Positions 1-64,000 of a DNA stretch of 64,000 nt are shown in pieces. The DNA is from Hymenobacter properus. GTDB taxonomy: Bacteria; Bacteroidota; Bacteroidia; Cytophagales; Hymenobacteraceae. The notes under the pieces are model-generated. The model did not search any database, was not told where the DNA came from, and saw only the letters and a program-made list of their open reading frames with translations. The translations under genes and the position numbers were made by a program. The stretch is from the NCBI RefSeq assembly GCF_015694735.1, contig NZ_JADQDP010000004.1:496001-560000 (forward strand), given 5' to 3'. The stretch's first letter is position 1. Each line of letters begins with the position of its first letter.

Positions 1-218
1 CGCCGAATGGTTTCGATGCCGTTCACCTCGTCGCCGTGCATGCCGCCCATGAGCAGCAGCGTGGGGCCGGGCTCCGTGGCCCGCAGCACGTGCACCGGCA
101 CGTCAATCACCGTGCCCGAGGGCAGGCGCGAAATCACCAGCCGCGTGAGCACCCGCTCGCCCGGCTGAATGGTGAGGTCGTTGAGGTACATCGGAGCAGG
201 AGCGGCGGGGTCGGGCAT
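1..218 (-). CDS. AstE/AspA-type aspartoacylase or desuccinylase, N-terminal part
   Basis: The first 72 codons of a gene that runs off the left edge. The fragment contains GGMHGDEVNG near residues 57-66, which matches the zinc-binding GxHGxExxG signature of the succinylglutamate desuccinylase/aspartoacylase branch of M14 metallopeptidases. These enzymes cut amide bonds at small acyl or amino-acid groups. I start it at the ATG at 218 (MPDPAAPAP...); an in-frame ATG at 191 (MYLNDLT) is an alternative. It lies downstream of the rimB-like gene and rimK on the same strand, separated from rimK by a palindromic repeat. The grouping suggests it acts on the product of RimK or on a related amide, but this is inference. 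There is no signal peptide, so it is probably cytoplasmic. Confidence 0.75.
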   Translation of the reverse strand, partial: MPDPAAPAPMYLNDLTIQPGERVLTRLVISRLPSGTVIDVPVHVLRATEPGPTLLLMGGMHGDEVNGIETIR

Positions 219-243
219 GGGTCGGGAACAGAATAAAATGAAA

Positions 244-343
244 CGTCATGCAGAGCGCAGCGAAGCATCTTTACCGCGCAACGCAATCCAACCTACAGGG
301 TTTGCGGCTGCGGTAAAGATGCTTCGCTGCGCTCTGCATGACG
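244..343. repeat. Palindromic intergenic repeat, copy 1
   Basis: Two 34-base arms (244-277 and 310-343) are near-perfect reverse complements around a 32-base spacer. The outer ends read CGTCATGCAGAGCGCAG and its complement. This is the first of 14 related elements in the window; each has a conserved GTCAT(C/G)C(T/C)GAGCG outer end and a long stem. This copy sits between rimK and the aspartoacylase gene, so a joint transcript would carry the hairpin. Confidence 0.9.
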
Positions 344-373
344 GACGTTTACCGGCTTAGCCGGCCCTCTCCC

Positions 374-1327
374 CTACTTCCCCGCCGGCACGTCCGACTG
401 CGCATCGACGCCGTGGGCAGCGCCTTTTTTGGCTTTTGGCTTCGTCTTTTTCTTCGTGGCCAGCGTGGTCGAATAATCAATGATGCGGCCGGCAATATCC
501 TGCTTGGTGGCTTTTTCGATGCCCTCCAGGCCGGGCGAGGAGTTGACTTCGAGCACCAGCGGGCCGCGCTTGCTTTGCAGCATATCCACGCCCGCAATGC
601 CAAGGCCCAGGGCTTTGGTGGCCAGCAGCGCCGCCGCTTTTTCGGCCCGCGTGAGCTTGACCAGCGTGCCCGAGCCGCCGCGGTGCAGGTTCGAGCGGAA
701 CTCGCCCTCCTTGCCCTGGCGCTTCATGGCGCCCACCACTTCGCCGTCCACCACAAAGGCGCGCAGGTCGGCGCCCTTGCTTTCGGCAATGAACTCCTGC
801 ACAATGATGCGCGCCTTGAGGTTGTGGAAGGCTTCGATGACCGACTGCGCGGCCTTGGCCGACTCGGCCAGCACCACGCCCAGGCCCTGCGTGCCTTCCA
901 GCAGCTTGATGATGACCGGCGCGCCGCCCACCTGCTCAATCATGGCGGGCACGTCTTCGGAAAAGTTGGTGAAGGCCGTTTTGGGCATGCCCACGCCGGC
1001 GCGGCTCAGAATCTGCATCGAGCGCAGCTTGTCGCGCGAGCGCACGATGGCCTGGCTGTCGATGGCCGTGCGCACCTTCATCATCTCAAACTGCCGCACC
1101 ACGGCCGTGCCGTAGAACGTGACCGAGGCGCCGATGCGCGGAATGATGGCGTCGAAGCCCTCGAGCCGCGCGCCCTGGTAAATGATGCCAGGCTGGCCTT
1201 TTTCCAGCACAATGTTGCATTGCAGATGGTCGATGACCACGGCTTCGTGGCCCTTGGCCGCTGCGGCCTCCACCAGCCGCTGGGTGGAATAAGATTTCGG
1301 CTCACGCGAGAGAATGGCCAGTTTCAT
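374..1327 (-). CDS. rimK: RimK-type ATP-grasp glutamate ligase
   Basis: 317 residues, close to the usual RimK length of about 300. RimK adds glutamate residues to the C-terminus of ribosomal protein S6 and can make poly-glutamate. The sequence opens [15 protein letters not shown], typical of the family, and continues with the ATP-grasp core: a nucleotide-binding segment around [16 protein letters not shown] (residues ~140-155), the [15 protein letters not shown] segment and the metal-binding [14 protein letters not shown] near residue 270. The last 30 residues form a Lys/Ala-rich tail ([11 protein letters not shown]) beyond the catalytic core. The ATG start at 1327 is the only sensible choice. 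A RimB-like protease gene lies 208 bases upstream and an aspartoacylase gene downstream on the same strand. Confidence 0.93.
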
Positions 1328-1535
1328 CGGGTGGTGGATTGGGGGAGGTGGTGAGGGGGTGGATGGAAGCGGCGGGTGGGATGGGCGGAGCGGCGGGTGG
1401 AGGCGCCTGTCATCAAAGTCATTTCGTGAGCAAAGCAGCGACGAAAGACGACAGTTGCGGACGCTCTTACGTGAGAAGGTCGTCGGTTACGCTATACAAT
1501 GACAGATTTTCCACAGAATTTCGCCGCAAAACTAC

Positions 1536-2018
1536 TCAAGTGCGGGCGCGGCGCGCGGCGGCATGGGCCAGGAATTTGTAGGAAAGGTTGCGCTTGGCCA
1601 CGTCGACCACGAAGCGGCCTTGCCGCAACAGGCTGCGGCCCAGCAGCACCGGGTACTTCATGTCGGAGCGGTCGGAGAGCGAAAACTCTGTTTCAAAATC
1701 TTCGCCGTAGAGCTGCACCACGGCCCGGATGACGTAGCGCTCCTGCACTTCGCCGTTGGACGAGCGAATGTCGCGCAGCACAAAATTGGCGAAAGCCAGG
1801 GGCCGGCCGTCGGCGTCGGCGTGCTCGGGGTCGAGCAGGCGCACGAGCAGCACGGGGCGCTGCGCAGCATCGGTTTCGATGTGGATGTCGGTGCAGTGAA
1901 TGGCGCTGGTGTAAGCGCCGGTGTCCACCTTGGCCTCGATGCCACCGAGGGCAAAAGCCGGAAAATCGACCAGTTCGCGGCGGCCGAGCAGGCGCTTGGA
2001 AGAGCGAGGGCGGTTCAT
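1536..2018 (-). CDS. RimB-like retropepsin-fold protease (ATP-dependent zinc protease family)
   Basis: 160 residues. The motif KVDTGAYTSAIH (residues ~30-41) is the DTG active-site signature of single-domain retropepsin-like aspartyl proteases annotated as RimB or, for historical reasons, ATP-dependent zinc protease. The end of the fold shows VLLGRSLL, the usual second signature. In Pseudomonas, RimB works with RimK in control of S6 glutamylation; carrying that over here is inference from the neighbouring rimK. The ATG at 2018 gives MNRPRSSKRLLGRRELVDFP, and the family usually begins with a similar short basic stretch before GRRE. Probably cytoplasmic. Confidence 0.85.
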   Translation of the reverse strand: MNRPRSSKRLLGRRELVDFPAFALGGIEAKVDTGAYTSAIHCTDIHIETDAAQRPVLLVRLLDPEHADADGRPLAFANFVLRDIRSSNGEVQERYVIRAVVQLYGEDFETEFSLSDRSDMKYPVLLGRSLLRQGRFVVDVAKRNLSYKFLAHAAARRART

Positions 2019-2161
2019 GGCGGTGAAGATAGGTGCGACGGCCGCTTATCGAGCCGGGCCGCTCCGCCTGTCATGCCCGTGCCGAGTCAGCCGGCTCCGG
2101 CTTGGACACCAGAAAATCGATTAGTAAGCCTCAGAATAGATTGGAAGACTATATATCCGTT

Positions 2162-2193
2162 GAAACCCGCCCGGCATCGGCCGGGCGGGTTTC
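2162..2193. terminator. Bidirectional hairpin terminator
   Basis: GAAACCCGCCCGG and CCGGGCGGGTTTC form a 13-bp GC-rich stem around a short loop, with A-runs and T-runs at the base. It lies just past the stop of the 2TM gene (minus strand) and upstream of the rimB-like gene, so it probably ends the 2TM transcript. Confidence 0.75.
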
Positions 2194-2239
2194 ACTTGTG
2201 GATTGCAGAAAAAAGGTACAGTTACAGGAAATTGAACGC

Positions 2240-2545
2240 CTAGCGGTACTTGTCTAAAGGGTCCGCAGCGCCTTGCTCGCGCAGCAGCCGCTCGTACTCG
2301 CGCTGGGTGCGGTGCTCGCGGCTCAGGCCGCCGTAGGCCGCCAGCCCGCTCATCAGCACCCCGAAACCCCAGAACGCAGTACTCCAGAGGGGCCAGGGAA
2401 TTTCGCCGGTGTGGTAACGGTCGGTAAAGGCCCAAATCACCCAGAGCAGGGCGTTCACCCACAGGTAGGTGGCCAGGTGCGATTGAAACTTAGCCCGGGC
2501 TTTCGCTTTTTGCCACAGGTAGGGGTCGCGTTGCAGGGGTTCCAT
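2240..2545 (-). CDS. 2TM-domain membrane protein
   Basis: 101 residues with the layout of the Bacteroidota 2TM domain family: a charged N-terminus (DPYLWQKAKARAKFQSHLATY), a first hydrophobic helix (LWVNALLWVIWAF), a short loop, a second helix (LWSTAFWGFGVLMSGLAAYGG) and a charged C-terminal tail with EHRTQREYERLL. The family has no established biochemical role; some members occur fused to sensor kinases. It stands alone. A TACCTTTC -7-like element lies at 2581-2588 on the minus strand, and a hairpin terminator follows the gene. Confidence 0.8.
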   Translation of the reverse strand: MEPLQRDPYLWQKAKARAKFQSHLATYLWVNALLWVIWAFTDRYHTGEIPWPLWSTAFWGFGVLMSGLAAYGGLSREHRTQREYERLLREQGAADPLDKYR

Positions 2546-2725
2546 GAGCTTGGGGGTTGGGATTGGTTGAAATTGATGATGAAAGGTACATTTTAGGTCG
2601 AGGGGCGCGCCACTTCCCGTCGCCCAAGTGTCGTAAGCGGCGGCTCAAGCATCAATTGCCACGGCCGAAGCGTAGGCCATGAATCGTGCGGTGGCACGCT
2701 TCGTTACACCCGCCCGGAAATCCTT

Positions 2726-3259
2726 ATGTCTACTCCCCTTCCCAACCGTATTCAACTCGTGCAGGGCGACATCACCAAGCAACACGTCGCCGCCATCGTC
2801 AACGCAGCCAATTCCAGCCTGCTCGACGGGGGCGGCGTCGATGGGGCCATTCACCGGGCCGGCGGGCCCGCCATATTGGAGGAGTGCCGCGCCATCCGGG
2901 CCCGGCAGGGCGGCTGCCGCACCGGCGAAGCCGTCATCACCACCGGCGGGCGGCTGCCGGCCGCGCACGTCATCCATACCGTGGGGCCCGTCTGGAATGG
3001 CGGCCATAAGGGCGAACCAGAATTACTAGCCAACTGCTACCGCAACAGCCTGCGCCTGGCTGCAGAAAACCACCTGGAAAGCGTGGCCTTCCCCGGCATC
3101 AGCACCGGCATCTACGGCTATCCCAAGGCCGAAGCGGCGGCCGTGGCCGTGCGCGAGGTGCGCCAGTGGCTGGCGGCGCACGCGTGGCCGCAACAGGTGG
3201 TGTTCGTGGTGTTTGACGAGGAAAACCGGCGGCTGTACGAGCAGGAATTGGCCAACTAA
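2726..3259 (+). CDS. Macro-domain protein, O-acetyl-ADP-ribose deacetylase type
   Basis: 177 residues, one macro domain of the MacroD/YmdB class. Diagnostic motifs are QGDIT (residues 13-17), [19 protein letters not shown] (25-43; the Asn and the GGGVDGAIH loop contact ADP-ribose) and the [10 protein letters not shown] loop near 130. These proteins hydrolyse O-acetyl-ADP-ribose and remove mono-ADP-ribose from acidic side chains. No signal peptide is seen, so it is cytosolic. It is transcribed alone and converges on ispH, with a palindromic repeat between the two. Confidence 0.93.
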
Positions 3260-3264
3260 CGGCA

Positions 3265-3358
3265 AACGCCTGTCATCCTGAGCGCAGCGAAGGACCTTAT
3301 CACGCTAGAACATACTGACGTGAGAAGGTCCTTCACTGCGCTCAGGATGACAGGCGTT
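3265..3358. repeat. Palindromic intergenic repeat, copy 2
   Basis: The outer end reads AACGCCTGTCATCCTGAGCG, with an inner AAGGACCTT on both arms (the GGACCTT subtype). The arms differ at one position (GCGAAGG against CCTTCAC). It fills the gap between the convergent macro-domain gene and ispH and could end both transcripts. Confidence 0.9.
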
Positions 3359-3380
3359 GAAATCTATGTAAAAACGCTGG

Positions 3381-4262
3381 TTACGCCAGTTCGCCCACGC
3401 CTTCCACGCGCTCGGCTACTTGCTGCATCAGCCACAGCGGGGTGCTGGTGGCGCCGCAGATGCCTACGGTGTGGGCGCCGGCCAGCCATTCGTCATCCAC
3501 CTCGTCGGCGTTTTCGATGAAGTAGCTGCGCGGGTTCACGGCGTTCACCACCGAGAACAGGGCCTTGCCGTTGGAGCTTTTGCGGCCGCTCACGAAGAGC
3601 ACCACGTCGTATTCGGTAGCGAATTTGGCCAGGGCGGGCTCGCGGTTGCTCACCTGCCGGCAGATGCTGTCGTTGGCGTCGAAGCTGTCGAGCTGCCCAC
3701 CAGCGGCGGCAATGCGGGCTTCCATCAGGGCCTTCATCTTGTAGAAGCCGGCCGTGCTTTTGGTGGTTTGGCTGAAGAGCGTGACGGGGCGCGAGAAATC
3801 GATTTGGTCGAGGTCGGCCTCGTTCATCACGATAATGGCGCGGTTGCCGGTCTGGCCGGTGAGGCCGGCCACTTCGGCGTGGCCGGGCTGCCCGTAAATC
3901 ACAATCTGGCCGTTTTGGCGCTGGCTCAGGTCGAAGGCGTGCTTCACGCGGTTTTGCAGCTTGAGCACCACCGGGCAGCTGGCGTCAATCAGCTCCAGGT
4001 TGTTTTCGAGGGCCAGCTGGTAGGTTTCGGGCGGTTCGCCGTGGGCCCGGATGAGGACTTTGGTGTCGTGCAGTTCGGCCAGCTGCTCGCGGTCGATGAT
4101 GCGCAAACCCAATTGGTGCAGGCGCTCCACTTCCATGCGGTTGTGCACAATGTCGCCCAGGCAATAGAGGCTGTGGCCTTGCGCCAGCTCGTCTTCGGCC
4201 ATTTGGATGGCGAATTCGACGCCAAAGCAGTAACCGGAATTTTTATCAATCGTGACCTTCAT
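3381..4262 (-). CDS. ispH: 4-hydroxy-3-methylbut-2-enyl diphosphate reductase
   Basis: 293 residues. IspH is the last enzyme of the non-mevalonate (MEP) isoprenoid pathway and uses a 4Fe-4S cluster to make IPP and DMAPP. The three cluster cysteines are visible at C12 (GYCFG), C96 (DASCPVV) and C201 (SICRQVSNRE). The diphosphate- and proton-relay residues also show: DIVHN (H40), HGEPPE (H74), YGQPGHAEV (H128) and T/S residues in SQTTKST. It lies downstream of cmk on the same strand. A TAACTTTG -7-like element in the gap suggests it can also be expressed on its own. Confidence 0.96.
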   Translation of the reverse strand: MKVTIDKNSGYCFGVEFAIQMAEDELAQGHSLYCLGDIVHNRMEVERLHQLGLRIIDREQLAELHDTKVLIRAHGEPPETYQLALENNLELIDASCPVVLKLQNRVKHAFDLSQRQNGQIVIYGQPGHAEVAGLTGQTGNRAIIVMNEADLDQIDFSRPVTLFSQTTKSTAGFYKMKALMEARIAAAGGQLDSFDANDSICRQVSNREPALAKFATEYDVVLFVSGRKSSNGKALFSVVNAVNPRSYFIENADEVDDEWLAGAHTVGICGATSTPLWLMQQVAERVEGVGELA

Positions 4263-4306
4263 GCTGAGCCCTTAACATCCCTGCGGCGGCGAGGAGTTCG
4301 CCAGGG

Positions 4307-4314
4307 CAAAGTTA
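4307..4314 (-). promoter_or_regulatory. Candidate -7 element for ispH
   Basis: TAACTTTG on the minus strand matches the Bacteroidota TAnnTTTG -7 consensus, 45 bases before the ispH ATG. The nearest TTTG upstream is 25 bases away, longer than the usual 19-21, so the -33 half is not clear. Confidence 0.45.
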
Positions 4315-4366
4315 CGGAGTAGCCCGGCGGCATGGCGTACAAATTGCCGGCGTCTTTAATCCCGCT

Positions 4367-5059
4367 TTAATCCCAGCCCGCCGCAAACAGCGCCGACGAA
4401 GCCCTATCGAGCACAAAATCGACCTGTTCGGTGATGGTGATGTGCGTGGTGTCGAGCAACACAGCGTCGGGGGCGCGGCGTAGGGGGCTCTCGGCGCGGG
4501 TCGAGTCGAGGTGGTCGCGCTTGCGCAGGTTCTCGATGATGTCCTCGAGGGGCACAATCTCGCCTTTTTCAGCCAGCTCCTCCTGGCGGCGCTTGGCGCG
4601 CAGCTCCACTTCGGCCGTCATGAAAATCTTCACTTCCGCATCGGGGAAAACGGTGGTGCCAATGTCGCGGCCGTCCATCACCACGCCGCGCTTGCGGCCC
4701 ATTTGCTGTTGCTGGGCCACCATGGCGTGGCGCACCATCGGAATGACCGACACCTCGCTCACGGCGTTGGAGATGCGCATCTGCCGGATGTCGTCCTCGC
4801 GGTTCACCCCGTTCAGAAACAGCTCGTTGCGGCCGGTGCGGCGGTTGCGGCGGAAGCTGATGTGGATGTCGTGCAGGGCCTTCTCGATGCCGGGCATGTC
4901 ATCGAAGCCAATCTGGTTTTCGAGCAGGTACAGCGTCACGGCGCGGTACATGGCCCCGGTGTCGACGTAGGCATAGTGCAGCAGCTGAGCCACGGCCTTG
5001 GCGGTGGTGCTTTTGCCGCAGGAAGAGTAGCCGTCAATGGCAATAACGAGTTGTTTCAT
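4367..5059 (-). CDS. cmk: Cytidylate kinase
   Basis: 230 residues. It phosphorylates CMP and dCMP with ATP. The P-loop is GYSSCGKST at residues 9-17, a Bacteroidota-type variant of GxxxxGKS. Other family segments are YVDTGAMYRAVTL, the NMP-binding region with EVSVIPMVRHAMVAQQQQMG, VVMDGRDIGTTVFPDA and the R-rich lid ELRAKRRQEEL. I start it at the ATG at 5059 (MKQLVIAIDG), which places the P-loop where the family has it; an upstream in-frame start at 5077 would add six residues. Downstream is ispH, an association seen in other bacteria too. Confidence 0.95.
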   Translation of the reverse strand: MKQLVIAIDGYSSCGKSTTAKAVAQLLHYAYVDTGAMYRAVTLYLLENQIGFDDMPGIEKALHDIHISFRRNRRTGRNELFLNGVNREDDIRQMRISNAVSEVSVIPMVRHAMVAQQQQMGRKRGVVMDGRDIGTTVFPDAEVKIFMTAEVELRAKRRQEELAEKGEIVPLEDIIENLRKRDHLDSTRAESPLRRAPDAVLLDTTHITITEQVDFVLDRASSALFAAGWD

Positions 5060-5090
5060 AACGACGCGGGCGGCCATTGGCCCCGCAAGA

Positions 5091-5495
5091 TTACGAAATC
5101 CAAGTCTTACGCGCAGCCGGCGGCGTCTTCAAGCGTTGGGGCACCGAGGCAAAAAAAGCGGCTACCGATGCCCTTTCTCCCTCATTTAGTTGGGAATTGA
5201 CCAAATGAAAGGGGTTGAAAAAAAATCTGCCGGCCATGCCCACGCCGGTGCTGCCGTCCTTGCCCGTGCCCCATTCACCGCCGTACACCTGCACCAGGCA
5301 CTGCCCCAGAAAGCAGCCCAGCGCCATGAGCACGCCCTCGCGCTCGGCGGCCGGCAAAATGCCCCGCTGGGCCTCGATAAAGTTGTCGAGGTGGGCCACG
5401 GCTTCGGCGTCAAACGCTTTCAGATTGAGCTGCTGGCGCACCTGCTCGGCGGCTTGCTGAATGGATTCGAGGGGCGTGGGGCTGGTATCGGGCAT
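5091..5495 (-). CDS. Conserved hypothetical cytoplasmic protein
   Basis: 134 residues with no signal peptide or membrane helix. It has an amphipathic N-terminal half (LESIQQAAEQVRQQLNLKAF; LDNFIEAQRGILPAAEREG) followed by LGCFLGQCLVQVYGGEW, a pattern I have seen in small uncharacterised proteins but cannot tie to a function. The Trp-Gly and FFNPF motifs suggest a compact globular domain. It lies 31 bases upstream of cmk on the same strand, so it may be the first gene of a cmk-ispH transcript. Confidence 0.6.
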   Translation of the reverse strand: MPDTSPTPLESIQQAAEQVRQQLNLKAFDAEAVAHLDNFIEAQRGILPAAEREGVLMALGCFLGQCLVQVYGGEWGTGKDGSTGVGMAGRFFFNPFHLVNSQLNEGERASVAAFFASVPQRLKTPPAARKTWIS

Positions 5496-5642
5496 AGGAA
5501 CAAAGCTGGTGGCGAAAGGGCCGGGCGCGGCCGGCTGGTTTGTAAGCTAACACGCTTAAGGGCGCCGGGGTTGTGGCAAGGATGCCTGCTCCGGCGTTTT
5601 CTGCTCAAACCGCTGGCTCGAAACCGGCAGGTCGCCGGGCGG

Positions 5643-6383
5643 CTAGTTACGCGCTCCCTTTTTATCGGCAATGTACTCGTTCAGCACCTTGGGCAGCTTT
5701 TCGGTGGTCAGCGAACCCCATTTTACTTCCTGGCTCAGGCGCGCATCGTCGGCAATTAGGGGTTCGACAATGGCCCGCAGCCGGCCGCCCGACTTCGGCA
5801 GGCTCACCCACTGCGGGCTGTCGTCGCGCTTGAGCACCCAGGCCTGCGTCATCTCGTATTCGGTCACGTTGGACTTGTAGCTGCCCCCGGCGCTGCCCCA
5901 GCTGGCGCCGTTGAATGTGGCATAACTGCCCTGGTGCACGGCATCGTCGCGCCGCATGGTGCCCTTAAGGTGGTAGAGCCCCAGGCCCGCTCCCACGGCG
6001 CCCACCCGCACAAAGGCAATGCGGTATTCCTGCTCGTCCTCGCCCACCACTACTTTGAAATCCTTCAGTACCACAAACGAGTCCTGCTTCATTACGAAAC
6101 TGCTGACGTCGAGCGGCGTGTAGGCGGTTTTATCGGTCAGGCCGACGGCCACAATCTTGTTGTAGTCGATGTAGGCAATGGGCACCTCCAGCGTGCTCCC
6201 ATCGAGCAGGTGAATGCGGCCCGGAACGGCCTCAGGCAGCTTATCGGGCACGTCGGCCGCCGATTTATTGAAGTTGTAGGTGTTCTTTTTCTGGCCGAAA
6301 GCATTGGTTTGCGCTTGGGCGTACCCGGCGCCAGCCGCCAGGCCAATAATGGCTACTGCGAGATGGAATAAAACTTTTGTCAT
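5643..6383 (-). CDS. Secreted protein of unknown function, paralogue of the next gene
   Basis: 246 residues from the ATG at 6383, which places a clean signal peptide (MTKVLFHLAVAIIGLAAGAG..AQA) at the start; an upstream start at 6404 would put seven charged residues before it. The mature part has PGRIHLLDGSTLEVPIAYIDYNKIVAVG, then DSFVVLKDFKVVVG and VRVGAVGAGLGLYHLKGTM, and a C-terminal alpha-helical segment (KWGSLTTEKLPKVLNEYIADKKG). Much of this is shared with the gene at 6693-7241, so the two form a tandem pair that arose by duplication. Location is probably periplasmic or surface. I do not recognise a named family. Confidence 0.7.
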   Translation of the reverse strand: MTKVLFHLAVAIIGLAAGAGYAQAQTNAFGQKKNTYNFNKSAADVPDKLPEAVPGRIHLLDGSTLEVPIAYIDYNKIVAVGLTDKTAYTPLDVSSFVMKQDSFVVLKDFKVVVGEDEQEYRIAFVRVGAVGAGLGLYHLKGTMRRDDAVHQGSYATFNGASWGSAGGSYKSNVTEYEMTQAWVLKRDDSPQWVSLPKSGGRLRAIVEPLIADDARLSQEVKWGSLTTEKLPKVLNEYIADKKGARN

Positions 6384-6488
6384 GGCCTGCTCTTTGTGCC
6401 GCACAAGTTAAACCCATTGTCAGCATGCCCCCGTGTTTACGAAGCAGCACACGCATCATTTTTCCGGAAAAGGTCAGGGCTATCAGCT

Positions 6489-6692
6489 TTAGCCTTTTCG
6501 GGCGGCCGTGTACTGCGCCATCAGCTCCACCATTTTTTCGATGGTGAAGGCCGAGGGGAATAAGCGGTGTATTTTCTTGCTGAGCTCAGGCTGGTCGGCC
6601 GTCAGGGCTTCCAGCAGGTCGTGGGCGCTTTTTGTATGGGGCTGCAGCGTTTGGAAACCCGGGTTAGCAGCGGTTTTAAGCAGCAGTATCGC
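6489..6692 (-). pseudogene. Stranded 3' part of the amber-interrupted paralogue
   Basis: Directly after the TAG at 6693-6695, the same reading frame stays open for 67 codons and ends at TAA (6489-6491). The translated stretch (LLLKTAANPGF...KMVELMAQYTAARKG) lines up with the C-terminus of the paralogue at 5643-6383 (WVLKRDDSPQW...KVLNEYIADKKG). So this is the true C-terminus of the gene upstream, cut off by a nonsense codon. At the stop, the paralogue appears to have Gln, which fits a CAG-to-TAG change. Confidence 0.75.
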
Positions 6693-7241
6693 CTAGACTT
6701 TTTCTTCGTAGGTGCCGGTCTTTTTTTCAAGTAGGGCGCCCCCCGCGGCGCCCACAGCCACTCCTAGTAACCCGTAGCGTAGGTTTGCGCCAGCGCCCTG
6801 CAACATCGAAGCCTGCGTGCCGGGCGGCGCACTATACACGTCCATGGTGCCTTTCAGGCCGTAAAGCTCCAGCCCCTGGGCGGCCTGGTACACGCGCACC
6901 ATGGCGCAAGGGTAATGGGCCACCACGCCGTTAATCACCACATCAAACTTGCGCAGCACAGTAAATGAGTCGACCCCAATCACAAAGTTTTTGACCTGCA
7001 CAGCCGCAAAGTGCTGGGGCTCCGCAACGCCTTCGTCCTTCACCAACAGCTCATTGTCGCTCACCAAGCAAAGGATGCCGGTGCGGGAAATGCCATCGGC
7101 CAGCCGGTAGTGGCCCGGGGCGAATACCGGTGGCTTGGGTTTAGGACCGGCCGCCAAGACCTGCGTGGTGGCTAAAACACCCGCGAGGATGCTAAAAATG
7201 AATATCCGCCAATGCGTTCGGGAAGTTGCGAAGTCGCTCAT
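6693..7241 (-). CDS. Secreted protein, paralogue of 5643-6383, truncated by an in-frame TAG
   Basis: 182 residues from the ATG at 7241 (MSDFATSRTHWRIFIFSILAGVLA, a signal peptide). The middle matches its neighbour: DSFTVLRKFDVVING and VRVYQAAQGLELYGLKGTM against DSFVVLKDFKVVVG and VRVGAVGAGLGLYHLKGTM. A short hydrophobic glycine-rich stretch (YGLLGVAVGAAGGALL) precedes the end. The protein ends at TAG (6693-6695), but homology to the paralogue continues in frame for 67 more codons, so the present product probably lacks its C-terminal domain. This could be a recent pseudogene, a strain-specific mutation, a sequencing error or stop-codon readthrough. Function unknown. Confidence 0.7.
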   Translation of the reverse strand: MSDFATSRTHWRIFIFSILAGVLATTQVLAAGPKPKPPVFAPGHYRLADGISRTGILCLVSDNELLVKDEGVAEPQHFAAVQVKNFVIGVDSFTVLRKFDVVINGVVAHYPCAMVRVYQAAQGLELYGLKGTMDVYSAPPGTQASMLQGAGANLRYGLLGVAVGAAGGALLEKKTGTYEEKV

Positions 7242-7257
7242 TGGCGCAAAATAGCGG

Positions 7258-7419
7258 CTAGTGCCCGCAGGGGCAGGGCACACTCTTGCCGCCGCTGTGG
7301 TGCTTGTACCAGCTGGTTTTTTTCTGCTGCGCGGTGCGGCGCGCGCAGCCGCCCAAGAGGCTGCCCCCCAGCACGAGCAGTACCATCAGCAGGAGCCGCC
7401 ACGACGAAGATATTTTCAT
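7258..7419 (-). CDS. Small Cys/His-tailed lipoprotein
   Basis: 53 codons, ATG at 7419 and TAG at 7258-7260. The N-terminus is a lipoprotein signal: MKISSSWRLLLMVLLVLGG, then SLLGGC with the lipidated cysteine at residue 25. The mature peptide is only 29 residues and ends in SGGKSVPCPCGH, a CPC-G-H cluster that could bind a metal. A TAACTTTG -7 element (7438-7445) sits 19 bases ahead of the ATG. The gene is immediately upstream of the truncated secreted protein on the same strand. Codon use and the lipobox argue that it is real; the function is unknown. Confidence 0.65.
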   Translation of the reverse strand: MKISSSWRLLLMVLLVLGGSLLGGCARRTAQQKKTSWYKHHSGGKSVPCPCGH

Positions 7420-7437
7420 AGCCAATCTATTTTAACT

Positions 7438-7445
7438 CAAAGTTA
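7438..7445 (-). promoter_or_regulatory. Candidate -7 element for the small lipoprotein
   Basis: TAACTTTG on the minus strand matches TAnnTTTG. No good TTTG is seen 19-21 bases further upstream. It lies in the divergent gap shared with the adenine deaminase gene. Confidence 0.4.
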
Positions 7446-7497
7446 AGGTTCTTTGCGCGCCTGCCCATAGGCCGCCGCTTCTAATTTCCGCCAACGC

Positions 7498-9156
7498 ATG
7501 ACTCCTGCTTTTTCGCTCACTGCCAACGTCGTCGACGTTTTTGCCCGTTCCATTCAGCCCGCCATTGTTTCCGTCGAGGGCGGCCGCATTGCCAGCATCG
7601 CGCCCATTGCCGAAGCCGAGGCCGACTCCGCCCTGCCCTACGTGCTGCCCGGTTTCGTTGACGCTCACGTGCACGTGGAAAGCTCCCTGCTGGTGCCCAC
7701 CGAGTTCGCCCGCCTAGCCGTGACGCACGGCACCGTGGCCACCGTGAGCGACCCGCACGAAATCGGCAACGTGCTGGGCGTGGCCGGCGTGGAGTTTATG
7801 CTTGAAAACGCCGCGCATTCGCCGTTCAAGTTTTGCTTTGGCGCACCGAGCTGCGTGCCGGCCACGCCGTTTGAAACGGCCGGGGCCGAAATCACGGCTC
7901 AGGACATCGCCAAGCTGTTCGAGAACCCCAAAATCGGCTACCTGGCCGAGATGATGAACTGGCCCGGCGTGCTGCACCGCGACTCCGACGTGATGCAGAA
8001 AATTGCCATTGCCCAAGCCGCCGGCCGGCCCGTGGACGGCCATGCCCCCGGCCTGCGCGCCGACGATGCCGCCCACTACGCCAGCGCCGGCATCAGCACC
8101 GACCACGAGTGCTTCACGGCCGCTGAGGCGCTCGATAAGCTGGCTGTGGGCATGAAGGTGCTCATCCGCGAGGGCTCGGCGGCCCGCAATTTCGACGCGC
8201 TGATTGAGCTGCTGCCCGAGCACTACGCCCACCTCATGTTCTGCTCCGACGACAAGCACCCCGATACGCTGGTGCTGGGCCACATCAACCAGTTGGTGCA
8301 GCGGGCCGTGGCGCTCGGCAACGACGTGTTCCACGTATTGCGCGTGGCCTGCGTGAACCCCGTGAAGCACTACAACCTGCCCGTGGGCCTGCTGGGCGAA
8401 GGCGACCCGGCCGACTTCATCGTGGTGAAAAACCTGCGCGATTTTGAGGTGCAGCAAACCTACCTCAACGGCGTGCTGGTGGCCGAAAACGGAAAGTCGT
8501 TGCTGCCGGCTGCGCCCGTGGCCGTGGTCAACAACTTCCACGCTCAGCCCGTGACAGCGGCCGATTTCCAGCTGCCCGCACCGGCTTCCGCTCAGCCCAC
8601 GGCACGCGTCATTGAGTGCTTCGATGGCCAGCTCATCACGGCCCGCGTCGACCTGCCGGCCCGAATTGAAAACGGCTTGGTGGTTTCCAACGTGGCCGAC
8701 GATGTGCTGAAGCTGGCCGTCATCAACCGCTACCAGCCGGGCGTGGCCCCGGCGTTGGCGTTCATCCGCGGCTTTGGGCTGCAGCACGGCGCGCTGGCCA
8801 GCAGCGTGGGTCACGATTCGCATAACATCACCGCCGTGGGCTGCGACGACGAGAGCCTGGCCCGCGCCGTCAACCTCGTCATCGAGGCCAAGGGCGGCCT
8901 GGCCGCCGTGGGCGCCGACGGCCGCGAAATCCTGGTACCGCTGCCCGTGGCCGGCCTCATGTCAGACCAGCCCGGACCCGCCGTGGCCGAGGCCTACGCC
9001 GCCGTCGATGCGCTGGCCAAGCAGCTGGGCTCACCGCTGGGGGCGCCGTTCATGACGCTCTCGTTCATGGCGCTGCTGGTCATTCCCAGCCTGAAGCTGA
9101 GCGATAAAGGCTTGTTTGATGGCCAGCAGTTCACGTTTGTGGACGCCGTAGAATAA
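7498..9156 (+). CDS. ade: Adenine deaminase
   Basis: 552 residues, the normal size of the bacterial Ade family of metal-dependent amidohydrolases. It converts adenine to hypoxanthine for purine salvage. The metal-binding HVHVESS motif is at residues 57-63, right after VLPGFVDA. Further family segments are DPHEIGNVLG, VDGHAPGL, GISTDHECF and the MFCSDDKHPDTL block with the catalytic aspartates. The C-terminal domain has SSVGHDSHNITAVG and the closing FMTLSFMALLVIPSLKLSDKGL. The ATG at 7498 gives a start of the expected length. It is transcribed alone and diverges from the small lipoprotein gene. Confidence 0.95.
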   Translation: MTPAFSLTANVVDVFARSIQPAIVSVEGGRIASIAPIAEAEADSALPYVLPGFVDAHVHVESSLLVPTEFARLAVTHGTVATVSDPHEIGNVLGVAGVEFMLENAAHSPFKFCFGAPSCVPATPFETAGAEITAQDIAKLFENPKIGYLAEMMNWPGVLHRDSDVMQKIAIAQAAGRPVDGHAPGLRADDAAHYASAGISTDHECFTAAEALDKLAVGMKVLIREGSAARNFDALIELLPEHYAHLMFCSDDKHPDTLVLGHINQLVQRAVALGNDVFHVLRVACVNPVKHYNLPVGLLGEGDPADFIVVKNLRDFEVQQTYLNGVLVAENGKSLLPAAPVAVVNNFHAQPVTAADFQLPAPASAQPTARVIECFDGQLITARVDLPARIENGLVVSNVADDVLKLAVINRYQPGVAPALAFIRGFGLQHGALASSVGHDSHNITAVGCDDESLARAVNLVIEAKGGLAAVGADGREILVPLPVAGLMSDQPGPAVAEAYAAVDALAKQLGSPLGAPFMTLSFMALLVIPSLKLSDKGLFDGQQFTFVDAVE

Positions 9157-9234
9157 ACAGAACGCAATTTTTTACGTGGCTTCTGCGTAGGAGGCGAAGG
9201 CTTGCCTTTGCCTCCTTTTCTGTTTTTACTGGTT

Positions 9235-9750
9235 ATGAAGCTGCTGCCGTTACCCTTTTTTCTCCGCATTGCCTGCGGCTTGCTGCTGGTCGTGAGCGCC
9301 CAACCGGCCGCGGCCCAGAAGTACCGCACCGCCGCCGGGCTGCGCAGCGGCGGAGGCAGCTACGGCCTCACCGTGCAGCAGCTCGTGCTGCCCAAAACCA
9401 CCCTCGAAGGCTTGGGCATGCTGGCCGAGCGCGAGCGCAGCGCCACGCTGCTGGCCGAGCGGCACTTCGGCATTCTCGGGCCCAGCCTCAACTACTATTT
9501 CGGGGCCGGCGGGCACTTCGGCACCCACAAAGACGACGGCAACTTCTGGGGCTTCGACGGCATGATTGGGGCCGAGTACAAAATTCCGTTTGCCCGCATT
9601 GTGCTCTCGTTCGACTTCAAGCCCACCATCGAGTTCCACTCTGCCGACTGGAACCGTTTCCCGACGGCTTTCTCGGTGCGCTACATTATTCTCAAGCAGA
9701 AAAATACCAGCATTTTTCAAGGCATTTTCGACAAAGTCAAAGGCAAATAA
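9235..9750 (+). CDS. Secreted outer-membrane beta-barrel-like protein
   Basis: 171 residues from the ATG at 9235, which begins a signal peptide (MKLLPLPFFLRIACGLLLVVSAQPAAAQ). An in-frame start 33 bases upstream would add an odd proline-rich lead. The mature protein shows alternating aromatic and hydrophobic strands with Gly turns (KYRTAAGLRSGGGSYGLTVQQ; LNYYFGAGGHFGTH; GMIGAEYKIPFARIVLSFDFKPTIEF; PTAFSVRYII), the look of a small outer-membrane barrel of about eight strands. No named family recognised. A hairpin terminator follows the stop. Confidence 0.65.
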   Translation: MKLLPLPFFLRIACGLLLVVSAQPAAAQKYRTAAGLRSGGGSYGLTVQQLVLPKTTLEGLGMLAERERSATLLAERHFGILGPSLNYYFGAGGHFGTHKDDGNFWGFDGMIGAEYKIPFARIVLSFDFKPTIEFHSADWNRFPTAFSVRYIILKQKNTSIFQGIFDKVKGK

Positions 9751-9783
9751 AAAGCCCCGACTCATGACGAGCCGGAGCTTTTT
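9750..9783. terminator. Hairpin terminator between convergent genes
   Basis: An AAAAGCCCCGACTC arm pairs, with two mismatches, to GAGCCGGAGCTTTTT. It overlaps the end of the barrel-protein gene and precedes the end of the receiver-domain gene, so it can serve both. Confidence 0.75.
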
Positions 9784-9817
9784 ACTGTTTGTTTTTAGCT
9801 CAGAAAGGGACCAGGAA

Positions 9818-10222
9818 CTACTGAAACCGCTTTTCGAGCAGCTTGAGCATTTTTTCTTCGGTGAGGGGTTTGGTGAGGTACTCCACGTTGGGGTACTTGG
9901 CCACGCGGGCCGTGTCGGCGCCGTGCATGGAGGTGGTGAGCACGGCCATCACCGTTTTGTCCTGCACCGGCTGGGGCAGGGCGTTGTAAAGCTCCAGAAA
10001 CTCGAAGCCCGACACGCCGGGCATCTTCAAATCGACAAACACCAGGTCGGGCGCCGAGCTGCCGCCATTGGCGCTGCCCCAAAGCTGCTCGAATGCTTCA
10101 TCGGCCCGCGAAAACGTGCTCACGCGGTCGGCCACAGCCAACCGGCCCAGCAGCCGGTTGTTGAGAAAACTGGTTGTTTCGTTGTCGTCAACGAGTACAA
10201 TGTGATTCAAATTAGCGGACAT
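9818..10222 (-). CDS. Single-domain response regulator (CheY-like)
   Basis: 134 residues made of one receiver domain and no output domain. The acidic pocket is D12-D13 (VLVDDNE), the phosphoacceptor is D64 (LVFVDLKMPG), the switch Thr is in VLTTS near 97, and the conserved Lys is K118 (LTKPL). Such proteins usually act through protein contacts or in a phosphorelay. No histidine kinase lies nearby, so the partner is unknown. ATG at 10222. Confidence 0.9.
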   Translation of the reverse strand: MSANLNHIVLVDDNETTSFLNNRLLGRLAVADRVSTFSRADEAFEQLWGSANGGSSAPDLVFVDLKMPGVSGFEFLELYNALPQPVQDKTVMAVLTTSMHGADTARVAKYPNVEYLTKPLTEEKMLKLLEKRFQ

Positions 10223-10293
10223 CGATAAAGGAGTTATTTCTAGCTTCCACGAAGATACCGAACACGGATTGCCCCGGCAATTGTTCAGCTTTT

Positions 10294-11271
10294 TTACAGC
10301 CAGCCCTGGGCGTGCATCCAGTCGTCGTTGTAGATTTTGCCGAGGTAGCGGGTGCCGTGGTCGGGCAGCACAATCACCATGGTGTCTTCTTCTTTAAGGT
10401 GCTCGCGGGCATATTCCAGGGCGCCGTGCACGGCCGAGCCGCAGCTCCAGCCCACAAACAGGCCCTCCTCTTTGGCCAGGCGCCGCGTCATGATGGCCGC
10501 GTCCTTATCGGTCACTTTCAGAAACAAATCAATAACATCGAAGTCGACGTTCTTGGGCAGAATGTCTTCGCCAATACCCTCGGTTTTGTAGGGATAAATT
10601 TCGTTCTGGTCGAAGATGCCGGTTTCCTTGTACTTCTTGAACACCGAGCCGTAGGTGTCGAGGCCCAGGGTGAAAATGTTGGGGTTTTGCTCCTTCAGGT
10701 ACTTGCTCACGCCGCAGATGGTGCCGCCCGTGCCCACGCCGGCCGCCCAGTGCGTGATTTTGCCTTCGGTCTGCTGCCAGATTTCGGGGCCGGTGGTGTC
10801 GTAGTGCGCGGCGGCGTTCGAGAGGTTGTCGTACTGGTTGGGGTAGAAGGAGTTGGGCGTTTCCTGGTTGAGGCGCTTGGCCACCGAATAGTAGCTGCGC
10901 GGGTCTTCGGGGGCCACGTCGACGGGGCACACCACCACCTGGGCGCCCACGGCACGCAGAATGTCCTGCTTCTCCTTGCTCTGCTTGTCGCTCATCACGA
11001 AGATGGTTTTGTAGCCCTTCGCAATGGCGGCCAGGGCCAGGCCCATGCCCGTGTTGCCGCTGGTACCCTCAATGATGGTGCCGCCCGGCTTGATGAGGCC
11101 GGCCTTTTCGGCGTCCTCAATCATGCGGATGGCCATGCGGTCTTTCACCGAGTTGCCGGGGTTGAAATACTCCACCTTGGCCAGAATGGTGCCTTTAATG
11201 CCGGCGCTGACGCTGTTGAGCTTAACGAGGGGAGTGCGGCCAACGGCCTCAATGACGTGGTTGAAATACAT
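10294..11271 (-). CDS. PLP-dependent cystathionine beta-synthase / cysteine synthase
   Basis: 325 residues of the fold-type II PLP family. The PLP lysine is K43 in NPGNSVKDRMA; the substrate loop is EGTSGNTGMGLA, and the phosphate-binding loop is GVGTGGTICGVSKYL. The C-terminus, RYLGKIYNDDWMHAQGWL, resembles the end of the cystathionine beta-synthase catalytic core more than CysK, but no CBS domains follow. The likely reaction is formation of cystathionine from serine and homocysteine, or of cysteine from an activated serine; the sequence alone does not settle which. A strong promoter (11309-11337) lies ahead of the ATG at 11271. Confidence 0.85.
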   Translation of the reverse strand: MYFNHVIEAVGRTPLVKLNSVSAGIKGTILAKVEYFNPGNSVKDRMAIRMIEDAEKAGLIKPGGTIIEGTSGNTGMGLALAAIAKGYKTIFVMSDKQSKEKQDILRAVGAQVVVCPVDVAPEDPRSYYSVAKRLNQETPNSFYPNQYDNLSNAAAHYDTTGPEIWQQTEGKITHWAAGVGTGGTICGVSKYLKEQNPNIFTLGLDTYGSVFKKYKETGIFDQNEIYPYKTEGIGEDILPKNVDFDVIDLFLKVTDKDAAIMTRRLAKEEGLFVGWSCGSAVHGALEYAREHLKEEDTMVIVLPDHGTRYLGKIYNDDWMHAQGWL

Positions 11272-11308
11272 CGAATTTTACTGGGTGGGATGGGTTTGGG
11301 TGAGACGG

Positions 11309-11337
11309 CAAAGGTACGCACGCCCGCCCGGCGGCAA
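11309..11337 (-). promoter_or_regulatory. Bacteroidota-type promoter of the CBS-like gene
   Basis: On the minus strand, TTG (11337-11335) is followed after 18 bases by TACCTTTG (11316-11309), a full match to the TAnnTTTG -7 element. It ends 37 bases before the ATG. Confidence 0.65.
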
Positions 11338-11397
11338 GGCGCCGCCTTGCATAAGCATCGCTCCGCATGGCATTCCCTACAATTGCCTAAGCCGCTA

Positions 11398-12117
11398 TCA
11401 GGCGTCGGGGTGGAAATCGTCGAGCAGGGTCTGCAGGTCGTGCAGGCGGCTTTCCACCTGCGTCAGGAAGGCCGCTGGCACCGGCACCAGGGCGCCGTGC
11501 CGGGCGGTGAGGTAGCGCACCAGGGCATTGAGGGCCTGCACTTCTTCTTCCAGCTCGGCGCTGAGGCGGGCCCACTGGGCGTCGCCGGTTTCGGGGTGGA
11601 GGCGGCAGAGGTGGCGCACGGCCACCGTGCGGCTCACCAGGGCGGCCAGCAGCTCCAGAATGCGCTGCTCCTCGGCCGTGAACGTGCGCGGGGCGCGGTC
11701 GATGACGCACAGCGTGCCGAGCGGGCGCTCGTCGGGCAGCCGCAGCAGGGCACCGGCGTAGAAGCGCAGGCCGTTGGCTTCGGCGGCGCGCAAGGCTTCT
11801 TCGGGAATTTCCGGGTGTTCTTCCAGCACCAAGTCGTGGTACACCACGGCCTGGGCCTGCTCAATGGCAGTTGCACACAAGGCTTCGGCGCGCGGCTGCT
11901 GCTTGTTTTCGGGCATGCCCACGTTGGCGGGGTAATACACGTCGGTTTCCTCCACCACCGAAATCAGCGAGATGGGCAAGCTGAAAATGCGGGCCGTGAG
12001 GGCCACGAACTCGTTGAAAACCGGCTCAGTAAGGGCCGGCAGCAGTTCGGCGGCGCGCAAGCTGCGCAGGCGCGCGGCTTCGTCGGCGGGCAGGTTGGAA
12101 AACGGGGTGGTAGCCAA
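11398..12117 (-). CDS. GAF-domain protein
   Basis: 239 residues. Residues ~20-170 form a GAF domain: FNEFVALTARIFSLPISLISVVEETDVYYPANVG, then SLCATAI-like ALCATAIEQAQAVVYHD, FYAGALLRLPDERPLGTLCVIDRAPRTFT and EEQRILELLAALVSR. The C-terminal part is a helical coiled segment with no known output domain. Such stand-alone GAF proteins are common in this phylum and probably sense a small ligand or redox state. The start codon is TTG at 12117 (MATTPFSNLPADEAARL); no in-frame ATG upstream gives a better N-terminus. No close partner gene. Confidence 0.85.
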   Translation of the reverse strand: MATTPFSNLPADEAARLRSLRAAELLPALTEPVFNEFVALTARIFSLPISLISVVEETDVYYPANVGMPENKQQPRAEALCATAIEQAQAVVYHDLVLEEHPEIPEEALRAAEANGLRFYAGALLRLPDERPLGTLCVIDRAPRTFTAEEQRILELLAALVSRTVAVRHLCRLHPETGDAQWARLSAELEEEVQALNALVRYLTARHGALVPVPAAFLTQVESRLHDLQTLLDDFHPDA

Positions 12118-12445
12118 GTTGCAGAAAAGAAAGGGCGTGAAGCAAAGCGGGGCGCCGCCGGGGCAGCGCCGCTAATATACACCCGGCGGCTACGCAGCCT
12201 TGCGGAGCACCCGGGCGGCGAAAGGCAAGGTGCGGCCGTTGGGCTGTCAGTTCGCTGGCAGGCCTCGCATCTTTTTTGGGCCCCGGCACGCCGCGCTGGC
12301 CCCAGCCGCCGCTGCTTTTCCCTGCACATAAGGCTTCTATCTGATGAGCGGCTTGCCCTAGCCCCAAAATGCCCTACTTTTGCAGCGCCGTTGCCCGACC
12401 GGGCCAGGGCGTCCCACCCACCAAATTCCTCAAAAACACCTCCGA
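12118..12445. other. Intergenic region between divergent GAF gene and sucD
   Basis: 328 bases without a gene. The right end carries the sucD promoter at 12353-12382. The middle contains CCCGGCGG/CCGGGCGG segments that could form local hairpins, but I see no convincing RNA gene. Confidence 0.6.
12353..12382 (+). promoter_or_regulatory. Bacteroidota-type promoter of sucD
   Basis: TTG at 12353-12355, a 19-base spacer and TACTTTTG at 12375-12382. This matches the primary-sigma consensus of the phylum in both halves. Transcription would begin near 12389, about 57 bases before the ATG. Confidence 0.75.
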
Positions 12446-13327
12446 ATGAGCGTTCTGGTCAATAAAAATTCCAAGGTTATCGTGCAGGGCTTCACCGGCT
12501 CCGAGGGCTCGTTCCACGCCCAGCAAATGATGGATTACGGCACCAACGTGGTGGGCGGCGTCACGCCCGGCAAGGGTGGCACCGAGCACCTGGGCCGTCC
12601 CGTGTTCAACACCGTGGCCGAGGCCGTAGAGAAGGCCGGCGCCGACACCAGCATCATTTTCGTGCCCCCGGCTTTCGCGGCCGACGCCATCCTGGAAGCG
12701 GCTGACGCCGGCATCAAGGTGATTATCACCATCACCGAAGGCATCCCGACCAAGGACATGATTGCCGTGAAGCACTACCTGAAAGACCGGCCGGGCATCA
12801 CAATGATTGGCCCGAACTGCCCCGGCGTGATGACTGCCGGCGAGTGCAAAGTGGGCATCATGCCCGGCTTCATCTTCTCGAAAGGCAAAATCGGCATCGT
12901 GAGCAAGTCGGGCACCCTGACCTACGAGGCCGTGGACCAGCTCACCAAGGCCGGCCTGGGCCAGACCACGGCCATCGGCATCGGCGGCGACCCCATCATT
13001 GGCACCACCACCAAGCAGGCCGTGGAGCTGCTCATGAACGACCCCGAAACCGAAGGCATCGTGATGATTGGCGAAATCGGCGGCGGCATGGAAGCCGAAG
13101 CTGCCCGCTGGATTAAAGAAACCGGCAACAAGAAGCCCGTGGTAGGCTTCATCGCCGGCCAGACGGCGCCTCCCGGCCGCCGCATGGGGCACGCCGGCGC
13201 CATTGTGGGCGGTGCCGACGACACGGCTGCCGCCAAAATGGCCATCATGCGCGAGTGCGGCATCCACGTGGTGGATTCGCCGGCCGAGATTGGCGACACC
13301 ATGCTGCGCGTGCTGGGCAACAAGTAA
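12446..13327 (+). CDS. sucD: Succinyl-CoA ligase, alpha subunit
   Basis: 293 residues, the standard length. With SucC it interconverts succinyl-CoA and succinate with synthesis of ATP or GTP in the TCA cycle. The CoA-binding Rossmann region starts at [17 protein letters not shown]; the family block [23 protein letters not shown] follows; the catalytic loop is [16 protein letters not shown] with the phosphohistidine at H249. I use the ATG at 12446 ([11 protein letters not shown]); an in-frame start at 12380 would fall on the promoter and adds 22 unlikely residues. sucC is not adjacent. A strong terminator follows. Confidence 0.96.
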
Positions 13328-13357
13328 GCTGCGCACCCGCTTCATTAATAGCAAAAT

Positions 13358-13392
13358 AAAAAAGCCCCGGCCGTTGCGGTCGGGGCTTTTTT
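13358..13392 (+). terminator. Rho-independent terminator of sucD
   Basis: AAAAAAGCCCCGGCCG and CGGTCGGGGCTTTTTT form a stem of about 16 bp around a very short loop, ending in a T-run, 30 bases past the sucD stop. Confidence 0.88.
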
Positions 13393-13433
13393 ATTTACCT
13401 TCATCCAATCTTCATCTTTACTCCGGCAAGCCT

Positions 13434-15122
13434 ATGCGTCAGCTTTTTACTCATTGTTACATTCTGCTGGCGCTGCTGGCTGCCTCCTGGGCAGCCAACG
13501 GACAAACGCTAACGGCAACGCCAACCAGTCTGGGCGGCTTTACCACGGCGGTGAGCACGCCATCGGCCCAGCAAAGCGTGCTGGTGAGCGGCAGCGGCCT
13601 GACCAACAACGTAACGGCAACAGCCCCAGCGGGCTTCGAAGTGTCGTGGACGTCAGGCTTTAATTTTACCACCAGCCAAGTGCTAACCCAGTCGACGGGC
13701 AGCATCACCAATATCCCGTTGTATGTGCGAATGACGGGCGCGGTGCTGGGTCCTGTGAGTGGCGTGGTAACCATTGCCAGCCCGGGCACCACGACTCAGA
13801 ACGTGGCCGTGTCCGGCACGGCCACGGCAGCCCCTACTCCTAACCCGGCTAGTACGCTCACGAGCATTTCCCCAACCTCCGGCCCTGGCGGAACACAGGT
13901 GCTCGTCACTTTCTATGGCAGCGGATTCGTGCCGGGGGCCACTATTGGCCTCCAGGCAGGCGCAAGCTTTGTTACAGCCACTTACATTTCTTCTACGCAA
14001 CTCACCGCCTTGATTACACTGCCTAGTGTAGCCGCTCCGTTAGTTACCTACTTCATCGCATCCAATCCGCCGCCGGGCGGAGGAGGCAGTTCGGTGGGAG
14101 GAATGAAGTTTTTCACCATCAACCCTAGTCCGCCGGTCATCACCGGTTTTTCGCCGGCTAGTGGCCCTCCCGGGACGCTCGTAACCATCACGGGGCGCAA
14201 TCTGGATGTGCCAGGGGGTACCGGCACCGTCATTTCCTTCAACGGTACCTTGGTTACTGTAGTGCCGCAGACGCCAAGCGTGGGCGCGTATTATGTGCGG
14301 GTGCCCACTGGGGCAACTACCGGCTACATCACGCTCACCAATGGCAATGGCGGGGCCGTGAGTCCGACGCAATTTGTGGTGCCCCCCGCCCGCCCACCGT
14401 TTTTCGAGGATTTCGAAACCGGCACCAAAACCAGCTACGCGGCCGCCTCGGTGCAGTTGCAAACCGGTGGCTGGACCCTGGGCGAATCCCTTATCGGCAC
14501 CACGGCCGGCGCCGATAAGTTTAACGGTCTCAAATCGGCGCGGCTGCGCGGCGGGGGCTTCATGGAGATGGACGTGGACAAGCCCAACGGCGCGGGCGTG
14601 GTGACGGTGAGCGCGGCCGCCTATGCTACCGAAACCGGAGCTTCCTTCGTGCCCGAAATCTCGACCGACGGCGGCGTGACTTACACCAGCTTGCTGGGCG
14701 GCAGCCCCGCTCCCACCCTCACCAGCACGCTCACGCCTTATTCCTTCACGGCCAACCGGACGGGCAACGTGCGCCTGCGCTTCAGCAGCACCAATACGGC
14801 TGGCGCAACAAACCCGCGCATCAACCTCGACGACATCGGCATTACCGATTACCGGGTGGGCACTGCCACCAAGCCGGGCCAAAGCCTGTCGGATTTGAGC
14901 CTGTTCCCGAACCCGGCGCAAGGCCGCGTGACGGTGCAGGGTACCGGCGCGGGCCCCGTGTGGTGTAGCCTGCGCGACCTGGCCGGGCGGCAGCTAACGG
15001 CCCCGGTCGCGTTGCCGGCCGATGGCAACCTGGCACTGCCAGCCAATTTGCCCACGGGCCTTTACCTGTTGCAGGTAGAAACCCCGACAGGCCGACGCAC
15101 CCTGCGGCTGGCCACCCTATAG
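13434..15122 (+). CDS. T9SS-exported protein with IPT/TIG domains
   Basis: 562 residues from the ATG at 13434, which starts a signal peptide (MRQLFTHCYILLALLAASWAANGQ). After it comes a beta-rich domain (TPTSLGGFTTAVSTPSAQQ...). Two IPT/TIG-type repeats follow, recognisable by LTSISPTSGPGGTQVLVTFYGSGF and ITGFSPASGPPGTLVTITGRNLD. A jelly-roll-like region (FFEDFETGTKTSY...RINLDDIGITDY) comes next. The C-terminus is a type A T9SS sorting domain: LSLFPNPAQGRVTVQ...GLYLLQVETPTGRRTLRLATL. The protein is predicted to be secreted or anchored on the cell surface through type IX secretion. Its binding partner is unknown. It has its own terminator. Confidence 0.88.
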   Translation: MRQLFTHCYILLALLAASWAANGQTLTATPTSLGGFTTAVSTPSAQQSVLVSGSGLTNNVTATAPAGFEVSWTSGFNFTTSQVLTQSTGSITNIPLYVRMTGAVLGPVSGVVTIASPGTTTQNVAVSGTATAAPTPNPASTLTSISPTSGPGGTQVLVTFYGSGFVPGATIGLQAGASFVTATYISSTQLTALITLPSVAAPLVTYFIASNPPPGGGGSSVGGMKFFTINPSPPVITGFSPASGPPGTLVTITGRNLDVPGGTGTVISFNGTLVTVVPQTPSVGAYYVRVPTGATTGYITLTNGNGGAVSPTQFVVPPARPPFFEDFETGTKTSYAAASVQLQTGGWTLGESLIGTTAGADKFNGLKSARLRGGGFMEMDVDKPNGAGVVTVSAAAYATETGASFVPEISTDGGVTYTSLLGGSPAPTLTSTLTPYSFTANRTGNVRLRFSSTNTAGATNPRINLDDIGITDYRVGTATKPGQSLSDLSLFPNPAQGRVTVQGTGAGPVWCSLRDLAGRQLTAPVALPADGNLALPANLPTGLYLLQVETPTGRRTLRLATL

Positions 15123-15191
15123 GCGGTGCCCTCGGTGCCGTGCGTACTGGGAGCCGCGGCACAGTTGGTTTTAGCGGGAGCTTGCCGGCAT

Positions 15192-15225
15192 GAAAAAAGC
15201 CTCAGCTTCGGCTGAGGCTTTTTTC
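15192..15225 (+). terminator. Terminator between convergent genes
   Basis: GAAAAAAGCCTCAGC - TTCG - GCTGAGGCTTTTTTC is a perfect 15-bp stem with a stable TTCG loop and T-runs on both sides. It can end the IPT/TIG gene and the barrel lipoprotein gene on the minus strand. Confidence 0.9.
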
Positions 15226-15249
15226 ATGTCCATCTACTGTGGGCTTGCC

Positions 15250-15984
15250 CTAATCGTCCAGCGTGGTGTTCTTGTCAAAGTTGATAACAATGCCAATCTG
15301 AAACACCGAGTTCGCCGCTTTCAAATAGTCGTTGTGGCGTAAGCCAAAGATTTGGCCGCTGATGAGCTGCAGCTGCACCGGCCCGGCAATTTGGGTGCGG
15401 GTGAAGGTGATGGGCTCGAAAAACACGTTGTTTTCGCCGGGCGCGGGCAGGCCGTCGATGGTGAAGTTATTGAGCTGCATGTAGCTCAGGCGCATGGCCG
15501 CGCCATAGGTGAGCGGGAAGTCGCGGTTGAAAAGGTGAAGGGTTTTCTGCTTCTTTTTGGCGTAGTTCACCTGAGCGAAGAACTTGGACAAGCTGCCGTC
15601 GAGGGTGCGCGTGGTAATTTGAGCGTCGTTGCGCTCGATGCGCTGGGTGGCGCCGCCCCCGCCGCCCACGTACACTTCGAGCACGCGCTTGTCGGGCAGC
15701 CGGGTGAAGTAGCCCAGGCTGGCTTCGCCGAAATCAATGTCTTCGGTTTTGTCGGATTTCTTACGGTGCAGGGAAGAGAACGTACCGGCCACGGCCAGGT
15801 GGTTGGTAAGGCCGTAGGCGCCCTGCAGGGCATAGTTGGTGTGCTGGTTGGTGCTCACGGCCCCGTAGAACTCGCCCTGGTGCGTGAGCATGGGCGCGTG
15901 CGGCGGCGGCGGAAAATACAGCGAGGCACAGCCCGATAATCCCAACGGCCCGAGGGCCCACAACAAACGCAAGGGTGACTTCAT
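15250..15984 (-). CDS. Outer-membrane lipoprotein with barrel-like features
   Basis: 244 residues. The N-terminus is a lipoprotein signal with LSGC (lipidated Cys at residue 19). The body alternates short hydrophobic strands with Gly/Asn turns (NYALQGAYGLTNHLAVAGTFSSL; EASLGYFTRLPDKRVLEVYVGGGGGATQR; FPLTYGAAMRLSYMQLNNF), and the C-terminal SVFQIGIVINFD is typical of a last membrane strand. It is likely anchored in or at the outer membrane; no named family recognised. ATG at 15984. Confidence 0.7.
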   Translation of the reverse strand: MKSPLRLLWALGPLGLSGCASLYFPPPPHAPMLTHQGEFYGAVSTNQHTNYALQGAYGLTNHLAVAGTFSSLHRKKSDKTEDIDFGEASLGYFTRLPDKRVLEVYVGGGGGATQRIERNDAQITTRTLDGSLSKFFAQVNYAKKKQKTLHLFNRDFPLTYGAAMRLSYMQLNNFTIDGLPAPGENNVFFEPITFTRTQIAGPVQLQLISGQIFGLRHNDYLKAANSVFQIGIVINFDKNTTLDD

Positions 15985-16134
15985 GGTGCAATATTCGGCA
16001 TTCGGCGGCGCTGGCTAACGCGCAGGGGCCTAGTTCCGTGTGGCGCAGTGCTACGGCGCAGCTTTTTAGGCCGTAAAACCAGCCTCCTACCCGTGCCGGC
16101 CGTATGGCTTACTACACTTTCTTTTTGCGCCGCT

Positions 16135-17535
16135 ATGCCCGCTGATTCGTTTGATGCCATCATTATCGGGGCCGGCCAGGCCGGCACGCCCCTCGCCTAC
16201 GCCCTGGCCGAAGCCGGCCGCCAAGTGGCCATGATTGAGAGTGCCTCGCTGGGCGGTTCCTGCATCAACTACGGCTGCGCGCCTACCAAGGCCCTGCTGG
16301 CATCGGCTCAGCGCGCCCACCACGTGCGCCTGGCCGGCGACCTGGGAATTGAGGCGCCCGAGCCGGTGGTGAATTTTGGGGCCGTGATTGAGCGCATGCA
16401 CCGCCTGCGCCAAAACTCGCGCGACAGCCTGCACCGTAAGCTCACCGAAGACCGCGAAGGCATTACGCTCATTCGCGGGCGGGCCCGATTCACAGCGCCG
16501 CACACGCTGCAAGTAGCACTGGTGGGCGGCGGCGAACAGCAGGTCACGGCCCCGCTCGTCTTCATCAATACCGGTACCCGCGCCGCCGTGCCCGACATCG
16601 ATGGCCTGGCCGACAGCGGCTTTTACACCAGCGACTCCCTGTTGCTCAACATGACCGAGCAGCCCGCGCACCTGCTCATTTTGGGCGGCAGCTACATTGG
16701 GGTCGAGTTCAGCCAGATGTTCAAGCGGCTGGGCACCCACGTCACGGTCATCGACAGCAAACCGCGCCTCATGGCCCGCGAAGACCCCGACGTGAGCCAC
16801 CCACTAGAGCAATGCCTCACCGACGCGGGCGTGGAGCTGGTACTTGGCGCCGAAACCCGCCGCGTGAGCCGTGCCGAAGACGGCAGCATCACCCTCACCG
16901 TGACTACCAAAGACGGCGAGCGCCGCCTGCGTGGCAGCCACCTGCTGGTGGCCGTGGGCCGCACGCCCAACACCGACGACCTCGGCCTCGAAAACACCGG
17001 CATCACCCTCGATAAGAAAGGCTACATCGAAGTGAACGAGCAGCTGCAAACCGGCACCCGCGGCGTGTACGCGCTGGGCGACGTGAAGGGCGGCCCGCAG
17101 TTTACCCACATCAGTTACGACGACTACCGCGTGGTGCGCGACAACCTGCTGCACCACGGCAAGCGCAACACCGAGCACCGCCCCCTCCCCTACGTGGTGT
17201 TCACCGAGCCGCAACTGGGCCGCATCGGCCTCTCGAAGAACCAGGCCAAGGAAAAGGGCATCCCCTACCGCGTGAGCCGGCTGCCGGCCCGCACCATCGG
17301 CCGGGCCATCCAAACGGGCGAGACGGACGGCTTCGCGGAAGTACTTGTAGGCGACGACGACCGGTTGCTGGGGGCGGCCGTGTTCTGCGAGCAAGGCGGC
17401 GAAATCATGACCATGTTCCAGCTGGCGATGGCCGGCCGGCTGCGCTACCAGGAACTGGAAGACATGATTCTGGCCCACCCCACCTGGGCCGAAGTGCTGA
17501 ACAACGCCTTCCAACGGCTGAAACCGGGAGAGTAA
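16135..17535 (+). CDS. FAD/NAD-linked disulfide oxidoreductase (mercuric reductase / lipoamide dehydrogenase family)
   Basis: 466 residues of the class I pyridine nucleotide-disulfide oxidoreductases. FAD-binding IIGAGQAGTPLA is at residues 10-21; the redox-active pair is C43 and C48 in GGSCINYGCAPTKAL; the NAD(P)-binding ILGGSYIGVEFSQ follows mid-protein; the second FAD motif is GVYALGDVKGG; and the C-terminal interface has AHPTWAEVL, with His-Pro supplying the catalytic base. No heavy-metal-binding domain precedes it and there is no mer gene nearby, so true mercuric reductase activity is doubtful. I choose the ATG at 16135 (MPADSFDAIIIG) rather than one 87 bases upstream. Confidence 0.9.
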   Translation: MPADSFDAIIIGAGQAGTPLAYALAEAGRQVAMIESASLGGSCINYGCAPTKALLASAQRAHHVRLAGDLGIEAPEPVVNFGAVIERMHRLRQNSRDSLHRKLTEDREGITLIRGRARFTAPHTLQVALVGGGEQQVTAPLVFINTGTRAAVPDIDGLADSGFYTSDSLLLNMTEQPAHLLILGGSYIGVEFSQMFKRLGTHVTVIDSKPRLMAREDPDVSHPLEQCLTDAGVELVLGAETRRVSRAEDGSITLTVTTKDGERRLRGSHLLVAVGRTPNTDDLGLENTGITLDKKGYIEVNEQLQTGTRGVYALGDVKGGPQFTHISYDDYRVVRDNLLHHGKRNTEHRPLPYVVFTEPQLGRIGLSKNQAKEKGIPYRVSRLPARTIGRAIQTGETDGFAEVLVGDDDRLLGAAVFCEQGGEIMTMFQLAMAGRLRYQELEDMILAHPTWAEVLNNAFQRLKPGE

Positions 17536-17560
17536 GTATGAAGCAACTGCCGGCACCGCT

Positions 17561-17687
17561 GGCGCGCGTTTCCGACGCGTGTCGGTTGGCGTCGAGCTTC
17601 TGGCTCGGGGCGTGCGTCCGTCAGGTGTATTTGTTTCTTTCCCGAGCCAGAGGCTCGACGCCAACCGACACGCGTCGGAGAAGCGCC
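17561..17687. repeat. Long inverted repeat, second type
   Basis: Left arm 17561-17609 and right arm 17641-17687 are near-complementary over about 47 bases, with a 31-base AT-rich loop containing TTTGTTTCTTT. The arms (GACGCGTGTCGGTTGGCGTC and complement) share no sequence with the GTCAT-type palindromes. It lies between convergent genes. Confidence 0.85.
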
Positions 17688-17700
17688 AGCTCAACATTTA

Positions 17701-18069
17701 TTAAGCCAGCTGCTTGTCCTGCATGAACGCGCGCACGGCGCGGGAATCGTTCAGCACCTTGAGCACCACGAAGTGCAGCAGCAGCATGAGGCCGTAGCCC
17801 AGCAGCGGGCCGCCGTTTTTCCAATTCAGGTACAGCATCAACACGCCTATCATGCACTGCAGCCCGTTCAGGAACAAGGCCAGGGTGATGGCGTGCCGCC
17901 ACCGCCCAAACAGCAGCAGAATCATCAGCAGATTCAGCGTTTGCCCGGAGCTGATGTGGCCGGTTTCGCTCACGAACCACAGCTTGAAATGCGTCGGTAG
18001 CCAAGCGCTGAGCAGCATGCAGGCGGATACCAAGAGGAGCAGGCGGAAACCGTGGCTGTTAATGGGCAT
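17701..18069 (-). CDS. Small integral membrane protein
   Basis: 122 residues with four hydrophobic helices: LLLLVSACMLLSAWL, LNLLMILLLFG, AITLALFLNGLQCMIGVLMLYL and LLGYGLMLLLHFVVL. The loops are short and the C-terminal tail is charged (NDSRAVRAFMQDKQ). I recognise no family. It stands alone between a long inverted repeat and an AT-richer gap. ATG at 18069. Confidence 0.65.
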   Translation of the reverse strand: MPINSHGFRLLLLVSACMLLSAWLPTHFKLWFVSETGHISSGQTLNLLMILLLFGRWRHAITLALFLNGLQCMIGVLMLYLNWKNGGPLLGYGLMLLLHFVVLKVLNDSRAVRAFMQDKQLA

Positions 18070-18202
18070 GGTGGAGTAACTGTAAGTTCAAGCAGCAGAC
18101 AGCAATCAACTTTTCTTTATGTAAACGCTAGTTTTAACCGCCTTCTGAGCCTATACGAAAGCCATGAAGGTATGCATAGATATGTTGTGAACTGCTTTGT
18201 AT

Positions 18203-18718
18203 TTAGCGGAAGTCAATAGACACTCCTTGTTTCGGTTCTACGAATCCACCATAAAGAAATACTTTGCGCAAGGAGTCAAATTCAGTTTTTGTGAAGGCGC
18301 TAGCCGTTACGCTAAACGCTCCCTCCATATCATGCAGCGTGCTATCAATGCGCATTGCAAGTCCTAATGTGTCACCTTTGAGTTCGCCATCAAAATAGCT
18401 CGTGTTTATCAGGTAGAAATTGGGAGAAATAAGACAGGGAATTTCAACATTAAAGCGGGTGCCTTTGCCAGGCATTTCAGCATAATATAGGCCGTAGCCT
18501 CCCCGTATCTCAGAAGGATTAAAATGCAGTTGACTGTGCTTATAACCGCGGTAGCCAGCGCCTGCGTTAAGCTGTTTGCGCAACCTGACGAAAGCCTCGT
18601 AGTTCTGGCTGCTGACGTGGTAATAATGGGCTTTATTAAGCCGCGCAAAACCGGCATTACAACTAGTTAGGACAGCAGTTCCAAGATATAGGGCAATTCG
18701 TTTTGAACCAGTATTCAT
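18203..18718 (-). CDS. Hypothetical lipoprotein
   Basis: 171 residues. The N-terminus MNTGSKRIALYLGTAVLTSC is a lipoprotein signal with Cys at residue 20. The rest is a mixed alpha/beta protein with YYHVSSQNYEAFVRLRKQLN, GGYGLYYAEMPGKGTRFNVEIP and a closing FVEPKQGVSIDF. The gene and the gap before it are noticeably richer in A and T than the surroundings, which may mean later acquisition. No family recognised. Confidence 0.65.
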   Translation of the reverse strand: MNTGSKRIALYLGTAVLTSCNAGFARLNKAHYYHVSSQNYEAFVRLRKQLNAGAGYRGYKHSQLHFNPSEIRGGYGLYYAEMPGKGTRFNVEIPCLISPNFYLINTSYFDGELKGDTLGLAMRIDSTLHDMEGAFSVTASAFTKTEFDSLRKVFLYGGFVEPKQGVSIDFR

Positions 18719-18733
18719 TAGGTAATCAACTTA

Positions 18734-18771
18734 AAACCCCCGCGCCAGCCTTTCAGCCGACGCGGGGGTTT
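18734..18771 (-). terminator. Terminator of icd
   Basis: AAACCCCCGCG and CGCGGGGGTTT form an 11-bp perfect stem. It is 30 bases past the stop of icd on the minus strand and just ahead of the hypothetical lipoprotein gene. Confidence 0.85.
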
Positions 18772-18800
18772 CTGTTGGTGCTTAGGCCGGGGCCAAGCTA

Positions 18801-20066
18801 CTACATATTCTTCACTATCTCCTGGGCGAATTCGCTCGTTTTGAGGAGAGTGGCGCCTTCCATCTGGCGTTCGAAGTCATAGGTCACGCGCTTGCTGGCG
18901 ATGGCGGCTTCGAGGCCTTTGTTGATGAGGGCAGCGGCTTCTTTCCAGCCCATGTACTCCAGCATCATCACGCCGGAGAGGATAACGGAGCCGGGGTTCA
19001 CCTTGTCCTGGTTGGCGTACTTGGGAGCCGTGCCGTGGGTGGCTTCGAAGATGGCGTGGCCGGTGAGGTAGTTGATGTTGGCGCCCGGCGCGATGCCGAT
19101 GCCGCCCACGATGGCAGCCAAGGCGTCGGACACGTAGTCGCCGTTCAGGTTCAGCGTAGCCACCACCGAGTACTCCGAAGGGCGGAGCAGAATCTGCTGC
19201 AGGAAGGCGTCGGCGATGCTGTCCTTGATGATGAGCTTGCCTTGCTCCACGGCCTGCTTCTGCAGAGCCTCGGCCACTTCCACGCCCTGCTTGGCCACGA
19301 TTTTATCGTACTGCGCCCAGGTGAAGACTTTGGGGCCGAATTCCTTCTCGGCTAGCTCGTAGCCCCAGGTTTTGAAGGCGCCTTCGGTGAACTTCATGAT
19401 GTTGCCCTTGTGCACGATGGTCACGGAAGGCAGCTTGTTTTCGAGGGCGTACTTGATGGCGGCGCGCACGAGGCGCTCGGTGCCTTCCTTGCTCACCGGC
19501 TTGATGCCGAACGACGACGAATCGGGGAAGCGGAGTTTCTTCACGCCCATCTCGTCCTGCAGGAATTCGAGCATTTTCTGGGCCTGGGGCGTGCCGTTCA
19601 TGTACTCGATGCCGGCATAGATGTCCTCCGTGTTCTCGCGGAAGATGACCATGTCGGTCAGCTCCGGGTGCTTCACCGGCGAGGGCACACCGTCGTAGTA
19701 GCGCACGGGGCGCACGCAGGCGTAGAGGTCCAGCTCCTGGCGCAGGGCCACGTTCAGCGAGCGGATGCCGCCGCCCACGGGCGTCGTCAGCGGGCCCTTG
19801 ATGCCCACGAGGTACTCGCGGAAGGCGTCGAGTGTATCGTTTGGCAGCCAGTTGTTGGTTTGCTTGTAGGCTTTTTCGCCGGCCAGCACTTCCTTCCACA
19901 CCAGCTGCTTTTTGCCGCCGTAGGCTTTTTCAACAGCGGCGTCGAACACCAGCTTGGAGGCGCGCCAGATGTCCGGACCCGTGCCGTCGCCCTCGATGAA
20001 GGGAATGGTGGGTTTGTCCGGAACGGTCAGCTTGCCGTTTTTAATGGTGATTTTTTGCTCTGGCAT
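18801..20066 (-). CDS. icd: NADP-dependent isocitrate dehydrogenase
   Basis: 421 residues, the size and pattern of the homodimeric bacterial enzyme that converts isocitrate to 2-oxoglutarate in the TCA cycle. [14 protein letters not shown] opens the fold; [26 protein letters not shown] carries substrate-binding Ser and Arg residues; [13 protein letters not shown] and [11 protein letters not shown] follow. The metal site is in [37 protein letters not shown], and [25 protein letters not shown] binds the cofactor. ATG at 20066. A decayed palindrome lies upstream and a terminator downstream. Confidence 0.96.
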
Positions 20067-20088
20067 GTGGGTCGTGTATGTTATAAAT

Positions 20089-20192
20089 CTGTCATCCTGA
20101 GCGCCGCGAAGGACCTTATCGCGTCAGGGGTGGTAGGTAAAATTCAACTGCGCGCCGGCGGGATAAGGTGCTTCGCGCCACGCAGTGTGATA
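20089..20192. repeat. Palindromic intergenic repeat, copy 3 (decayed)
   Basis: The left arm CTGTCATCCTGAGCGCCGCG keeps the family sequence; the right arm (GATAAGGTGCTTCGCGCCACGC) has lost much of its match. It lies between the start of icd and the end of the M16 gene. Confidence 0.7.
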
Positions 20193-20199
20193 AGGGCGA

Positions 20200-23184
20200 T
20201 TAGTAGCCGAAAATCTCTTTCAGCGTGAGCTGCTGCACGGTGCCGTACTTGGCCAGCTCCTTAAAATTCAGCCGGTCTTTCGAGCCGATGACCAGAATGA
20301 CCTGGTTCTGGCCTTTCACTTTGGCCTGCTGAAACTTCTTCAATTCGTCGAAAGTCATTTTCTGGGTGCTGGCGTACACATCGCGGCGGATGTCGTAGTC
20401 CAGGCCCAGGCGCTTGGCACGCTCGTAGCTCATCAGGATGTTGCCCTTGGTGATGCGCTCGGTGCTGATGCTGTTGCGGATGGCGTTTTTGGCGATTTCC
20501 AGGTTGGCTTCGGCCACGGGCATGTCGGTGAGGAGGGCTTCCATGCCGGCCATGGCCTCGGGCAGCTTGTCGCTCTGGGTGCCGATGTAGCTCAGGTTGT
20601 AGTTGGAGCGGCCCAGCTTGTCGGCGTTGTTGTAGCCGGAGTAGGCCGAGTAGGCCAGCGCCTTGCTTTCGCGCAGGTCCTGGAAAACAATGCTGCCCAT
20701 GCCACCGCCGAAGTACTCGTTGTAGAGCGCCACCGTGGGGGCCAACTCCTTGCTGTACAGGTCGCCCTTGGTCAGGAACAGGATTTCGGCCTGCACCATG
20801 TTGTAGTCCACCCAGTACACCTTTTTATCTTTAAGCGGCTGCTCGGCGAAGTCTTTGGCGGCCGGGGCGGGCGTGAGCTTGGCGGGCGTGCGGTGCTCGG
20901 TTTTGATAACAGCCACCGTTGCATCCTGGGCGCGGGGACCGTAGTACAGCACGCGGTGCTGATACGTCGGCAGCTTTTTCAGCAGCGCCGTGAGTTGCTC
21001 GGGCTTCACTGCTTTCAGCTCCTTCTCGCTCAGAATGTTCGTGAAGGGGTTTTTCGGGCCGTACTTCACGTAATTCACCATGGCCTGGTTCAGAATCACG
21101 CGCTTTTCGAGCTTGGCATCCTGACGCTGTTTGAGCACGCCGGCCACCATGTCTTTTAGAGCCACGGCGTCGGGCTTGGGCGCGGCCATGAGCTGTTCGA
21201 ACAGCTTCAAGGCAGGCTCCAGGTTGCTGTCGAGGCCGTTGAGCGTAACAAAAATGCGGTCGGGGCCGCTGCTCACGTTGAAGGAGCAGCCCAGCTTGTA
21301 GAACTCCTGCTGCAGCTGCGCGGCGGTGTAATTGCCGGTGCCGAGGTATTGCAGGTAGTCGGTGGCAAGGCTCCAGCGCGGGTCGTTGTTCTTGCCCAGG
21401 TCGAAGACGTAGGACAGGTTGAACAGGCCGTTTTCGTCGTTGTGCGTGTAGTACAGCGGCAGACCCGGCTTGATTTCCGTTTCCTGAATATCTTTCTTAT
21501 AGTCCACGAACACCGGCTGCAGCTCCGTGCTCGGCATGGCGGTGAGCTGCTTGTAGTAGGCGGAAGCCACGTCGCGGTTGGCCGGTACGGGCGTGATGGC
21601 GGGCTTCACCACCTTCACCTTGTTGGGGTCCACGCCGGTGCGCTTGAACACGGTCACGTAGTTCGGGCCGTAGTTATCGTTGGCGAATTTCACGATTTCA
21701 GCCTTCGTAATTTTGCCGAAATCCTCCTGCTGTTGCAGGTAGTCCTTCCAGTCGACGCGCTCGATAAACGCCTCGTACATGGCGCTGGCGCGGGCCTCAT
21801 TGCTTTCGTAGCTCTTAGTGCGCGTCAGCTTCTCGTTGTTGATGATGGCCGGAATCAGCCAGTCGGGGAAGTTGCCTTTCTTCACCTTATCCAGCTCGCC
21901 TAGCAGCAGGGTTTTCACTTCTTCCAGCTTCTGGCCCTGGCGCGGCGTGCCGTAGATGACGTGCGTGGAGTAGTCATCGTTCAGGTCCGTGAACGAGGCG
22001 GCTTCCAACACCTTCTGCTGCTGGTTGAGGTCGAGGTCGATGAGGCCGGCTTGGCCGTTGGTCAGGATTTTATCCAGCATGCGCAGGCGCACGCCGTCCT
22101 TGCTGGCCTTGCCCGGCAGGCGGAAGCCCAGCATCACGTTTTCCGACTGCGGCCCGAGGATTTCCTTGGTAATCGGAGCCGTGAGCGGCTTCTCAACCGG
22201 CGCGTTGAAGGCCGGCACCGGCTTGCTCGGCATGGCGCCGAAATACTTGTCGATAACCCGGATGGTCTGGTCGTAATCCAGGTCGCCGCTCAGGCAGAGC
22301 GCCACATTGTTCGGCACGTAGTACTGGCCGAAATACTTCTTAATCTCCGTGATGGACGGGTTTTGCAGGTGCTCAATCGTGCCGATGGTCGTCTGCGTGC
22401 CGTAAGGGTGCGTGGGGTAAAGCGCCGCATTCAGGGCCTCAAACTCCTTGTTGAAGTCCGAGTCCAGCCCGCGGTTTTTCTCCTCGTACACGGCCTCCAG
22501 TTCGGTGTGGAACAGGCGCGGCACCATCTCGCGCAGGCGCTCGGCCTGAATGGCGGCCCACTTCTCCAGCTGGTTGCTGGGAATGTCTTCCTGGTACACC
22601 GTTTCCTCGTTCGAGGTGTGGGCATTGGAGCCTTTCGCGCCGATGGCGCCCATCACCTTGTCGTACTCGTTCGGCACGGCGTAGCGCGCGGCTACGCCCG
22701 AGATGGAGTCAATCTGGTGGTAGGTGCGCTTGCGGGCGGCGGGGTCGTTGCGCTGGCCGCGGTACACTTCGTAGAGCGCCTCAATCTTGTCGAGCTCCAC
22801 TTTCTCCTTGGCCCAGTCCTGCGTGCCCAGCTGCGAGGTGCCCTTGAACACCATGTGCTCCAGGTAGTGCGCCAGACCGGTAGCATCGGCGGGGTCGTTT
22901 TTGGAGCCGGCGCGCACAGCCAGGTAGGTCTGGATGCGCGGCGCGTCTTTGTAATCAGACAGGTAAACGGTCAGGCCGTTGTCCAGGTGGTAGATGCGCA
23001 CGCCGAGCGGGTCGCCGGGCACCGATTCGTAGCGGTATTCCTTGGGAGCGGCCGGCGCAGCGGCGGTAACCGGAGCAGCCGCGGGGGGCGTCGAAGCCGT
23101 GCTGGCCGTTTTACTCGATTGGCACTGAGTGGCAACCCCTAATACCGTCAGGGCCGGAATCAACAGCAAAAAATTCTTTTTCAC
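20200..23184 (-). CDS. Large M16 (insulinase/pitrilysin-type) zinc protease, likely lipoprotein
   Basis: 994 residues counted from a GTG at 23184. This start puts a lipoprotein-like signal at the front (KKNFLLLIPALTVLGVATQC, Cys 21), followed by an Ala/Pro/Thr-rich linker. The first catalytic domain has the inverted zinc motif HYLEH at residues 106-110 and the distal glutamate in LEAVYEEKNRGLDSD. The second half holds the usual inactive M16C and C-terminal domains (ALAYSAYSGYNNADKLGRSNYNLSYIGTQ). An in-frame TTG at 23256 lies upstream of the promoter-like element and is less likely. Probably periplasmic, degrading peptides. A second M16 gene begins at 63615. Confidence 0.88.
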   Translation of the reverse strand: MKKNFLLLIPALTVLGVATQCQSSKTASTASTPPAAAPVTAAAPAAPKEYRYESVPGDPLGVRIYHLDNGLTVYLSDYKDAPRIQTYLAVRAGSKNDPADATGLAHYLEHMVFKGTSQLGTQDWAKEKVELDKIEALYEVYRGQRNDPAARKRTYHQIDSISGVAARYAVPNEYDKVMGAIGAKGSNAHTSNEETVYQEDIPSNQLEKWAAIQAERLREMVPRLFHTELEAVYEEKNRGLDSDFNKEFEALNAALYPTHPYGTQTTIGTIEHLQNPSITEIKKYFGQYYVPNNVALCLSGDLDYDQTIRVIDKYFGAMPSKPVPAFNAPVEKPLTAPITKEILGPQSENVMLGFRLPGKASKDGVRLRMLDKILTNGQAGLIDLDLNQQQKVLEAASFTDLNDDYSTHVIYGTPRQGQKLEEVKTLLLGELDKVKKGNFPDWLIPAIINNEKLTRTKSYESNEARASAMYEAFIERVDWKDYLQQQEDFGKITKAEIVKFANDNYGPNYVTVFKRTGVDPNKVKVVKPAITPVPANRDVASAYYKQLTAMPSTELQPVFVDYKKDIQETEIKPGLPLYYTHNDENGLFNLSYVFDLGKNNDPRWSLATDYLQYLGTGNYTAAQLQQEFYKLGCSFNVSSGPDRIFVTLNGLDSNLEPALKLFEQLMAAPKPDAVALKDMVAGVLKQRQDAKLEKRVILNQAMVNYVKYGPKNPFTNILSEKELKAVKPEQLTALLKKLPTYQHRVLYYGPRAQDATVAVIKTEHRTPAKLTPAPAAKDFAEQPLKDKKVYWVDYNMVQAEILFLTKGDLYSKELAPTVALYNEYFGGGMGSIVFQDLRESKALAYSAYSGYNNADKLGRSNYNLSYIGTQSDKLPEAMAGMEALLTDMPVAEANLEIAKNAIRNSISTERITKGNILMSYERAKRLGLDYDIRRDVYASTQKMTFDELKKFQQAKVKGQNQVILVIGSKDRLNFKELAKYGTVQQLTLKEIFGY

Positions 23185-23221
23185 GAAAGGCGTAGGCGGG
23201 AGCAGAAGGCGGTTCAAAAAA

Positions 23222-23252
23222 CAAAGGTAGCTGGGTGATAGAGGAATAAAAA
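23222..23252 (-). promoter_or_regulatory. Promoter candidate for the M16 gene
   Basis: On the minus strand, TACCTTTG (23229-23222) matches the -7 consensus, with TTTT 19 bases upstream (23252-23249). A transcript starting near 23215 would exclude the more upstream TTG start and favour the GTG at 23184. Confidence 0.55.
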
Positions 23253-23444
23253 ACAAAATTTCGCCATATCTTGCAAGGTTGCGGCGTGCTCAGCGAAGAG
23301 GCTGATTCTGCCCAACCGTTTTCCCCAATCGTTTGCAGACATGAGTACCGCTAACAGCTGATTTTACAGCGGCCGTGGTTGACTCATGCGTGGCCGTAAA
23401 GACACAGTAAGTGGCAAGGGGTTGCAAAGAAACCAACGGCCTCA

Positions 23445-23535
23445 CCTGTCATGCCGAGCGCAGCAAACCCTCTCGCTCGCATCGTTCTCACAATTGATTT
23501 ACTGTTGCACGCAAGATGCTGCGCTCTGCATGACG
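23445..23535. repeat. Palindromic intergenic repeat, copy 4 (decayed)
   Basis: The outer ends CCTGTCATGCCGAGCGCAGC and GCGCTCTGCATGACG are recognisable, but the inner stem has diverged. It lies just past the stop of dnaX. Confidence 0.75.
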
Positions 23536-23548
23536 TGCTTTTCCGTGC

Positions 23549-25672
23549 TTAAAACTCGGCCTCCAGCCCCAACCGCTGCTTGGCATCGCGCAGGGTCGGG
23601 AATCGCTCGGCTAAGTACTCAAACTTGTCGGTGGACGTGTAGAGCTTGCGAGCGGTGGGCGCGGCAGTAGTCACGAAGGGCAGTACATTGAGACGGGGGT
23701 TGCCGGTGCGGCGACGCAGGTCGGCCAGGAATTCCACACGCATCTCGTTGAACTGGTCGACCTGAATGGGGTTGTCGACGGCCAAGTCGATAACGTGTTC
23801 TTCGTTGGCGGATACCGGCCGGTTCAGCACCCAGAATTCGCTCATGCGGTCCTGGGCGCGGCGTTCCTCGGCCAGTTCTTTCCACACACGTTGCAGCACG
23901 GCAGGGTCGGTGGCGGTAACGGGCCCGCTGTGCTGCGGCTCAGCCAATGCGGCCGCATCTTTTGCGGCCTGGCTGGCGGCGGCAGCGTTCCGGCTGCTCA
24001 GGTCTTTCAGGCTCGGGATTTTACTGGCTAGGCTGGGAATCTTGGCAAAGGCAGCTTGCGGCGTGGGGCGCGGCGCGGGCTCGATGCCCTCAAAGCTGGG
24101 CACGCCGATTTCGACGTGCGGCAGCGTGTCGCGCATCTGGTGGCGCTCGGTGACGGGCGCGGCCGGGTCGTCCTCGATGCTGGGCGTGTCGTGCAGCTCG
24201 TCCACGCCATTTTCCACGGGCAGCGGGTCGGGGCCGTCGGCCGGGGCCGGACCGGTGGCTACGGGCGCGGCGGGCATGGGCAGCGGCGCAGGCGCGGCGG
24301 CCGGGCGCGGGGCGGCCGTGTAAGCCGCAGCCGGCGACTCAGTAGCATAAGCAGCCGGCGCGGCGTGCGAAACGGCTGGGGCGGGCGCTGCCGAAGCAAC
24401 CGGAGTGGCTTGAGAAGCTGCGGCGGGATTTACGGGCGCAGGCTGGGCGTGACCATTGCTTCCGTCGTAGTTGCCGTTGTTGCTTGGCCCAGCCGCCGGG
24501 GCAACGCCCTCGCTTAGGCTGCTAGTTTTTTTTTTAGCCTCGCCGTTGGCGGGGCTCAGTTCGCGCACGAATTGCACGGCCCCGTTCAGGTAGGCCAGCT
24601 TCATCAACGCCAATTCCACGTGGAGGCGCTGGTTTTTGGCCTGCTTGAACTCCCGGTCGCACTGGCTGATAAGGTTGAGGGCCGAGAGCAGGAAAGCCAG
24701 CGGCGCGGCTTGGGCCTGCTGCACGTACTTCAGCCGGATGCCTTCGGACACCTCCAGCAACTGCACGGTCACGGCATCTTTGCATACGAGCAGGCCGCGC
24801 AGGTGCTCGGCGGTGCCCACCACGAAGTTGTGCAGGTCGAAGCCGTTCTGCATCACCTCATCGAGCAGCAGCAGCGCGGCCGAGAGGTTTTCGGTGAGAA
24901 GGCTGTCGACGAGGCGGAAGTAGTAGTCGTAGTCGAGGATGTGCAGGTTTTGCACCACCTCCTTGTAAGTGAGGTTGTTGCCGCCGAAGGTCACCATCTG
25001 GTCGAACATCGACAGGGCGTCGCGCAGGCCGCCGTCGGCTTTTTGGGCCAGCAGGTGCAGGGCATCTTCCTCGGCGGTGATGCCTTCCTGGGTGGCCACG
25101 TAGCGCAGGTGCCCGCGCATATCCTCGACGCGGATGCGGCTGAAATCGAAAATCTGGCAGCGCGACAGGATGGTGGGAATAATCTTGTGGCGCTCGGTGG
25201 TGGCGAGGATGAAAATGGCGTAGCTCGGCGGCTCCTCCAGCGTCTTCAGAAAGGCGTTGAAGGCCGCATTCGAGAGCATGTGCACCTCGTCGATGATGTA
25301 AATCTTGTACTTGCCGGCTTGCGGGGCATAACGCACCTGTTCCACCAGCGAGCGGATGTCTTCGACCGAGTTGTTGGAAGCCGCGTCCAGCTCGTGCACG
25401 TTGAACGAGGCGTTCTCCTGAAAGGCCACGCAGGAGGCGCAGGTACCACAGGCTTCGGTTTCGGCCGTGAGGTTGGTGCAGTTGATGGTTTTGGCCAGGA
25501 TGCGGGCGCAGGTGGTTTTGCCTACGCCGCGCGGGCCGCAAAACAGGAACGCCTGGGCCAGGTGGTGGCTCTGGATGGCGTTTTGCAGCGTGGTGGTGAC
25601 GTGCTGCTGCCCCACCACGCTGCGAAACGTGGAAGGACGGTACTTGCGGGCCGAAACGACGAAATTATCCAT
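23549..25672 (-). CDS. dnaX: DNA polymerase III subunits gamma and tau
   Basis: 707 residues. DnaX is the AAA+ clamp-loader subunit. Walker A is GPRGVGKTT (46-53), the zinc cysteines are C65, C75, C78 and C81 (ETEACGTCASC), Walker B is IYIIDEVHML, and the sensor-1 region reads FILATTERHKIIPTILSRCQIF. After residue ~370 a long Ala/Pro/Thr-rich, low-complexity linker leads to a C-terminal domain (WKELAEERRAQDRMSEFWVLNRPV...) that corresponds to tau. I see no obvious A-run frameshift signal in the linker, but a run of T on the plus strand near 24527 (A-run in the mRNA, codons for KKK) is a possible slippage site for making gamma. ATG at 25672. Confidence 0.95.
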   Translation of the reverse strand: MDNFVVSARKYRPSTFRSVVGQQHVTTTLQNAIQSHHLAQAFLFCGPRGVGKTTCARILAKTINCTNLTAETEACGTCASCVAFQENASFNVHELDAASNNSVEDIRSLVEQVRYAPQAGKYKIYIIDEVHMLSNAAFNAFLKTLEEPPSYAIFILATTERHKIIPTILSRCQIFDFSRIRVEDMRGHLRYVATQEGITAEEDALHLLAQKADGGLRDALSMFDQMVTFGGNNLTYKEVVQNLHILDYDYYFRLVDSLLTENLSAALLLLDEVMQNGFDLHNFVVGTAEHLRGLLVCKDAVTVQLLEVSEGIRLKYVQQAQAAPLAFLLSALNLISQCDREFKQAKNQRLHVELALMKLAYLNGAVQFVRELSPANGEAKKKTSSLSEGVAPAAGPSNNGNYDGSNGHAQPAPVNPAAASQATPVASAAPAPAVSHAAPAAYATESPAAAYTAAPRPAAAPAPLPMPAAPVATGPAPADGPDPLPVENGVDELHDTPSIEDDPAAPVTERHQMRDTLPHVEIGVPSFEGIEPAPRPTPQAAFAKIPSLASKIPSLKDLSSRNAAAASQAAKDAAALAEPQHSGPVTATDPAVLQRVWKELAEERRAQDRMSEFWVLNRPVSANEEHVIDLAVDNPIQVDQFNEMRVEFLADLRRRTGNPRLNVLPFVTTAAPTARKLYTSTDKFEYLAERFPTLRDAKQRLGLEAEF

Positions 25673-25684
25673 AAGTTCTCTCTA

Positions 25685-25692
25685 CAAAGTTA
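25685..25692 (-). promoter_or_regulatory. Candidate -7 element of dnaX
   Basis: TAACTTTG on the minus strand, 12 bases before the ATG, with TTCC about 20 bases upstream as a weak -33. The transcript would have a very short leader. Confidence 0.45.
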
Positions 25693-25753
25693 CCCCGAAA
25701 CGGGCGGCTTTGGAAGCGGGCGGGGCAGGGATTGGCTTACCTTCAGGTTATCA

Positions 25754-25868
25754 GAACGTCATGCTGAGCGTAGCCGAAGCATCTAGCTTGCGTAGCTAAT
25801 CCAATCGTTTTATTAAGATTGATTACTGCTGCACGCGAGATGCTTCGGCTACGCTCAGCATGACGTTC
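25754..25868. repeat. Palindromic intergenic repeat, copy 5
   Basis: GAACGTCATGCTGAGCGTAG with the matching right end CTACGCTCAGCATGACGTTC. This copy has T where most have C (GCGTAG), and the other arm has the pairing A (CTACGC), a compensatory pair. It sits between the divergent dnaX and ssrA. Confidence 0.9.
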
Positions 25869-25949
25869 TTTTTGCTTGCCTTCTATACTCTAAACACCCA
25901 AAACGCCGGAAACCTTCCCTCCTTCCCTGGCGTTTCTCACATAACCGCG

Positions 25950-25957
25950 TACCTTCG
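25950..25957 (+). promoter_or_regulatory. Candidate -7 element of ssrA
   Basis: TACCTTCG, one base off TAnnTTTG, about 35 bases before the mature tmRNA 5' end. The -33 half is not clear. Confidence 0.35.
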
Positions 25958-25992
25958 CGGCCCGCTTCGGCGGAAATCGTTCTTTACCAACT

Positions 25993-26362
25993 GGGGATGA
26001 CCGGAATTGACAGCTTGCGCAAATTGCGGGTAAGCGTGCCAGGAGTTGATGGAAGCTCTCCTGTCAAAAAATCTATCGAAAAACAACTGGCGACTATTCG
26101 TACGCCATGGCTGCCTAATTCAGAATTAGGTAATTGCCATCGTTCCGCCTGGGTAAGTTTCTACACCTGGGAGTTCGGAGCGTCGTAAGTAGAAAATAGC
26201 CTTCGCAGAGCTGTGATGCGGGGGCGAAACCCAACTGCAGCTAAGGGAAGCTCAAGGGCCTGACGGACGCCTGAGCGGCCTCGAAAATTCAAGTTCGGAT
26301 ACGCACGTAGAAAGCACGTTGATTTCCTTGTCTGGACCAGGGTTCGAATCCCTGCATCTCCA
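25993..26362 (+). ncRNA. ssrA: Transfer-messenger RNA (tmRNA)
   Basis: About 370 nt, a one-piece tmRNA that frees stalled ribosomes. The 5' end GGGGATGACCGGAATTGACA and the 3' end GGTTCGAATCCCTGCATCTCC form the tRNA-like part: a 7-bp acceptor stem (GGGGATG with CATCTCC, one G-U) and a T-arm GGTTCGAATCC. The discriminator is A at 26362; CCA is not encoded and must be added. The tag frame is at 26089-26118 and reads GGC GAC TAT TCG TAC GCC ATG GCT GCC TAA. The tag is therefore Ala(from charged tmRNA)-GDYSYAMAA, close to that of other Cytophagales. A 63-codon reading frame through this RNA is fortuitous. Confidence 0.95.
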
Positions 26363-26366
26363 CTTT

Positions 26367-26399
26367 AAACCCCGTTTGCGGCTCGCAGACGGGGTTTTT
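26367..26399 (+). terminator. Terminator of ssrA
   Basis: AAACCCCGTTTGCG pairs with CGCAGACGGGGTTT, followed by more T, immediately after the tmRNA 3' end. Confidence 0.85.
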
Positions 26400-26425
26400 C
26401 GTTTTAGCGCCTGGCAGCATTCATC

Positions 26426-26800
26426 TTACAGCACCAACTGAGCCAGCAGTCGCTCCAGCGTCTCGGCGGCTTCGGCGCAGCGGCCGGGGTGCACCGGCGA
26501 ACACTGCACCACCGTGCTGCGCGTGGCCGTGAGCCAGCGAAACCGCTCGGCAATGGGCAACTGGCCGATGGTGCCGCCGGATGTGCGGCCCTCGCAGATG
26601 CGCTCGAAGGCGTGCAGGCGGGCAGCTACCTCTTCTAAATCCAGGTCGGGGGCGAAGGCGCGCAGGCGGGCTTCGGGCACGGCGCACTGCACCTGCAGAA
26701 AGCGCTGGTCTTTGCAGTAGAGGATGACGCCCACGTTCAGGAATTCTTCGCGCTCCACGCGGGGCACCACGCGCAGCACGGCGTACTCAAACAAGTGCAT
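26426..26800 (-). CDS. DUF3037 family protein
   Basis: 124 residues from the ATG at 26800 (MHLFEYAVLRVVPRVEREEFLNVGVILYC), which is the signature opening of DUF3037. An ATG three codons upstream (26809) is an alternative. Further conserved parts are LRAFAPDLDLEEVAARLHAFERICEG and RFRWLTATRSTVVQCSPVHPG. The family has no assigned function. It overlaps the 3' end of the HipA-like gene by 14 bases, so the two are translationally coupled; the same pairing is known in other bacteria. Cytoplasmic. Confidence 0.85.
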   Translation of the reverse strand: MHLFEYAVLRVVPRVEREEFLNVGVILYCKDQRFLQVQCAVPEARLRAFAPDLDLEEVAARLHAFERICEGRTSGGTIGQLPIAERFRWLTATRSTVVQCSPVHPGRCAEAAETLERLLAQLVL

Positions 26801-27581
26801 GGCGGGCATTTTCGGCTTCCTGAACAAAGGTTTCGGACTGGGCCAGGCGGGCTTCGAGGAAGCCGGCGTAGGCGGCGCGTTCCTCGGCGGGCGTGCCGGC
26901 GGCGTGCGCCAGCCACTCGTCGGGCACCAGCGCCACAATGCCGCGGATGACCTCGGGCGTGAGGCGGGCGCGGCCCAGGGCGTCGGCCGCGGCCAGTTCG
27001 GTGGCCTGGGGCAACAGCACGTGGGTCTTGATTTGGGGGAAGGGGCGCGGGCGCGGCGCGGCCCAGTCGGGGCCGGCGTGGTGCACGTAGAGGGCCGCAC
27101 CGTGGTCGATGAGCCACAGCTCCTTGTGCCACATCAGCATGTTGGTGTTGCGGGCGGTGCGGTCTACGTTCAGCGTCAGGGCATCGAGCCACACGATGAG
27201 TGAGGCCAGGGCGGGTTCCACGGTGTTCACCAGCGCGTCGAAGGTGATGGCGCCGGAGAGGTAGTGCAGGGCCAGGTTGCGGCCGGTGCTGCCTTGCAGC
27301 AGGTCCTGGATTTCCTCGTCGGGCTCGGTGCGGCCAAAGCTTTCGTCCAGCTCGCAAAACACCAGCTCGGGCACACGCAATCCCAGCACACGGGCCAGCT
27401 CGCCCACAATCAGTTCAGCAATAAGCGCCTTCACGCCCTGCCCCGCACCCCGGAATTTCACCACGTAGAGGAAGCCGTCATCGCCTTCCATGAGGCCGGG
27501 CAGGGAGCCGCCCTCGCGGAGCGGCGTCACGTAGCGCGTGAGCACGACGGTGCGGAGTTCGGGGGCAACGGTAGGCAACAT
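26787..27581 (-). CDS. HipA-like kinase-fold protein
   Basis: 264 residues from the ATG at 27581 (MLPTVAPELRTVVLTRYVTPLREGGSLPGLMEGDDG). It carries a shrunken kinase-like core: a Lys in YVVKFRGAGQG for ATP, a catalytic-loop-like LDALTLNVDRTARNTNML (Asp and Asn) and a DFG-like LIDHGAALY. This fits the HipA_2 group, shorter than E. coli HipA (about 440 residues) and without its N-terminal domain. Classic HipA phosphorylates glutamyl-tRNA synthetase, but no HipB-like antitoxin is next to this gene. Instead it overlaps a DUF3037 gene. Substrate unknown. Confidence 0.8.
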   Translation of the reverse strand: MLPTVAPELRTVVLTRYVTPLREGGSLPGLMEGDDGFLYVVKFRGAGQGVKALIAELIVGELARVLGLRVPELVFCELDESFGRTEPDEEIQDLLQGSTGRNLALHYLSGAITFDALVNTVEPALASLIVWLDALTLNVDRTARNTNMLMWHKELWLIDHGAALYVHHAGPDWAAPRPRPFPQIKTHVLLPQATELAAADALGRARLTPEVIRGIVALVPDEWLAHAAGTPAEERAAYAGFLEARLAQSETFVQEAENARHALV

Positions 27582-27923
27582 ATAGCTAAGGAGAGAAGCG
27601 CCCGGCAAAGGTCGAACAATCCGGGCAGTTTCAATCAAGGCACCAGTGCAACGACCAAAGACGGGTGAAACCATCCCTCAATAGCACAAAACCTATTAGC
27701 CAAATACCAATCCGAAGAATATTTAATTATTATATTCCAAACGATTGCACGGCTTAAACATTTATCTAAATTTGAACTATACGACTTCTATTTCGCCATA
27801 TTGGCATTTAAAAAGGAAATTGATAGCATTATTTCAAAATCAAATTATTGGCAATAATGCTATTTATAATTCCTTTTACTTTAAAAAACCATATTTCCCA
27901 ATAATTTCATTTTTTTTACTCTT
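27582..27923. other. AT-rich leader region before the large adhesin gene
   Basis: 342 bases without a gene, with a sharp drop in GC from about 27680 onward. It contains an 11-bp inverted repeat (27823-27833 with 27853-27863; ATAGCATTATT and complement). TACTTTAA near 27876 may be a weak -7 element. The compositional change suggests either a long regulated leader or foreign DNA. Confidence 0.55.
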
Positions 27924-30599
27924 ATGAAACAATTTGACTCTGTAGGAAGGAATTTCAACGCCCGTACTTGGGGGTTGAGCTCGTGGTCCCGGTTTGCTGG
28001 ATGGCGGGTGCTGGTGCTTTGTTTGCTGTTTGGCATGACAGCTGCGGCGCCGGCCCAGGCCTCGCACTTCCGCTATGGCTCGCTCACGTGGCGCACCGTG
28101 GCTGCCGACCCCAGCAAGCGCACGGTGGAGTTTCGGGTGAGCCAGGCGTGGCGCGCCAGCTTTGGGGGCCTGAACCCCAGCGTGGGCTCATCGGTGGTGA
28201 CGGGCCAGCTGGAATTTGGCGACGGCACCAACGCCCCTATCAACCTGGGCGTGACGTCGGTGGACGTAGTGGGCGACAGCTTTTACGGCGAGGCCACCAT
28301 TACGCACACCTACGCCGCTGCCGGTGACTTTGGGGCTTATTACACGGACTGCTGCCGCCTGAGCACCCTCACCAACAATTCCAACGGCGTGATGTACGTG
28401 AGCACGCTGGTAAACGCGGGCTCAGGCAACAGCTCGCCGGTTTCGACCTTGGTGCCGGTGATGAACCTGGCGGTGGGACAAACGGCGGCTACATTTCGGC
28501 TGCCGGCCAGCGACCCCGACGGCGACGCCCTCACCTATACAATGGCCACGGCCAGCGACTTCAACGGCAATCCCTTCGCGAATGCCCCGGGCATGACCGT
28601 GAATGCCAGCACGGGCGTGGTGTCCTTCAACACCGTGGGCCTGACAGTAGGCCAGATGTTTAATGCCGTAGTAAAGGTGAGCGACGGGCGCACCAGCATA
28701 TTGGTGGATTTCCTGGTGAAAGTAACGGCCAGCTCGACGCCGCCGATGTTCGACTACAGCATCACGCCGCCCCACGGCTACGTGTACCAAGTGGCCCCCG
28801 GCCAAGCGGTGAACTTCAGTGTGCGCGCCCTCGACAGCGACGCCGGCGACGTGGTGAACCTGCAAACCTACGGAGCGCCTTCGGCCGCCGGCACGGCCCC
28901 GGCCCTGCCGCTCAACGCCAACCCGGTACAAACTGCCTTCTCCTGGACGCCGACGGCGGCCAACCTGGGCACCACGGTTATCACTTTTGTGGCCCAGGAC
29001 TTGTCCGGGGTGCAGGCCGTGACCTCGGTGACGGTGGAAGTGACCCAGCGCCCGCGCTTCGACGTACCGCCCACGCCCGCCAACCGCAGCACGGTACAAG
29101 TGACGCCGGGCACGGCGCTGCGCTACACCATCCAGGCTTCCGACCCCGACGCCACCGACCGGGTGACCCTGGCCAGCGTGACGGGCATGCCCACCGGCGC
29201 CAGCTTTGGGCCCGCCATTCCGACGGCGGCCGCCAACCCCGTGAGCACCCAGCTGAGCTGGACGCCGGCTGTTGCTGACTGGGGCCCGCACGCGGCCACG
29301 TTTGTGGCCCGCGATACGCACGGCGACCAGGCCACGCACCAGCTGAACTTCCTGATTAACTCGGCGCCGTCGTTCACGTCGCAGCCCGGCAACCTGACGC
29401 TGGTGGTAGGGCGCAGCTTTGCGTATACCATCACCACCACCGACCCCGACTTGCCCTACGGCGACCGCCTCGACGTGCTGGCCCCGACGCTGCCCTCGTG
29501 GCTGCACTTCGTGAGCAACGGCAATGGCACGGCCACGCTCAGCGGCACGCCCACCGCGGCTCAGATTGGCGCCCACCCCGTAACCCTGGCGGCCGAGGAC
29601 ATCTACCACCACGGCAACAGCTACGGCGCCGTGCTGCAGTCGTTCATCATTAACGTGGTGGGCTGCAGCACCGCCGCGGTAGCCACGCCTACCCAGCCCG
29701 CCTGCGCCGGCAGTACCGGCAGCATTGCGCTGACTGTGAGCGGCGCCGTGGCCCCCGTCACCTACGCCTGGACGGGGCCCAACCGCTTTCAGGCCTCGAC
29801 GCAGAACCTGACCGGGGTGCCCGCGGGCACCTACACCGTGGTGGCCACCGACGCCAATGGCTGCACTGCCACCACCCAAGCCACCCTGACGGCACCCGCG
29901 CCGACCAAGGCGCCCACTGTGACGGTGACGCTGGCAAGCGCGCCGGTGTTTGCTGACCAGCCGAACACTATTTTCCTGGGCTACGGCCCGCAAACGGCCA
30001 CCCTGACGGCTACCGGTGGCGTGAGCTACACCTGGAGCCCGGCTGCGGGCCTGAGCAATGCCAGCGTTGCCAACCCGGTATTTGCGACCGTGGCCGCCGG
30101 CCAGTACACCTACACCGTAACGGCTACTAACGCCAGCGGCTGCACGGCCTCGGCCACCGTGACGCTGACGGTGGTGAACGCCAGCTGCGGCAACAACCCC
30201 AAGAATCCCAAGGTGCTGGTGTGCCACAACGGCCACGAAATCTGTATCTCGCCCAACGCGGTGGCGGCGCACATCGGCCCCGGCTCCAACCACAACGACT
30301 ACCTGGGCAGCTGCGCCGGTGTTTCGGCCCCGGCGCCCGTCGTGACCATGTCGGCTTTCCCCAACCCGGTGGCCACCGCTACCACGGTGAATTTCCGGAC
30401 GCCCGTCACCATGCCCGCTTCGGTGCGGGTGTACAACCAGATGGGCGGGCTCGTGACCACGCTGTTTGAGGGCGAGGCCGTGGGCGGCCTGGAGTACCAG
30501 TTGGAAGTAAACGCCGCTACCTGGCCCGCGGGCCTCTACCTCTGTCAGTTCGTGGGCAAGGGCCAAACCAGCACCCAGCGCCTGATGGTGAACAAATAG
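27924..30599 (+). CDS. Large T9SS-exported adhesin-like protein with Ig/cadherin-like repeats
   Basis: 891 residues. A long signal peptide (hydrophobic WRVLVLCLLFGMTAAAPAQA, to residue ~46) precedes SHFRYGSLTWRTV. Then come several Ig- or cadherin-like repeats, each with the pattern AVGQTAATFRLPASDPDGDALTY, PGTALRYTIQASDPDATDRV or VGRSFAYTITTTDPDLPYGDR. A SprB-like repeat (PTQPACAGSTGSIALTVSGA) and a second Gly/Thr-rich repeat follow. Residues 766-797 form a Cys/His module (VCHNGHEICISPNAVAAHI...LGSC). The C-terminus is a T9SS type A sorting domain (SAFPNPVATATTVNF...GLYLCQFVGKGQTSTQRLMVNK). Predicted cell-surface location, perhaps for adhesion or gliding. A terminator follows. Confidence 0.88.
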   Translation: MKQFDSVGRNFNARTWGLSSWSRFAGWRVLVLCLLFGMTAAAPAQASHFRYGSLTWRTVAADPSKRTVEFRVSQAWRASFGGLNPSVGSSVVTGQLEFGDGTNAPINLGVTSVDVVGDSFYGEATITHTYAAAGDFGAYYTDCCRLSTLTNNSNGVMYVSTLVNAGSGNSSPVSTLVPVMNLAVGQTAATFRLPASDPDGDALTYTMATASDFNGNPFANAPGMTVNASTGVVSFNTVGLTVGQMFNAVVKVSDGRTSILVDFLVKVTASSTPPMFDYSITPPHGYVYQVAPGQAVNFSVRALDSDAGDVVNLQTYGAPSAAGTAPALPLNANPVQTAFSWTPTAANLGTTVITFVAQDLSGVQAVTSVTVEVTQRPRFDVPPTPANRSTVQVTPGTALRYTIQASDPDATDRVTLASVTGMPTGASFGPAIPTAAANPVSTQLSWTPAVADWGPHAATFVARDTHGDQATHQLNFLINSAPSFTSQPGNLTLVVGRSFAYTITTTDPDLPYGDRLDVLAPTLPSWLHFVSNGNGTATLSGTPTAAQIGAHPVTLAAEDIYHHGNSYGAVLQSFIINVVGCSTAAVATPTQPACAGSTGSIALTVSGAVAPVTYAWTGPNRFQASTQNLTGVPAGTYTVVATDANGCTATTQATLTAPAPTKAPTVTVTLASAPVFADQPNTIFLGYGPQTATLTATGGVSYTWSPAAGLSNASVANPVFATVAAGQYTYTVTATNASGCTASATVTLTVVNASCGNNPKNPKVLVCHNGHEICISPNAVAAHIGPGSNHNDYLGSCAGVSAPAPVVTMSAFPNPVATATTVNFRTPVTMPASVRVYNQMGGLVTTLFEGEAVGGLEYQLEVNAATWPAGLYLCQFVGKGQTSTQRLMVNK

Positions 30600-30622
30600 T
30601 GGCTAGTTAATCGACTGCTTCG

Positions 30623-30658
30623 AAAAAAGCCCCCTGAGTTTTCTCAGGGGGCTTTTTT
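30623..30658 (+). terminator. Terminator of the adhesin gene
   Basis: AAAAAAGCCCCCTGAG and CTCAGGGGGCTTTTTT form a perfect 16-bp stem around TTTT, just past the stop. Confidence 0.9.
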
Positions 30659-30710
30659 ATGGCTAATTCAACTTATCGAATGCAGCGGTTTAATGAGTCA
30701 AGCGCCGTCT

Positions 30711-30790
30711 GTCATCCTGAGCGCAGCGAAGGACCTTTTCACGTCAGAAAAGGCCGATGTAAAAAGGTCCTTCGCTGCGCTCAGGATGAC
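30711..30790. repeat. Palindromic intergenic repeat, copy 6
   Basis: GTCATCCTGAGCGCAGCGAAGGACCTT (positions 30711-30737) and its exact complement at the right end; GGACCTT subtype. It lies between the convergent adhesin and DUF5916 genes. Confidence 0.92.
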
Positions 30791-30822
30791 AAAGATTTTG
30801 ACTTGCTAACTCGCTTCGATAC

Positions 30823-33393
30823 TTACTTGGGCAGCACAGTCCGCCCCTTGCGCAAAGCCAGATAATCCAGGTAGTACAGCACCTTCACCGATACCGAGTT
30901 ATTGTGCGGCGTGTTAATTGTGTTGTTGAAGTTGTCGAAGAACTGCGGGGTTGCTTCCTCGGCCAGCAGGTAGGTCGAGCCAGCGTTTTTCCAGACGATG
31001 CTCAGCTGCGAGCCTGGCGCGAACCACCAGGAGTACACGGCGTCGATATTGAAGGCGTTGTAGGTGTTGTCGCGGTTGCGCTGGTAGGCGGCGGGGGTTT
31101 CGACACCGTCCTTGCCCAGGGTGGCGAAATCGAAATAGCGCACGTTGCTGGTGTAGTGGCGCAGGCGCAGCGTGAACGACATGCGGTTGGTGAAAGTGTA
31201 AGCCACCGAGGCCACATTGGCGATGGTGGCCACGTCGCGCCGGCCCAGCATGGTTTGGCCCATGAAAGGCTGGTCGAGGATTTCGCTGGCCGAGAGGCCG
31301 CCGTTCACATAGCCAATTTGGTTTTGGCGCAGGCTCCAGTCCACGCTGTAGCGGAAGGTGAGGTGGTCATTCACGCGGTAGCGCGGGTAGAAACCCAGGC
31401 TGTAGCCGGTGCGGCGGGGCCGGTAGGCCAGGCGCTCGTCCTGGGAGTAGCGCTGGAAGCCGGCGTTCCAGTTCAGGGCGAATTTCTTGCGCGAGTCGGA
31501 GTTGAAGAAGAACACGAAGCGGGTGTTGGCCGGCACGCGCACGTAGTAGTCGCCCAGCGGCGCGGTGCGCGGCTCGAAGAAGTCGTGCGTCACGGGGTCC
31601 ACGTTCAGGTCGAAGCCCAGCTGCCAGAAGCTCTTGGTGAAGGTGGTGTTGGCGCCCAAGTAGAAATTGAGCGCCTGGTAGAGTGTGGGCTTGTAGAGCA
31701 GCGAATGGCTCACGTTGCCAAACACGTACAGATTGTTCACCTTCCAGAACTGCTTGTAGCGGCGGTAGGCCAGGTCCAGTGAGTTGCTGATGTTGTTGTT
31801 GCCGAACAGGATGCCCAAGTCGTTGGGGTTGTAAGTGTCCGACTCGATGCCGTGGTTGTAGCTCCAGGTGAAATTGCCCGAGATTTTGCTCAGGCCCACC
31901 TGGTACTTGTAGCCGTCGCGGTCCGACACTTCCCGGGTGCTACCGAACTCGGTGCCGCGGCGGCGCGAATACACCACACGGCCGTCCACGGCGTAGGAAT
32001 TCTTGGCGTTGGCGAAGCGGAACAGGCCACCGGTCACGTTAGCATCGTAGGTGCTGCCGGCGCGCGTCACGTTGGTGTTGATGAGCGAGACGTAGGAGTT
32101 GTGCTTGAGGCTTTGGTCGAGCACGGCGATGTTGTAATTGGCGAAGGGCTGGGTGAGCACCTCGCGCTCCTGGCCGGTTTCGGTGTTGCGGATGGTGGCG
32201 TACATGTCGTTGCTCAGGGCGTTGAACACGCCGATTCCCAGGCCGCTTTTGGTGCGGCCCGATACCTTGGTAGCATTCAGCAGGCGCGTTTCGGAGGGGT
32301 TGCGCACGATACGCTCGTTCTTGCCGGCCGTCACGCCATAAAAGCCGATGGGCGTGGCCCCTACCCTTCTGGAGTAGAACAAATTGCCCTTGTTAAACAG
32401 CTCGGTGCCTTCGGTGAAAAACTGGCGGTTTTCGTTGAACTGCACTTCGAAGGGCGAGAGGTTGAGCACCTGGTTGTCGCTCTGCACCTGCCCGAAATCT
32501 GGTACCAGCGTAGCATCCAGCGTGAAGCTCTCGTTGATACCCCACTTGATGTCGGCCCCGCCGTTGAAGCTAGTGGTGGTGCGCTTGGTGCCGGCGGCGC
32601 TGAGCGGGTTGTCGTTCACGTAGCCGCTCACGTAGGGCGTGAGCGAGAGGCGCAGTGGCGGTTTCACGCCCTGCACGCCGGTGAGTTCGCCCCACTGGTT
32701 CACAAAACCATTGACCTGCGGCTTTACCTCGTTCCAGAAGTAAGCGGCGTTGTCGCGCTTGCGCTGGCGCATGAAGTTCAAGCCCCAGTGCTGCACGTCG
32801 GCCGTGCTGAAGCGGATGGCCGAGTACGGAATCCGCATTTCCACCACCCAATCGGTGCCTTGCAGGGCGGCGCGGCTTTCCCACACGGCATTCCAGTTGA
32901 AGTCTTCGCCCCCGGCCGGCGAGTAGCGCGAGTCGAGCTGCACGCCGCTGCTGGTCACGATGAAGCCGTAGCCGTTGAGGTGGTCGTTATAAGTATCGAG
33001 GAAAATGCCGAAGAAGTCGGAGTTGCCGGTGTTGTCGCGGGCCGTCAGCTCGCGCGGAATGGAATCGGTGGCCACGTCGTGCATCACCGCGCCCACGTAC
33101 AGGGCCGCGTCGTCGTAGAGCACGCGCACTTCGGTCGGAAATTTTTCGGGCACACCGGGCTTGGGCCGCTGCTGGGTGAACTGGCCCGTGACGGCCGCCT
33201 CGCGCCACATAGCTTCGTCGAGCACGCCGTCGAGCTTCACGGGCTGGCTGATACGCAGAGCTGCTAGCTGGCGCTTGGGCGCGGCGGTAGCAGCGGCGGG
33301 AGCTACGGAATCCGTCTGAGCCCGGACCGTTAAGTGGCCCAGAATCAGCAGCAACAGTATTCCAAAAAGACGCAGAGAAAAGGTGGGAGGCAT
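30823..33393 (-). CDS. DUF5916 outer-membrane protein with N-terminal CBM9-like domain
   Basis: 856 residues. A signal peptide (LRLFGILLLLILGHLTVRAQ) is followed at ~45-210 by a carbohydrate-binding-family-9-like domain, with PVKLDGVLDEAMWREAAV, TEVRVLYDDAALYVGAVMHD, DFFGIFLDTYNDHLNGYGFIV and WVVEMRIPYSAIRF. The rest is DUF5916: DATLVPDFGQVQSDNQVLNLSPFEVQFNENRQFFTEGTELF, with the acidic and aromatic pattern of that family, then many amphipathic strands ending VKVLYYLDYLALRKGR, as for a large outer-membrane barrel. Function not established; carbohydrate or surface-ligand binding is inferred from the first domain. ATG at 33393. It lies downstream of sigma module A on the same strand. Confidence 0.85.
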   Translation of the reverse strand: MPPTFSLRLFGILLLLILGHLTVRAQTDSVAPAAATAAPKRQLAALRISQPVKLDGVLDEAMWREAAVTGQFTQQRPKPGVPEKFPTEVRVLYDDAALYVGAVMHDVATDSIPRELTARDNTGNSDFFGIFLDTYNDHLNGYGFIVTSSGVQLDSRYSPAGGEDFNWNAVWESRAALQGTDWVVEMRIPYSAIRFSTADVQHWGLNFMRQRKRDNAAYFWNEVKPQVNGFVNQWGELTGVQGVKPPLRLSLTPYVSGYVNDNPLSAAGTKRTTTSFNGGADIKWGINESFTLDATLVPDFGQVQSDNQVLNLSPFEVQFNENRQFFTEGTELFNKGNLFYSRRVGATPIGFYGVTAGKNERIVRNPSETRLLNATKVSGRTKSGLGIGVFNALSNDMYATIRNTETGQEREVLTQPFANYNIAVLDQSLKHNSYVSLINTNVTRAGSTYDANVTGGLFRFANAKNSYAVDGRVVYSRRRGTEFGSTREVSDRDGYKYQVGLSKISGNFTWSYNHGIESDTYNPNDLGILFGNNNISNSLDLAYRRYKQFWKVNNLYVFGNVSHSLLYKPTLYQALNFYLGANTTFTKSFWQLGFDLNVDPVTHDFFEPRTAPLGDYYVRVPANTRFVFFFNSDSRKKFALNWNAGFQRYSQDERLAYRPRRTGYSLGFYPRYRVNDHLTFRYSVDWSLRQNQIGYVNGGLSASEILDQPFMGQTMLGRRDVATIANVASVAYTFTNRMSFTLRLRHYTSNVRYFDFATLGKDGVETPAAYQRNRDNTYNAFNIDAVYSWWFAPGSQLSIVWKNAGSTYLLAEEATPQFFDNFNNTINTPHNNSVSVKVLYYLDYLALRKGRTVLPK

Positions 33394-33664
33394 AAGAGTG
33401 TGGGTTAGGAGTAGGCAGCAGAAAACCGATGAAGCCGAGCCAGAAAAGCAAAAGGATGGGGCGGGCTATTCGGCGTTGTTTCACTCACCAAAACCACTTC
33501 GAAACCACTACCGCGGGCGGGCCAGCTTGCAGACCAGCCACTCCTGCGGCGCCCCTATCCTTTTGCTCAAAACCAGCTTATTGCCCTGATTTTTAGGCAG
33601 CATCATTCCATCAAGGCGCCAAAACGGCTTCCTTTTGCGCGGAAACTGCCCGAGTTGAGAATGG

Positions 33665-34393
33665 TTACTTCCGCTTGCGGAAATACACGTCGTTGCTGAT
33701 GGACTCGAGCTTGACGAGCGGGCCGCTGCCTTTGAGTGTGCCGCGCAGCTGGTAGCCCACGATGGGGTTTTTCTTCGGCGTCGAGGTGAAGGCGATGTCC
33801 TGGTCGGTGTACACCTCGCCCGTAATGGTTTTCAAGGCCAGCTCGGCGCCCTGGCTGGCGGGCCAGGCCACGTCAACGAAGCCGCTCAGCGACTTGGCCT
33901 CCAGGGGCCCGGTGAGCCCGGCCACGTCGATGTCGCCGCTGTAAGTATAGATGCGCAGGTTGGCGTCGGCCGGCACCGTGATTTCGTAGGTAATCTCGGC
34001 GCACACCCGGTAGCTGCCGTCCTCGTCGTTGCGGCCGTCGCTGATGTACACGTGGCCCTGGCGCGTGCCGCTGCTGGGGCAGTCGCCGGGCTGGGCCGTG
34101 TGCAGCAGGGCCTTGTCGAAATCGGCGGTCAGCTTCACTTCGTCGCCGCTTTGCTCCGTATTAAGCAGCAGGGCATCGTTCAGCCGGTTTTGGTTGATGC
34201 TGACGGTGGCTTTGAGGGTCATTTTGTTGCCTGCCCCGGCCCGAACGCGGATGTTGCTGGCTTGTTTCAGGTTGAGAAACAGGCGCTGGCCTTTGGCGAG
34301 GTCCAGGCTCTTTTCGATGACCTTTTGGGCAGCGGCGGGCAGGCTGGCGGCCGTGGCGAGGGCTAGCAGGAGGAAAAATAGGAAGCGGCGCAT
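33665..34393 (-). CDS. DUF4097 beta-strand repeat protein, module A second copy
   Basis: 242 residues from the ATG at 34393 (MRRFLFFLLLALATAASLPAAAQ, a signal peptide). DUF4097 proteins are stacks of short parallel beta-strand turns. The repeats here include NIRVRAGAGNKMTLKATVSI, LRIYTYSGDIDVAGLTGPLEAKSLSGFVDVAWP and a closing LESISNDVYFRKRK. It has an insertion with three cysteines (GDCPSSG, YRVCAE). It is the last gene of the four-gene sigma module and is separated from its sister by an inverted repeat at 34458-34530. Probably periplasmic or on the cell surface; function unknown. Confidence 0.8.
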   Translation of the reverse strand: MRRFLFFLLLALATAASLPAAAQKVIEKSLDLAKGQRLFLNLKQASNIRVRAGAGNKMTLKATVSINQNRLNDALLLNTEQSGDEVKLTADFDKALLHTAQPGDCPSSGTRQGHVYISDGRNDEDGSYRVCAEITYEITVPADANLRIYTYSGDIDVAGLTGPLEAKSLSGFVDVAWPASQGAELALKTITGEVYTDQDIAFTSTPKKNPIVGYQLRGTLKGSGPLVKLESISNDVYFRKRK

Positions 34394-34457
34394 GGGAGTT
34401 TTTTGCAGAAAGGTGGAAGGTTGGATTTGTAGGTAGCAGCATGCAAGCGGGGCGGCA

Positions 34458-34530
34458 GTAGCGTGGACGCTGCGAGTTTGCGCGCCTCCAGGCCGTTCGC
34501 CCAAGCGCGGACTCGCAGCGTCCACGCTAC
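34458..34530. repeat. Inverted repeat, third type, inside sigma module A
   Basis: GTAGCGTGGACGCTGCGAGT (34458-34477) is matched by ACTCGCAGCGTCCACGCTAC at the right end, with further pairing inside. It lies between the two DUF4097 genes of module A and differs in sequence from the GTCAT palindromes. Confidence 0.88.
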
Positions 34531-34535
34531 AGCCG

Positions 34536-35306
34536 TTATTTGGCTTTGCGCACGTAGATGTCGCCGCTCACCGTCTTGAGCGACACGGCATTGCCGCCGC
34601 CGTTGATGGTACCGTCCACCACCTGGCCGCCGATGTGGCGCATGCTGTCGTCGCCGTTTTTGGGGATGCTCAGGTCGAAGTCGGTGTACACTTCGCCCGA
34701 CACCGAGCGCAGCTTCAGCGTGGCTTTGGTGCTGGCAGGCATGCTCACGTCCACGTCGCCGCTCACGGTGGTGATGGAGCTGGGGCCCTGGCGCATGGGC
34801 GTAAACTTCACCTGAATGTCGCCGCTCACGGTGGTGGCCACCACGGGCCCGGCCACGTTCAGCAGCTTAATGTCGCCCGATTTCATGGTCACTTCCAGGT
34901 TGCCGGCCACGTCGCGCACCACCAGGTCGCCGTTGTTCCAGTTCGTTTGGTTGAACTGCACGCTGGAGCCCTTGGGTACCTGCACCACGTAATTAGCATC
35001 CTTGCGCGAAGCCCGCACGATGCGCACCACGTTGTCGGTCTGCGTCACCGAAAGGCCGATGTTGGTGTTATCCACGGCCGTGTTGTAGATGGGGTGCAGG
35101 CCCTCGGCGCGCTTGGGGGCTGGCTCGAAGCCGTTGCCTTTTATCACCAGGTCGGTGCCGTCGATGCCTTCCACGGTCACGTCGCTGCCCTGCATTTCGA
35201 GCACGATTTTGCGGTCTTTGCCGCCGAGCTTGGTCTTGAATTCCTGGGCGTTGGCGGTTTGAATTGCCAAAGCGGCCGTCGCGATTAAGAGGATGAACTT
35301 GTTCAT
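34536..35306 (-). CDS. DUF4097 beta-strand repeat protein, module A first copy
   Basis: 256 residues from the ATG at 35306 (MNKFILLIATAALAIQTANAQ, a signal peptide); a start seven codons upstream is less likely. Regular short strands repeat with a GD or GN turn: GDLVVRDVAGNLEVTMKSGDIKLLNVAGPVVATTVSGDIQVKF, TTVSGDVDVSMP, LRSVSGEVYTDFDLSIP. The end, GGGNAVSLKTVSGDIYVRKAK, is nearly the same as that of the DUF4097 gene at 45227-46078 (GGGAEVMMKTMNGNIYLRKAK), which ties modules A and B together. It is third in module A, but palindrome copy 7 separates it from the anti-sigma gene. Confidence 0.82.
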   Translation of the reverse strand: MNKFILLIATAALAIQTANAQEFKTKLGGKDRKIVLEMQGSDVTVEGIDGTDLVIKGNGFEPAPKRAEGLHPIYNTAVDNTNIGLSVTQTDNVVRIVRASRKDANYVVQVPKGSSVQFNQTNWNNGDLVVRDVAGNLEVTMKSGDIKLLNVAGPVVATTVSGDIQVKFTPMRQGPSSITTVSGDVDVSMPASTKATLKLRSVSGEVYTDFDLSIPKNGDDSMRHIGGQVVDGTINGGGNAVSLKTVSGDIYVRKAK

Positions 35307-35434
35307 ATGGTTGTAAGAATTAAGCAAGTGAGGTCCTAGCGCGGTGCCGGGGTGGGCGGCGCCGCGTGCAGAAAAAAGGAGAGAAAAAAAGGAGTGGTTG
35401 AAGACTGAAGGGAGGTCGAACCTATTGTTTAGGT

Positions 35435-35531
35435 CGTCATGCTGAGCGCAGTCGAAGCATCTCTACTGCTTCGTTGCAGTCGATTGGATTACTAATGCAG
35501 TAGAGATGCTTCGACTGCGCTCAGCATGACG
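35435..35531. repeat. Palindromic intergenic repeat, copy 7
   Basis: CGTCATGCTGAGCGCAGTCG and its exact complement at the far end; GAAGCATCTC subtype with CAGTCGAAGC. It lies between the anti-sigma gene and the first DUF4097 gene of module A, so it splits a presumed operon. Confidence 0.92.
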
Positions 35532-35555
35532 TTCTATATTCTTCGCGTATTGCCA

Positions 35556-36419
35556 TCATATCAGCTTGCCGATGCCGGCCGTGGCTTGGGCGCGAACCAC
35601 GGGCAGGGCATCAGGGCGCTTAGACAGCTTTTCGAGCTGGGGCACGGCGCGGCGCACGCGCATCGAAACCACCATGTCAATCAGCGTAATCTGCACGTTG
35701 GGGTCGGTTTGCACGCTGAGGGCGTGCACCAGGCCTTCGCGCACCCGCGGGTCGTCGCGCAGGCGGTAGAGGGCCTCGCAGGTGGCCAGGCGCACGTTGG
35801 GGTTGGGGTCGAAGTTGAGGGTGTTGAGCAGCACCTGCACGGTAGCGTCGCCGGGCTCGGTTTCCTTAGTTGTATTGGTCACGAGCTGAATCCGGTCGCT
35901 GGCCGATACCACCTGGCCGTTGGCGGGCGTCAGGGCCCGGGCTAGCTGCGCGTGAGCTTCCTGGTTGGGAGTAGCATTGGAAGCCAAGCCCGCGGTGCCG
36001 CCCTGCGAACCCCAGTGTAGGTTGCGGCCCAGCAGCACGCCCGTGGCAATGAGCACGACGCTGGCGGCCACGCGCAGCCAGTTGTTGAGCCCAGCCGTGG
36101 GCCACATCGATACCACTTTGGCTTCTTTGGCTTCTGTCGGAACCGGCGTAGGGGCCGCAGCTTCGGGTTTCAGCAGTTGCTTTTGCTCCTCCAGCATGGC
36201 CATGAAGTTGGCGCGCAGGGCGGTGCGGGGCGTTTCGGGCAGGGCGGCATCCAAGTCGTTGGAGAGGGCGCGGAGCTGGTTGACTTGCAGCTGGCAGCCG
36301 GGGCAGTCGGGCAAGTGGGCGGCCACGCGCTCGGCCTCGGCGGCCGGCAGGCTGCGCTCGACGTAGGCCGGCAGCAGCGCTTCTAGTTCGTGGCAGGCAG
36401 ATAGTTCGGGCGTTTTCAT
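35556..36419 (-). CDS. Anti-sigma factor with zinc finger, TM helix and HEAT-like repeats (module A)
   Basis: 287 residues. The N-terminus is a zf-HC2 anti-sigma module (CHELEALLPAYVE...VAAHLPDCPGC, His-x3-Cys-x2-Cys). A single membrane helix follows near 116-130 (WLRVAASVVLIATGVLLG). The rest, from ~190, is made of helical HEAT-like repeats (FDPNPNVRLATCEALYRLRDDPRVREGLVHALSVQTDPNVQITLIDMV). The HEAT part would be in the periplasm if the zinc finger is cytoplasmic; it could sense envelope state or bind the DUF4097 proteins, which is inference. It starts 4 bases after the sigma gene ends, so the two are coupled. Its paralogue is at 46913-47824. Confidence 0.85.
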   Translation of the reverse strand: MKTPELSACHELEALLPAYVERSLPAAEAERVAAHLPDCPGCQLQVNQLRALSNDLDAALPETPRTALRANFMAMLEEQKQLLKPEAAAPTPVPTEAKEAKVVSMWPTAGLNNWLRVAASVVLIATGVLLGRNLHWGSQGGTAGLASNATPNQEAHAQLARALTPANGQVVSASDRIQLVTNTTKETEPGDATVQVLLNTLNFDPNPNVRLATCEALYRLRDDPRVREGLVHALSVQTDPNVQITLIDMVVSMRVRRAVPQLEKLSKRPDALPVVRAQATAGIGKLI

Positions 36420-36423
36420 GGAC

Positions 36424-36978
36424 TTAATTGGCGAAATAGATTTTGCGCAGGGCCTGCAGGGCGCGGTGCGCTTTCACGCGGGCGGCCTCGGCGGTGCAGC
36501 CCAGCAGCTTCCCGATTTCCTCGTAGCCGAAGCCCTGGAAGCGGTTCAGCACCAGGATTTCGCGCTGAGGCACGGGCAGCAGGTTCAGAGCTTCGTGCAG
36601 GTCGTCGTGGCTGTTGCTGATGCGCATTTGGGAGAAGGCACCGCCGCGCAGGGCCCCGGTGCGCTCCACGTCTTCCACGTCGGAGTCGGCCACGCGCAGC
36701 TTCTGCTGGCGCTGCCAATGGTCGGCGTGTACGTTGCGGGCCATCTGGTACACCCAGGCTTTGAAGGGCTGGGTGGGCTGGTAGCTGCTGCGGTACTTGA
36801 GGATGCGCTCGAACACGGTTTGGGTGAGGTCTTCGCTGAGGTCGCGGTCGTTGGTGAGACGGGTGAGGTAGTTGAATAAGGGGCCGTGGTAGCGCTCGAA
36901 CAGGGGCACGAGCTGGTCGAGGTCATCGGCCCGCACGGCTGCCATCAGTTCTTCGTCGCTCGTACTCGTGAGGGTCAC
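36424..36978 (-). CDS. ECF sigma-70 factor (module A)
   Basis: 184 residues. Region 2 reads LVPLFERYHGPLFNYLTRLTNDRDLSEDLTQTVFERILKY...FKAWVYQMARNVHADHWQR, and region 4 reads LNLLPVPQREILVLNRFQGFGYEEIGKLLGCTAEAARVKAHRALQALRKIY, a helix-turn-helix that binds the -35 element. The start is a GTG at 36978 (MTLTSTSDEELM). Upstream at 37011-37036 is GTAACG-N14-CGGT, shared with the paralogous sigma gene and likely its own target promoter. First gene of a four-gene module. Confidence 0.92.
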   Translation of the reverse strand: MTLTSTSDEELMAAVRADDLDQLVPLFERYHGPLFNYLTRLTNDRDLSEDLTQTVFERILKYRSSYQPTQPFKAWVYQMARNVHADHWQRQQKLRVADSDVEDVERTGALRGGAFSQMRISNSHDDLHEALNLLPVPQREILVLNRFQGFGYEEIGKLLGCTAEAARVKAHRALQALRKIYFAN

Positions 36979-37354
36979 GGGTGAAGGGTTTGGGAGGTGA
37001 GTTGGGAGGAGTACCGGGAGTTGGGCTTTTCGTTACACGGGGGTGTAAAAAAATTATTGGGGCGAGCAGCAAGTCCGGTTTAATGGCAAGTAACAATCAT
37101 TTAATAAGCCATTTGCAGAGCAATCAAACTATTTACTGAATTGGACGAAGTTCATTAGTCTTCGGGGCTGAGGCGCCACGTCAGAACAAAGCAGAAACCC
37201 GCCCCAAGCATAATATTTCCCGTATCGGATGGGGCGAATGCCCAAAACAGCTGCCTTTTCCCACCGCCCTCATCAAAACTTTAGCGGCGCCCCGCTTCTT
37301 TTCTGACCTAATTGCCCCTTTCACTCAGCCCCTCTTTTCACCCCAACACCTGAC
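36979..37354. other. Divergent regulatory region between sigma A and gnd
   Basis: 376 bases without a gene. The left part holds the ECF-type promoter (37011-37036). A stretch around 37045-37150 is AT-rich (AAAAAAATTATT, CATTTAATAAGCC). I could not find a good TAnnTTTG element for gnd. Confidence 0.6.
37011..37036 (-). promoter_or_regulatory. ECF-type promoter motif, module A
   Basis: On the minus strand: GTAACG (37036-37031), 14 bases, CGGT (37016-37013). This is the layout of ECF sigma promoters (-35 GTAAC, -10 CGT-like). The same bases and spacing occur before the module B sigma gene. The -10 half is about 35 bases ahead of the GTG start. Confidence 0.65.
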
Positions 37355-38854
37355 ATGAGCACCCCTCCCCCCGCGTATTCTTTCGGTATGATTGGCCTCG
37401 GCACCATGGGCCGCAACCTGCTGCTGAACCTGGCCGACCACAATTTTGGCGTGGCTGGCTACGACAAAGACGCCACCAAAGTAGACCTGCTGGCCAAGGA
37501 AGGCGCCGGCAAGCCCGTGGTGGGCTTTTCAGAGCTGGCACCTTTCATCAACAGCCTGCAAACGCCGCGCTCGGTGATGCTGCTGGTGCCGGCCGGCAAA
37601 ATTGTGGACAGCGTGATTGCCGAGCTGCAGCCCCTGCTGGCCCCCGGCGACATCATCATCGACGGCGGCAACTCCCACTTCACCGATACCGAGCGGCGGG
37701 CCGTGGCCCTGGAAGCGGCGGGCCTGCACTTCTTCGGCATGGGCGTGAGCGGCGGCGAGGAAGGCGCCCGCTTCGGCCCCAGCATGATGCCCGGTGGCGA
37801 CAAAGAGGCCTACCGCGTGGTGCAGCCCATGTTCGAGGCCATTGCGGCCCGTGTGGGCGACGAGCCCTGCGTGACCTACATCGGCCCCGGCGCGGCCGGC
37901 CACTTCGTGAAGATGGTGCACAACGGCATCGAGTACGGCCTCATGCAGCTCATTGCCGAAACCTACGCCGTGCTGAAAACCGGCCTGGGCATGGACAACG
38001 CCGCCATTGGCCAGGTGTTCACGCAATGGAATGCGGGCCGGCTGCAGTCCTTTTTGCTAGACATCACGAAGGACATTTTCGGCTTCATCGCTCCCAATAC
38101 CGACCACCTGCTGCTCGACGACATCAAGGACGAGGCCCGCTCGAAGGGCACCGGCAAGTGGACCTCCCAGGTAGCCATGGATTTGGAGCTGCCGATTCCG
38201 ACCATCGACACGGCCGTGGCTATGCGCGATTTGTCGAAATACAAGGCCCTGCGCGAGCAGCTAGCCGGGATGTATGGCCCGGCCGCGGGCCAGCTTTCGG
38301 TTGATAAGGACGCTTTCCTGGCGCAGCTGGAGCAGGCTTTCTACTTCAGCATGGCCATTACCTACGCCCAGGGCATGCAGCTGCTAACCAAAGCCTCGAA
38401 AGACTTTTCCTACAACCTGAAGCTGGATGAGATTGCCAAAATCTGGCGTGGGGGCTGCATCATCCGCTCCGGCTTCCTCACCGAGATTTTCAATGCCTAC
38501 CAGAAGGCACCCGACCTGGCCCACCTGCTATTGGATGAACAGGTGCGCAATGTGGTGAGCACCGCCGTGCCCGGCAGCCGCGCCGTGGTGGCCGCGGCCG
38601 TGACGGCTGGCCTGGCGCTGCCGGGCTACTCCTCGGCGCTGAGCTACTTCGATACCTTCCGCACCGCCCGCATGCCTTCCAACCTCATTCAGGCGCAGCG
38701 CGACTATTTCGGGGCGCACACCTACGAGCTGATTGGCAAGGAAGGCGTTTTCCACACCCAATGGACGCCGGAGCACGAGGACGCGGCTAATAAGAAAGAC
38801 GTGGAAGTGGGCCAGGAAGTGAAGACCGAAAAGCCGGTGACGCCGAACAGCTAG
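37355..38854 (+). CDS. gnd: 6-phosphogluconate dehydrogenase, decarboxylating
   Basis: 499 residues. It oxidises 6-phosphogluconate to ribulose 5-phosphate with NADP, the third step of the oxidative pentose phosphate pathway. The dinucleotide fold has GMIGLGTMGRNLLLNL (11-26); the substrate block is GMGVSGGEEGARFGPSMMPGG; the catalytic Lys is in HFVKMVHNGIEYG; and the C-terminal helical part has KDFSYNLKLDEIAKIWRGGCIIRS and RTARMPSNLIQAQRDYFGAHTYE. The length is about 20 residues over the usual because of a charged tail (EVGQEVKTEKPVTPNS). ATG at 37355. zwf and pgl follow. Confidence 0.96.
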   Translation: MSTPPPAYSFGMIGLGTMGRNLLLNLADHNFGVAGYDKDATKVDLLAKEGAGKPVVGFSELAPFINSLQTPRSVMLLVPAGKIVDSVIAELQPLLAPGDIIIDGGNSHFTDTERRAVALEAAGLHFFGMGVSGGEEGARFGPSMMPGGDKEAYRVVQPMFEAIAARVGDEPCVTYIGPGAAGHFVKMVHNGIEYGLMQLIAETYAVLKTGLGMDNAAIGQVFTQWNAGRLQSFLLDITKDIFGFIAPNTDHLLLDDIKDEARSKGTGKWTSQVAMDLELPIPTIDTAVAMRDLSKYKALREQLAGMYGPAAGQLSVDKDAFLAQLEQAFYFSMAITYAQGMQLLTKASKDFSYNLKLDEIAKIWRGGCIIRSGFLTEIFNAYQKAPDLAHLLLDEQVRNVVSTAVPGSRAVVAAAVTAGLALPGYSSALSYFDTFRTARMPSNLIQAQRDYFGAHTYELIGKEGVFHTQWTPEHEDAANKKDVEVGQEVKTEKPVTPNS

Positions 38855-38874
38855 AGGCTTCCATTAAAATGGCC

Positions 38875-38962
38875 GTCATGCTGAGCGCAGTCGAAGCATC
38901 TCTACCGCACAATGCAATTATTTACTACTGCGGTAGAGATGCTTCGCTGCGCTCAGCATGAC
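38875..38962. repeat. Palindromic intergenic repeat, copy 8
   Basis: The left arm has CAGTCGAAGCATCTCTACCGC, the right arm GCGGTAGAGATGCTTCGCTG. The right arm lacks the base matching the T of CAGTC, so this copy joins two variants or has lost a base. It lies between gnd and zwf on the same strand. Confidence 0.9.
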
Positions 38963-38998
38963 AGGCTTACAACATTCTGCAATTGCACCTAATTAGGC

Positions 38999-40513
38999 AT
39001 GAACAACAATAAACAAGTCGACCCCACCATCTTCGTCATCTTTGGCGGCACCGGCGATTTGAACGCCCGTAAGCTGGCCCCGGCGCTCTACAACCTGTTT
39101 CTCGACGGTTGGCTGCCTGAGCAGTTTGCCATCATCGGCACGGGCCGCAGCCAGTTTACCGACGAGGCTTTTCAGGAGAAGCTGCTGGAAGACATCAACC
39201 AGTTTTCGCGCACCGGCAAGGCCAAAAAGGAAGTGTGGAGCACCTTCGCCCCGCACGTGGGCTACCAGTTGGCCGACGTGAAAAATGCGGACAGCTACAA
39301 GGCCTTCGGCCAGCGCATCGCGCAGTTGGAAAAGGACTGGAACGCCAAAGCCAATGTGATTTACTACCTGGCGGTGGCGCCGGAGTTCTTCCCCATCATC
39401 GCCACCAACCTGGCCAAGAGCAAGCTGACCGATGATGCCGACCGCACGCGCATCGTGATTGAGAAGCCGTTCGGGCACGACCTGGAATCGGCCCGGGCGC
39501 TGAACAAGCTGCTGGCGGGCATCTTTGAGGAGCAGCAGATTTACCGCATCGACCATTACCTGGGCAAGGAAACGGTGCAGAACATCATGGCCTTCCGCTT
39601 CGCCAATGCGCTGATGGAACCGCTCTGGAACCGCAACTACATCGAGCACGTGCAGATTTCGGTGACCGAGCAGCTGGGCGTGGGCGACCGCAGCGGCTAC
39701 TACGACGGCGCCGGCGCCCTGCGCGACATGATTCAGAACCACCTGCTGCAGCTGCTGTGCCTCGTGGCCATGGAGCCGCCCGTGAACTTCAACGCCGACG
39801 AGGTGCGTAACCGCAAGGTGGACGTGCTGCGCGCCATGCGCCGCTTCACGCCCGAGCAGGTGCGCGAGGCCACCGTGCGCGGGCAGTACGCCAGCGGCTG
39901 GATTGAGGGCAAAAAGGTGCCCGGCTACCGCGAGGAAAAGGACGCCAACCCCACGTCGAACACCGAAACCTTCGCGGCGGTGAAGTTTTTTGTGGACAAC
40001 TGGCGCTGGCAGGACGTGCCGTTTTACCTGCGCACGGGCAAGCGCCTGCACCGCTCGTCCTCGGTCATCACCATCCAGTTCAAGGACGTACCGCATTTCA
40101 TCTTTCCGGCCGAAGCAGCTGAGTCGCACCGCCAGAACCGCCTCATCATCAGCATTCAGCCCGAGATGAGCATCCGGCTGCAGGTGCAGGCCAAGCGCCC
40201 CGGCCTCGACATGCTGCTGAACACCGTGGACATGGTGTTCGACTACAAAGGCACCTACACCAACGAAGCCCCCGAAGCCTACGAAACCCTGCTGCTGGAT
40301 ACCATGATAGGCGACCAGACGCTCTTCATGCGCGGCGACCAGGTGGAAGCCGCCTGGGACCTGGTGATGCCCATTCTGCACTCCTGGCAGGGCCGCACCA
40401 GCCAGAACTTCCCCAACTACTCGGCCGACTCCTGGGGCCCGGAATCGGCCGAAGCTCTCATTGCCCGCGACGGCTTCCACTGGTTCACCCTCCCGCTCAA
40501 TGGAAAGAAATAG
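38999..40513 (+). CDS. zwf: Glucose-6-phosphate 1-dehydrogenase
   Basis: 504 residues, standard for the bacterial enzyme that makes 6-phosphogluconolactone and NADPH. The coenzyme-binding fingerprint is [16 protein letters not shown] (15-30). The substrate site is [22 protein letters not shown] with the catalytic His. Further blocks are [50 protein letters not shown] and [19 protein letters not shown] at 38999. The stop overlaps the start of pgl by 14 bases, so the two are coupled. Confidence 0.97.
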
Positions 40514-41243
40514 CCAACCCGAGCTGCACGTTTTTGCCACCGTGGAGGAAGTCCTCCACGGCCTGGCCGACTTGTTTGTAGAACTGGCCGCGCGCGCCAC
40601 GGCGGCGCAGGGCCGGTTTTCGGTGGCGCTGTCGGGCGGCGGCTCGCCCAAGAAGCTGTACGAGCTGCTGGCCTCGCCGGCCTACCGCGCGCGGGTGCGC
40701 TGGGAACAGGTGTACTTTTTCTTCGGCGACGAGCGTAACGTGCCGGCTACTGATTCGCAGAGCAATTTCCGCATGGCTACCGAGGCGCTGCTGGCGCCGC
40801 TGCATATCGCACCCGCGCAGGTTTTCGCGGTGAATACCGCTCTGCCGCCGGACGAGGCGGCGGCCGAGTATACCCAAACTATCCAAGACTTCTTCGGCGA
40901 AGCCGAGCCGCGCTTCGACCTCGTGCTGCTGGGTCTGGGCGACAACTCGCACACCGCCTCACTGTTTCCGCATACCGCTGTGCTGCACGATGCCACGGTA
41001 GGCGCCCGCGCGGTGTTCGTACCCGAATTGGACGCGCACCGCATCACCCTCACCGCCCCGCTGCTGAACCTCGCGCATGCCGTGGCCTTCCTGGTGTACG
41101 GGGCCGACAAGGCCGCCGCAGTGCATCATGTGCTGCGAGATGCGCGCAATGTGGAGCAGTTTCCTGCCCAACTCATCGCACCTCGCAATGGGGAGTTGCA
41201 CTGGTTTCTGGATGAAGCGGCCGCGGAGCTTGCCAGCAATTAG
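40500..41243 (+). CDS. pgl: 6-phosphogluconolactonase
   Basis: 247 residues from the ATG at 40500 ([26 protein letters not shown]). It hydrolyses 6-phosphogluconolactone, the second step of the oxidative pentose phosphate pathway. Family motifs are [17 protein letters not shown] near residue 40, the [22 protein letters not shown] block and [21 protein letters not shown] with the catalytic His. It overlaps zwf by 14 bases. It converges on rpiA across palindrome copy 9. Confidence 0.95.
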
Positions 41244-41265
41244 GGGCGGCCAGGCTACTTAAAGA

Positions 41266-41358
41266 ACGTCATGCCGAGTGCCGCCGAGGCATCTCGCGTG
41301 CAGCAGTAAATCAATTACTCTTGTACGCGAGATGCCTCGGTTGCGCTCGGCATGACGT
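41266..41358. repeat. Palindromic intergenic repeat, copy 9
   Basis: ACGTCATGCCGAGTGCCGCCGAGGC on the left and GCCTCGGTTGCGCTCGGCATGACGT on the right. GAGGC/GCCTC subtype; one mismatch and two G-U pairs in the stem. It lies between the convergent pgl and rpiA. Confidence 0.9.
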
Positions 41359-41378
41359 CTATTAGGCACTGAACGATT

Positions 41379-42134
41379 TTACGGCAGTTCTGCAAAGCTG
41401 TCTGCATTCACCGCGGCCACGCCCGGCCGCAGCACCTCGGCCCGGTCGCCGTGCGATAGAATGGCTGCCTGCGCCATGCCCAGGAACAGGCCGTGCTCCA
41501 CGATGCCGGGAATAGCCTGCAGCTGCAAAGCCAGCTGCTCGGGCTCCGGAATCACGTTGAAATGGCAGTCGACCAGCAGATTGCCTTGGTCGGAGCGGTA
41601 GAGGCCGTCGGGCAGCTGCGCGTTGGGGCGCACGGCGGGGGCGCCGCCTAGCTTCTCCACTGCATCCAGTACCCAGGGCAGGGCGAAGGGCACCACTTCC
41701 AGCGGCAGCGGGAAGCGGCCGAGCTGGGCTACATTCTTCGAGGAATCGGCGATGATGAGCAGGTAGTCGGAAGCGGTTTCCAGCACCTTTTCGCGCAGTA
41801 GGGCTCCTCCCCCGCCTTTTATCAGGCGCAGCTGGGCGTCGAGCTCGTCGGCGCCGTCCACGGTGAGGTCGAAGCGCAGGCCGCGGCGGGGTTCCAGCAG
41901 CGGAATGTTGAGCTGGCGGGCCAAGGCCTCGCTGGCGCGGGAGGTAGCGGTGGCTTGAATCTGCAGCTCCCCGGCCTGCACTTTTTCGCCCAGGAGGGTA
42001 ATGAATGCCGCCGAGGTGCTGCCGCTGCCCAGGCCCAGCACCATGCCGCTGCGCACCCAGCGCAGGGCCGTGGCGGCGGCATGGCGCTTTTGAGCTTCTT
42101 GATTGGAGACTGAGGCAGTGGGCGTGGGATTCAT
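41379..42134 (-). CDS. rpiA: Ribose-5-phosphate isomerase A
   Basis: 251 residues from the ATG at 42134 (MNPTPTASVSNQEAQKRHAAATAL); an upstream start at 42230 would add 32 residues unlike the family. It interconverts ribose 5-phosphate and ribulose 5-phosphate. Motifs: VRSGMVLGLGSGSTSAAFI, TATSRASEALARQLNIPL, FDLTVDGADELDAQLRLIKGGGGALLREKVLE with the catalytic Asp/Lys pair, and IADSSKNVAQLGRFPLPLEVVPFA. It points towards the gnd-zwf-pgl cluster, completing a local set of pentose phosphate genes. Confidence 0.95.
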   Translation of the reverse strand: MNPTPTASVSNQEAQKRHAAATALRWVRSGMVLGLGSGSTSAAFITLLGEKVQAGELQIQATATSRASEALARQLNIPLLEPRRGLRFDLTVDGADELDAQLRLIKGGGGALLREKVLETASDYLLIIADSSKNVAQLGRFPLPLEVVPFALPWVLDAVEKLGGAPAVRPNAQLPDGLYRSDQGNLLVDCHFNVIPEPEQLALQLQAIPGIVEHGLFLGMAQAAILSHGDRAEVLRPGVAAVNADSFAELP

Positions 42135-42251
42135 AAGAGGAATGGGTGATGATACGGCGGCGAAATTAACGGACAGTTGAGTGGGCCGGGGCTTCGAGGG
42201 CCTTAGCAGAGTCTTTTCGACGCGTCGCAATTCGGTAATCTGCCTGTCACG

Positions 42252-42279
42252 TTGAGCTAATAGGCTCCCGATAGTTTTG
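42252..42279 (+). promoter_or_regulatory. Promoter candidate of the choice-of-anchor I gene
   Basis: TTG (42252-42254), a 17-base spacer and TAGTTTTG (42272-42279), a full TAnnTTTG match. It ends 27 bases before the ATG. Confidence 0.5.
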
Positions 42280-42306
42280 GCTCATTGTTCCATTCATCAA
42301 ATCTTC

Positions 42307-45069
42307 ATGCGCTTAAACGCTTACATTTCTCAATTTTCGGCAGCTCTGCTCCTGGCAATTGGCGTAGCCGGCACCTCGGCCCAGGCCCAAACCGTCACTC
42401 AGGGCTTTGAAAACAGTGCGGCCGACACCTGGAGCTTCACGCCCACTCCGGCCACCTACAACGACCTCGCCGCTACCGACCAGTGGGGAATTCTCACTAC
42501 CATTGGCACGGCCGGCACCGGCCTCACGGTGGCCACGCCCTCGGCCGGCGCCAACCTGTGGGGCGGACGCGACCTGGAAGGCCCGCTTACCAACAACGTG
42601 AGCATCTGGCACTACCTGGATTTTGCGCCGGTAGCCATTGCCAGCGGCAGCACGGCGGCCAACACGGTTACGTTCAAGTATTTCAGCAACGCCTTCGACG
42701 CTTCTGACTCGCTGGCCTATACAGTGCAGTTCGACAACGGCACCACCTGGGCCCTGCCGCGCACCTACACCCAGCTCAACAAAAACACCCAGGCCTGGAC
42801 CACCGTGACGGCCACGGTGCCCGCCGGCAGCACCCACGCCCGCCTGCGCCTGGCCGTGCGCCAGAACGGCAACGACGACTGGGTGGCCTTCGACGAAGTC
42901 AGCCTGAGCCGCGTGGCCACGGCCGTCACGCCCGACCTGGGCTTCGCGAATAGCACCACCCCACTCATCGTGAATGAGAACGCCGGCACGGTAGCCATTC
43001 CGCTCAGCATCCGCAACGCGGGCACCACGGCCAGCACAGTAGAGGCCGTGGTGGCCCCGCTGGGTACGGCCACTGCTGGCTCGGATTTCACCTTTGCCAG
43101 CGCCCAGACCATCACCTTCGCGCCGGGCAGCACCACGGCCACGCTCACGCTGCCCATCCTCGATGACGCTACCGCCGAGGCGGCCGAATACTTCACCGTG
43201 CGCCTGCAGAACCCCAGCAACGCCACGCTCACGGCCGGCGCCACGGAGTTTATGGTGTTCATTAAGGACAACGACACGCAGGCCCCCGCCCGCACCAACA
43301 ACTTGCGCCTGAACCTGCTGGGCAGCTACCAAAACGGCACCAGCGGCACCAACTCGGCCGAAATTGTGGCCCACGACCCCAGCACCCAGCGCCTGTACGT
43401 GGCCAACTCGGTGGGCGGCAAGCTGGATATTCTCAACTTCAGCACGCCCGGCGCGCTTACGTCGGTGGCTTCGGTTAACATCAGCACTTACGGCGGCATC
43501 AACTCGGTGGCGGTGCGCAACGGGCTAGTGGCCTGTGCCATTGAAAACGCGGCCCCGCAACAGAACGGCAGTATCGTGTTTTTCGACCAGAACGGCACCT
43601 TCATCAAGCAGGTGACGGTGGGCGCCATGCCCGACATGATAACCTTCTCGCCCGATGGGCATTACCTCATCACGGCCAACGAAGGCGAACCCAACCAGGC
43701 CTATACCGACGACCCCATCGGCTCGGTATCGGTGGTGGACATGACCGGCGGCATCTCGGCCGTGACGCAGGCCCGCGTTACCACGCTGGATTTCAGCGCC
43801 TACAACTCGCAGGCGGCCGCGCTGCGTACGTCCGGCATCCGTATTTACGGCGGACCGGCCGGCACGCCTAGCAGCGTAGCCCAGGATTTGGAGCCGGAGT
43901 ATGTGACCGTTTCAGCCGACTCGCGCACGGCCTACATCGGCCTGCAGGAAAACAACGTCATTGCTACGCTGGACCTCACCACGCTGCAGTTCACCAGCCT
44001 GCGTCCTCTCGGCTTCCAGGACCATAGCCAGCCCGGCTTCAGCCTCGATGCGTCGGACCAGTCGGGCGAGGTGCTGATGGCCAACTGGCCCATCCGCGGC
44101 ATGCGCCAGCCCGATGCCATTGCTTCGTTTGAGCTGCCAGCCAGCCTGGGCGGCGGCCGCTACCTCATCACGGCCAACGAGGGCGACGCCCGCGAATACA
44201 CCGGCATGAGCGAGGTAAACCGCCTCGGCGATGCCGCTTACGTGCTCGACCCCACCGCTTTCCCGCAGGCGGCCATGCTGAAAAACACCAGCGCCCTGGG
44301 CCGCCTCAACGTGACCAACAAGCTGGGCGACACCGACGGCGACGGCGACTTCGACCAGATTTATGCCTACGGCGGCCGCTCCTTCAGCATTCTCAACGCC
44401 AATACCGGCGCGCTGGTGCACGACAGCGGCGACCTGCTGGAGCGCGTGACCAGCACCGACGCCGCCTTCGGCAGCATCTTCAACGCCAGCAACACCACCG
44501 GCAACCCCGTGCGGAAAAACCGCTCCGACGACAAAGGCCCCGAGCCCGAAGGCACCACCATCGGCATGATTCGCGACACCACCTACGCCTTCGTGAGCAT
44601 GGAGCGCGTGGGCGGCGTGGTGGTCCTGAACGTGAACGACCCGGCCAACCCGCGTCTGGTGCAATACATCAACAACCGCAGCCTCACCGCCGGCACCGGC
44701 GACCAGGGCCCTGAGGGCATCGTATTCATCTCGGCCGCCAACAGCCCCACCGGCACCCCGCTCCTGCTGCTGGCCAACGAAGTGAGCAGCACCGTGGCGG
44801 TATATCAAGTGGGCCTGCGCGGCACCGTGACGGCCTTGAAAAACGGGAAGTTTGCCGCCGAAGCCCTCTACTGTTTCCCCAACCCAGCTGCTGCTGATGC
44901 GTCGGTGCGCTTCAGCCGCCCCGTGGCCGGCACGCTGCTCGATGGGCTGGGCCGCGTGGTGCGTCAGCTGCCCGTGGCAACGGATAAACTCGATGTGCGC
45001 GGGCTGCCCGCTGGCTTGTACTTGCTGCGTGCCACGGATGGCGCTACCAGCCGCCTGTTGGTGCGGTAG
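42307..45069 (+). CDS. T9SS-exported choice-of-anchor I family protein
   Basis: 920 residues from the ATG at 42307 (MRLNAYISQFSAALLLAIGVAGTSAQAQ, a signal peptide). After a jelly-roll-like N-terminal domain (TQGFENSAADTWSFTP...) comes a Calx-beta-like segment (LIVNENAGTVAIPLSIRNAGTT...AEYFTVRLQNPSNATLTAGA). The main body is the choice-of-anchor I beta-propeller: AEIVAHDPSTQRLYVANSVGGKLDILNF, FSPDGHYLITANEGEPNQAYTDDPIGSVSVVDM, GGRYLITANEGDAREYTGMSEVNRLGD and KGPEPEGTTIGMIRDTTYAFVSMERVGGVVVLNV. The end is a T9SS type A sorting domain (CFPNPAAADASVRFS...GLYLLRATDGATSRLLVR). Surface or secreted. The enzymatic role of the propeller is not known. Confidence 0.88.
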   Translation: MRLNAYISQFSAALLLAIGVAGTSAQAQTVTQGFENSAADTWSFTPTPATYNDLAATDQWGILTTIGTAGTGLTVATPSAGANLWGGRDLEGPLTNNVSIWHYLDFAPVAIASGSTAANTVTFKYFSNAFDASDSLAYTVQFDNGTTWALPRTYTQLNKNTQAWTTVTATVPAGSTHARLRLAVRQNGNDDWVAFDEVSLSRVATAVTPDLGFANSTTPLIVNENAGTVAIPLSIRNAGTTASTVEAVVAPLGTATAGSDFTFASAQTITFAPGSTTATLTLPILDDATAEAAEYFTVRLQNPSNATLTAGATEFMVFIKDNDTQAPARTNNLRLNLLGSYQNGTSGTNSAEIVAHDPSTQRLYVANSVGGKLDILNFSTPGALTSVASVNISTYGGINSVAVRNGLVACAIENAAPQQNGSIVFFDQNGTFIKQVTVGAMPDMITFSPDGHYLITANEGEPNQAYTDDPIGSVSVVDMTGGISAVTQARVTTLDFSAYNSQAAALRTSGIRIYGGPAGTPSSVAQDLEPEYVTVSADSRTAYIGLQENNVIATLDLTTLQFTSLRPLGFQDHSQPGFSLDASDQSGEVLMANWPIRGMRQPDAIASFELPASLGGGRYLITANEGDAREYTGMSEVNRLGDAAYVLDPTAFPQAAMLKNTSALGRLNVTNKLGDTDGDGDFDQIYAYGGRSFSILNANTGALVHDSGDLLERVTSTDAAFGSIFNASNTTGNPVRKNRSDDKGPEPEGTTIGMIRDTTYAFVSMERVGGVVVLNVNDPANPRLVQYINNRSLTAGTGDQGPEGIVFISAANSPTGTPLLLLANEVSSTVAVYQVGLRGTVTALKNGKFAAEALYCFPNPAAADASVRFSRPVAGTLLDGLGRVVRQLPVATDKLDVRGLPAGLYLLRATDGATSRLLVR

Positions 45070-45102
45070 AAACTGCCTGACGTAGGGCTTTAGCCCAAAA
45101 CC

Positions 45103-45200
45103 AGAACGTCATGCTGAGCGAAGTCGAAGCATCTCGTGTGCAGCAGTAATTATTTTACTCTGCACGCGAGATGCTTCGACTTTGCTCAGCATGACGTTCT
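45103..45200. repeat. Palindromic intergenic repeat, copy 10
   Basis: AGAACGTCATGCTGAGCGAA and TTTGCTCAGCATGACGTTCT ends. This copy has GAAGTC in place of GCAGTC and a pairing G-U/A-T set on the other arm. It lies between the choice-of-anchor I gene and the convergent last gene of module B. Confidence 0.9.
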
Positions 45201-45226
45201 TTTTGCTTGGCTAAGCAGCCTCTGCC

Positions 45227-46078
45227 CTACTTCGCCTTGCGCAGGTAGATGTTACCGTTCATCGTTTTCATCATCACCTCGGCGCCGCCGCCGTTCACTT
45301 TGCCGTAGGTCCAGTCGTCGGTGCTGAGGCGGGTGAGGCCGTTTTGGGAGGTGCGCGTCACCTTATTGGAGGTTTTGTCCACGGCCACGTCGAAGTCGCT
45401 GAACACCTCGCCGCGCTCGGATTTCATTTTTAGCGCGGCTTTCAGGTTGGCGGGGAAGGTCACGTCCACCTTGCCGTTGAGGGTGGAAAAGGCCATGGGC
45501 GTACCGCTGCTCACGCTTTTGAAATTGGCGGTGAGGTTACCGTTCACGGTGGTAGCCACGGCCGAGCCCGACACGTCGGTGAGCTGGATGGCGCCATTCA
45601 CGTTCGAGATTTCCAGCTCGCCGTTCACGTTATCCACGGTGATGTCGCCGTTGTTGACGGTGGTGAGCTGCAGTGAGAAGTTGTGCGGCACCTTGATGGT
45701 GAGGTCGACCGGCTGGGTGGGCACCTCCGTGGATACCTCCACGTGGTTGTTTTTTTCCTCCACCGTCAGGTTCAGGCCGCCAGCCGAGGAGAGGCGCTTC
45801 ATGCCCGCGGGGGCCGGGGTTTCGGCGCGGCGCCCGCCCTGCCTGGGGCGGAAGGCGGCGTCTACCACCACTTCTTTGCCGTTGTAGCCCGTCACGTGGA
45901 TGTAGCCGAAAACGAGGCCTACTTCGAGGACACCGGGCTTGCCGGGGGAACTCAGCGGCACGGTGAGCGACTCTTTGGAGTCTTGCGCCCGGCCGGGCAA
46001 GGCGCTGGCGAGCAAGGCGAGGGCAAGGGTAGCCTGGCGCGCCAGTGGCGCGAGGGATAATCGAAGGAAATGGTTCAT
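45227..46078 (-). CDS. DUF4097 beta-strand repeat protein, module B second copy
   Basis: 283 residues with a signal peptide (LAPLARQATLALALLASALPGRAQ). Strand-turn repeats: NGDITVDNVNGELEISNVNGAIQLTDVSGSAVATTVNGNLTANF, STLNGKVDVTFP, MKSERGEVFSDFDVAVD, ending GGGAEVMMKTMNGNIYLRKAK. The N-terminal part (GVLEVGLVFGYIHVTGYNGKEVVVDAAF) binds no obvious ligand. It follows its sister gene by 17 bases. Last gene of module B; envelope-directed and of unknown function. Confidence 0.82.
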   Translation of the reverse strand: MNHFLRLSLAPLARQATLALALLASALPGRAQDSKESLTVPLSSPGKPGVLEVGLVFGYIHVTGYNGKEVVVDAAFRPRQGGRRAETPAPAGMKRLSSAGGLNLTVEEKNNHVEVSTEVPTQPVDLTIKVPHNFSLQLTTVNNGDITVDNVNGELEISNVNGAIQLTDVSGSAVATTVNGNLTANFKSVSSGTPMAFSTLNGKVDVTFPANLKAALKMKSERGEVFSDFDVAVDKTSNKVTRTSQNGLTRLSTDDWTYGKVNGGGAEVMMKTMNGNIYLRKAK

Positions 46079-46095
46079 GGTAATGAGTTGATTAA

Positions 46096-46968
46096 CTAAA
46101 TCTTGGACACGATGACGTCGCCGTTGAGGGTTTCGAAGCGGAAATCCGGCCCGCCCTTGCCAATGCGCACGGCCGTGTCTTTGGTGAGCTTGTAGACGGT
46201 GCCGCTGCCAGAGCCCTCCTTGTTTTTGGTGACTTGCGCCGGCAGCACCTCGGCGTTCGGAAAGTCGGTCAGGAACTCGCCGTGCATGCTTTTGAAATGC
46301 AGGTTGGCCCCCAGGCTGGCGGGGTAATGCACCCGGATTTTGCCGTTGATGGTGTGGTAGGACGAGGCGCCCGCGGGGTTGGCGGCGTAGGTGGCGTCCA
46401 CGTTGCCGTTCACGGTGTGGGCCCGGGTGGTGCCCTTCACGTTGGTGAGGGTGATGGGGCCGTTCACGTTGTTGACGTGCAGCAGGCCGGTTACATCCGC
46501 TACAGTCATCGAGCCGTTGTTCACGGTGCCCACGTGCAGATTCATGGCATAAGGCACCTTCACCACGAAATCGAACGCGTAGTGGTAGTCGATGTCCTTG
46601 TGATTCCAGTTGCGCTGGTTGTTGTGCGGCCGCGAGTCGTAGGGCCCGGCAATGTACACCACCACGCTGTCGCCGTGCTGCGTGAACCCCAGCTGGGCTT
46701 CCTTCTTGCCGGTTTCCAGCGTCTGGGCGTCGTCGGCCCGGATGGTTTTGGTGGCTTCCACCAGCACCTTGTTGCCGGCGTAGCCTTCCACCCGCACCGA
46801 GCCGAAGATGTTGTAGAGGGCTAGCGTGCTGCGGCCGGCGTCGGCCGTGAGGGTAAATTCCTTGCTGATTTTTTCGGTGGCATCCTTGCTTTGGGCGCGG
46901 CAGGCGGCAGCGCTACACAGCAAGAGTAGCAGCAAGCTCAGGCTGCGCGGAAGTGCGGGTTTGGTCAT
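46096..46968 (-). CDS. DUF4097 beta-strand repeat protein, module B first copy
   Basis: 290 residues from the ATG at 46968 (MTKPALPRSLSLLLLLLCSAAACRAQ, a signal peptide). The repeats are NGSMTVADVTGLLHVNNVNGPITLTNVKGTTRAHTVNGNVDATY and HTINGKIRVHYPASLGANLHFKSMHGEFLTDFPNAEVLP, ending FRFETLNGDVIVSKI. Its start lies inside the end of the anti-sigma gene, a 56-base overlap in another frame, so the DNA for the anti-sigma tail and for this signal peptide is shared. It is translationally coupled within module B. Confidence 0.82.
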   Translation of the reverse strand: MTKPALPRSLSLLLLLLCSAAACRAQSKDATEKISKEFTLTADAGRSTLALYNIFGSVRVEGYAGNKVLVEATKTIRADDAQTLETGKKEAQLGFTQHGDSVVVYIAGPYDSRPHNNQRNWNHKDIDYHYAFDFVVKVPYAMNLHVGTVNNGSMTVADVTGLLHVNNVNGPITLTNVKGTTRAHTVNGNVDATYAANPAGASSYHTINGKIRVHYPASLGANLHFKSMHGEFLTDFPNAEVLPAQVTKNKEGSGSGTVYKLTKDTAVRIGKGGPDFRFETLNGDVIVSKI

Positions 46969-47824
46969 GGCGCGGGGAGGATTGGGGCGCGGCGGGCCGG
47001 CCGGTTTGAATGGTTTGGATGCTTTGTTCAATCTTGTCTTTCACCGTTTCGTCGAGGTTGGGCTGCTCCAGCAGCTGGCGCAGCGGCTGCACCGAGCGGC
47101 GCTCCTGCAGCTGCACCATCACATCGGCCAGGGCGGCCTGCACCAGCGGCGAGTCCTGCTTGGGCAGCGAGTGCACCAGGCCCAGGCGCACGGTGGGGTC
47201 GGCGGCCAACGGAGCCAGGGCCTCCAGGGTGGCCAGGCGCACGTTCACGTTGGGGTCGTTGTCGAGGGTGCTGAGCAGGGCGCTCACCACTTTGCCATTG
47301 GGGGCGCTCATGTCCTTGGTGTAGCTCACGGCCCGCAGCCGCTCGGTAGCCGAGGGGTTGTCGATGAGGGAGAGCACCATCACCTGCCGCATCTGCTTCA
47401 CCTGAGCCGATAGGGTGGCCAGCTGCTCCTGCTCGCCAGCGGGCGCGGCTGGTTTGTTGTTCAGCCAGTAGCCCCCAATCAGCCCCACGGCCACCAGGCA
47501 CAGGCTGTACACCGCCCGCAAAATGGGCCGCGGAATTTCCAGGTTCAGCCACCACTGCCACAAGCCTTTCAGCGAATAATCGGGCGTGGCTTTTACTTCT
47601 TCCTTGAAGCTGGCCAGCATGGCGTAGAACTCGGGGCGCAGGTGCTCGCTGGGTTCGGGCGGGCGCACGGCGCCCAGGTTTTGCCACAGGCGCTGGGTGG
47701 CCTGCAGCTCGGCGCGGCAGTCGGCGCACTCGGCCAGGTGGGCCGTGAGGGCAGCCTGCTCGGCGTCGGAAAGCTGGCGGCTCAGGTAGTCGACCAGCTG
47801 GTCTTTGGCGTGTTCACAATTCAT
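46913..47824 (-). CDS. Anti-sigma factor with zinc finger, TM helix and HEAT-like repeats (module B)
   Basis: 303 residues. zf-HC2 module at the start (CEHAKDQLVDYLSRQLSD...LTAHLAECADCRAEL), a membrane helix (RAVYSLCLVAVGLIGGYWL, ~134-152), a coiled stretch (EQEQLATLSAQVKQMRQV) and HEAT-like repeats (LDNDPNVNVRLATLEALAPLAADPTVRLGLVHSLPKQDSPLVQAALADVMVQLQERRSVQPLRQLL). It matches the module A anti-sigma gene along its length. The C-terminal tail (RPAAPQSSPRHDQTRTSAQ) is a disordered extension over the overlap with the DUF4097 gene. It starts 8 bases after the sigma gene ends. Confidence 0.85.
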   Translation of the reverse strand: MNCEHAKDQLVDYLSRQLSDAEQAALTAHLAECADCRAELQATQRLWQNLGAVRPPEPSEHLRPEFYAMLASFKEEVKATPDYSLKGLWQWWLNLEIPRPILRAVYSLCLVAVGLIGGYWLNNKPAAPAGEQEQLATLSAQVKQMRQVMVLSLIDNPSATERLRAVSYTKDMSAPNGKVVSALLSTLDNDPNVNVRLATLEALAPLAADPTVRLGLVHSLPKQDSPLVQAALADVMVQLQERRSVQPLRQLLEQPNLDETVKDKIEQSIQTIQTGRPAAPQSSPRHDQTRTSAQPELAATLAV

Positions 47825-47832
47825 TGGTTTGG

Positions 47833-48384
47833 TCAGTTTTCGATGCGGTGGTAGGTGCTTTTCAGCTCGTGCATGGCGCGGTGCACGCGCACCTTCACGG
47901 CGCCTTCGGTGGTGCCCAGCACCTGGGCAATTTCCCCGTACTTCATTTCCTGGAAACGGCTCAGCACCAGCACCTCGCGGTGCTCGGGGCTGAGGCGGGC
48001 CAGGGCCTGGTGCAGCGTGGCTACTTCCTGGGCGCGCTCCAGGCCGGCATCGGCAGCGGCGCCGCCGCCGAGGTGCTCGGCCACGTCGGCCACGTCGGCG
48101 TGGTGCTTGGCGTGGCGGTTTTTCTTCACGTGGTCGGCCAGCACGTTGCGGGCCAGGTGGTACATCCAGGTCCGAAACTCGCCCTCGCCCGTGAAGGTGT
48201 GGCGGTATTTCAGCATGCGGTAGAACACGTTCTGCACCAGGTCCTCGCTGGTGTCGGACCGGCCCAGCATGTGATAGAGGAAGCCGAAGAGCGGGCGGTG
48301 GTAGCGCTCAAAGAGCAGCCCCATCCGGTCGACATCGCCGGCTTTCACGCGCAGCATTAAGGCATTATCCGAGAACGAGTCCAA
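47833..48384 (-). CDS. ECF sigma-70 factor (module B)
   Basis: 183 residues from a TTG at 48384 (DSFSDNALMLRVKAGDVDRMGLLFERYHRPLF). I choose it because it gives the same length as the module A sigma (184) and because the ECF-type promoter lies just upstream at 48424-48447; an earlier in-frame GTG at 48498 would sit before that promoter. An ATG at 48357 is the other option. Region 2: SEDLVQNVFYRMLKYRHTFTGEGEFRTWMYHLARNVLADH. Region 4: LARLSPEHREVLVLSRFQEMKYGEIAQVLGTTEGAVKVRVHRAMHELKSTY. It heads module B. Confidence 0.9.
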   Translation of the reverse strand: MDSFSDNALMLRVKAGDVDRMGLLFERYHRPLFGFLYHMLGRSDTSEDLVQNVFYRMLKYRHTFTGEGEFRTWMYHLARNVLADHVKKNRHAKHHADVADVAEHLGGGAAADAGLERAQEVATLHQALARLSPEHREVLVLSRFQEMKYGEIAQVLGTTEGAVKVRVHRAMHELKSTYHRIEN

Positions 48385-48681
48385 GCTGATAGCAGGGGGT
48401 TGTAAGCGTATTCGGGTGTGGACACCGCGCCACCTCGGGAAGGTTACCGGAAGGTGAACATTATTTTTTATTACGTGGCCACTCACCTCCTGTCTCACCC
48501 GCCTTTACTGCTGATAATCAAACGCTAGCACAAAAGCCAAACACTTGATATAATGAATATTGTCTTTCGATTTCGACAACCTCTACCCTATGCCTATCCG
48601 TATCGACAAACCCGCGCCAGCCGCGGCCTTCCCCGGTATCTCCCCCTTTCCACATTTCCACATTTCCAACCCGTTTTTATC
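48385..48681. other. Divergent regulatory region between sigma B and the repeat protein
   Basis: 297 bases. It holds the module B ECF-type motif near the left end and AT-rich stretches (ATTATTTTTTATTACG; TTGATATAATGAATATTG) that may serve the rightward gene. No gene is seen. Confidence 0.55.
48424..48447 (-). promoter_or_regulatory. ECF-type promoter motif, module B
   Basis: On the minus strand: GTAACC (48447-48442), 14 bases, CGGT (48427-48424). Spacing and bases match the module A motif at 37011-37036. It ends about 40 bases before the TTG start. Confidence 0.65.
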
Positions 48682-49071
48682 ATGAAAACCACCAAAATCC
48701 TCCTCGCTGCTTTCCTGACCTTCGGCCTGAGCAGTGCCGCTTTCGCCCAAACCACCGCCGGCTCTACCACCGCCGGCGGCAGCACCTCCGGCTCGACCGG
48801 CGGCGCCATGACCACCTCGGGCACTACCAGCGGCACCATGGGTACCACTTCGGGTACCACCAGCGGTACCATGGGCAGCACCTCGGGCTCGATGGGCTCT
48901 ACCTCGGGTTCGATGGGCAGCACCTCGGGCAGCATGGGCACCACCAGCGGCCGCATGGGTAGCACGTCGGGCTCTACTTCGGGTAGCACGTCGGGCACCA
49001 CTTCGGGCCGCATGCGCAGCAAAGGCAGCATGAACGGCGGCAAAGGCAAAATGAAGTCGAAATCGATGTAG
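48682..49071 (+). CDS. Secreted Ser/Gly/Thr/Met low-complexity repeat protein
   Basis: 129 residues from the ATG at 48682 (MKTTKILLAAFLTFGLSSAAFAQ, a signal peptide). An in-frame start 129 bases upstream reads through a region without coding character. The mature part is almost all tandem TSG(S/T)MG-type units, such as GSTSGSMGSTSGSMG and GTTSGTMG, about 80 residues long. It ends in a basic tail (RMRSKGSMNGGKGKMKSKSM). Methionines recur at regular positions. It could be a flexible surface or metal-binding protein, but no family is recognised. A hairpin terminator follows. Confidence 0.7.
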   Translation: MKTTKILLAAFLTFGLSSAAFAQTTAGSTTAGGSTSGSTGGAMTTSGTTSGTMGTTSGTTSGTMGSTSGSMGSTSGSMGSTSGSMGTTSGRMGSTSGSTSGSTSGTTSGRMRSKGSMNGGKGKMKSKSM

Positions 49072-49106
49072 TAACACTTTGCGGCTCAGCGCCGTATATA
49101 GTGTAG

Positions 49107-49142
49107 AAACCGGCTGTTTCTTTTCGAAGCAGCCGGTTTTTT
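49107..49142 (+). terminator. Terminator of the repeat-protein gene
   Basis: AAACCGGCTG and CAGCCGGTTT stem with an additional inner TTTC/GAAG pair and a T-run, 36 bases past the stop. Confidence 0.85.
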
Positions 49143-49168
49143 GTTTCCCACCCCTTCCTTTCCTCCTC

Positions 49169-49555
49169 ATGAAATCTTTCCTACTGCTGGCCGGCCTGCT
49201 GCTGAGCGCCGCCGCCCAGGCCCAAACCGTTCCCCTCGACCCCTCGGCGCCAGTGCGCGGCGGCAGCCAGGGCCAAACCAACATACCGCCCGTCAATCCG
49301 GCCCTCAACCAAAGCACTATCCAGGGCCCGCCCGAAATACAGCGCACGCCCACCAACCGCGACGCCCAGATGAGCCGCCCGTTGGACAACACCAGCGGTA
49401 CCATCATCCCGGCCGGTACGCCGGAGCTGTCGCCCACGGCCGTGCCCGACGTGCGCGAGCAGCCCATCATGCGCGACAACCGCCCCCGCCAGTCGACCGA
49501 CGTGGTGCCCAGCCGCTCGCGCCGTAGCAACAGCAGCACCGTGCCGCGGCCCTAG
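49169..49555 (+). CDS. Secreted proline/asparagine-rich hypothetical protein
   Basis: 128 residues from the ATG at 49169 (MKSFLLLAGLLLSAAAQAQ, a signal peptide). The mature part lacks regular secondary structure signals and is rich in Pro, Gln, Asn, Arg and Ser (NIPPVNPALNQSTIQGPPEIQRTPTNRDAQMSRP; ending SRSRRSNSSTVPRP). It is likely intrinsically disordered. It follows the Ser/Gly repeat gene after a terminator, so it is probably transcribed separately. Unknown function. Confidence 0.65.
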   Translation: MKSFLLLAGLLLSAAAQAQTVPLDPSAPVRGGSQGQTNIPPVNPALNQSTIQGPPEIQRTPTNRDAQMSRPLDNTSGTIIPAGTPELSPTAVPDVREQPIMRDNRPRQSTDVVPSRSRRSNSSTVPRP

Positions 49556-49617
49556 CAGCCTGCTCTGCCGAGGCCATGCAAGGGGCAGATGTGGCAGTCT
49601 TACCGCTGCTACCACGT

Positions 49618-49652
49618 AAAAAAAGCCCCATCCAGTAAAGGATGGGGCTTTT
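49618..49652. terminator. Bidirectional terminator
   Basis: AAAAGCCCCATCC and GGATGGGGCTTTT form a perfect 13-bp stem around a 6-base loop, with A- and T-runs on both sides. It lies between convergent genes. Confidence 0.88.
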
Positions 49653-49673
49653 CATTTTAGCGGAAGTAGCTGG

Positions 49674-50030
49674 TTACTTCTTCTCCTTTTTCGCGGCATG
49701 CGCCAGCAAGTCGCTGCCGTGCTTGCGCAGCAGGTCGGCCAGCTCTTGCAGCGGTTTTTTTAGGTCATCGGCCGCTTGGCGGCTCACCTGGCTGGTTTGG
49801 TCGCCAAGCAGGGAAAGGGAGTTGCCAATGGCCGTGGCACTCAGGGCCCCGCTGGTGAGCAGCGACTGCAGGTTGCCGATTTCGCGGGCAATGTCCTGCA
49901 AGCCGGGCAGGCCGCTCTGCAGAAACTGCTGCTGCCAGGTTTCGGTGTTGTCCATGGCCGAGCCCAGGGGCAGGCTGGTGAGGCCGTTTTTCAGGGCGCT
50001 GATGGTGGCGTTGAGGTGGTCGGAGGGCAT
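49674..50030 (-). CDS. Hypothetical cytoplasmic helical protein
   Basis: 118 residues from the ATG at 50030 (MPSDHLNATISALKNGLTSLPLGSAMDN). Mostly amphipathic helix with heptad character (LPGLQDIAREIGNLQSLLTSGAL; SQVSRQAADDLKKPLQELADLLRKHG), ending in AKKEKK. It may form a coiled-coil bundle. It lies just downstream of uvsE (46 bases) on the same strand. No family recognised. Confidence 0.6.
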   Translation of the reverse strand: MPSDHLNATISALKNGLTSLPLGSAMDNTETWQQQFLQSGLPGLQDIAREIGNLQSLLTSGALSATAIGNSLSLLGDQTSQVSRQAADDLKKPLQELADLLRKHGSDLLAHAAKKEKK

Positions 50031-50075
50031 ATGGTGGGTTTGTGGAGTGGTGAATTGGTGGGTTGTTGGCGGCAC

Positions 50076-51059
50076 TCAACCGGCAACTTTCTTGGCGCGT
50101 TTGGCTTTGGCGGGCGCGTTGGGGTCGGGCGGCAGGTTGAGGGGCGGCACGGGCAGGTTGGGCGCGGGCGCGCTCAGGCCCCGCTCGCGCAGGATGGCCA
50201 CGGCGCGCAGGGCGCTGGCTTCCTTGTTCTTGATTTCAAGCATGATGTCGAAATCGAGGCCGTTCAAGTTGGTCAGGAATTCGCTGAACAGGTCATCCAC
50301 CAAGTCGTCGGTGTGCTTGCCTTTGCGCTCACCTAGGGCCTGCGAGCTGTAGTCCATCATGGGCACGCCGTCGGCGGTGGGGTGCCAGGTGCCGGCGGCC
50401 AGGCGCAGGGCCTCGGGCATGGGCTCGCCGTGGTTGAGGCACTCGTGGTGGAAGTTATCGAACAGAATGGGCACGCCGGTGAGCTCGTGCAGGTGCAGGC
50501 AGTCGCGCAGTGAGAACAGCCGGTCGTCGTTTTCTACCACCACGCGGGCCTTCACCGCCTCGGGCAGCGTGGCGTGCACCTCGGCAAACCGGCTGATGGC
50601 CCCTTCCCGGTCGCCGTAGAGCCCGCCCACGTGAATCTGCAGCTTGGCCGTGCCGTCCAGCCCCATCAAGTCCTGCATCGAGCCTTGGTACACCAGTTCC
50701 TGGATGCTGCGCCGCACAATGTCGGGGCTGGGCGAGTTGAGTACCACAAACTGGTCGGGGTGAAAGCTCACTCGCAGGTTGTTGGCCTTGATGTAGTCGC
50801 CAATGGCCCGGAACTCGGCTGCGAAATGCGTCTGCCAGGGGAAGGTATTGATTTCGTGCGAACCGAAGGGCACAATGCCCGAGCCCATCCGGAAAAAGAG
50901 CAGCCCCTGGGCCACGTTCCATTCCAGCATACGGCGCAGGCAGGTCAGGTTGGCCGTCACGGCCGCAATCAACCGCTCCTCCGAATAAGAGGCCAGCCGG
51001 AAGGTGTTGGCCGCGCTGCAGTCCATCGCCTCGTTCACGCAGGGATACCCGATTTTCAT
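50076..51059 (-). CDS. uvsE: UV DNA damage endonuclease UvsE
   Basis: 327 residues. UvsE/UVDE nicks DNA 5' of UV photoproducts and starts alternative excision repair. The sequence opens MKIGYPCVNEAM and has the TIM-barrel blocks FFRMGSGIVPFGSH, VSFHPDQFVVLNSP, LQIHVGGLYGDREGAISRF, VVENDDRLFSLRDCLHLHELTGVPILFDNFHHECL and DVMLEIKNKEAS-like DFDIMLEIKNKEAS, carrying the His/Glu/Asp metal ligands. A Pro/Ala/Lys-rich tail (PPLNLPPDPNAPAKAKRAKK) extends beyond the catalytic core. ATG at 51059. Confidence 0.94.
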   Translation of the reverse strand: MKIGYPCVNEAMDCSAANTFRLASYSEERLIAAVTANLTCLRRMLEWNVAQGLLFFRMGSGIVPFGSHEINTFPWQTHFAAEFRAIGDYIKANNLRVSFHPDQFVVLNSPSPDIVRRSIQELVYQGSMQDLMGLDGTAKLQIHVGGLYGDREGAISRFAEVHATLPEAVKARVVVENDDRLFSLRDCLHLHELTGVPILFDNFHHECLNHGEPMPEALRLAAGTWHPTADGVPMMDYSSQALGERKGKHTDDLVDDLFSEFLTNLNGLDFDIMLEIKNKEASALRAVAILRERGLSAPAPNLPVPPLNLPPDPNAPAKAKRAKKVAG

Positions 51060-51106
51060 ACTCGGGCTTACGGGAAGCAGTTGAGCCGGGTTGACGAACC
51101 TAAAAG

Positions 51107-51212
51107 AACGTCATGCCGAGCGCAGCCGAGGCATCTCGCGTACCGAAGTAAACCATAACGATTGAGTTGCGTTGCGCACGCGAGATGCCTCGGCTGCGCT
51201 CGGCATGACGTT
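51107..51212. repeat. Palindromic intergenic repeat, copy 11
   Basis: AACGTCATGCCGAGCGCAGCCGAGGC with an exact complement at the right. GAGGC/GCCTC subtype; the arms match perfectly over about 40 bases (51107-51146 region). It lies between uvsE and the next gene upstream. Confidence 0.92.
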
Positions 51213-51227
51213 TCGGCTTCTCGTGCC

Positions 51228-51929
51228 CTACGGCTCGTAGCCGCGGTTGTCCTTGAAGGCTTTGTTGTACTGCGCGCGGGCTTTGCGAAGCTTCTCGGCG
51301 CGCTGCTCGGCTTCAATCTCCTCCATTTTCCGGCGCTGCTTGCCCTCGCGCGAAAACTGGTCGTAAATCAGGCTCACCGGGCTTTGGATGGTGGGCACCG
51401 GGGCCTTGGGCGCGGTAGAGTCGACGGCAAACAGCGGTTTGGGCTTGGGCGGGCGCTTCACGCCGCTCACCACCGGCGGGGCGGGGCGCTTGATGTTGCG
51501 CAGGGCCCGGTTGATGATGGCGCGGTCGGCGCGGTCGCTCACCACCTGCACCTCGCCCAGCTGCACGCTGTCGCGCACCAGCTGAATACGCACCACCAGC
51601 TGCGAAAGGCCCGTGCCGCCCATGGGCAGGCGCTGGGTTTTGAAGCCGAGCGCCCGAAACAGCACCGTGTCGGTGGGCTGCACGTCGAGGCCAAAGCTGC
51701 CGTTGGCATCGGTGACGACGCCGCGGCGGGTGCGCTGCACCTGCACGGTGGCACCCGGCACAGCCTGGCGCGAGCCGGCTTCGGCCACGGTGCCCGTCAG
51801 GCGCACGGTGTTGGGCGCCTGGGCGCGCGCTGCGCCAGCCGCCAGCAGGCATAGCAGCACCAGCAGCCACTGCCGCGGGCTTTGCCTGGCCCAACCGCCA
51901 CGCGCACAAGACACTACTTCAACAATCAT
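51228..51929 (-). CDS. Exported protein with carboxypeptidase-like regulatory domain
   Basis: 233 residues. A signal peptide (QWLLVLLCLLAAGAARAQ) precedes a CarboxypepD_reg-like/SusC-plug-type domain: VRLTGTVAEAGSRQAVPGATVQVQRTRRGVVTDANGSFGLDVQPTDTVLFRALGFKTQ. This domain is common in this phylum at the front of TonB-linked receptors, but here no receptor follows. The second half has a Pro/Lys-rich linker and a charged helix (REGKQRRKMEEIEAEQRAEKLRKARAQYNKAFKD). Probably periplasmic. ATG at 51929. Confidence 0.82.
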   Translation of the reverse strand: MIVEVVSCARGGWARQSPRQWLLVLLCLLAAGAARAQAPNTVRLTGTVAEAGSRQAVPGATVQVQRTRRGVVTDANGSFGLDVQPTDTVLFRALGFKTQRLPMGGTGLSQLVVRIQLVRDSVQLGEVQVVSDRADRAIINRALRNIKRPAPPVVSGVKRPPKPKPLFAVDSTAPKAPVPTIQSPVSLIYDQFSREGKQRRKMEEIEAEQRAEKLRKARAQYNKAFKDNRGYEP

Positions 51930-51976
51930 TAATTACTAACACACAACCTGACTACAAAGTAGCAACCCAATGAGCC

Positions 51977-52011
51977 AAAAAAAGCCCGCACCGTTGCAGG
52001 CGCGGGCTTTT
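51977..52011. terminator. Terminator upstream of the carboxypeptidase-regulatory gene
   Basis: AAAAAGCCCGC-ACC...-GCGGGCTTTT stem with A/T-runs at each side. It lies 36 bases before the stop of the Thr-rich lipoprotein gene at 52047 (minus strand), so it ends that transcript. Confidence 0.8.
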
Positions 52012-52046
52012 CTACGATGGTTCGGCCGATTGCATCGACCAAACGC

Positions 52047-52724
52047 TTAGTTTTTCGCTTTCGTGCCGTCGGCATCTTTGGTTTTCACCTTGCCGTTGTC
52101 TTTCACCTTGATTTTGCTGCCGTCGTCGGCTTTGGCTTTCATTTTCGAAACGCCAGCGCCCGTGCCGGTCATGCCGTTATCGGTCGTGGTAGTCGTCGTT
52201 TCTTCCGTGGTGGTTGTGGTCGAACCGTTGGAACCGCTCATGGCCGAGCCGGTGGTATCCGACATCGACGACATGTTGCTGTCGTCAGTGCTGGCGTAGT
52301 TGCTGTCGTCGTAGTCCGAGCGGCTCGACTGGTAGGCCTGGTACTGGGCGGGCTCCACGAAAATCACCTTGAACTCCTGGTCCTCGGCGGCGCGCTCGTC
52401 GCGCATGGCGGCGGCCATGCCGGTGGTGTCGGTGGCGTACTTGCTGCGCATGTCGTTCATGCGCTTGTAGCGGTTCACGTACACGGTGCGGATTTTGGTT
52501 TTGGTGGCCTCGTCCGTGATTTTCATGTTGGCCACCATCTTGTCGGCAATCTGCTGGGCGCGGGCCTCAATCTGGGCGTCGCTCATCGGGCCGGTGGTGG
52601 TCGTCGTGGTCGTGGTGGTGGTGCCTTCGGCGGGTGTAGTAGTGGTTTCGGTGGTCTTCTCCTGCGAGCAGGAAGCCAGCGAGAGGGCAGCAGCGCCCGC
52701 GAGAATCAACAAGGAATTTTTCAT
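52047..52724 (-). CDS. Thr-rich lipoprotein with internal helical domain
   Basis: 225 residues. A lipoprotein signal ends at LASC (Cys 19). A threonine-rich tract (TTETTTTPAEGTTTTT...) leads to a helical domain (SDAQIEARAQQIADKMVANMKITDEATKTKIRTVYVNRYKRMNDMRSKY), a Ser/Asp/Tyr-rich part, a second threonine tract and a lysine/aspartate-rich end (KAKADDGSKIKVKDNGKVKTKDADGTKAK). The central domain has the periodicity of small periplasmic sensor or adaptor proteins. No family recognised. A possible GTAAC box lies upstream at 52801-52805 (minus strand). Confidence 0.7.
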   Translation of the reverse strand: MKNSLLILAGAAALSLASCSQEKTTETTTTPAEGTTTTTTTTTTGPMSDAQIEARAQQIADKMVANMKITDEATKTKIRTVYVNRYKRMNDMRSKYATDTTGMAAAMRDERAAEDQEFKVIFVEPAQYQAYQSSRSDYDDSNYASTDDSNMSSMSDTTGSAMSGSNGSTTTTTEETTTTTTDNGMTGTGAGVSKMKAKADDGSKIKVKDNGKVKTKDADGTKAKN

Positions 52725-52832
52725 GAGAAAGGAATTGAAAAGGCGTCAACCGTCAGTGGTTGAACGGATGAGGGGCCTTTACGGGCAGGTCGCGGCGGAT
52801 GTTACCACAACGGTATATTTCGTTACTCCTGC

Positions 52833-54071
52833 CTAGGCGCGCCGCAGCTCAAATACCGTGATTTCGGGCAGGAAGCCCACCCGCCCCGGATAGCCCAAAA
52901 AGCCCAGCCCCACGTTAACGTACAGCTTCTGGCGGCCTTTTTCGTACAGCCCGGCCCACTGCTTGTAGGCATATTGCACGGGGCTCCATTTCAGAAACGG
53001 CAGGTTCAGTCCGAACTGCATGCCGTGGGTGTGGCCGCTGAGGGTGAGGTCGATGTCGGGGTAGTTCAGGATGTGGCTTTCCCAGTAGGAAGGGTCGTGC
53101 GAGAGCAGGATTTTGAAGGGCGCGTCGGCACTGGCGGCGTGGGCCTTGGGCAGGTTGCCGTAGGTGTGGAAGTTGAGGTGGGAACTGCTGTTCTGAATGC
53201 CCAGAATGGCAATTTTATCGCCGCCGCGCTCGATGAAGTGGGTGGTGTCATTAAGCAGCGTCCAGCCCATTTTGGCGTGGTTCTGCATGAGGCGCTCCAG
53301 GTTCTGGCGCCACAGGGCGCGGTCGTCGCGGAATTCAGCCACGTAGTCGCCGTAGTCGTGGTTGCCGAGGCTGGAGAAGATGGGCAGGTCGGACTTGATT
53401 TTGGACAGGGCCGGAATGTGCGGTTCCACTTCCTCGGCGCGGTTGTTCACCAGGTCGCCGGTCATCAGGATGAGGTCGGCGCCCTGGCGGTTTATCATGG
53501 CTACGGCCCGTTCCAGCGGCTCGGTGGAGTTGAAGCTACCCGTGTGCAGGTCGGAAATCTGCAGCACCTTGAAGCCGTCGAAGCCCGCCGGCAGGTTGGG
53601 GAATTTCAGCGTGACGCGGCGCACGGTGTAGTCGGTGGCACCTTTGGCCATGCCCCACAGCAACCCGAAAAAAGGGATGGCACCCAGCCCCAGTGCCAGC
53701 TTGGCAATGAACTCGCTACGCGGAATAGCGGCACTCGTGCCATCGGCCGCGCGCGGCGCGCTGAACGAGCGCATCAGCCGCGTGAGGTCTTCGAGCAGCA
53801 GCGGCAGCAGCATCACCAGCTTGCCGGCTAGCAGCAGCAACGGCAGACTCATGAGGTAGCTCTTGAGCACCGTATGGCCCGCCTGGCGGGTGACGCCGGC
53901 CCAGATGGCCAGCCACCAAACCACCCCTGTCAGAACCCAATAGCCAATGCTCACCCCGCGCCGCGCCCCCGGCGACAAGTGCTGCGCCAGCGTGCGCGCG
54001 GCCTGATACCCATACCATTCAGCCAATACCACCAGCCCCAACACCAACCACAACACCAACGGATTTCGCAT
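52833..54071 (-). CDS. Membrane-bound metallophosphoesterase
   Basis: 412 residues. Four N-terminal membrane helices in the first ~150 residues (LVLWLVLGLVVLAEWYGY; ...VWWLAIWAGV; YLMSLPLLLLAGKLVMLLPLLL; LGLGAIPFFGLLWGMA) precede a calcineurin-type phosphoesterase domain. Its metal motifs are QISDLHTG, LMTGDLVNN, SSLGNHDYGDY, LLSHDPSY and LSGHTHGMQ. This layout resembles YaeI/LpxG-like enzymes acting on lipids or nucleotides at the membrane. Substrate not shown. ATG at 54071. Divergent from radC. Confidence 0.88.
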   Translation of the reverse strand: MRNPLVLWLVLGLVVLAEWYGYQAARTLAQHLSPGARRGVSIGYWVLTGVVWWLAIWAGVTRQAGHTVLKSYLMSLPLLLLAGKLVMLLPLLLEDLTRLMRSFSAPRAADGTSAAIPRSEFIAKLALGLGAIPFFGLLWGMAKGATDYTVRRVTLKFPNLPAGFDGFKVLQISDLHTGSFNSTEPLERAVAMINRQGADLILMTGDLVNNRAEEVEPHIPALSKIKSDLPIFSSLGNHDYGDYVAEFRDDRALWRQNLERLMQNHAKMGWTLLNDTTHFIERGGDKIAILGIQNSSSHLNFHTYGNLPKAHAASADAPFKILLSHDPSYWESHILNYPDIDLTLSGHTHGMQFGLNLPFLKWSPVQYAYKQWAGLYEKGRQKLYVNVGLGFLGYPGRVGFLPEITVFELRRA

Positions 54072-54148
54072 ATTCTAATATAAAGCGCTAAATGCCCCGG
54101 CAACACTGCATCGCCGCGGACTCCGGCTTTAAACGCGCCCGGCGAGCT

Positions 54149-54181
54149 TTTGCTTTACATTTAGCTTACTTTTTACCTTCT
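54149..54181 (+). promoter_or_regulatory. Promoter candidate of radC
   Basis: TTTG (54149-54152), 21 bases, TACCTTCT (54174-54181), one base off the -7 consensus. It ends 16 bases before the ATG. Confidence 0.5.
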
Positions 54182-54197
54182 ACCCCGGCCCCATTGC

Positions 54198-54929
54198 ATG
54201 GAACCGCTTGACCAGCTGCCCGAATCCGCTGCCTCCTACCCCACACCCGCCACTGGCATCAAAAGCTGGGCCGAGGACGACCGCCCCCGCGAAAAGCTGA
54301 TGAGCAAGGGCCGCGCCGCCCTCTCCGACGCCGAGCTGCTGGCCATCCTCATCGGCTCGGGCACCACCAAGCTCACGGCCGTGGATGTGGGTAAGCTCAT
54401 GCTGCAGGGGGTGGGCAACGACCTTAACGCCCTGGCCCGCGAAAGCGTGAAGCAGCTCTGCCGCCACCCCGGCATCGGCGAAGCCAAGGCCATTACGGTG
54501 GTGGCCGCGCTGGAGCTAGGCCGCCGCCGCAAGGAAGCCGACGCTGCCCCGCGCACCACCATCACCTGCTCGCGCGACATCTACAACCTCATGCGCCCGC
54601 ACCTGCTCGACCTTCCCCACGAGGAATTTTGGGTGATTCTGCTGAACCGGGCCAATGTGGTAATGCGCAAAACGGCTATTAGCCGCGGCGGCGTGGCTGG
54701 CACCGTGGCCGACCCCAAAATGATTTTCAAGGAAGCCCTGGAGCAGCTGGCCAGCAGCGTCATCTTGGTGCACAACCACCCCAGCGGCAACCGCAACCCC
54801 AGCGGCGCCGACATCCAGCTCACCAAAAAGCTGAAAGAAGCCGGCAATTTCCTGGATTTGCCCATTCTCGACCACCTGATTTTTGCCGAGCAAGGGTATT
54901 ATAGCTTCGCGGACGAGGGGATTTTGTAG
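54198..54929 (+). CDS. radC: RadC family protein (JAB/MPN domain)
   Basis: 243 residues. An N-terminal helix-hairpin-helix (LCRHPGIGEAKAITVVAALELGRR) precedes the JAB/MPN fold with the metal motif HNHPSGNRNPSGAD (His192, His194, Asp205) and Glu143 in PHEEFWVILL. RadC was once linked to DNA repair, but its true role is unsettled; the JAMM motif predicts a metallo-hydrolase. It is transcribed alone. ATG at 54198, closely following a promoter-like element. Confidence 0.92.
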   Translation: MEPLDQLPESAASYPTPATGIKSWAEDDRPREKLMSKGRAALSDAELLAILIGSGTTKLTAVDVGKLMLQGVGNDLNALARESVKQLCRHPGIGEAKAITVVAALELGRRRKEADAAPRTTITCSRDIYNLMRPHLLDLPHEEFWVILLNRANVVMRKTAISRGGVAGTVADPKMIFKEALEQLASSVILVHNHPSGNRNPSGADIQLTKKLKEAGNFLDLPILDHLIFAEQGYYSFADEGIL

Positions 54930-55091
54930 CAGGCACTGGCTACTCGGCATACGTACAGGCACTGCTTTCCCACTCTAAACTTGTGCGGGGCAATGGGGTT
55001 ATGGTCACGCTTTTGGGTAGGTGAGCTTCTTAATGGCGCTCAGTTACCGAGAGCATTCACCACTATTTCTCACTCCACACACCAAAAACCC

Positions 55092-55874
55092 ATGAAATTT
55101 ACCTTCCTTCTTGCGGCTGCGCTGGCAGCTTTCACCGTGCAGGCGCAAGCCCAAACGGCTGCCACCGCTTCGCGCGCCGCCGCTGACAAGATTGCCACCA
55201 AAAAAGGCCCGCTTACGGTGCAGCCCATCACCCACGGCAGCGTGGTGCTGAGTTGGGGCGGTAAAACCATTTACGTGGACCCCTACGGCGGCCCCGCGGG
55301 CTTCGCCGGATTGGCGCCGGCCGACGTCGTCCTCATCACCGATATTCACCCCGACCACCTCGACCCCAAAACGCTGGCCGGCCTCTCCGTGGGCAAGGCC
55401 TTGATGATAGTGCCCCCGGCCGTAGCCGAAAAGCTGCCCGCCGAATACAAAGGGCACGTGCGCGTGCTGCGCAACGGCCAGAAACTCGACACGCTGGGCA
55501 TGAGCGTAACGGCCATTCCGATGTACAACCTGCCCGAAGCGCCCGATGCCATGCACACCAAAGGCCGCGGCAACGGCTACGTGCTGAACCTGGGCGGCAA
55601 AAACGTGTACCTCTCCGGCGATACCGAAGACATTCCAGAAATGCGCGCCCTCAAAAACATCGACGTGGCTTTTGTGTGCATGAACCTGCCCTACACCATG
55701 GACGTGAACCAAGCGGCGCAGGCCGTACTGGCCTTCAAGCCCGGCATTGTGTATCCCTACCACTACCGCGGCCAAAACGGCCTGAGCGACGTGGCCGCCT
55801 TCAAGAAAACCGTGAACGCGGCCAATAAAAATATCGACGTGCGCCTGCGCAACTGGTACCCCACGGCCCAGTAG
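55092..55874 (+). CDS. Exported MBL-fold metal-dependent hydrolase (UlaG-like)
   Basis: 260 residues from the ATG at 55092 (MKFTFLLAAALAAFTVQAQAQ, a signal peptide). The metallo-beta-lactamase motif is ITDIHPDHLD (His86, Asp88, His89), a variant of HxHxDH; NVYLSGDTEDIPEM and PYHYRG supply the remaining ligands. The layout matches the UlaG/L-ascorbate-6-phosphate lactonase-like group of MBL proteins, but with a signal peptide, so a periplasmic substrate is likely. Substrate unknown. A hairpin terminator follows the stop. Confidence 0.88.
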   Translation: MKFTFLLAAALAAFTVQAQAQTAATASRAAADKIATKKGPLTVQPITHGSVVLSWGGKTIYVDPYGGPAGFAGLAPADVVLITDIHPDHLDPKTLAGLSVGKALMIVPPAVAEKLPAEYKGHVRVLRNGQKLDTLGMSVTAIPMYNLPEAPDAMHTKGRGNGYVLNLGGKNVYLSGDTEDIPEMRALKNIDVAFVCMNLPYTMDVNQAAQAVLAFKPGIVYPYHYRGQNGLSDVAAFKKTVNAANKNIDVRLRNWYPTAQ

Positions 55875-55893
55875 AACGCCGAAACGCCACCAG

Positions 55894-55931
55894 AACGCCC
55901 TGCCGAGCAGCTAGCTCGGCAGGGCGTTTTT
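55894..55931. terminator. Terminator between convergent genes
   Basis: AACGCCCTGCCGAG and CTCGGCAGGGCGTT form a perfect 14-bp stem followed by a T-run. It closes the MBL gene, and could also serve the M1 aminopeptidase gene. Confidence 0.9.
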
Positions 55932-55975
55932 GCTTTTCAAGAGGCAGACATGCGGGTTTGCAAGCCGCAGCGCCG

Positions 55976-58438
55976 CTACTTCGCCGCCTCAATGGCCCCC
56001 GCTGCCTGCTCTACCAGGCCCGCCACCAGCGCCGCATTTGGGCGGCTGGCCTGCCGCTGCTGCACCTGCCGCAGCTGGGCCACGATGCGGGGGGCGTCCA
56101 CGTAGGGCTTAAATTTCACGGCTAAGTCGCGGATGCGGGCGATGCCTTCTGTTAGGGCCGTGGGGTCGTCGAGGCGGCCGAGCATTTCAAATAGGCCGGT
56201 GAACATTTGAAAACGGCCGTTGGGGTCGGCGGCATCGTATTTTGCGCGCACCAGCGGCCACTGCGCGGCGCCGCCGGCCGTGCCATACACCGTCACAAGG
56301 GCGCTGGTGAGGGCGCCTTTGTTGTCGGCCTCGAAGGCGGTGGCGCGGGCCAGGGCTTGCGCGGGGTTCAGGGGCAGCAGGGCTACCAAGGCCGCGCCCT
56401 GCACTTGGTACGAGCGGCTGCCCAAGGCCTTGGCGAAGAGCGGCGCATAGCGCTTCTCTTTGAGCGTGCCCAGCGCAGCGAGGGCGCTGGCCTGCACGCG
56501 CGGAGTGGCATCGGTGGCAGCCAGCTGGGTCAGCAGCGGCGTAGCGGCCTTGCGCAGTGGCGCGTTTTTGAGGTCGAGCAGTTCGATGGCCATGTCGCGC
56601 AGGGCGGGCGACTTGTCGGTGAGGCCAGCAAGCAGGATTTGCTGAGCCACGGGGTCGGCGGCTTGGTCGCCGGCGGCGCGCAGGGCTTCGCGACGGTCGA
56701 GGTAGTGGGCGGCGTGGCGCTGCTGGTAGGCGAACTCAGCTAGCGACTTGTGGTCGGTTTTCTGCCAGAGCAGTACGTTTTCGGCATCCACATTCACCAG
56801 GTTGGGCTTAGCAGCGAGAGGCATGGTGAAGGTTTGGGTGGCTTCGGTCATCATCACGGGCTGATGCACGGCCCGGCCGCCCACGTAGTAGTCGATGGTA
56901 AACGGCAGCTGGAAAACCGTTCCGGCCTGGGTCTGCTTCACCGTCACGGACTGTACTTTCTTAGCTGCGTCCCAGGCATAATCAATTGTCACCACCGGGT
57001 GGCCGGCGCCGAAGTACCACTGGTTGAAAAACCAGTTCAAATCCTTGCCCGAGGCTTCTTCCAGCGCCAGCCGCAGCTGGTGGGCCTCGCCGGTGCCAAA
57101 GGCATTTTGCGTGAGGTAGCGCTTCAAACCCTGAAAAAATACGTCCTCGCCCAAATAGGCCCGCAACATATTGAGGATGCTGCCGCCCTTCTGGTAGGTC
57201 ACGTTGTCAAACATGTCCTCCTTATCGGCGTAGTTAAAATATACCAGCGGGCGGGTGTAGCTGGTGGGGGTGCGCAAGTAGGTGCGGCGGCTGGCGTCGG
57301 CCTGCTGCTGGCCGGCGTCGGGGCCGTGGGCGTGCTCGGCCCAAAGCACCTCGCTGAAGTTGGCGAACGACTCGTTCACGGTCAGGTTGCTCCAGCTTTC
57401 GCAGGTCACGTAGTCGCCAAACCAATGGTGGAACAGCTCGTGGGCAATTTCGCGCTCCACGCCCGCATACTCCCAGTCGAGCAATTCTCGGGCCGTGCCC
57501 TGGGCCTGCTCGCCAAACAGCGAGGCCGACGCGTTTTCCATGGCCCCGGCCACGTAGTCGCGGCACACAATCTGGCTGTACTTGTTCCACGGAAAGTCCA
57601 CGCCGAGGCGCTGCGAGAAAAACTCCAGCATCTGGGGCGTCTGCCCAAATATCTGCTTCGCCTGGGCCGCGTAGCGGGGTTCGAGGTAGTAATTCACTTC
57701 CTTGCCGCGCCAGGAGTCTTTGGTGATGCGGAAGTCGCCCACGGCCATCATCACCAGATAGGGTGCACAGGGCTCGGTCAGCTGCCAGGTATCGGTGCGC
57801 AGGCCGGGGCCGGCGGGCGTCTGGCGGGTCAGGCGGCCGTTGCTGAGCGTGATGTACTTGGCCGGCACCGTCAGGCTGAGGTCGAGGGTAGTTTTCTGGT
57901 TAGGCTTGTCGATGGTGGGAAACCAGGCCGAATTCGATTCCGACTCGCCCTGCGTCCAGATTTGCACCGGCTTGCCAACCACGGCACTGTCGGGGTTAAT
58001 GAAGTACAGCCCCTTGGCCTGGCCGATGGCCGCGCTGCCTTTGGCGTCCAGCTCATCGGGCTTTGCCGTGTAGTCGAGGTAAACCGTGTAGGCCTGGCCG
58101 GCGGCAACCGCTTGGGGCAGGTGGATGAGCAGTTGGCGCCGGTTGTAGTCGTATTTCAACGGAGTGCGGCTGCCACCCTGCACCAGTTTCACGGTTTTAA
58201 TATCCATGCCCTTGGCATCGAGCCGCAGCGAATCGGTGGCCACGCCGTGCGGCTTCAGCGTCAGCTCTGCCTCGCCGTACAGGTAGCGCTTGGCGTAGTC
58301 GAAGCGCACATTCAGTTTGGTATGCACCAAATCGTTCACCCGGCGGGCCGCTTCGTGGTAGGGCGCGGGGCTGGTTGGTTGGGCCGAGCCAACGAGCGCG
58401 CGACTTAGCAACAAAATCAGGAATAAGCTTTTTTGCAT
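55976..58438 (-). CDS. M1 family aminopeptidase with C-terminal HEAT-like repeats
   Basis: 820 residues from the ATG at 58438 (MQKSLFLILLLSRALVGSAQ, a signal peptide). It removes N-terminal amino acids from peptides. The exopeptidase signature GAMEN is at residues 298-302 and the zinc motif HELFH-x18-E at 333-356. The N-terminal domain contains VRFDYAKRYLYGEAELTLKP and the middle YQKGGSILNMLRAYLGEDVFFQGLKRYL. Beyond ~600 the C-terminus carries helical repeats (SPALRDMAIELLDLKNAPLRKAATPLLTQLAATDATPRVQASALAALG), which in this family act as a lid. Probably periplasmic. It diverges from the DUF1684 gene. Confidence 0.93.
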   Translation of the reverse strand: MQKSLFLILLLSRALVGSAQPTSPAPYHEAARRVNDLVHTKLNVRFDYAKRYLYGEAELTLKPHGVATDSLRLDAKGMDIKTVKLVQGGSRTPLKYDYNRRQLLIHLPQAVAAGQAYTVYLDYTAKPDELDAKGSAAIGQAKGLYFINPDSAVVGKPVQIWTQGESESNSAWFPTIDKPNQKTTLDLSLTVPAKYITLSNGRLTRQTPAGPGLRTDTWQLTEPCAPYLVMMAVGDFRITKDSWRGKEVNYYLEPRYAAQAKQIFGQTPQMLEFFSQRLGVDFPWNKYSQIVCRDYVAGAMENASASLFGEQAQGTARELLDWEYAGVEREIAHELFHHWFGDYVTCESWSNLTVNESFANFSEVLWAEHAHGPDAGQQQADASRRTYLRTPTSYTRPLVYFNYADKEDMFDNVTYQKGGSILNMLRAYLGEDVFFQGLKRYLTQNAFGTGEAHQLRLALEEASGKDLNWFFNQWYFGAGHPVVTIDYAWDAAKKVQSVTVKQTQAGTVFQLPFTIDYYVGGRAVHQPVMMTEATQTFTMPLAAKPNLVNVDAENVLLWQKTDHKSLAEFAYQQRHAAHYLDRREALRAAGDQAADPVAQQILLAGLTDKSPALRDMAIELLDLKNAPLRKAATPLLTQLAATDATPRVQASALAALGTLKEKRYAPLFAKALGSRSYQVQGAALVALLPLNPAQALARATAFEADNKGALTSALVTVYGTAGGAAQWPLVRAKYDAADPNGRFQMFTGLFEMLGRLDDPTALTEGIARIRDLAVKFKPYVDAPRIVAQLRQVQQRQASRPNAALVAGLVEQAAGAIEAAK

Positions 58439-58534
58439 TGGATAGGGAAGAACAGGAAGGCGACGGAACTTGAGCTGCATGATACACCCGAGGTGCAGCG
58501 GGTTGGTTACATTTTTTTCGATTATTTACCAGTT

Positions 58535-59146
58535 ATGATTAAAAAACTCGCGCTGGCGGCGGCTCTCATTGGCATCATCTGGTATTCGCTGAACGATGCG
58601 AAGCCCAACAACAGCGCCTATCTGGCCCAATTGAACAAATTCCGGCGCGACAAAAATCTGTCGTTCCGACAGTCGGAAGAATCACCGTTGCCCGCCGCAC
58701 AAAAAGCCGCCTTCGATAGCCTGAAATACTATCCCGGCGACCCAACCTTCGTGCCGCACGCCGACATTGCGCGCAACGCCACCCCCGACACTACGCTACT
58801 GCAAATGAGCGACAACAAGGCCGAAAAGTACCTGAACTGGGGCGTGGTCAAATTCAGTATCAACAACTCCCCCCAGCAGCTTCGCCTCTACCTTAAGGCC
58901 AACGGCCGCGACTCCACCCTTTTCATCCCTTTCACCGACCTCACTAACGGCCACGAAACCTACGGCGGCGGCCGTTACCTCGACGCCCCCCTGCCGTTGC
59001 TCAACGAGTCGGAAATCACTCTGGATTTCAACCGCGCCTACAACCCCTACTGCGCCTACAACAACGAGTACAGCTGCCCCGTGCCCCCCGCCGAAAACCG
59101 CCTGACGGTGGCCATTCCAGCCGGCGAGAAGTCGTTTCACGAGTAG
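58535..59146 (+). CDS. DUF1684 family exported protein
   Basis: 203 residues from the ATG at 58535 (MIKKLALAAALIGIIWYSL, a signal anchor or signal peptide). DUF1684 is recognised by the closing block LDFNRAYNPYCAYNNEYSCPVPPAENRLTVAIPAGEKSF. Earlier conserved parts are FRRDKNLSFRQSEESPLP and FIPFTDLTNGHETYGGGRYLD. The family is common in this phylum and has no established function; the two cysteines in the end block may pair. An in-frame start 102 bases upstream overlaps the divergent gene's leader. Confidence 0.88.
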   Translation: MIKKLALAAALIGIIWYSLNDAKPNNSAYLAQLNKFRRDKNLSFRQSEESPLPAAQKAAFDSLKYYPGDPTFVPHADIARNATPDTTLLQMSDNKAEKYLNWGVVKFSINNSPQQLRLYLKANGRDSTLFIPFTDLTNGHETYGGGRYLDAPLPLLNESEITLDFNRAYNPYCAYNNEYSCPVPPAENRLTVAIPAGEKSFHE

Positions 59147-59150
59147 CCAC

Positions 59151-59186
59151 CTGTCATGCTTCGGCTGCGCTCAGCATGACGTTCTT
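59151..59186. repeat. Palindromic intergenic repeat, copy 12 (collapsed remnant)
   Basis: Only the outermost CTGTCATGCT of the left end is joined directly to TCGGCTGCGCTCAGCATGACG, the right arm. It looks like an element whose left arm and loop were deleted. It lies between convergent genes. Confidence 0.75.
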
Positions 59187-59202
59187 TATTATTCCTTCAA
59201 TC

Positions 59203-59943
59203 TCAGCTGCCCGTAGGCCCAAACCGCTCGGTGCGAATAGCCGCGTCCGGCAGCCCCTGGGCCTGCAGCAGCGTGGCGGCCGTTTCGACCAGGCCCGTGG
59301 GGCCGCACACGTAGCACTGCGGCGCGCCGGGCAGCTGCGCCACCGCCTCGGCCAGCATAGCAGCATCGAGGCGGCGCTGGTAGCCGGCCCAGCCGGCCGG
59401 TGCCTGGCGGGTGTAGGTGATGAGCAGCTTGAAGGTCGGGTCGGCCGCTGCCAGCGCCTCTAATTCCTGCTTGTAAATAACCTCCTCCGGCGTGCGCACG
59501 CTGAATAGCAGCGCGGTCGGATTGCGCAGCCCGGCCCGCTGACGGTGGCGCAGCATAGCCATCAGCGGCACCACGCCCGAGCCGCCGCCCACGAGCAGCA
59601 GCGGCGCATCGGTCGCGCCGGCGGGCCATACGAAGTAGCCGCCGATGGGCCCGCGCACTTCCAGCTGGTCGCCCACAGCCACGCCGTCGAAGAGGTAGCC
59701 CGACACCTCGCCCTCGTCAATGAGTTCCACGGTCAGCTCAATCTCGCCGGTTTGTTCCGGGGGCGAGGCCACGGAGTAGCTGCGTTCGGCCTGGTAGCCG
59801 TCGGGGGCGGTGAGGCGCAGGTCGTAGTGCTGGCCGGCGCGGTGGGGCGTCCACTGCGGCAGGGTCAGCACAAAGGTTTTGACGCGGGGCGTTTCGGGCC
59901 GAATGGCAGTTACGGTGGCCAGTTGCCAATCAAGCCGGCTCAC
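59203..59943 (-). CDS. Ferredoxin-reductase-type FAD/NAD oxidoreductase
   Basis: 246 residues from a GTG at 59943. FAD domain: ERSYSVASPPE (flavin-binding RxYS), followed by GYLFDGVAVGDQLEVRGPIGGYFVW. The NAD domain has LLLVGGGSGVVPLMAMLRHR and QCYVCGPTGLVETAATLL. There is no iron-sulfur domain. It overlaps the upstream sulfite-oxidase-like gene by 4 bases (stop and start share TGA/GTG), so the two are translated together. It likely passes electrons between the Mo-cofactor partner and NAD(P)H. Cytoplasmic. Confidence 0.88.
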   Translation of the reverse strand: MSRLDWQLATVTAIRPETPRVKTFVLTLPQWTPHRAGQHYDLRLTAPDGYQAERSYSVASPPEQTGEIELTVELIDEGEVSGYLFDGVAVGDQLEVRGPIGGYFVWPAGATDAPLLLVGGGSGVVPLMAMLRHRQRAGLRNPTALLFSVRTPEEVIYKQELEALAAADPTFKLLITYTRQAPAGWAGYQRRLDAAMLAEAVAQLPGAPQCYVCGPTGLVETAATLLQAQGLPDAAIRTERFGPTGS

Positions 59944-60584
59944 AGGCGGAAACGGGCGTTATCGAGCGTGGGCTCGTCATCGGCGCGGTATCGCTCCTCT
60001 TTCCACGGGTCGCCGTGCATGCTGTAGCCGTTGTCTTCCCAGAAACCGGGCTCGTCGTCGGCCATGAAGCGCAGGCCCTGCACCCACTTGGCACTTTTCC
60101 AGAAGTAGAGGTGCGGCACCACCAGCCGCGCCGGGCCGCCGTGCTCGGGCGCCAGCGGCTTGCCTTCGTATTCAAGACCGATGAAGGCTTTACCGTCGCG
60201 CAGGTCGGCCAGCGGCAGGTTGGTGGTATAGCCGCCATAGGAAAAGGCCATCACAAACTTCGCCTCGGGCTTGAGCTGCACGTGCTCGAGCAAGGTATCG
60301 AGGCTGACGCCGCGCCATTTGGTGTTGAACTTCGACCACTTCGTGACGCAATGGATGTCGGGGTTGAACGACTGCATAGGCAGGGCGTTGAACTCATTCC
60401 AGGTCCATTTCGCAGGACTTTCCACCAAACCTTCGAGTCGAAATTCCCAATTTACCAGCGGAATGCGCGGCGTGGGCCCGGCCGTGAGCACCGGAAAATC
60501 CTGGGTTTCGTACTGGCCGGGCGGCAGCTTGTGGGCACCGTCGGTGGGCCGCCTGGCGTGGAATCCTTTGTTGACGAAGGGCAT
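59940..60584 (-). CDS. Sulfite-oxidase-like molybdopterin oxidoreductase
   Basis: 214 residues from the ATG at 60584 (MPFVNKGFHARR). An in-frame upstream start at 60665 lies inside palindrome copy 13 and is rejected. The molybdopterin domain of the sulfite oxidase family is shown by the cysteine ligand C79 in NPDIHCVTKWSKFNTKWRGVSLDTLL and by GYTTNLPLADLRDGKAFIGLEYEGKPLAPEHGGPARLVVPHLYFWKSAKWV. No heme or Mo-co dimer domain and no signal peptide are seen, unlike typical secreted sulfite oxidases. It pairs with the FNR-like gene. Substrate is not proven. Confidence 0.88.
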   Translation of the reverse strand: MPFVNKGFHARRPTDGAHKLPPGQYETQDFPVLTAGPTPRIPLVNWEFRLEGLVESPAKWTWNEFNALPMQSFNPDIHCVTKWSKFNTKWRGVSLDTLLEHVQLKPEAKFVMAFSYGGYTTNLPLADLRDGKAFIGLEYEGKPLAPEHGGPARLVVPHLYFWKSAKWVQGLRFMADDEPGFWEDNGYSMHGDPWKEERYRADDEPTLDNARFRL

Positions 60585-60625
60585 AAGTGGAAGAAGATGA
60601 TGTGAATCCGCAGGACGTTTATCAT

Positions 60626-60731
60626 GAACGTCATGCTGAGCGCAGTCGAAGCATCTCTCCCGCAACAGTAAACCTGTCGATTGGATTAGTTCTGCGGTAG
60701 AGATGCTTCGGCTCCGCTCAGCATGACGTTC
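60626..60731. repeat. Palindromic intergenic repeat, copy 13
   Basis: GAACGTCATGCTGAGCGCAG left and CTCAGCATGACGTTC right. The inner arms differ slightly (CAGTCGAAGC against GCTTCGGCTC). It lies between the divergent sulfite-oxidase-like gene and pheT. Confidence 0.9.
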
Positions 60732-60810
60732 TTATAGACGCTGAACGTTACAAACCGGCCTCGAGCAAATATATGCCAGCACCCTCCGATTCAGTCATTT
60801 TGCCCCGCCG

Positions 60811-60818
60811 TACCTTTG
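60811..60818 (+). promoter_or_regulatory. Candidate -7 element of pheT
   Basis: TACCTTTG, a full TAnnTTTG match, 52 bases before the ATG. No clear TTTG 19-21 bases upstream. Confidence 0.5.
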
Positions 60819-60870
60819 CCTCGCTTATCAATCCCATTGATAACTGCTCACTGCTAACTGTTCACTGAAG

Positions 60871-63306
60871 ATGCGTATTTCCCTCGACTGGCTTAAAACC
60901 CTCATTCCGACCGACAAACCCGCCGCCGAGATTGGCGCCCTGCTCACCGGCTCGGGCCTGGAAGTGGAGAGCATGGAGGAGTTGGAAAGCATCCCCGGCG
61001 GCCTGCGCGGCGTGGTGCTGGGCACGGTGCTCACCTGCGAGCGCCACCCCGACGCCGACAAGCTCAGCCTGACCACCGTGGACGTGGGCGACGGCACGGC
61101 ACGCCAGATTGTGTGCGGCGCCCCCAACGTGGCCGCCGGTCAGCGCGTGGTGGTGGCCCTCGAAGGCGCCGAGTTGCACCCCGCCTCCGGCGAGCCCTTC
61201 AAAATCAAGAAAAGTAAAATTCGCGGCGCGGCCTCCGAAGGCATGATTTGCGCCGAGGACGAAATCGGCCTGGGCCAGTCGCACGCCGGCATCATGGTGC
61301 TCGACACCAACCTGCCCAACGGTACGCCCGCCGCCGACTACTTCGGCTTAGGCTCCGACACGGTGTACGAAATCGGCCTCACGCCCAACCGGGTCGATGC
61401 CGCCTCGCACTACGGCGTGGCCCGCGAGCTGCGCGCTTTGCTGCGCCAGCCCTGCCACCTGCCCGACGTGAGCGCCTTCGCGGCGCCGGAATCGGCAGCG
61501 ACGAATATTAAGGTGACCATTGAGGACACGGAAGCCGCCCCGCGTTACGCCGGCCTCTTGCTGGAAAACGTGCACGTGGGCCCCTCGCCCGAGTGGCTGC
61601 AACGTCGCCTGCGCAGCATCGGCCTCTCGCCAATTAATAATGTGGTGGACGTGACCAACTTCGTGCTGCACGAGTTGGGCCAGCCCCTGCACGCCTTCGA
61701 TGCTGACCAGATTACCGGCAACCACATCCGCGTGAAGCGGGCTGAGGCGGGCGAAAAATTTGTGACGCTGGATGGCGTGGAGCGCAGCCTCAAGGCCGAA
61801 GACCTGGTGATTGCCGACGCGAACGGCGCGCCAATGGCACTGGCCGGCGTGTTCGGCGGCCAGGTTTCGGGCGTGAGCGAGGGTACCACCCGCGTATTCT
61901 TGGAAAGCGCCTACTTCGGTCCTGCCGCCGTGCGCCGCTCTTCCCAAGCGCATCAACTCAAAACCGACGCCTCGTTCCGCTTCGAGCGCGGCACCGACCC
62001 CAACATGGTGCCCGTGGCGCTGAAGCGCGCCGCACTGCTGCTGCAGGAAGTGGCCGGCGCCACCGTGGCCGCGCCCGTGGTGGACGAGTACCCCGCGCCC
62101 GTGCCACCGGCCACCGTGCGCCTGCGTCTGCCCCGCGTAGAGCGGCTGGTGGGCCAGTACACCGCGCCCGAGCGCATTCGCCAGATTCTGACCGACCTCG
62201 ACATCGAAATCAGCGAAGCCAACCCCGACGCCGGCGACCAGGATACCTGGACGCTGACCGTGCCGCCCCACAAGGTGGACGTGACCCGCGAGGCCGACGT
62301 GATTGAGGAAATCCTGCGCATCTACGGCTACAACAATGTGGCCCTGCGGCCCAACAACTCGGCCTCCTTCCTGGCCAAGTTCCCGAACCCCGACCCCGAG
62401 GTGACGCGGGTAAAAATTGCCTCGCTGCTCAGCGGCCAGGGCTTCTCGGAGATTCTGACCAACTCGCTCACCAACTCACAGTATTTCGAGAAAGAGGGCG
62501 AAGCGGATGCCGCGCTGGTTCGCATTCTGAACTACAACAGCATCGACCTGAACGTGATGCGGCCCACGCTGCTGCACTCGGGCCTGGAGGTGATTCGCCA
62601 CAACCTGAACCGCCGCCAGCGCGACCTCAAGCTGTATGAGTTTGGCAAGGTGTACTCGCAGAATGAGAACGGCAAGTACCAGGAAAAAAACAAGCTCGTG
62701 CTATACCTAACCGGCAACGCCAGCGGCGAGACCTGGCAGCACAAGTCGGAAAAAGTGGCTTTCCACGACCTGGCGGGCGCGGTGCAGCAGGTGCTGGCGG
62801 CCCTGGGCTTCGGCGGGGCGGCCTCGCAGCCGGTGCAGCACGCTTACCTGGCGGGCGGCCTCACGCTGCTGGTGCACAACCAGCCACTGGCCCAGTTCGG
62901 CGCCGTATCGGCCTCGGTGCTGAAGAAGCTGGACGTGACGCAGCCGGTGTGGTACGCCGAGCTGGAATGGGACGCGCTGAGCAAGAAATACAAGCCCACG
63001 CTGGTGGCCCGCGAGCTGCCCAAGTTCCCCGAGGTGCGGCGCGACCTGAGCATCGTGGTGGACCAGTCGGTGACCTTCGACCAACTCCAGCAGATTGCCC
63101 GCAAGACCGAGAAGAAGCTGCTGCAAAGCATCAACGTGTTCGACGTGTACGCCGGCGAGAACCTGGGCGCAGGCAAGAAGTCGTACTCGGTGAGCTTCAC
63201 GCTGCAGGACTACGGCCAGACGCTCAGCGAGCAGGCCATCGACCAGGTGATGCAAAAGCTCATTCAGCAGTTTGAGAAGCAGGCCGGCGCGCTGATTCGG
63301 AAGTAG
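60871..63306 (+). CDS. pheT: Phenylalanine--tRNA ligase, beta subunit
   Basis: 811 residues, the full-length type. It forms the alpha2-beta2 enzyme with PheS, which is not adjacent. The N-terminus MRISLDWLKTLIP leads to a tRNA-binding OB-fold (~40-150, VVLGTVLTCERHPDADKLSLTTVDVGDG...IVCGAPNVAAGQRVVVA). The B3/B4 editing region (NNVVDVTNFVLHELGQPLHAFDADQI) and the B5 domain (RLRLPRVERLVGQYTAPERIRQILTDLDIEI) follow. The C-terminal FDX-ACB domain binds the anticodon region (FPEVRRDLSIVVDQSVTFDQLQQIARKTE...SFTLQDYGQTLSEQAIDQVMQKLIQQFEKQAGALIRK). ATG at 60871. Confidence 0.97.
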   Translation: MRISLDWLKTLIPTDKPAAEIGALLTGSGLEVESMEELESIPGGLRGVVLGTVLTCERHPDADKLSLTTVDVGDGTARQIVCGAPNVAAGQRVVVALEGAELHPASGEPFKIKKSKIRGAASEGMICAEDEIGLGQSHAGIMVLDTNLPNGTPAADYFGLGSDTVYEIGLTPNRVDAASHYGVARELRALLRQPCHLPDVSAFAAPESAATNIKVTIEDTEAAPRYAGLLLENVHVGPSPEWLQRRLRSIGLSPINNVVDVTNFVLHELGQPLHAFDADQITGNHIRVKRAEAGEKFVTLDGVERSLKAEDLVIADANGAPMALAGVFGGQVSGVSEGTTRVFLESAYFGPAAVRRSSQAHQLKTDASFRFERGTDPNMVPVALKRAALLLQEVAGATVAAPVVDEYPAPVPPATVRLRLPRVERLVGQYTAPERIRQILTDLDIEISEANPDAGDQDTWTLTVPPHKVDVTREADVIEEILRIYGYNNVALRPNNSASFLAKFPNPDPEVTRVKIASLLSGQGFSEILTNSLTNSQYFEKEGEADAALVRILNYNSIDLNVMRPTLLHSGLEVIRHNLNRRQRDLKLYEFGKVYSQNENGKYQEKNKLVLYLTGNASGETWQHKSEKVAFHDLAGAVQQVLAALGFGGAASQPVQHAYLAGGLTLLVHNQPLAQFGAVSASVLKKLDVTQPVWYAELEWDALSKKYKPTLVARELPKFPEVRRDLSIVVDQSVTFDQLQQIARKTEKKLLQSINVFDVYAGENLGAGKKSYSVSFTLQDYGQTLSEQAIDQVMQKLIQQFEKQAGALIRK

Positions 63307-63329
63307 CGCTTTCGGCTTTTCGGAAGTAA

Positions 63330-63440
63330 GCCCCCGTCGCCTGTCATCCTGAGCGCAGCGAAGGACCTTGTCACGCACGAACGAGGCGTATCAACGTGAT
63401 AAGGTCCTTCGCTGCGCTCAGGATGACAGGCGGCGGGGGC
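63330..63440. repeat. Palindromic intergenic repeat, copy 14
   Basis: CCTGTCATCCTGAGCGCAGC and its exact complement; GGACCTT subtype. Its base extends into GCCCCCG...CGGGGGC and is followed by TTTTTATTTTT, so this copy also looks like a working rho-independent terminator for pheT. Confidence 0.92.
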
Positions 63441-63614
63441 TTTTTATTTTTATCTGAACGAGGCGTAATCCCGACGCAACCCCGCTGATTTATTTTTTGA
63501 CCTTGCGGCGCAAGCTCAACCGCCCCGAGCTTGATGGGTAGTTGCGTGCAAAGCCGTAAGTTGCGGCTTGAATCTTCACCGCTCATTTCTAATTGCTTCA
63601 CCTTTTCTCCAAAA
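63441..63614. other. Leader region of the M16 gene at the right edge
   Basis: 174 bases between the palindrome and the start codon. It contains local inverted stretches (TTGCGGCGCAA; CGTAAGTTGCGGCTTG). No gene and no clear TAnnTTTG element were seen. Confidence 0.5.
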
Positions 63615-64000
63615 ATGAATCTTCGTTTCCTTTCAACCCTGGGCCTGGCTTTGCTGACGACCGCCGGCTACGCCCAGCAAAAACCAGCCGCTAAGGCCCC
63701 GGCCGCCAAAACCACGGCCCTGATGACGACGCCCTTCGGCACCAAGCTCGTTGAGAAGGTGACCAAGCAGCCCGGGCAGCTTGTCATTCCCTACGAGAAG
63801 TATGTGCTGCCCAACGGCCTCACGCTCGTGGTGGCCGAAGACCATTCCGACCCGCTGGTGCACGTCGACGTGACTTACCACGTGGGCTCGGCCCGCGAGC
63901 AGATTGGCAAGTCGGGCTTTGCCCACTTCTTCGAGCACATGATGTTCCAGGGCTCCGACCACGTGGGCGACCAGCAGCACTTCAAAATTGTGACGGCCGC
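63615..64000 (+). CDS. M16 zinc protease, N-terminal part
   Basis: The first 128 codons; the gene runs off the right edge. A signal peptide (MNLRFLSTLGLALLTTAGYAQ) and an Ala/Lys/Pro-rich linker precede the catalytic domain. The inverted zinc motif HFFEH is at residues 104-108 in GFAHFFEHMMFQGSDHVG, and PYEKYVLPNGLTLVVAEDHSDPLVHVDVTYHVGSARE is the usual opening strand pair. It is not the same gene as the M16 gene at 20200-23184; the HFFEHMMFQGSDHVG variant is typical of a smaller M16 group in this phylum. Probably periplasmic. Confidence 0.9.
   Translation, partial: MNLRFLSTLGLALLTTAGYAQQKPAAKAPAAKTTALMTTPFGTKLVEKVTKQPGQLVIPYEKYVLPNGLTLVVAEDHSDPLVHVDVTYHVGSAREQIGKSGFAHFFEHMMFQGSDHVGDQQHFKIVTA

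Follow-up and report, generated by a model that had tools for sequence, protein, structure and literature searches.

Among bacteria, young nonsense pseudogenes are frames that are intact except for one premature stop, birth-and-death evolution is known for arrays of tandem paralogues, and systems that recode or read through TAG include amber suppression, pyrrolysine and TAG-recoded phages. We compared these systems with gene A, which lies in a 64,000-nucleotide stretch of the Hymenobacter properus genome (the window) and is interrupted by one in-frame TAG. Gene A resembles young nonsense pseudogenes in its single in-frame stop, the constrained-looking sequence on both sides of it, an intact orthologue in a related species and the absence of the gene from this locus in other relatives, and we know of nothing in which it differs from them. 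As in birth-and-death arrays, the copies around it (types A, B and C) vary among related species between fixed flanks. With the TAG recoding systems it has in common the in-frame TAG and the conserved coding sequence downstream, but unlike in those systems RF1 is present, no CTA tRNA was found, TAG is a normal stop and the stop is not conserved. We consider gene A likely (probability about 0.8) to be a young nonsense pseudogene, or a nonsense allele of this strain, within a fast-turnover array.

The full ancestral frame of gene A (6489..7241, minus strand) comprises 250 codons with one in-frame TAG, followed by TAA, and codes for a putative secreted protein with a hydrophobic N-terminus. It starts with the ATG at 7241 and is open for 182 codons (6696..7241) up to the TAG at 6695-6693; past this stop the frame continues for 67 open codons (6692-6492) and ends in TAA at 6491-6489, so that a C-terminal part of 67 codons plus TAA (6489..6692) is left stranded. 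These coordinates agree with the original prediction, which had described a gene ending at TAG and a frame running on for 67 codons to a TAA at 6489. Shuffling the mononucleotides of the extension 5000 times gave 594 sequences that were likewise free of stops; its open length is therefore weak evidence alone, and it is homology that lifts the extension above chance.

In this regard, both parts of gene A are homologous to gene C, its intact tandem paralogue of 246 amino acids (5643..6383, minus strand). The part before the stop shares 45 of 140 aligned residues with gene C (E 9e-14), and the 67-residue extension matches the gene C C-terminus at 17 of 64 (E 7e-6, in a single comparison), which bears out the proposed alignment of the extension with the end of the paralogue. 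Furthermore, the syntenic orthologue in Hymenobacter armeniacus BT189 (G063) is a stop-free protein of 247 residues with 70% identity across residues 11-250 of the gene A query, and over the extension the two align without gaps with 51 of 67 residues identical (76%). More distant orthologues are found in Hymenobacter sp. BT770 (G121; 42% identical) and Hymenobacter sp. ASUV-10 (G061; 39%). The stop is premature with respect to these intact orthologues and the extension is homologous, in frame, to the orthologue C-terminus; the homology of both parts to gene C together with the gapless match to H. armeniacus upholds the reading of this region as a split gene.

A search of 120 Hymenobacter genomes with the gene A protein gave 27 family matches in 22 genomes. 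Twelve of the 27 span the position of the TAG (6693..6695, minus strand) and the stop is present in the window copy only, while the remaining 15 end short of this position and are uninformative about the stop. Two of these short matches (G034 and G114) sit in open frames of only 201 amino acids, so that short distant family members may exist. The query in this search was the window protein alone, and genome-wide absence is to be read as a statement at that sensitivity; a profile search returned a weak extra family copy in the H. properus genome that the single-protein search had missed. This copy, a distant possible third paralogue on contig C7 (L111:561-1268; E 4e-4 and 8e-4 to the profile), has an open frame that ends in TAG. 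A second in-frame TAG in this paralogue was considered and rejected, since the alignment had simply run across the stop codon with which the paralogue itself ends.

According to the original prediction, the paralogue seems to have a glutamine at the stop position, which would fit an origin of the TAG by one C-to-T change. In our 9-row alignment, however, the stop column holds Met (H. armeniacus), Leu (BT770) and Val (ASUV-10) in the orthologues and Thr in all five B- and C-type rows, including the gene C of the window, in which the glutamine sits one residue beyond this column. A C-to-T change from a glutamine codon is not supported because of these residues, and we rejected it on the orthologue codons, the nearest of which, the Met codon of H. 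armeniacus, differs from TAG at two positions.

Selection on the two parts of gene A was estimated from pairwise NG86 comparisons with the single H. armeniacus orthologue, at a dS near 0.9, and the values are therefore approximate. The extension gave a dN of 0.165, a dS of 0.849 and a dN/dS of 0.195 (95% of resamples 0.078-0.410; 299 of 300 usable), similar to the upstream part once its first 30 codons are set aside (0.177; 0.093-0.280), while the whole upstream part gave 0.253 (0.153-0.404). A dN/dS of about 0.2 indicates purifying selection on both halves of gene A in this comparison. Since the extension combines this low dN/dS with no indel against H. armeniacus, it probably remained coding sequence over most of the period after the split from that species, and the stop is probably recent. 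Branch-specific residue changes, polarized with two outgroups, did not show a significant excess on the H. properus branch in the extension (6 versus 2 on the H. armeniacus branch, compared to 13 versus 13 upstream; Fisher p 0.26).

At 5091-9156 of the window, genes of an uncharacterised family of putative secreted proteins form a tandem array, and the copies present between its fixed flanks differ across related Hymenobacter. Downstream, the conserved flank starts with a gene for a 134-aa protein (5091..5495, minus strand), followed by genes at 4367-5077 and 3381-4262 that we take to be cmk-like and ispH-like, respectively. Upstream, a gene on the plus strand (7498..9156), presumably encoding an adenine-deaminase-like protein, is conserved in the locus comparison, and a small conserved ORF of 53 amino acids (7258..7419, minus strand), with a lipoprotein-like start as judged by eye, marks the upstream edge of the array. 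This small ORF has a conserved Cys-Pro-Cys end (KSVPCPCGH), and its DNA was among the parts of the query that were matched in many genomes of the genus.

Between these same flanks the content of the array differs. The H. properus locus carries the broken A and C, H. armeniacus carries A, B and C, G123 carries B and C, and G131 only C; B is present in G064 and G019, A in ASUV-10, and A beside an additional ORF (D, a candidate relative only) in BT770, while the G105 locus has a match to part of ORF D. No array copy was detected in 11 of the 20 loci compared (tblastn, E 1e-4, within the locus stretch only), these 20 being chosen, mostly for their better matches, out of 115 genomes (of 120) that were matched at the DNA level. 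Among the loci with no copy detected, G073, G029 and G090 have more than 1 kb between the flanking genes. Outside this locus, the genomes of G074 and G105 contain a family match. Judged by three flanking genes, G087 is the closest to H. properus among the 19 other genomes (92.5% nucleotide identity; grouping support 91). Its locus has no array copies, with about 155 bases separating the small upstream ORF from the gene that follows; this genome has lost the array or never had it. G087, G024 and G104 are also absent from the 22 genomes with a family match (E 0.001, 120-genome search). G123 groups with H. armeniacus (support 100) and keeps B and C, and no A copy was found at its locus (tblastn, E 1e-4). 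In the flank tree the G131 row is shorter (1107 bases), as its contig ends there. Because G087 is without the array and G123 keeps B and C without a detected A, the A copy appears dispensable over the time that separates these species, and its absence in relatives may reflect loss.

To consider what the truncation removes, we turned to the intact H. armeniacus protein, for which an AlphaFold2 model built with 9 sequences in the alignment has a mean pLDDT of 75.3 and a pTM of 0.65. The model begins with a hydrophobic helix at the N-terminus, continues with a beta domain and a stretch of low confidence (residues 140-169), and closes with a strand (172-185) and three C-terminal helices (200-209, 214-223 and 230-246). 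The gene A stop corresponds, from the alignment to the H. armeniacus protein, to model residue 179, inside strand 172-185, and the 182-residue product would be without half of this strand and all three C-terminal helices. The predicted structure suggests damage to the gene A product, and a loss of function would be expected from it. As for the family itself, none of the five proteins submitted had a Pfam or NCBIfam match over the curated cut-off (sub-threshold matches only), searching PDB sequences with a profile yielded no match up to an E of 1, and a literature search at the level of listings and abstracts returned nothing on this locus. In a fold search, model residues from about 37 to 91 gave only weak matches to small beta barrels, the Hfq/Sm-like type being a candidate (best Foldseek E 0.057; best fold comparison YaeO, with a weak Z of 4.4 and an rmsd of 3.4 over 58 residues). 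From the N-terminal helix and the beta domain we would guess that the intact family is a secreted or envelope protein.

We propose that a Hymenobacter family of putative secreted proteins is maintained between conserved genes as tandem copies of types A, B and C, in varying number, and that the A copy would have gained its TAG in the lineage of the window genome. This would shorten the product from 250 residues to 182, with the break inside a predicted beta strand and the loss of three C-terminal helices, and too little time would have passed for the rest of the frame to decay.

A sequencing or assembly error, with a sense codon in the strain and an intact gene A, would also account for a frame that is otherwise open and constrained-looking and for a stop that appears in the window genome only among the 12 matches spanning the position. 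The assembly, however, consists of 9 contigs with a completeness of 100 and a contamination of 0.91, and as TAG lies two positions from the codon of the nearest orthologue, a one-base miscall would need a different ancestral codon; we regard such an error as unlikely. Quite unlikely, too, is a functional shortened protein, in which the 182-residue product would be kept and the C-terminal part would be dispensable. The low dN/dS of the upstream part (0.177 without the first 30 codons) is in line with it, although most of the time that this value covers may predate the stop. Against it, the stop falls within a predicted strand rather than at the edge of a domain, four residues of the C-terminal part (L199, A215, L220 and Y244) belong to invariant columns of the 9-row alignment, and none of the 11 other matches spanning the position ends there. 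It seems improbable that this species still expresses, and benefits from, the 182-residue form or a mix of the short form and an occasionally extended one; if so, the TAG would represent adaptation in a secreted member of the family and not decay.

Lastly, we considered programmed or code-wide readthrough of TAG yielding the full-length gene A protein. The constrained look of the extension would by itself fit readthrough and a young stop equally well. Against readthrough, RF1 is present, full-length and above the curated cut-off, and no CTA anticodon was found among 42 tRNA matches (41 named by ARAGORN; the 42nd, cut by a contig end, is Asp-like by eye), a list that is probably incomplete, with no tRNA-Ile(GAT) or tRNA-Ala(TGC) seen. 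The lowest-scoring of the tRNA matches in this genome (42.4 bits; contig C1, L077:51-127) was called Asp with the unusual anticodon ATC by ARAGORN, and its D-arm is Leu-like by eye. Among 50 long ORFs of the window (putative genes, picked by length, GC3 and non-overlap), TAG is used most often as the stop, ending 23 of them, gene A's own stop included, as compared to 19 for TAA and 8 for TGA, and the tandem neighbour gene C itself has TAG as its terminator, at the point where three orthologues stop as well. In addition, the stop of gene A is absent from the other 11 matches spanning the position, with sense codons in three orthologues, and it interrupts a predicted strand. Readthrough or recoding is thus highly improbable and was rejected as unsupported by RF1, the tRNAs, stop usage and stop conservation; it is not needed to explain anything observed. 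The original prediction had left a very young pseudogene, a sequencing error and readthrough side by side: the first has gained from the intact H. armeniacus orthologue, the occurrence of the stop in 1 of 12 matches and the low dN/dS, and the last has lost ground to RF1, the absence of a CTA anticodon from the 42 tRNA matches and a stop that is not conserved.

For annotation, the 182-residue ORF should be taken as probably a fragment. As a young nonsense pseudogene, gene A would carry its stop as the result of an ordinary event, with no bearing on the genetic code, and would illustrate cleanly how the decay of a gene begins in an array of secreted-protein genes that varies between related Hymenobacter species.
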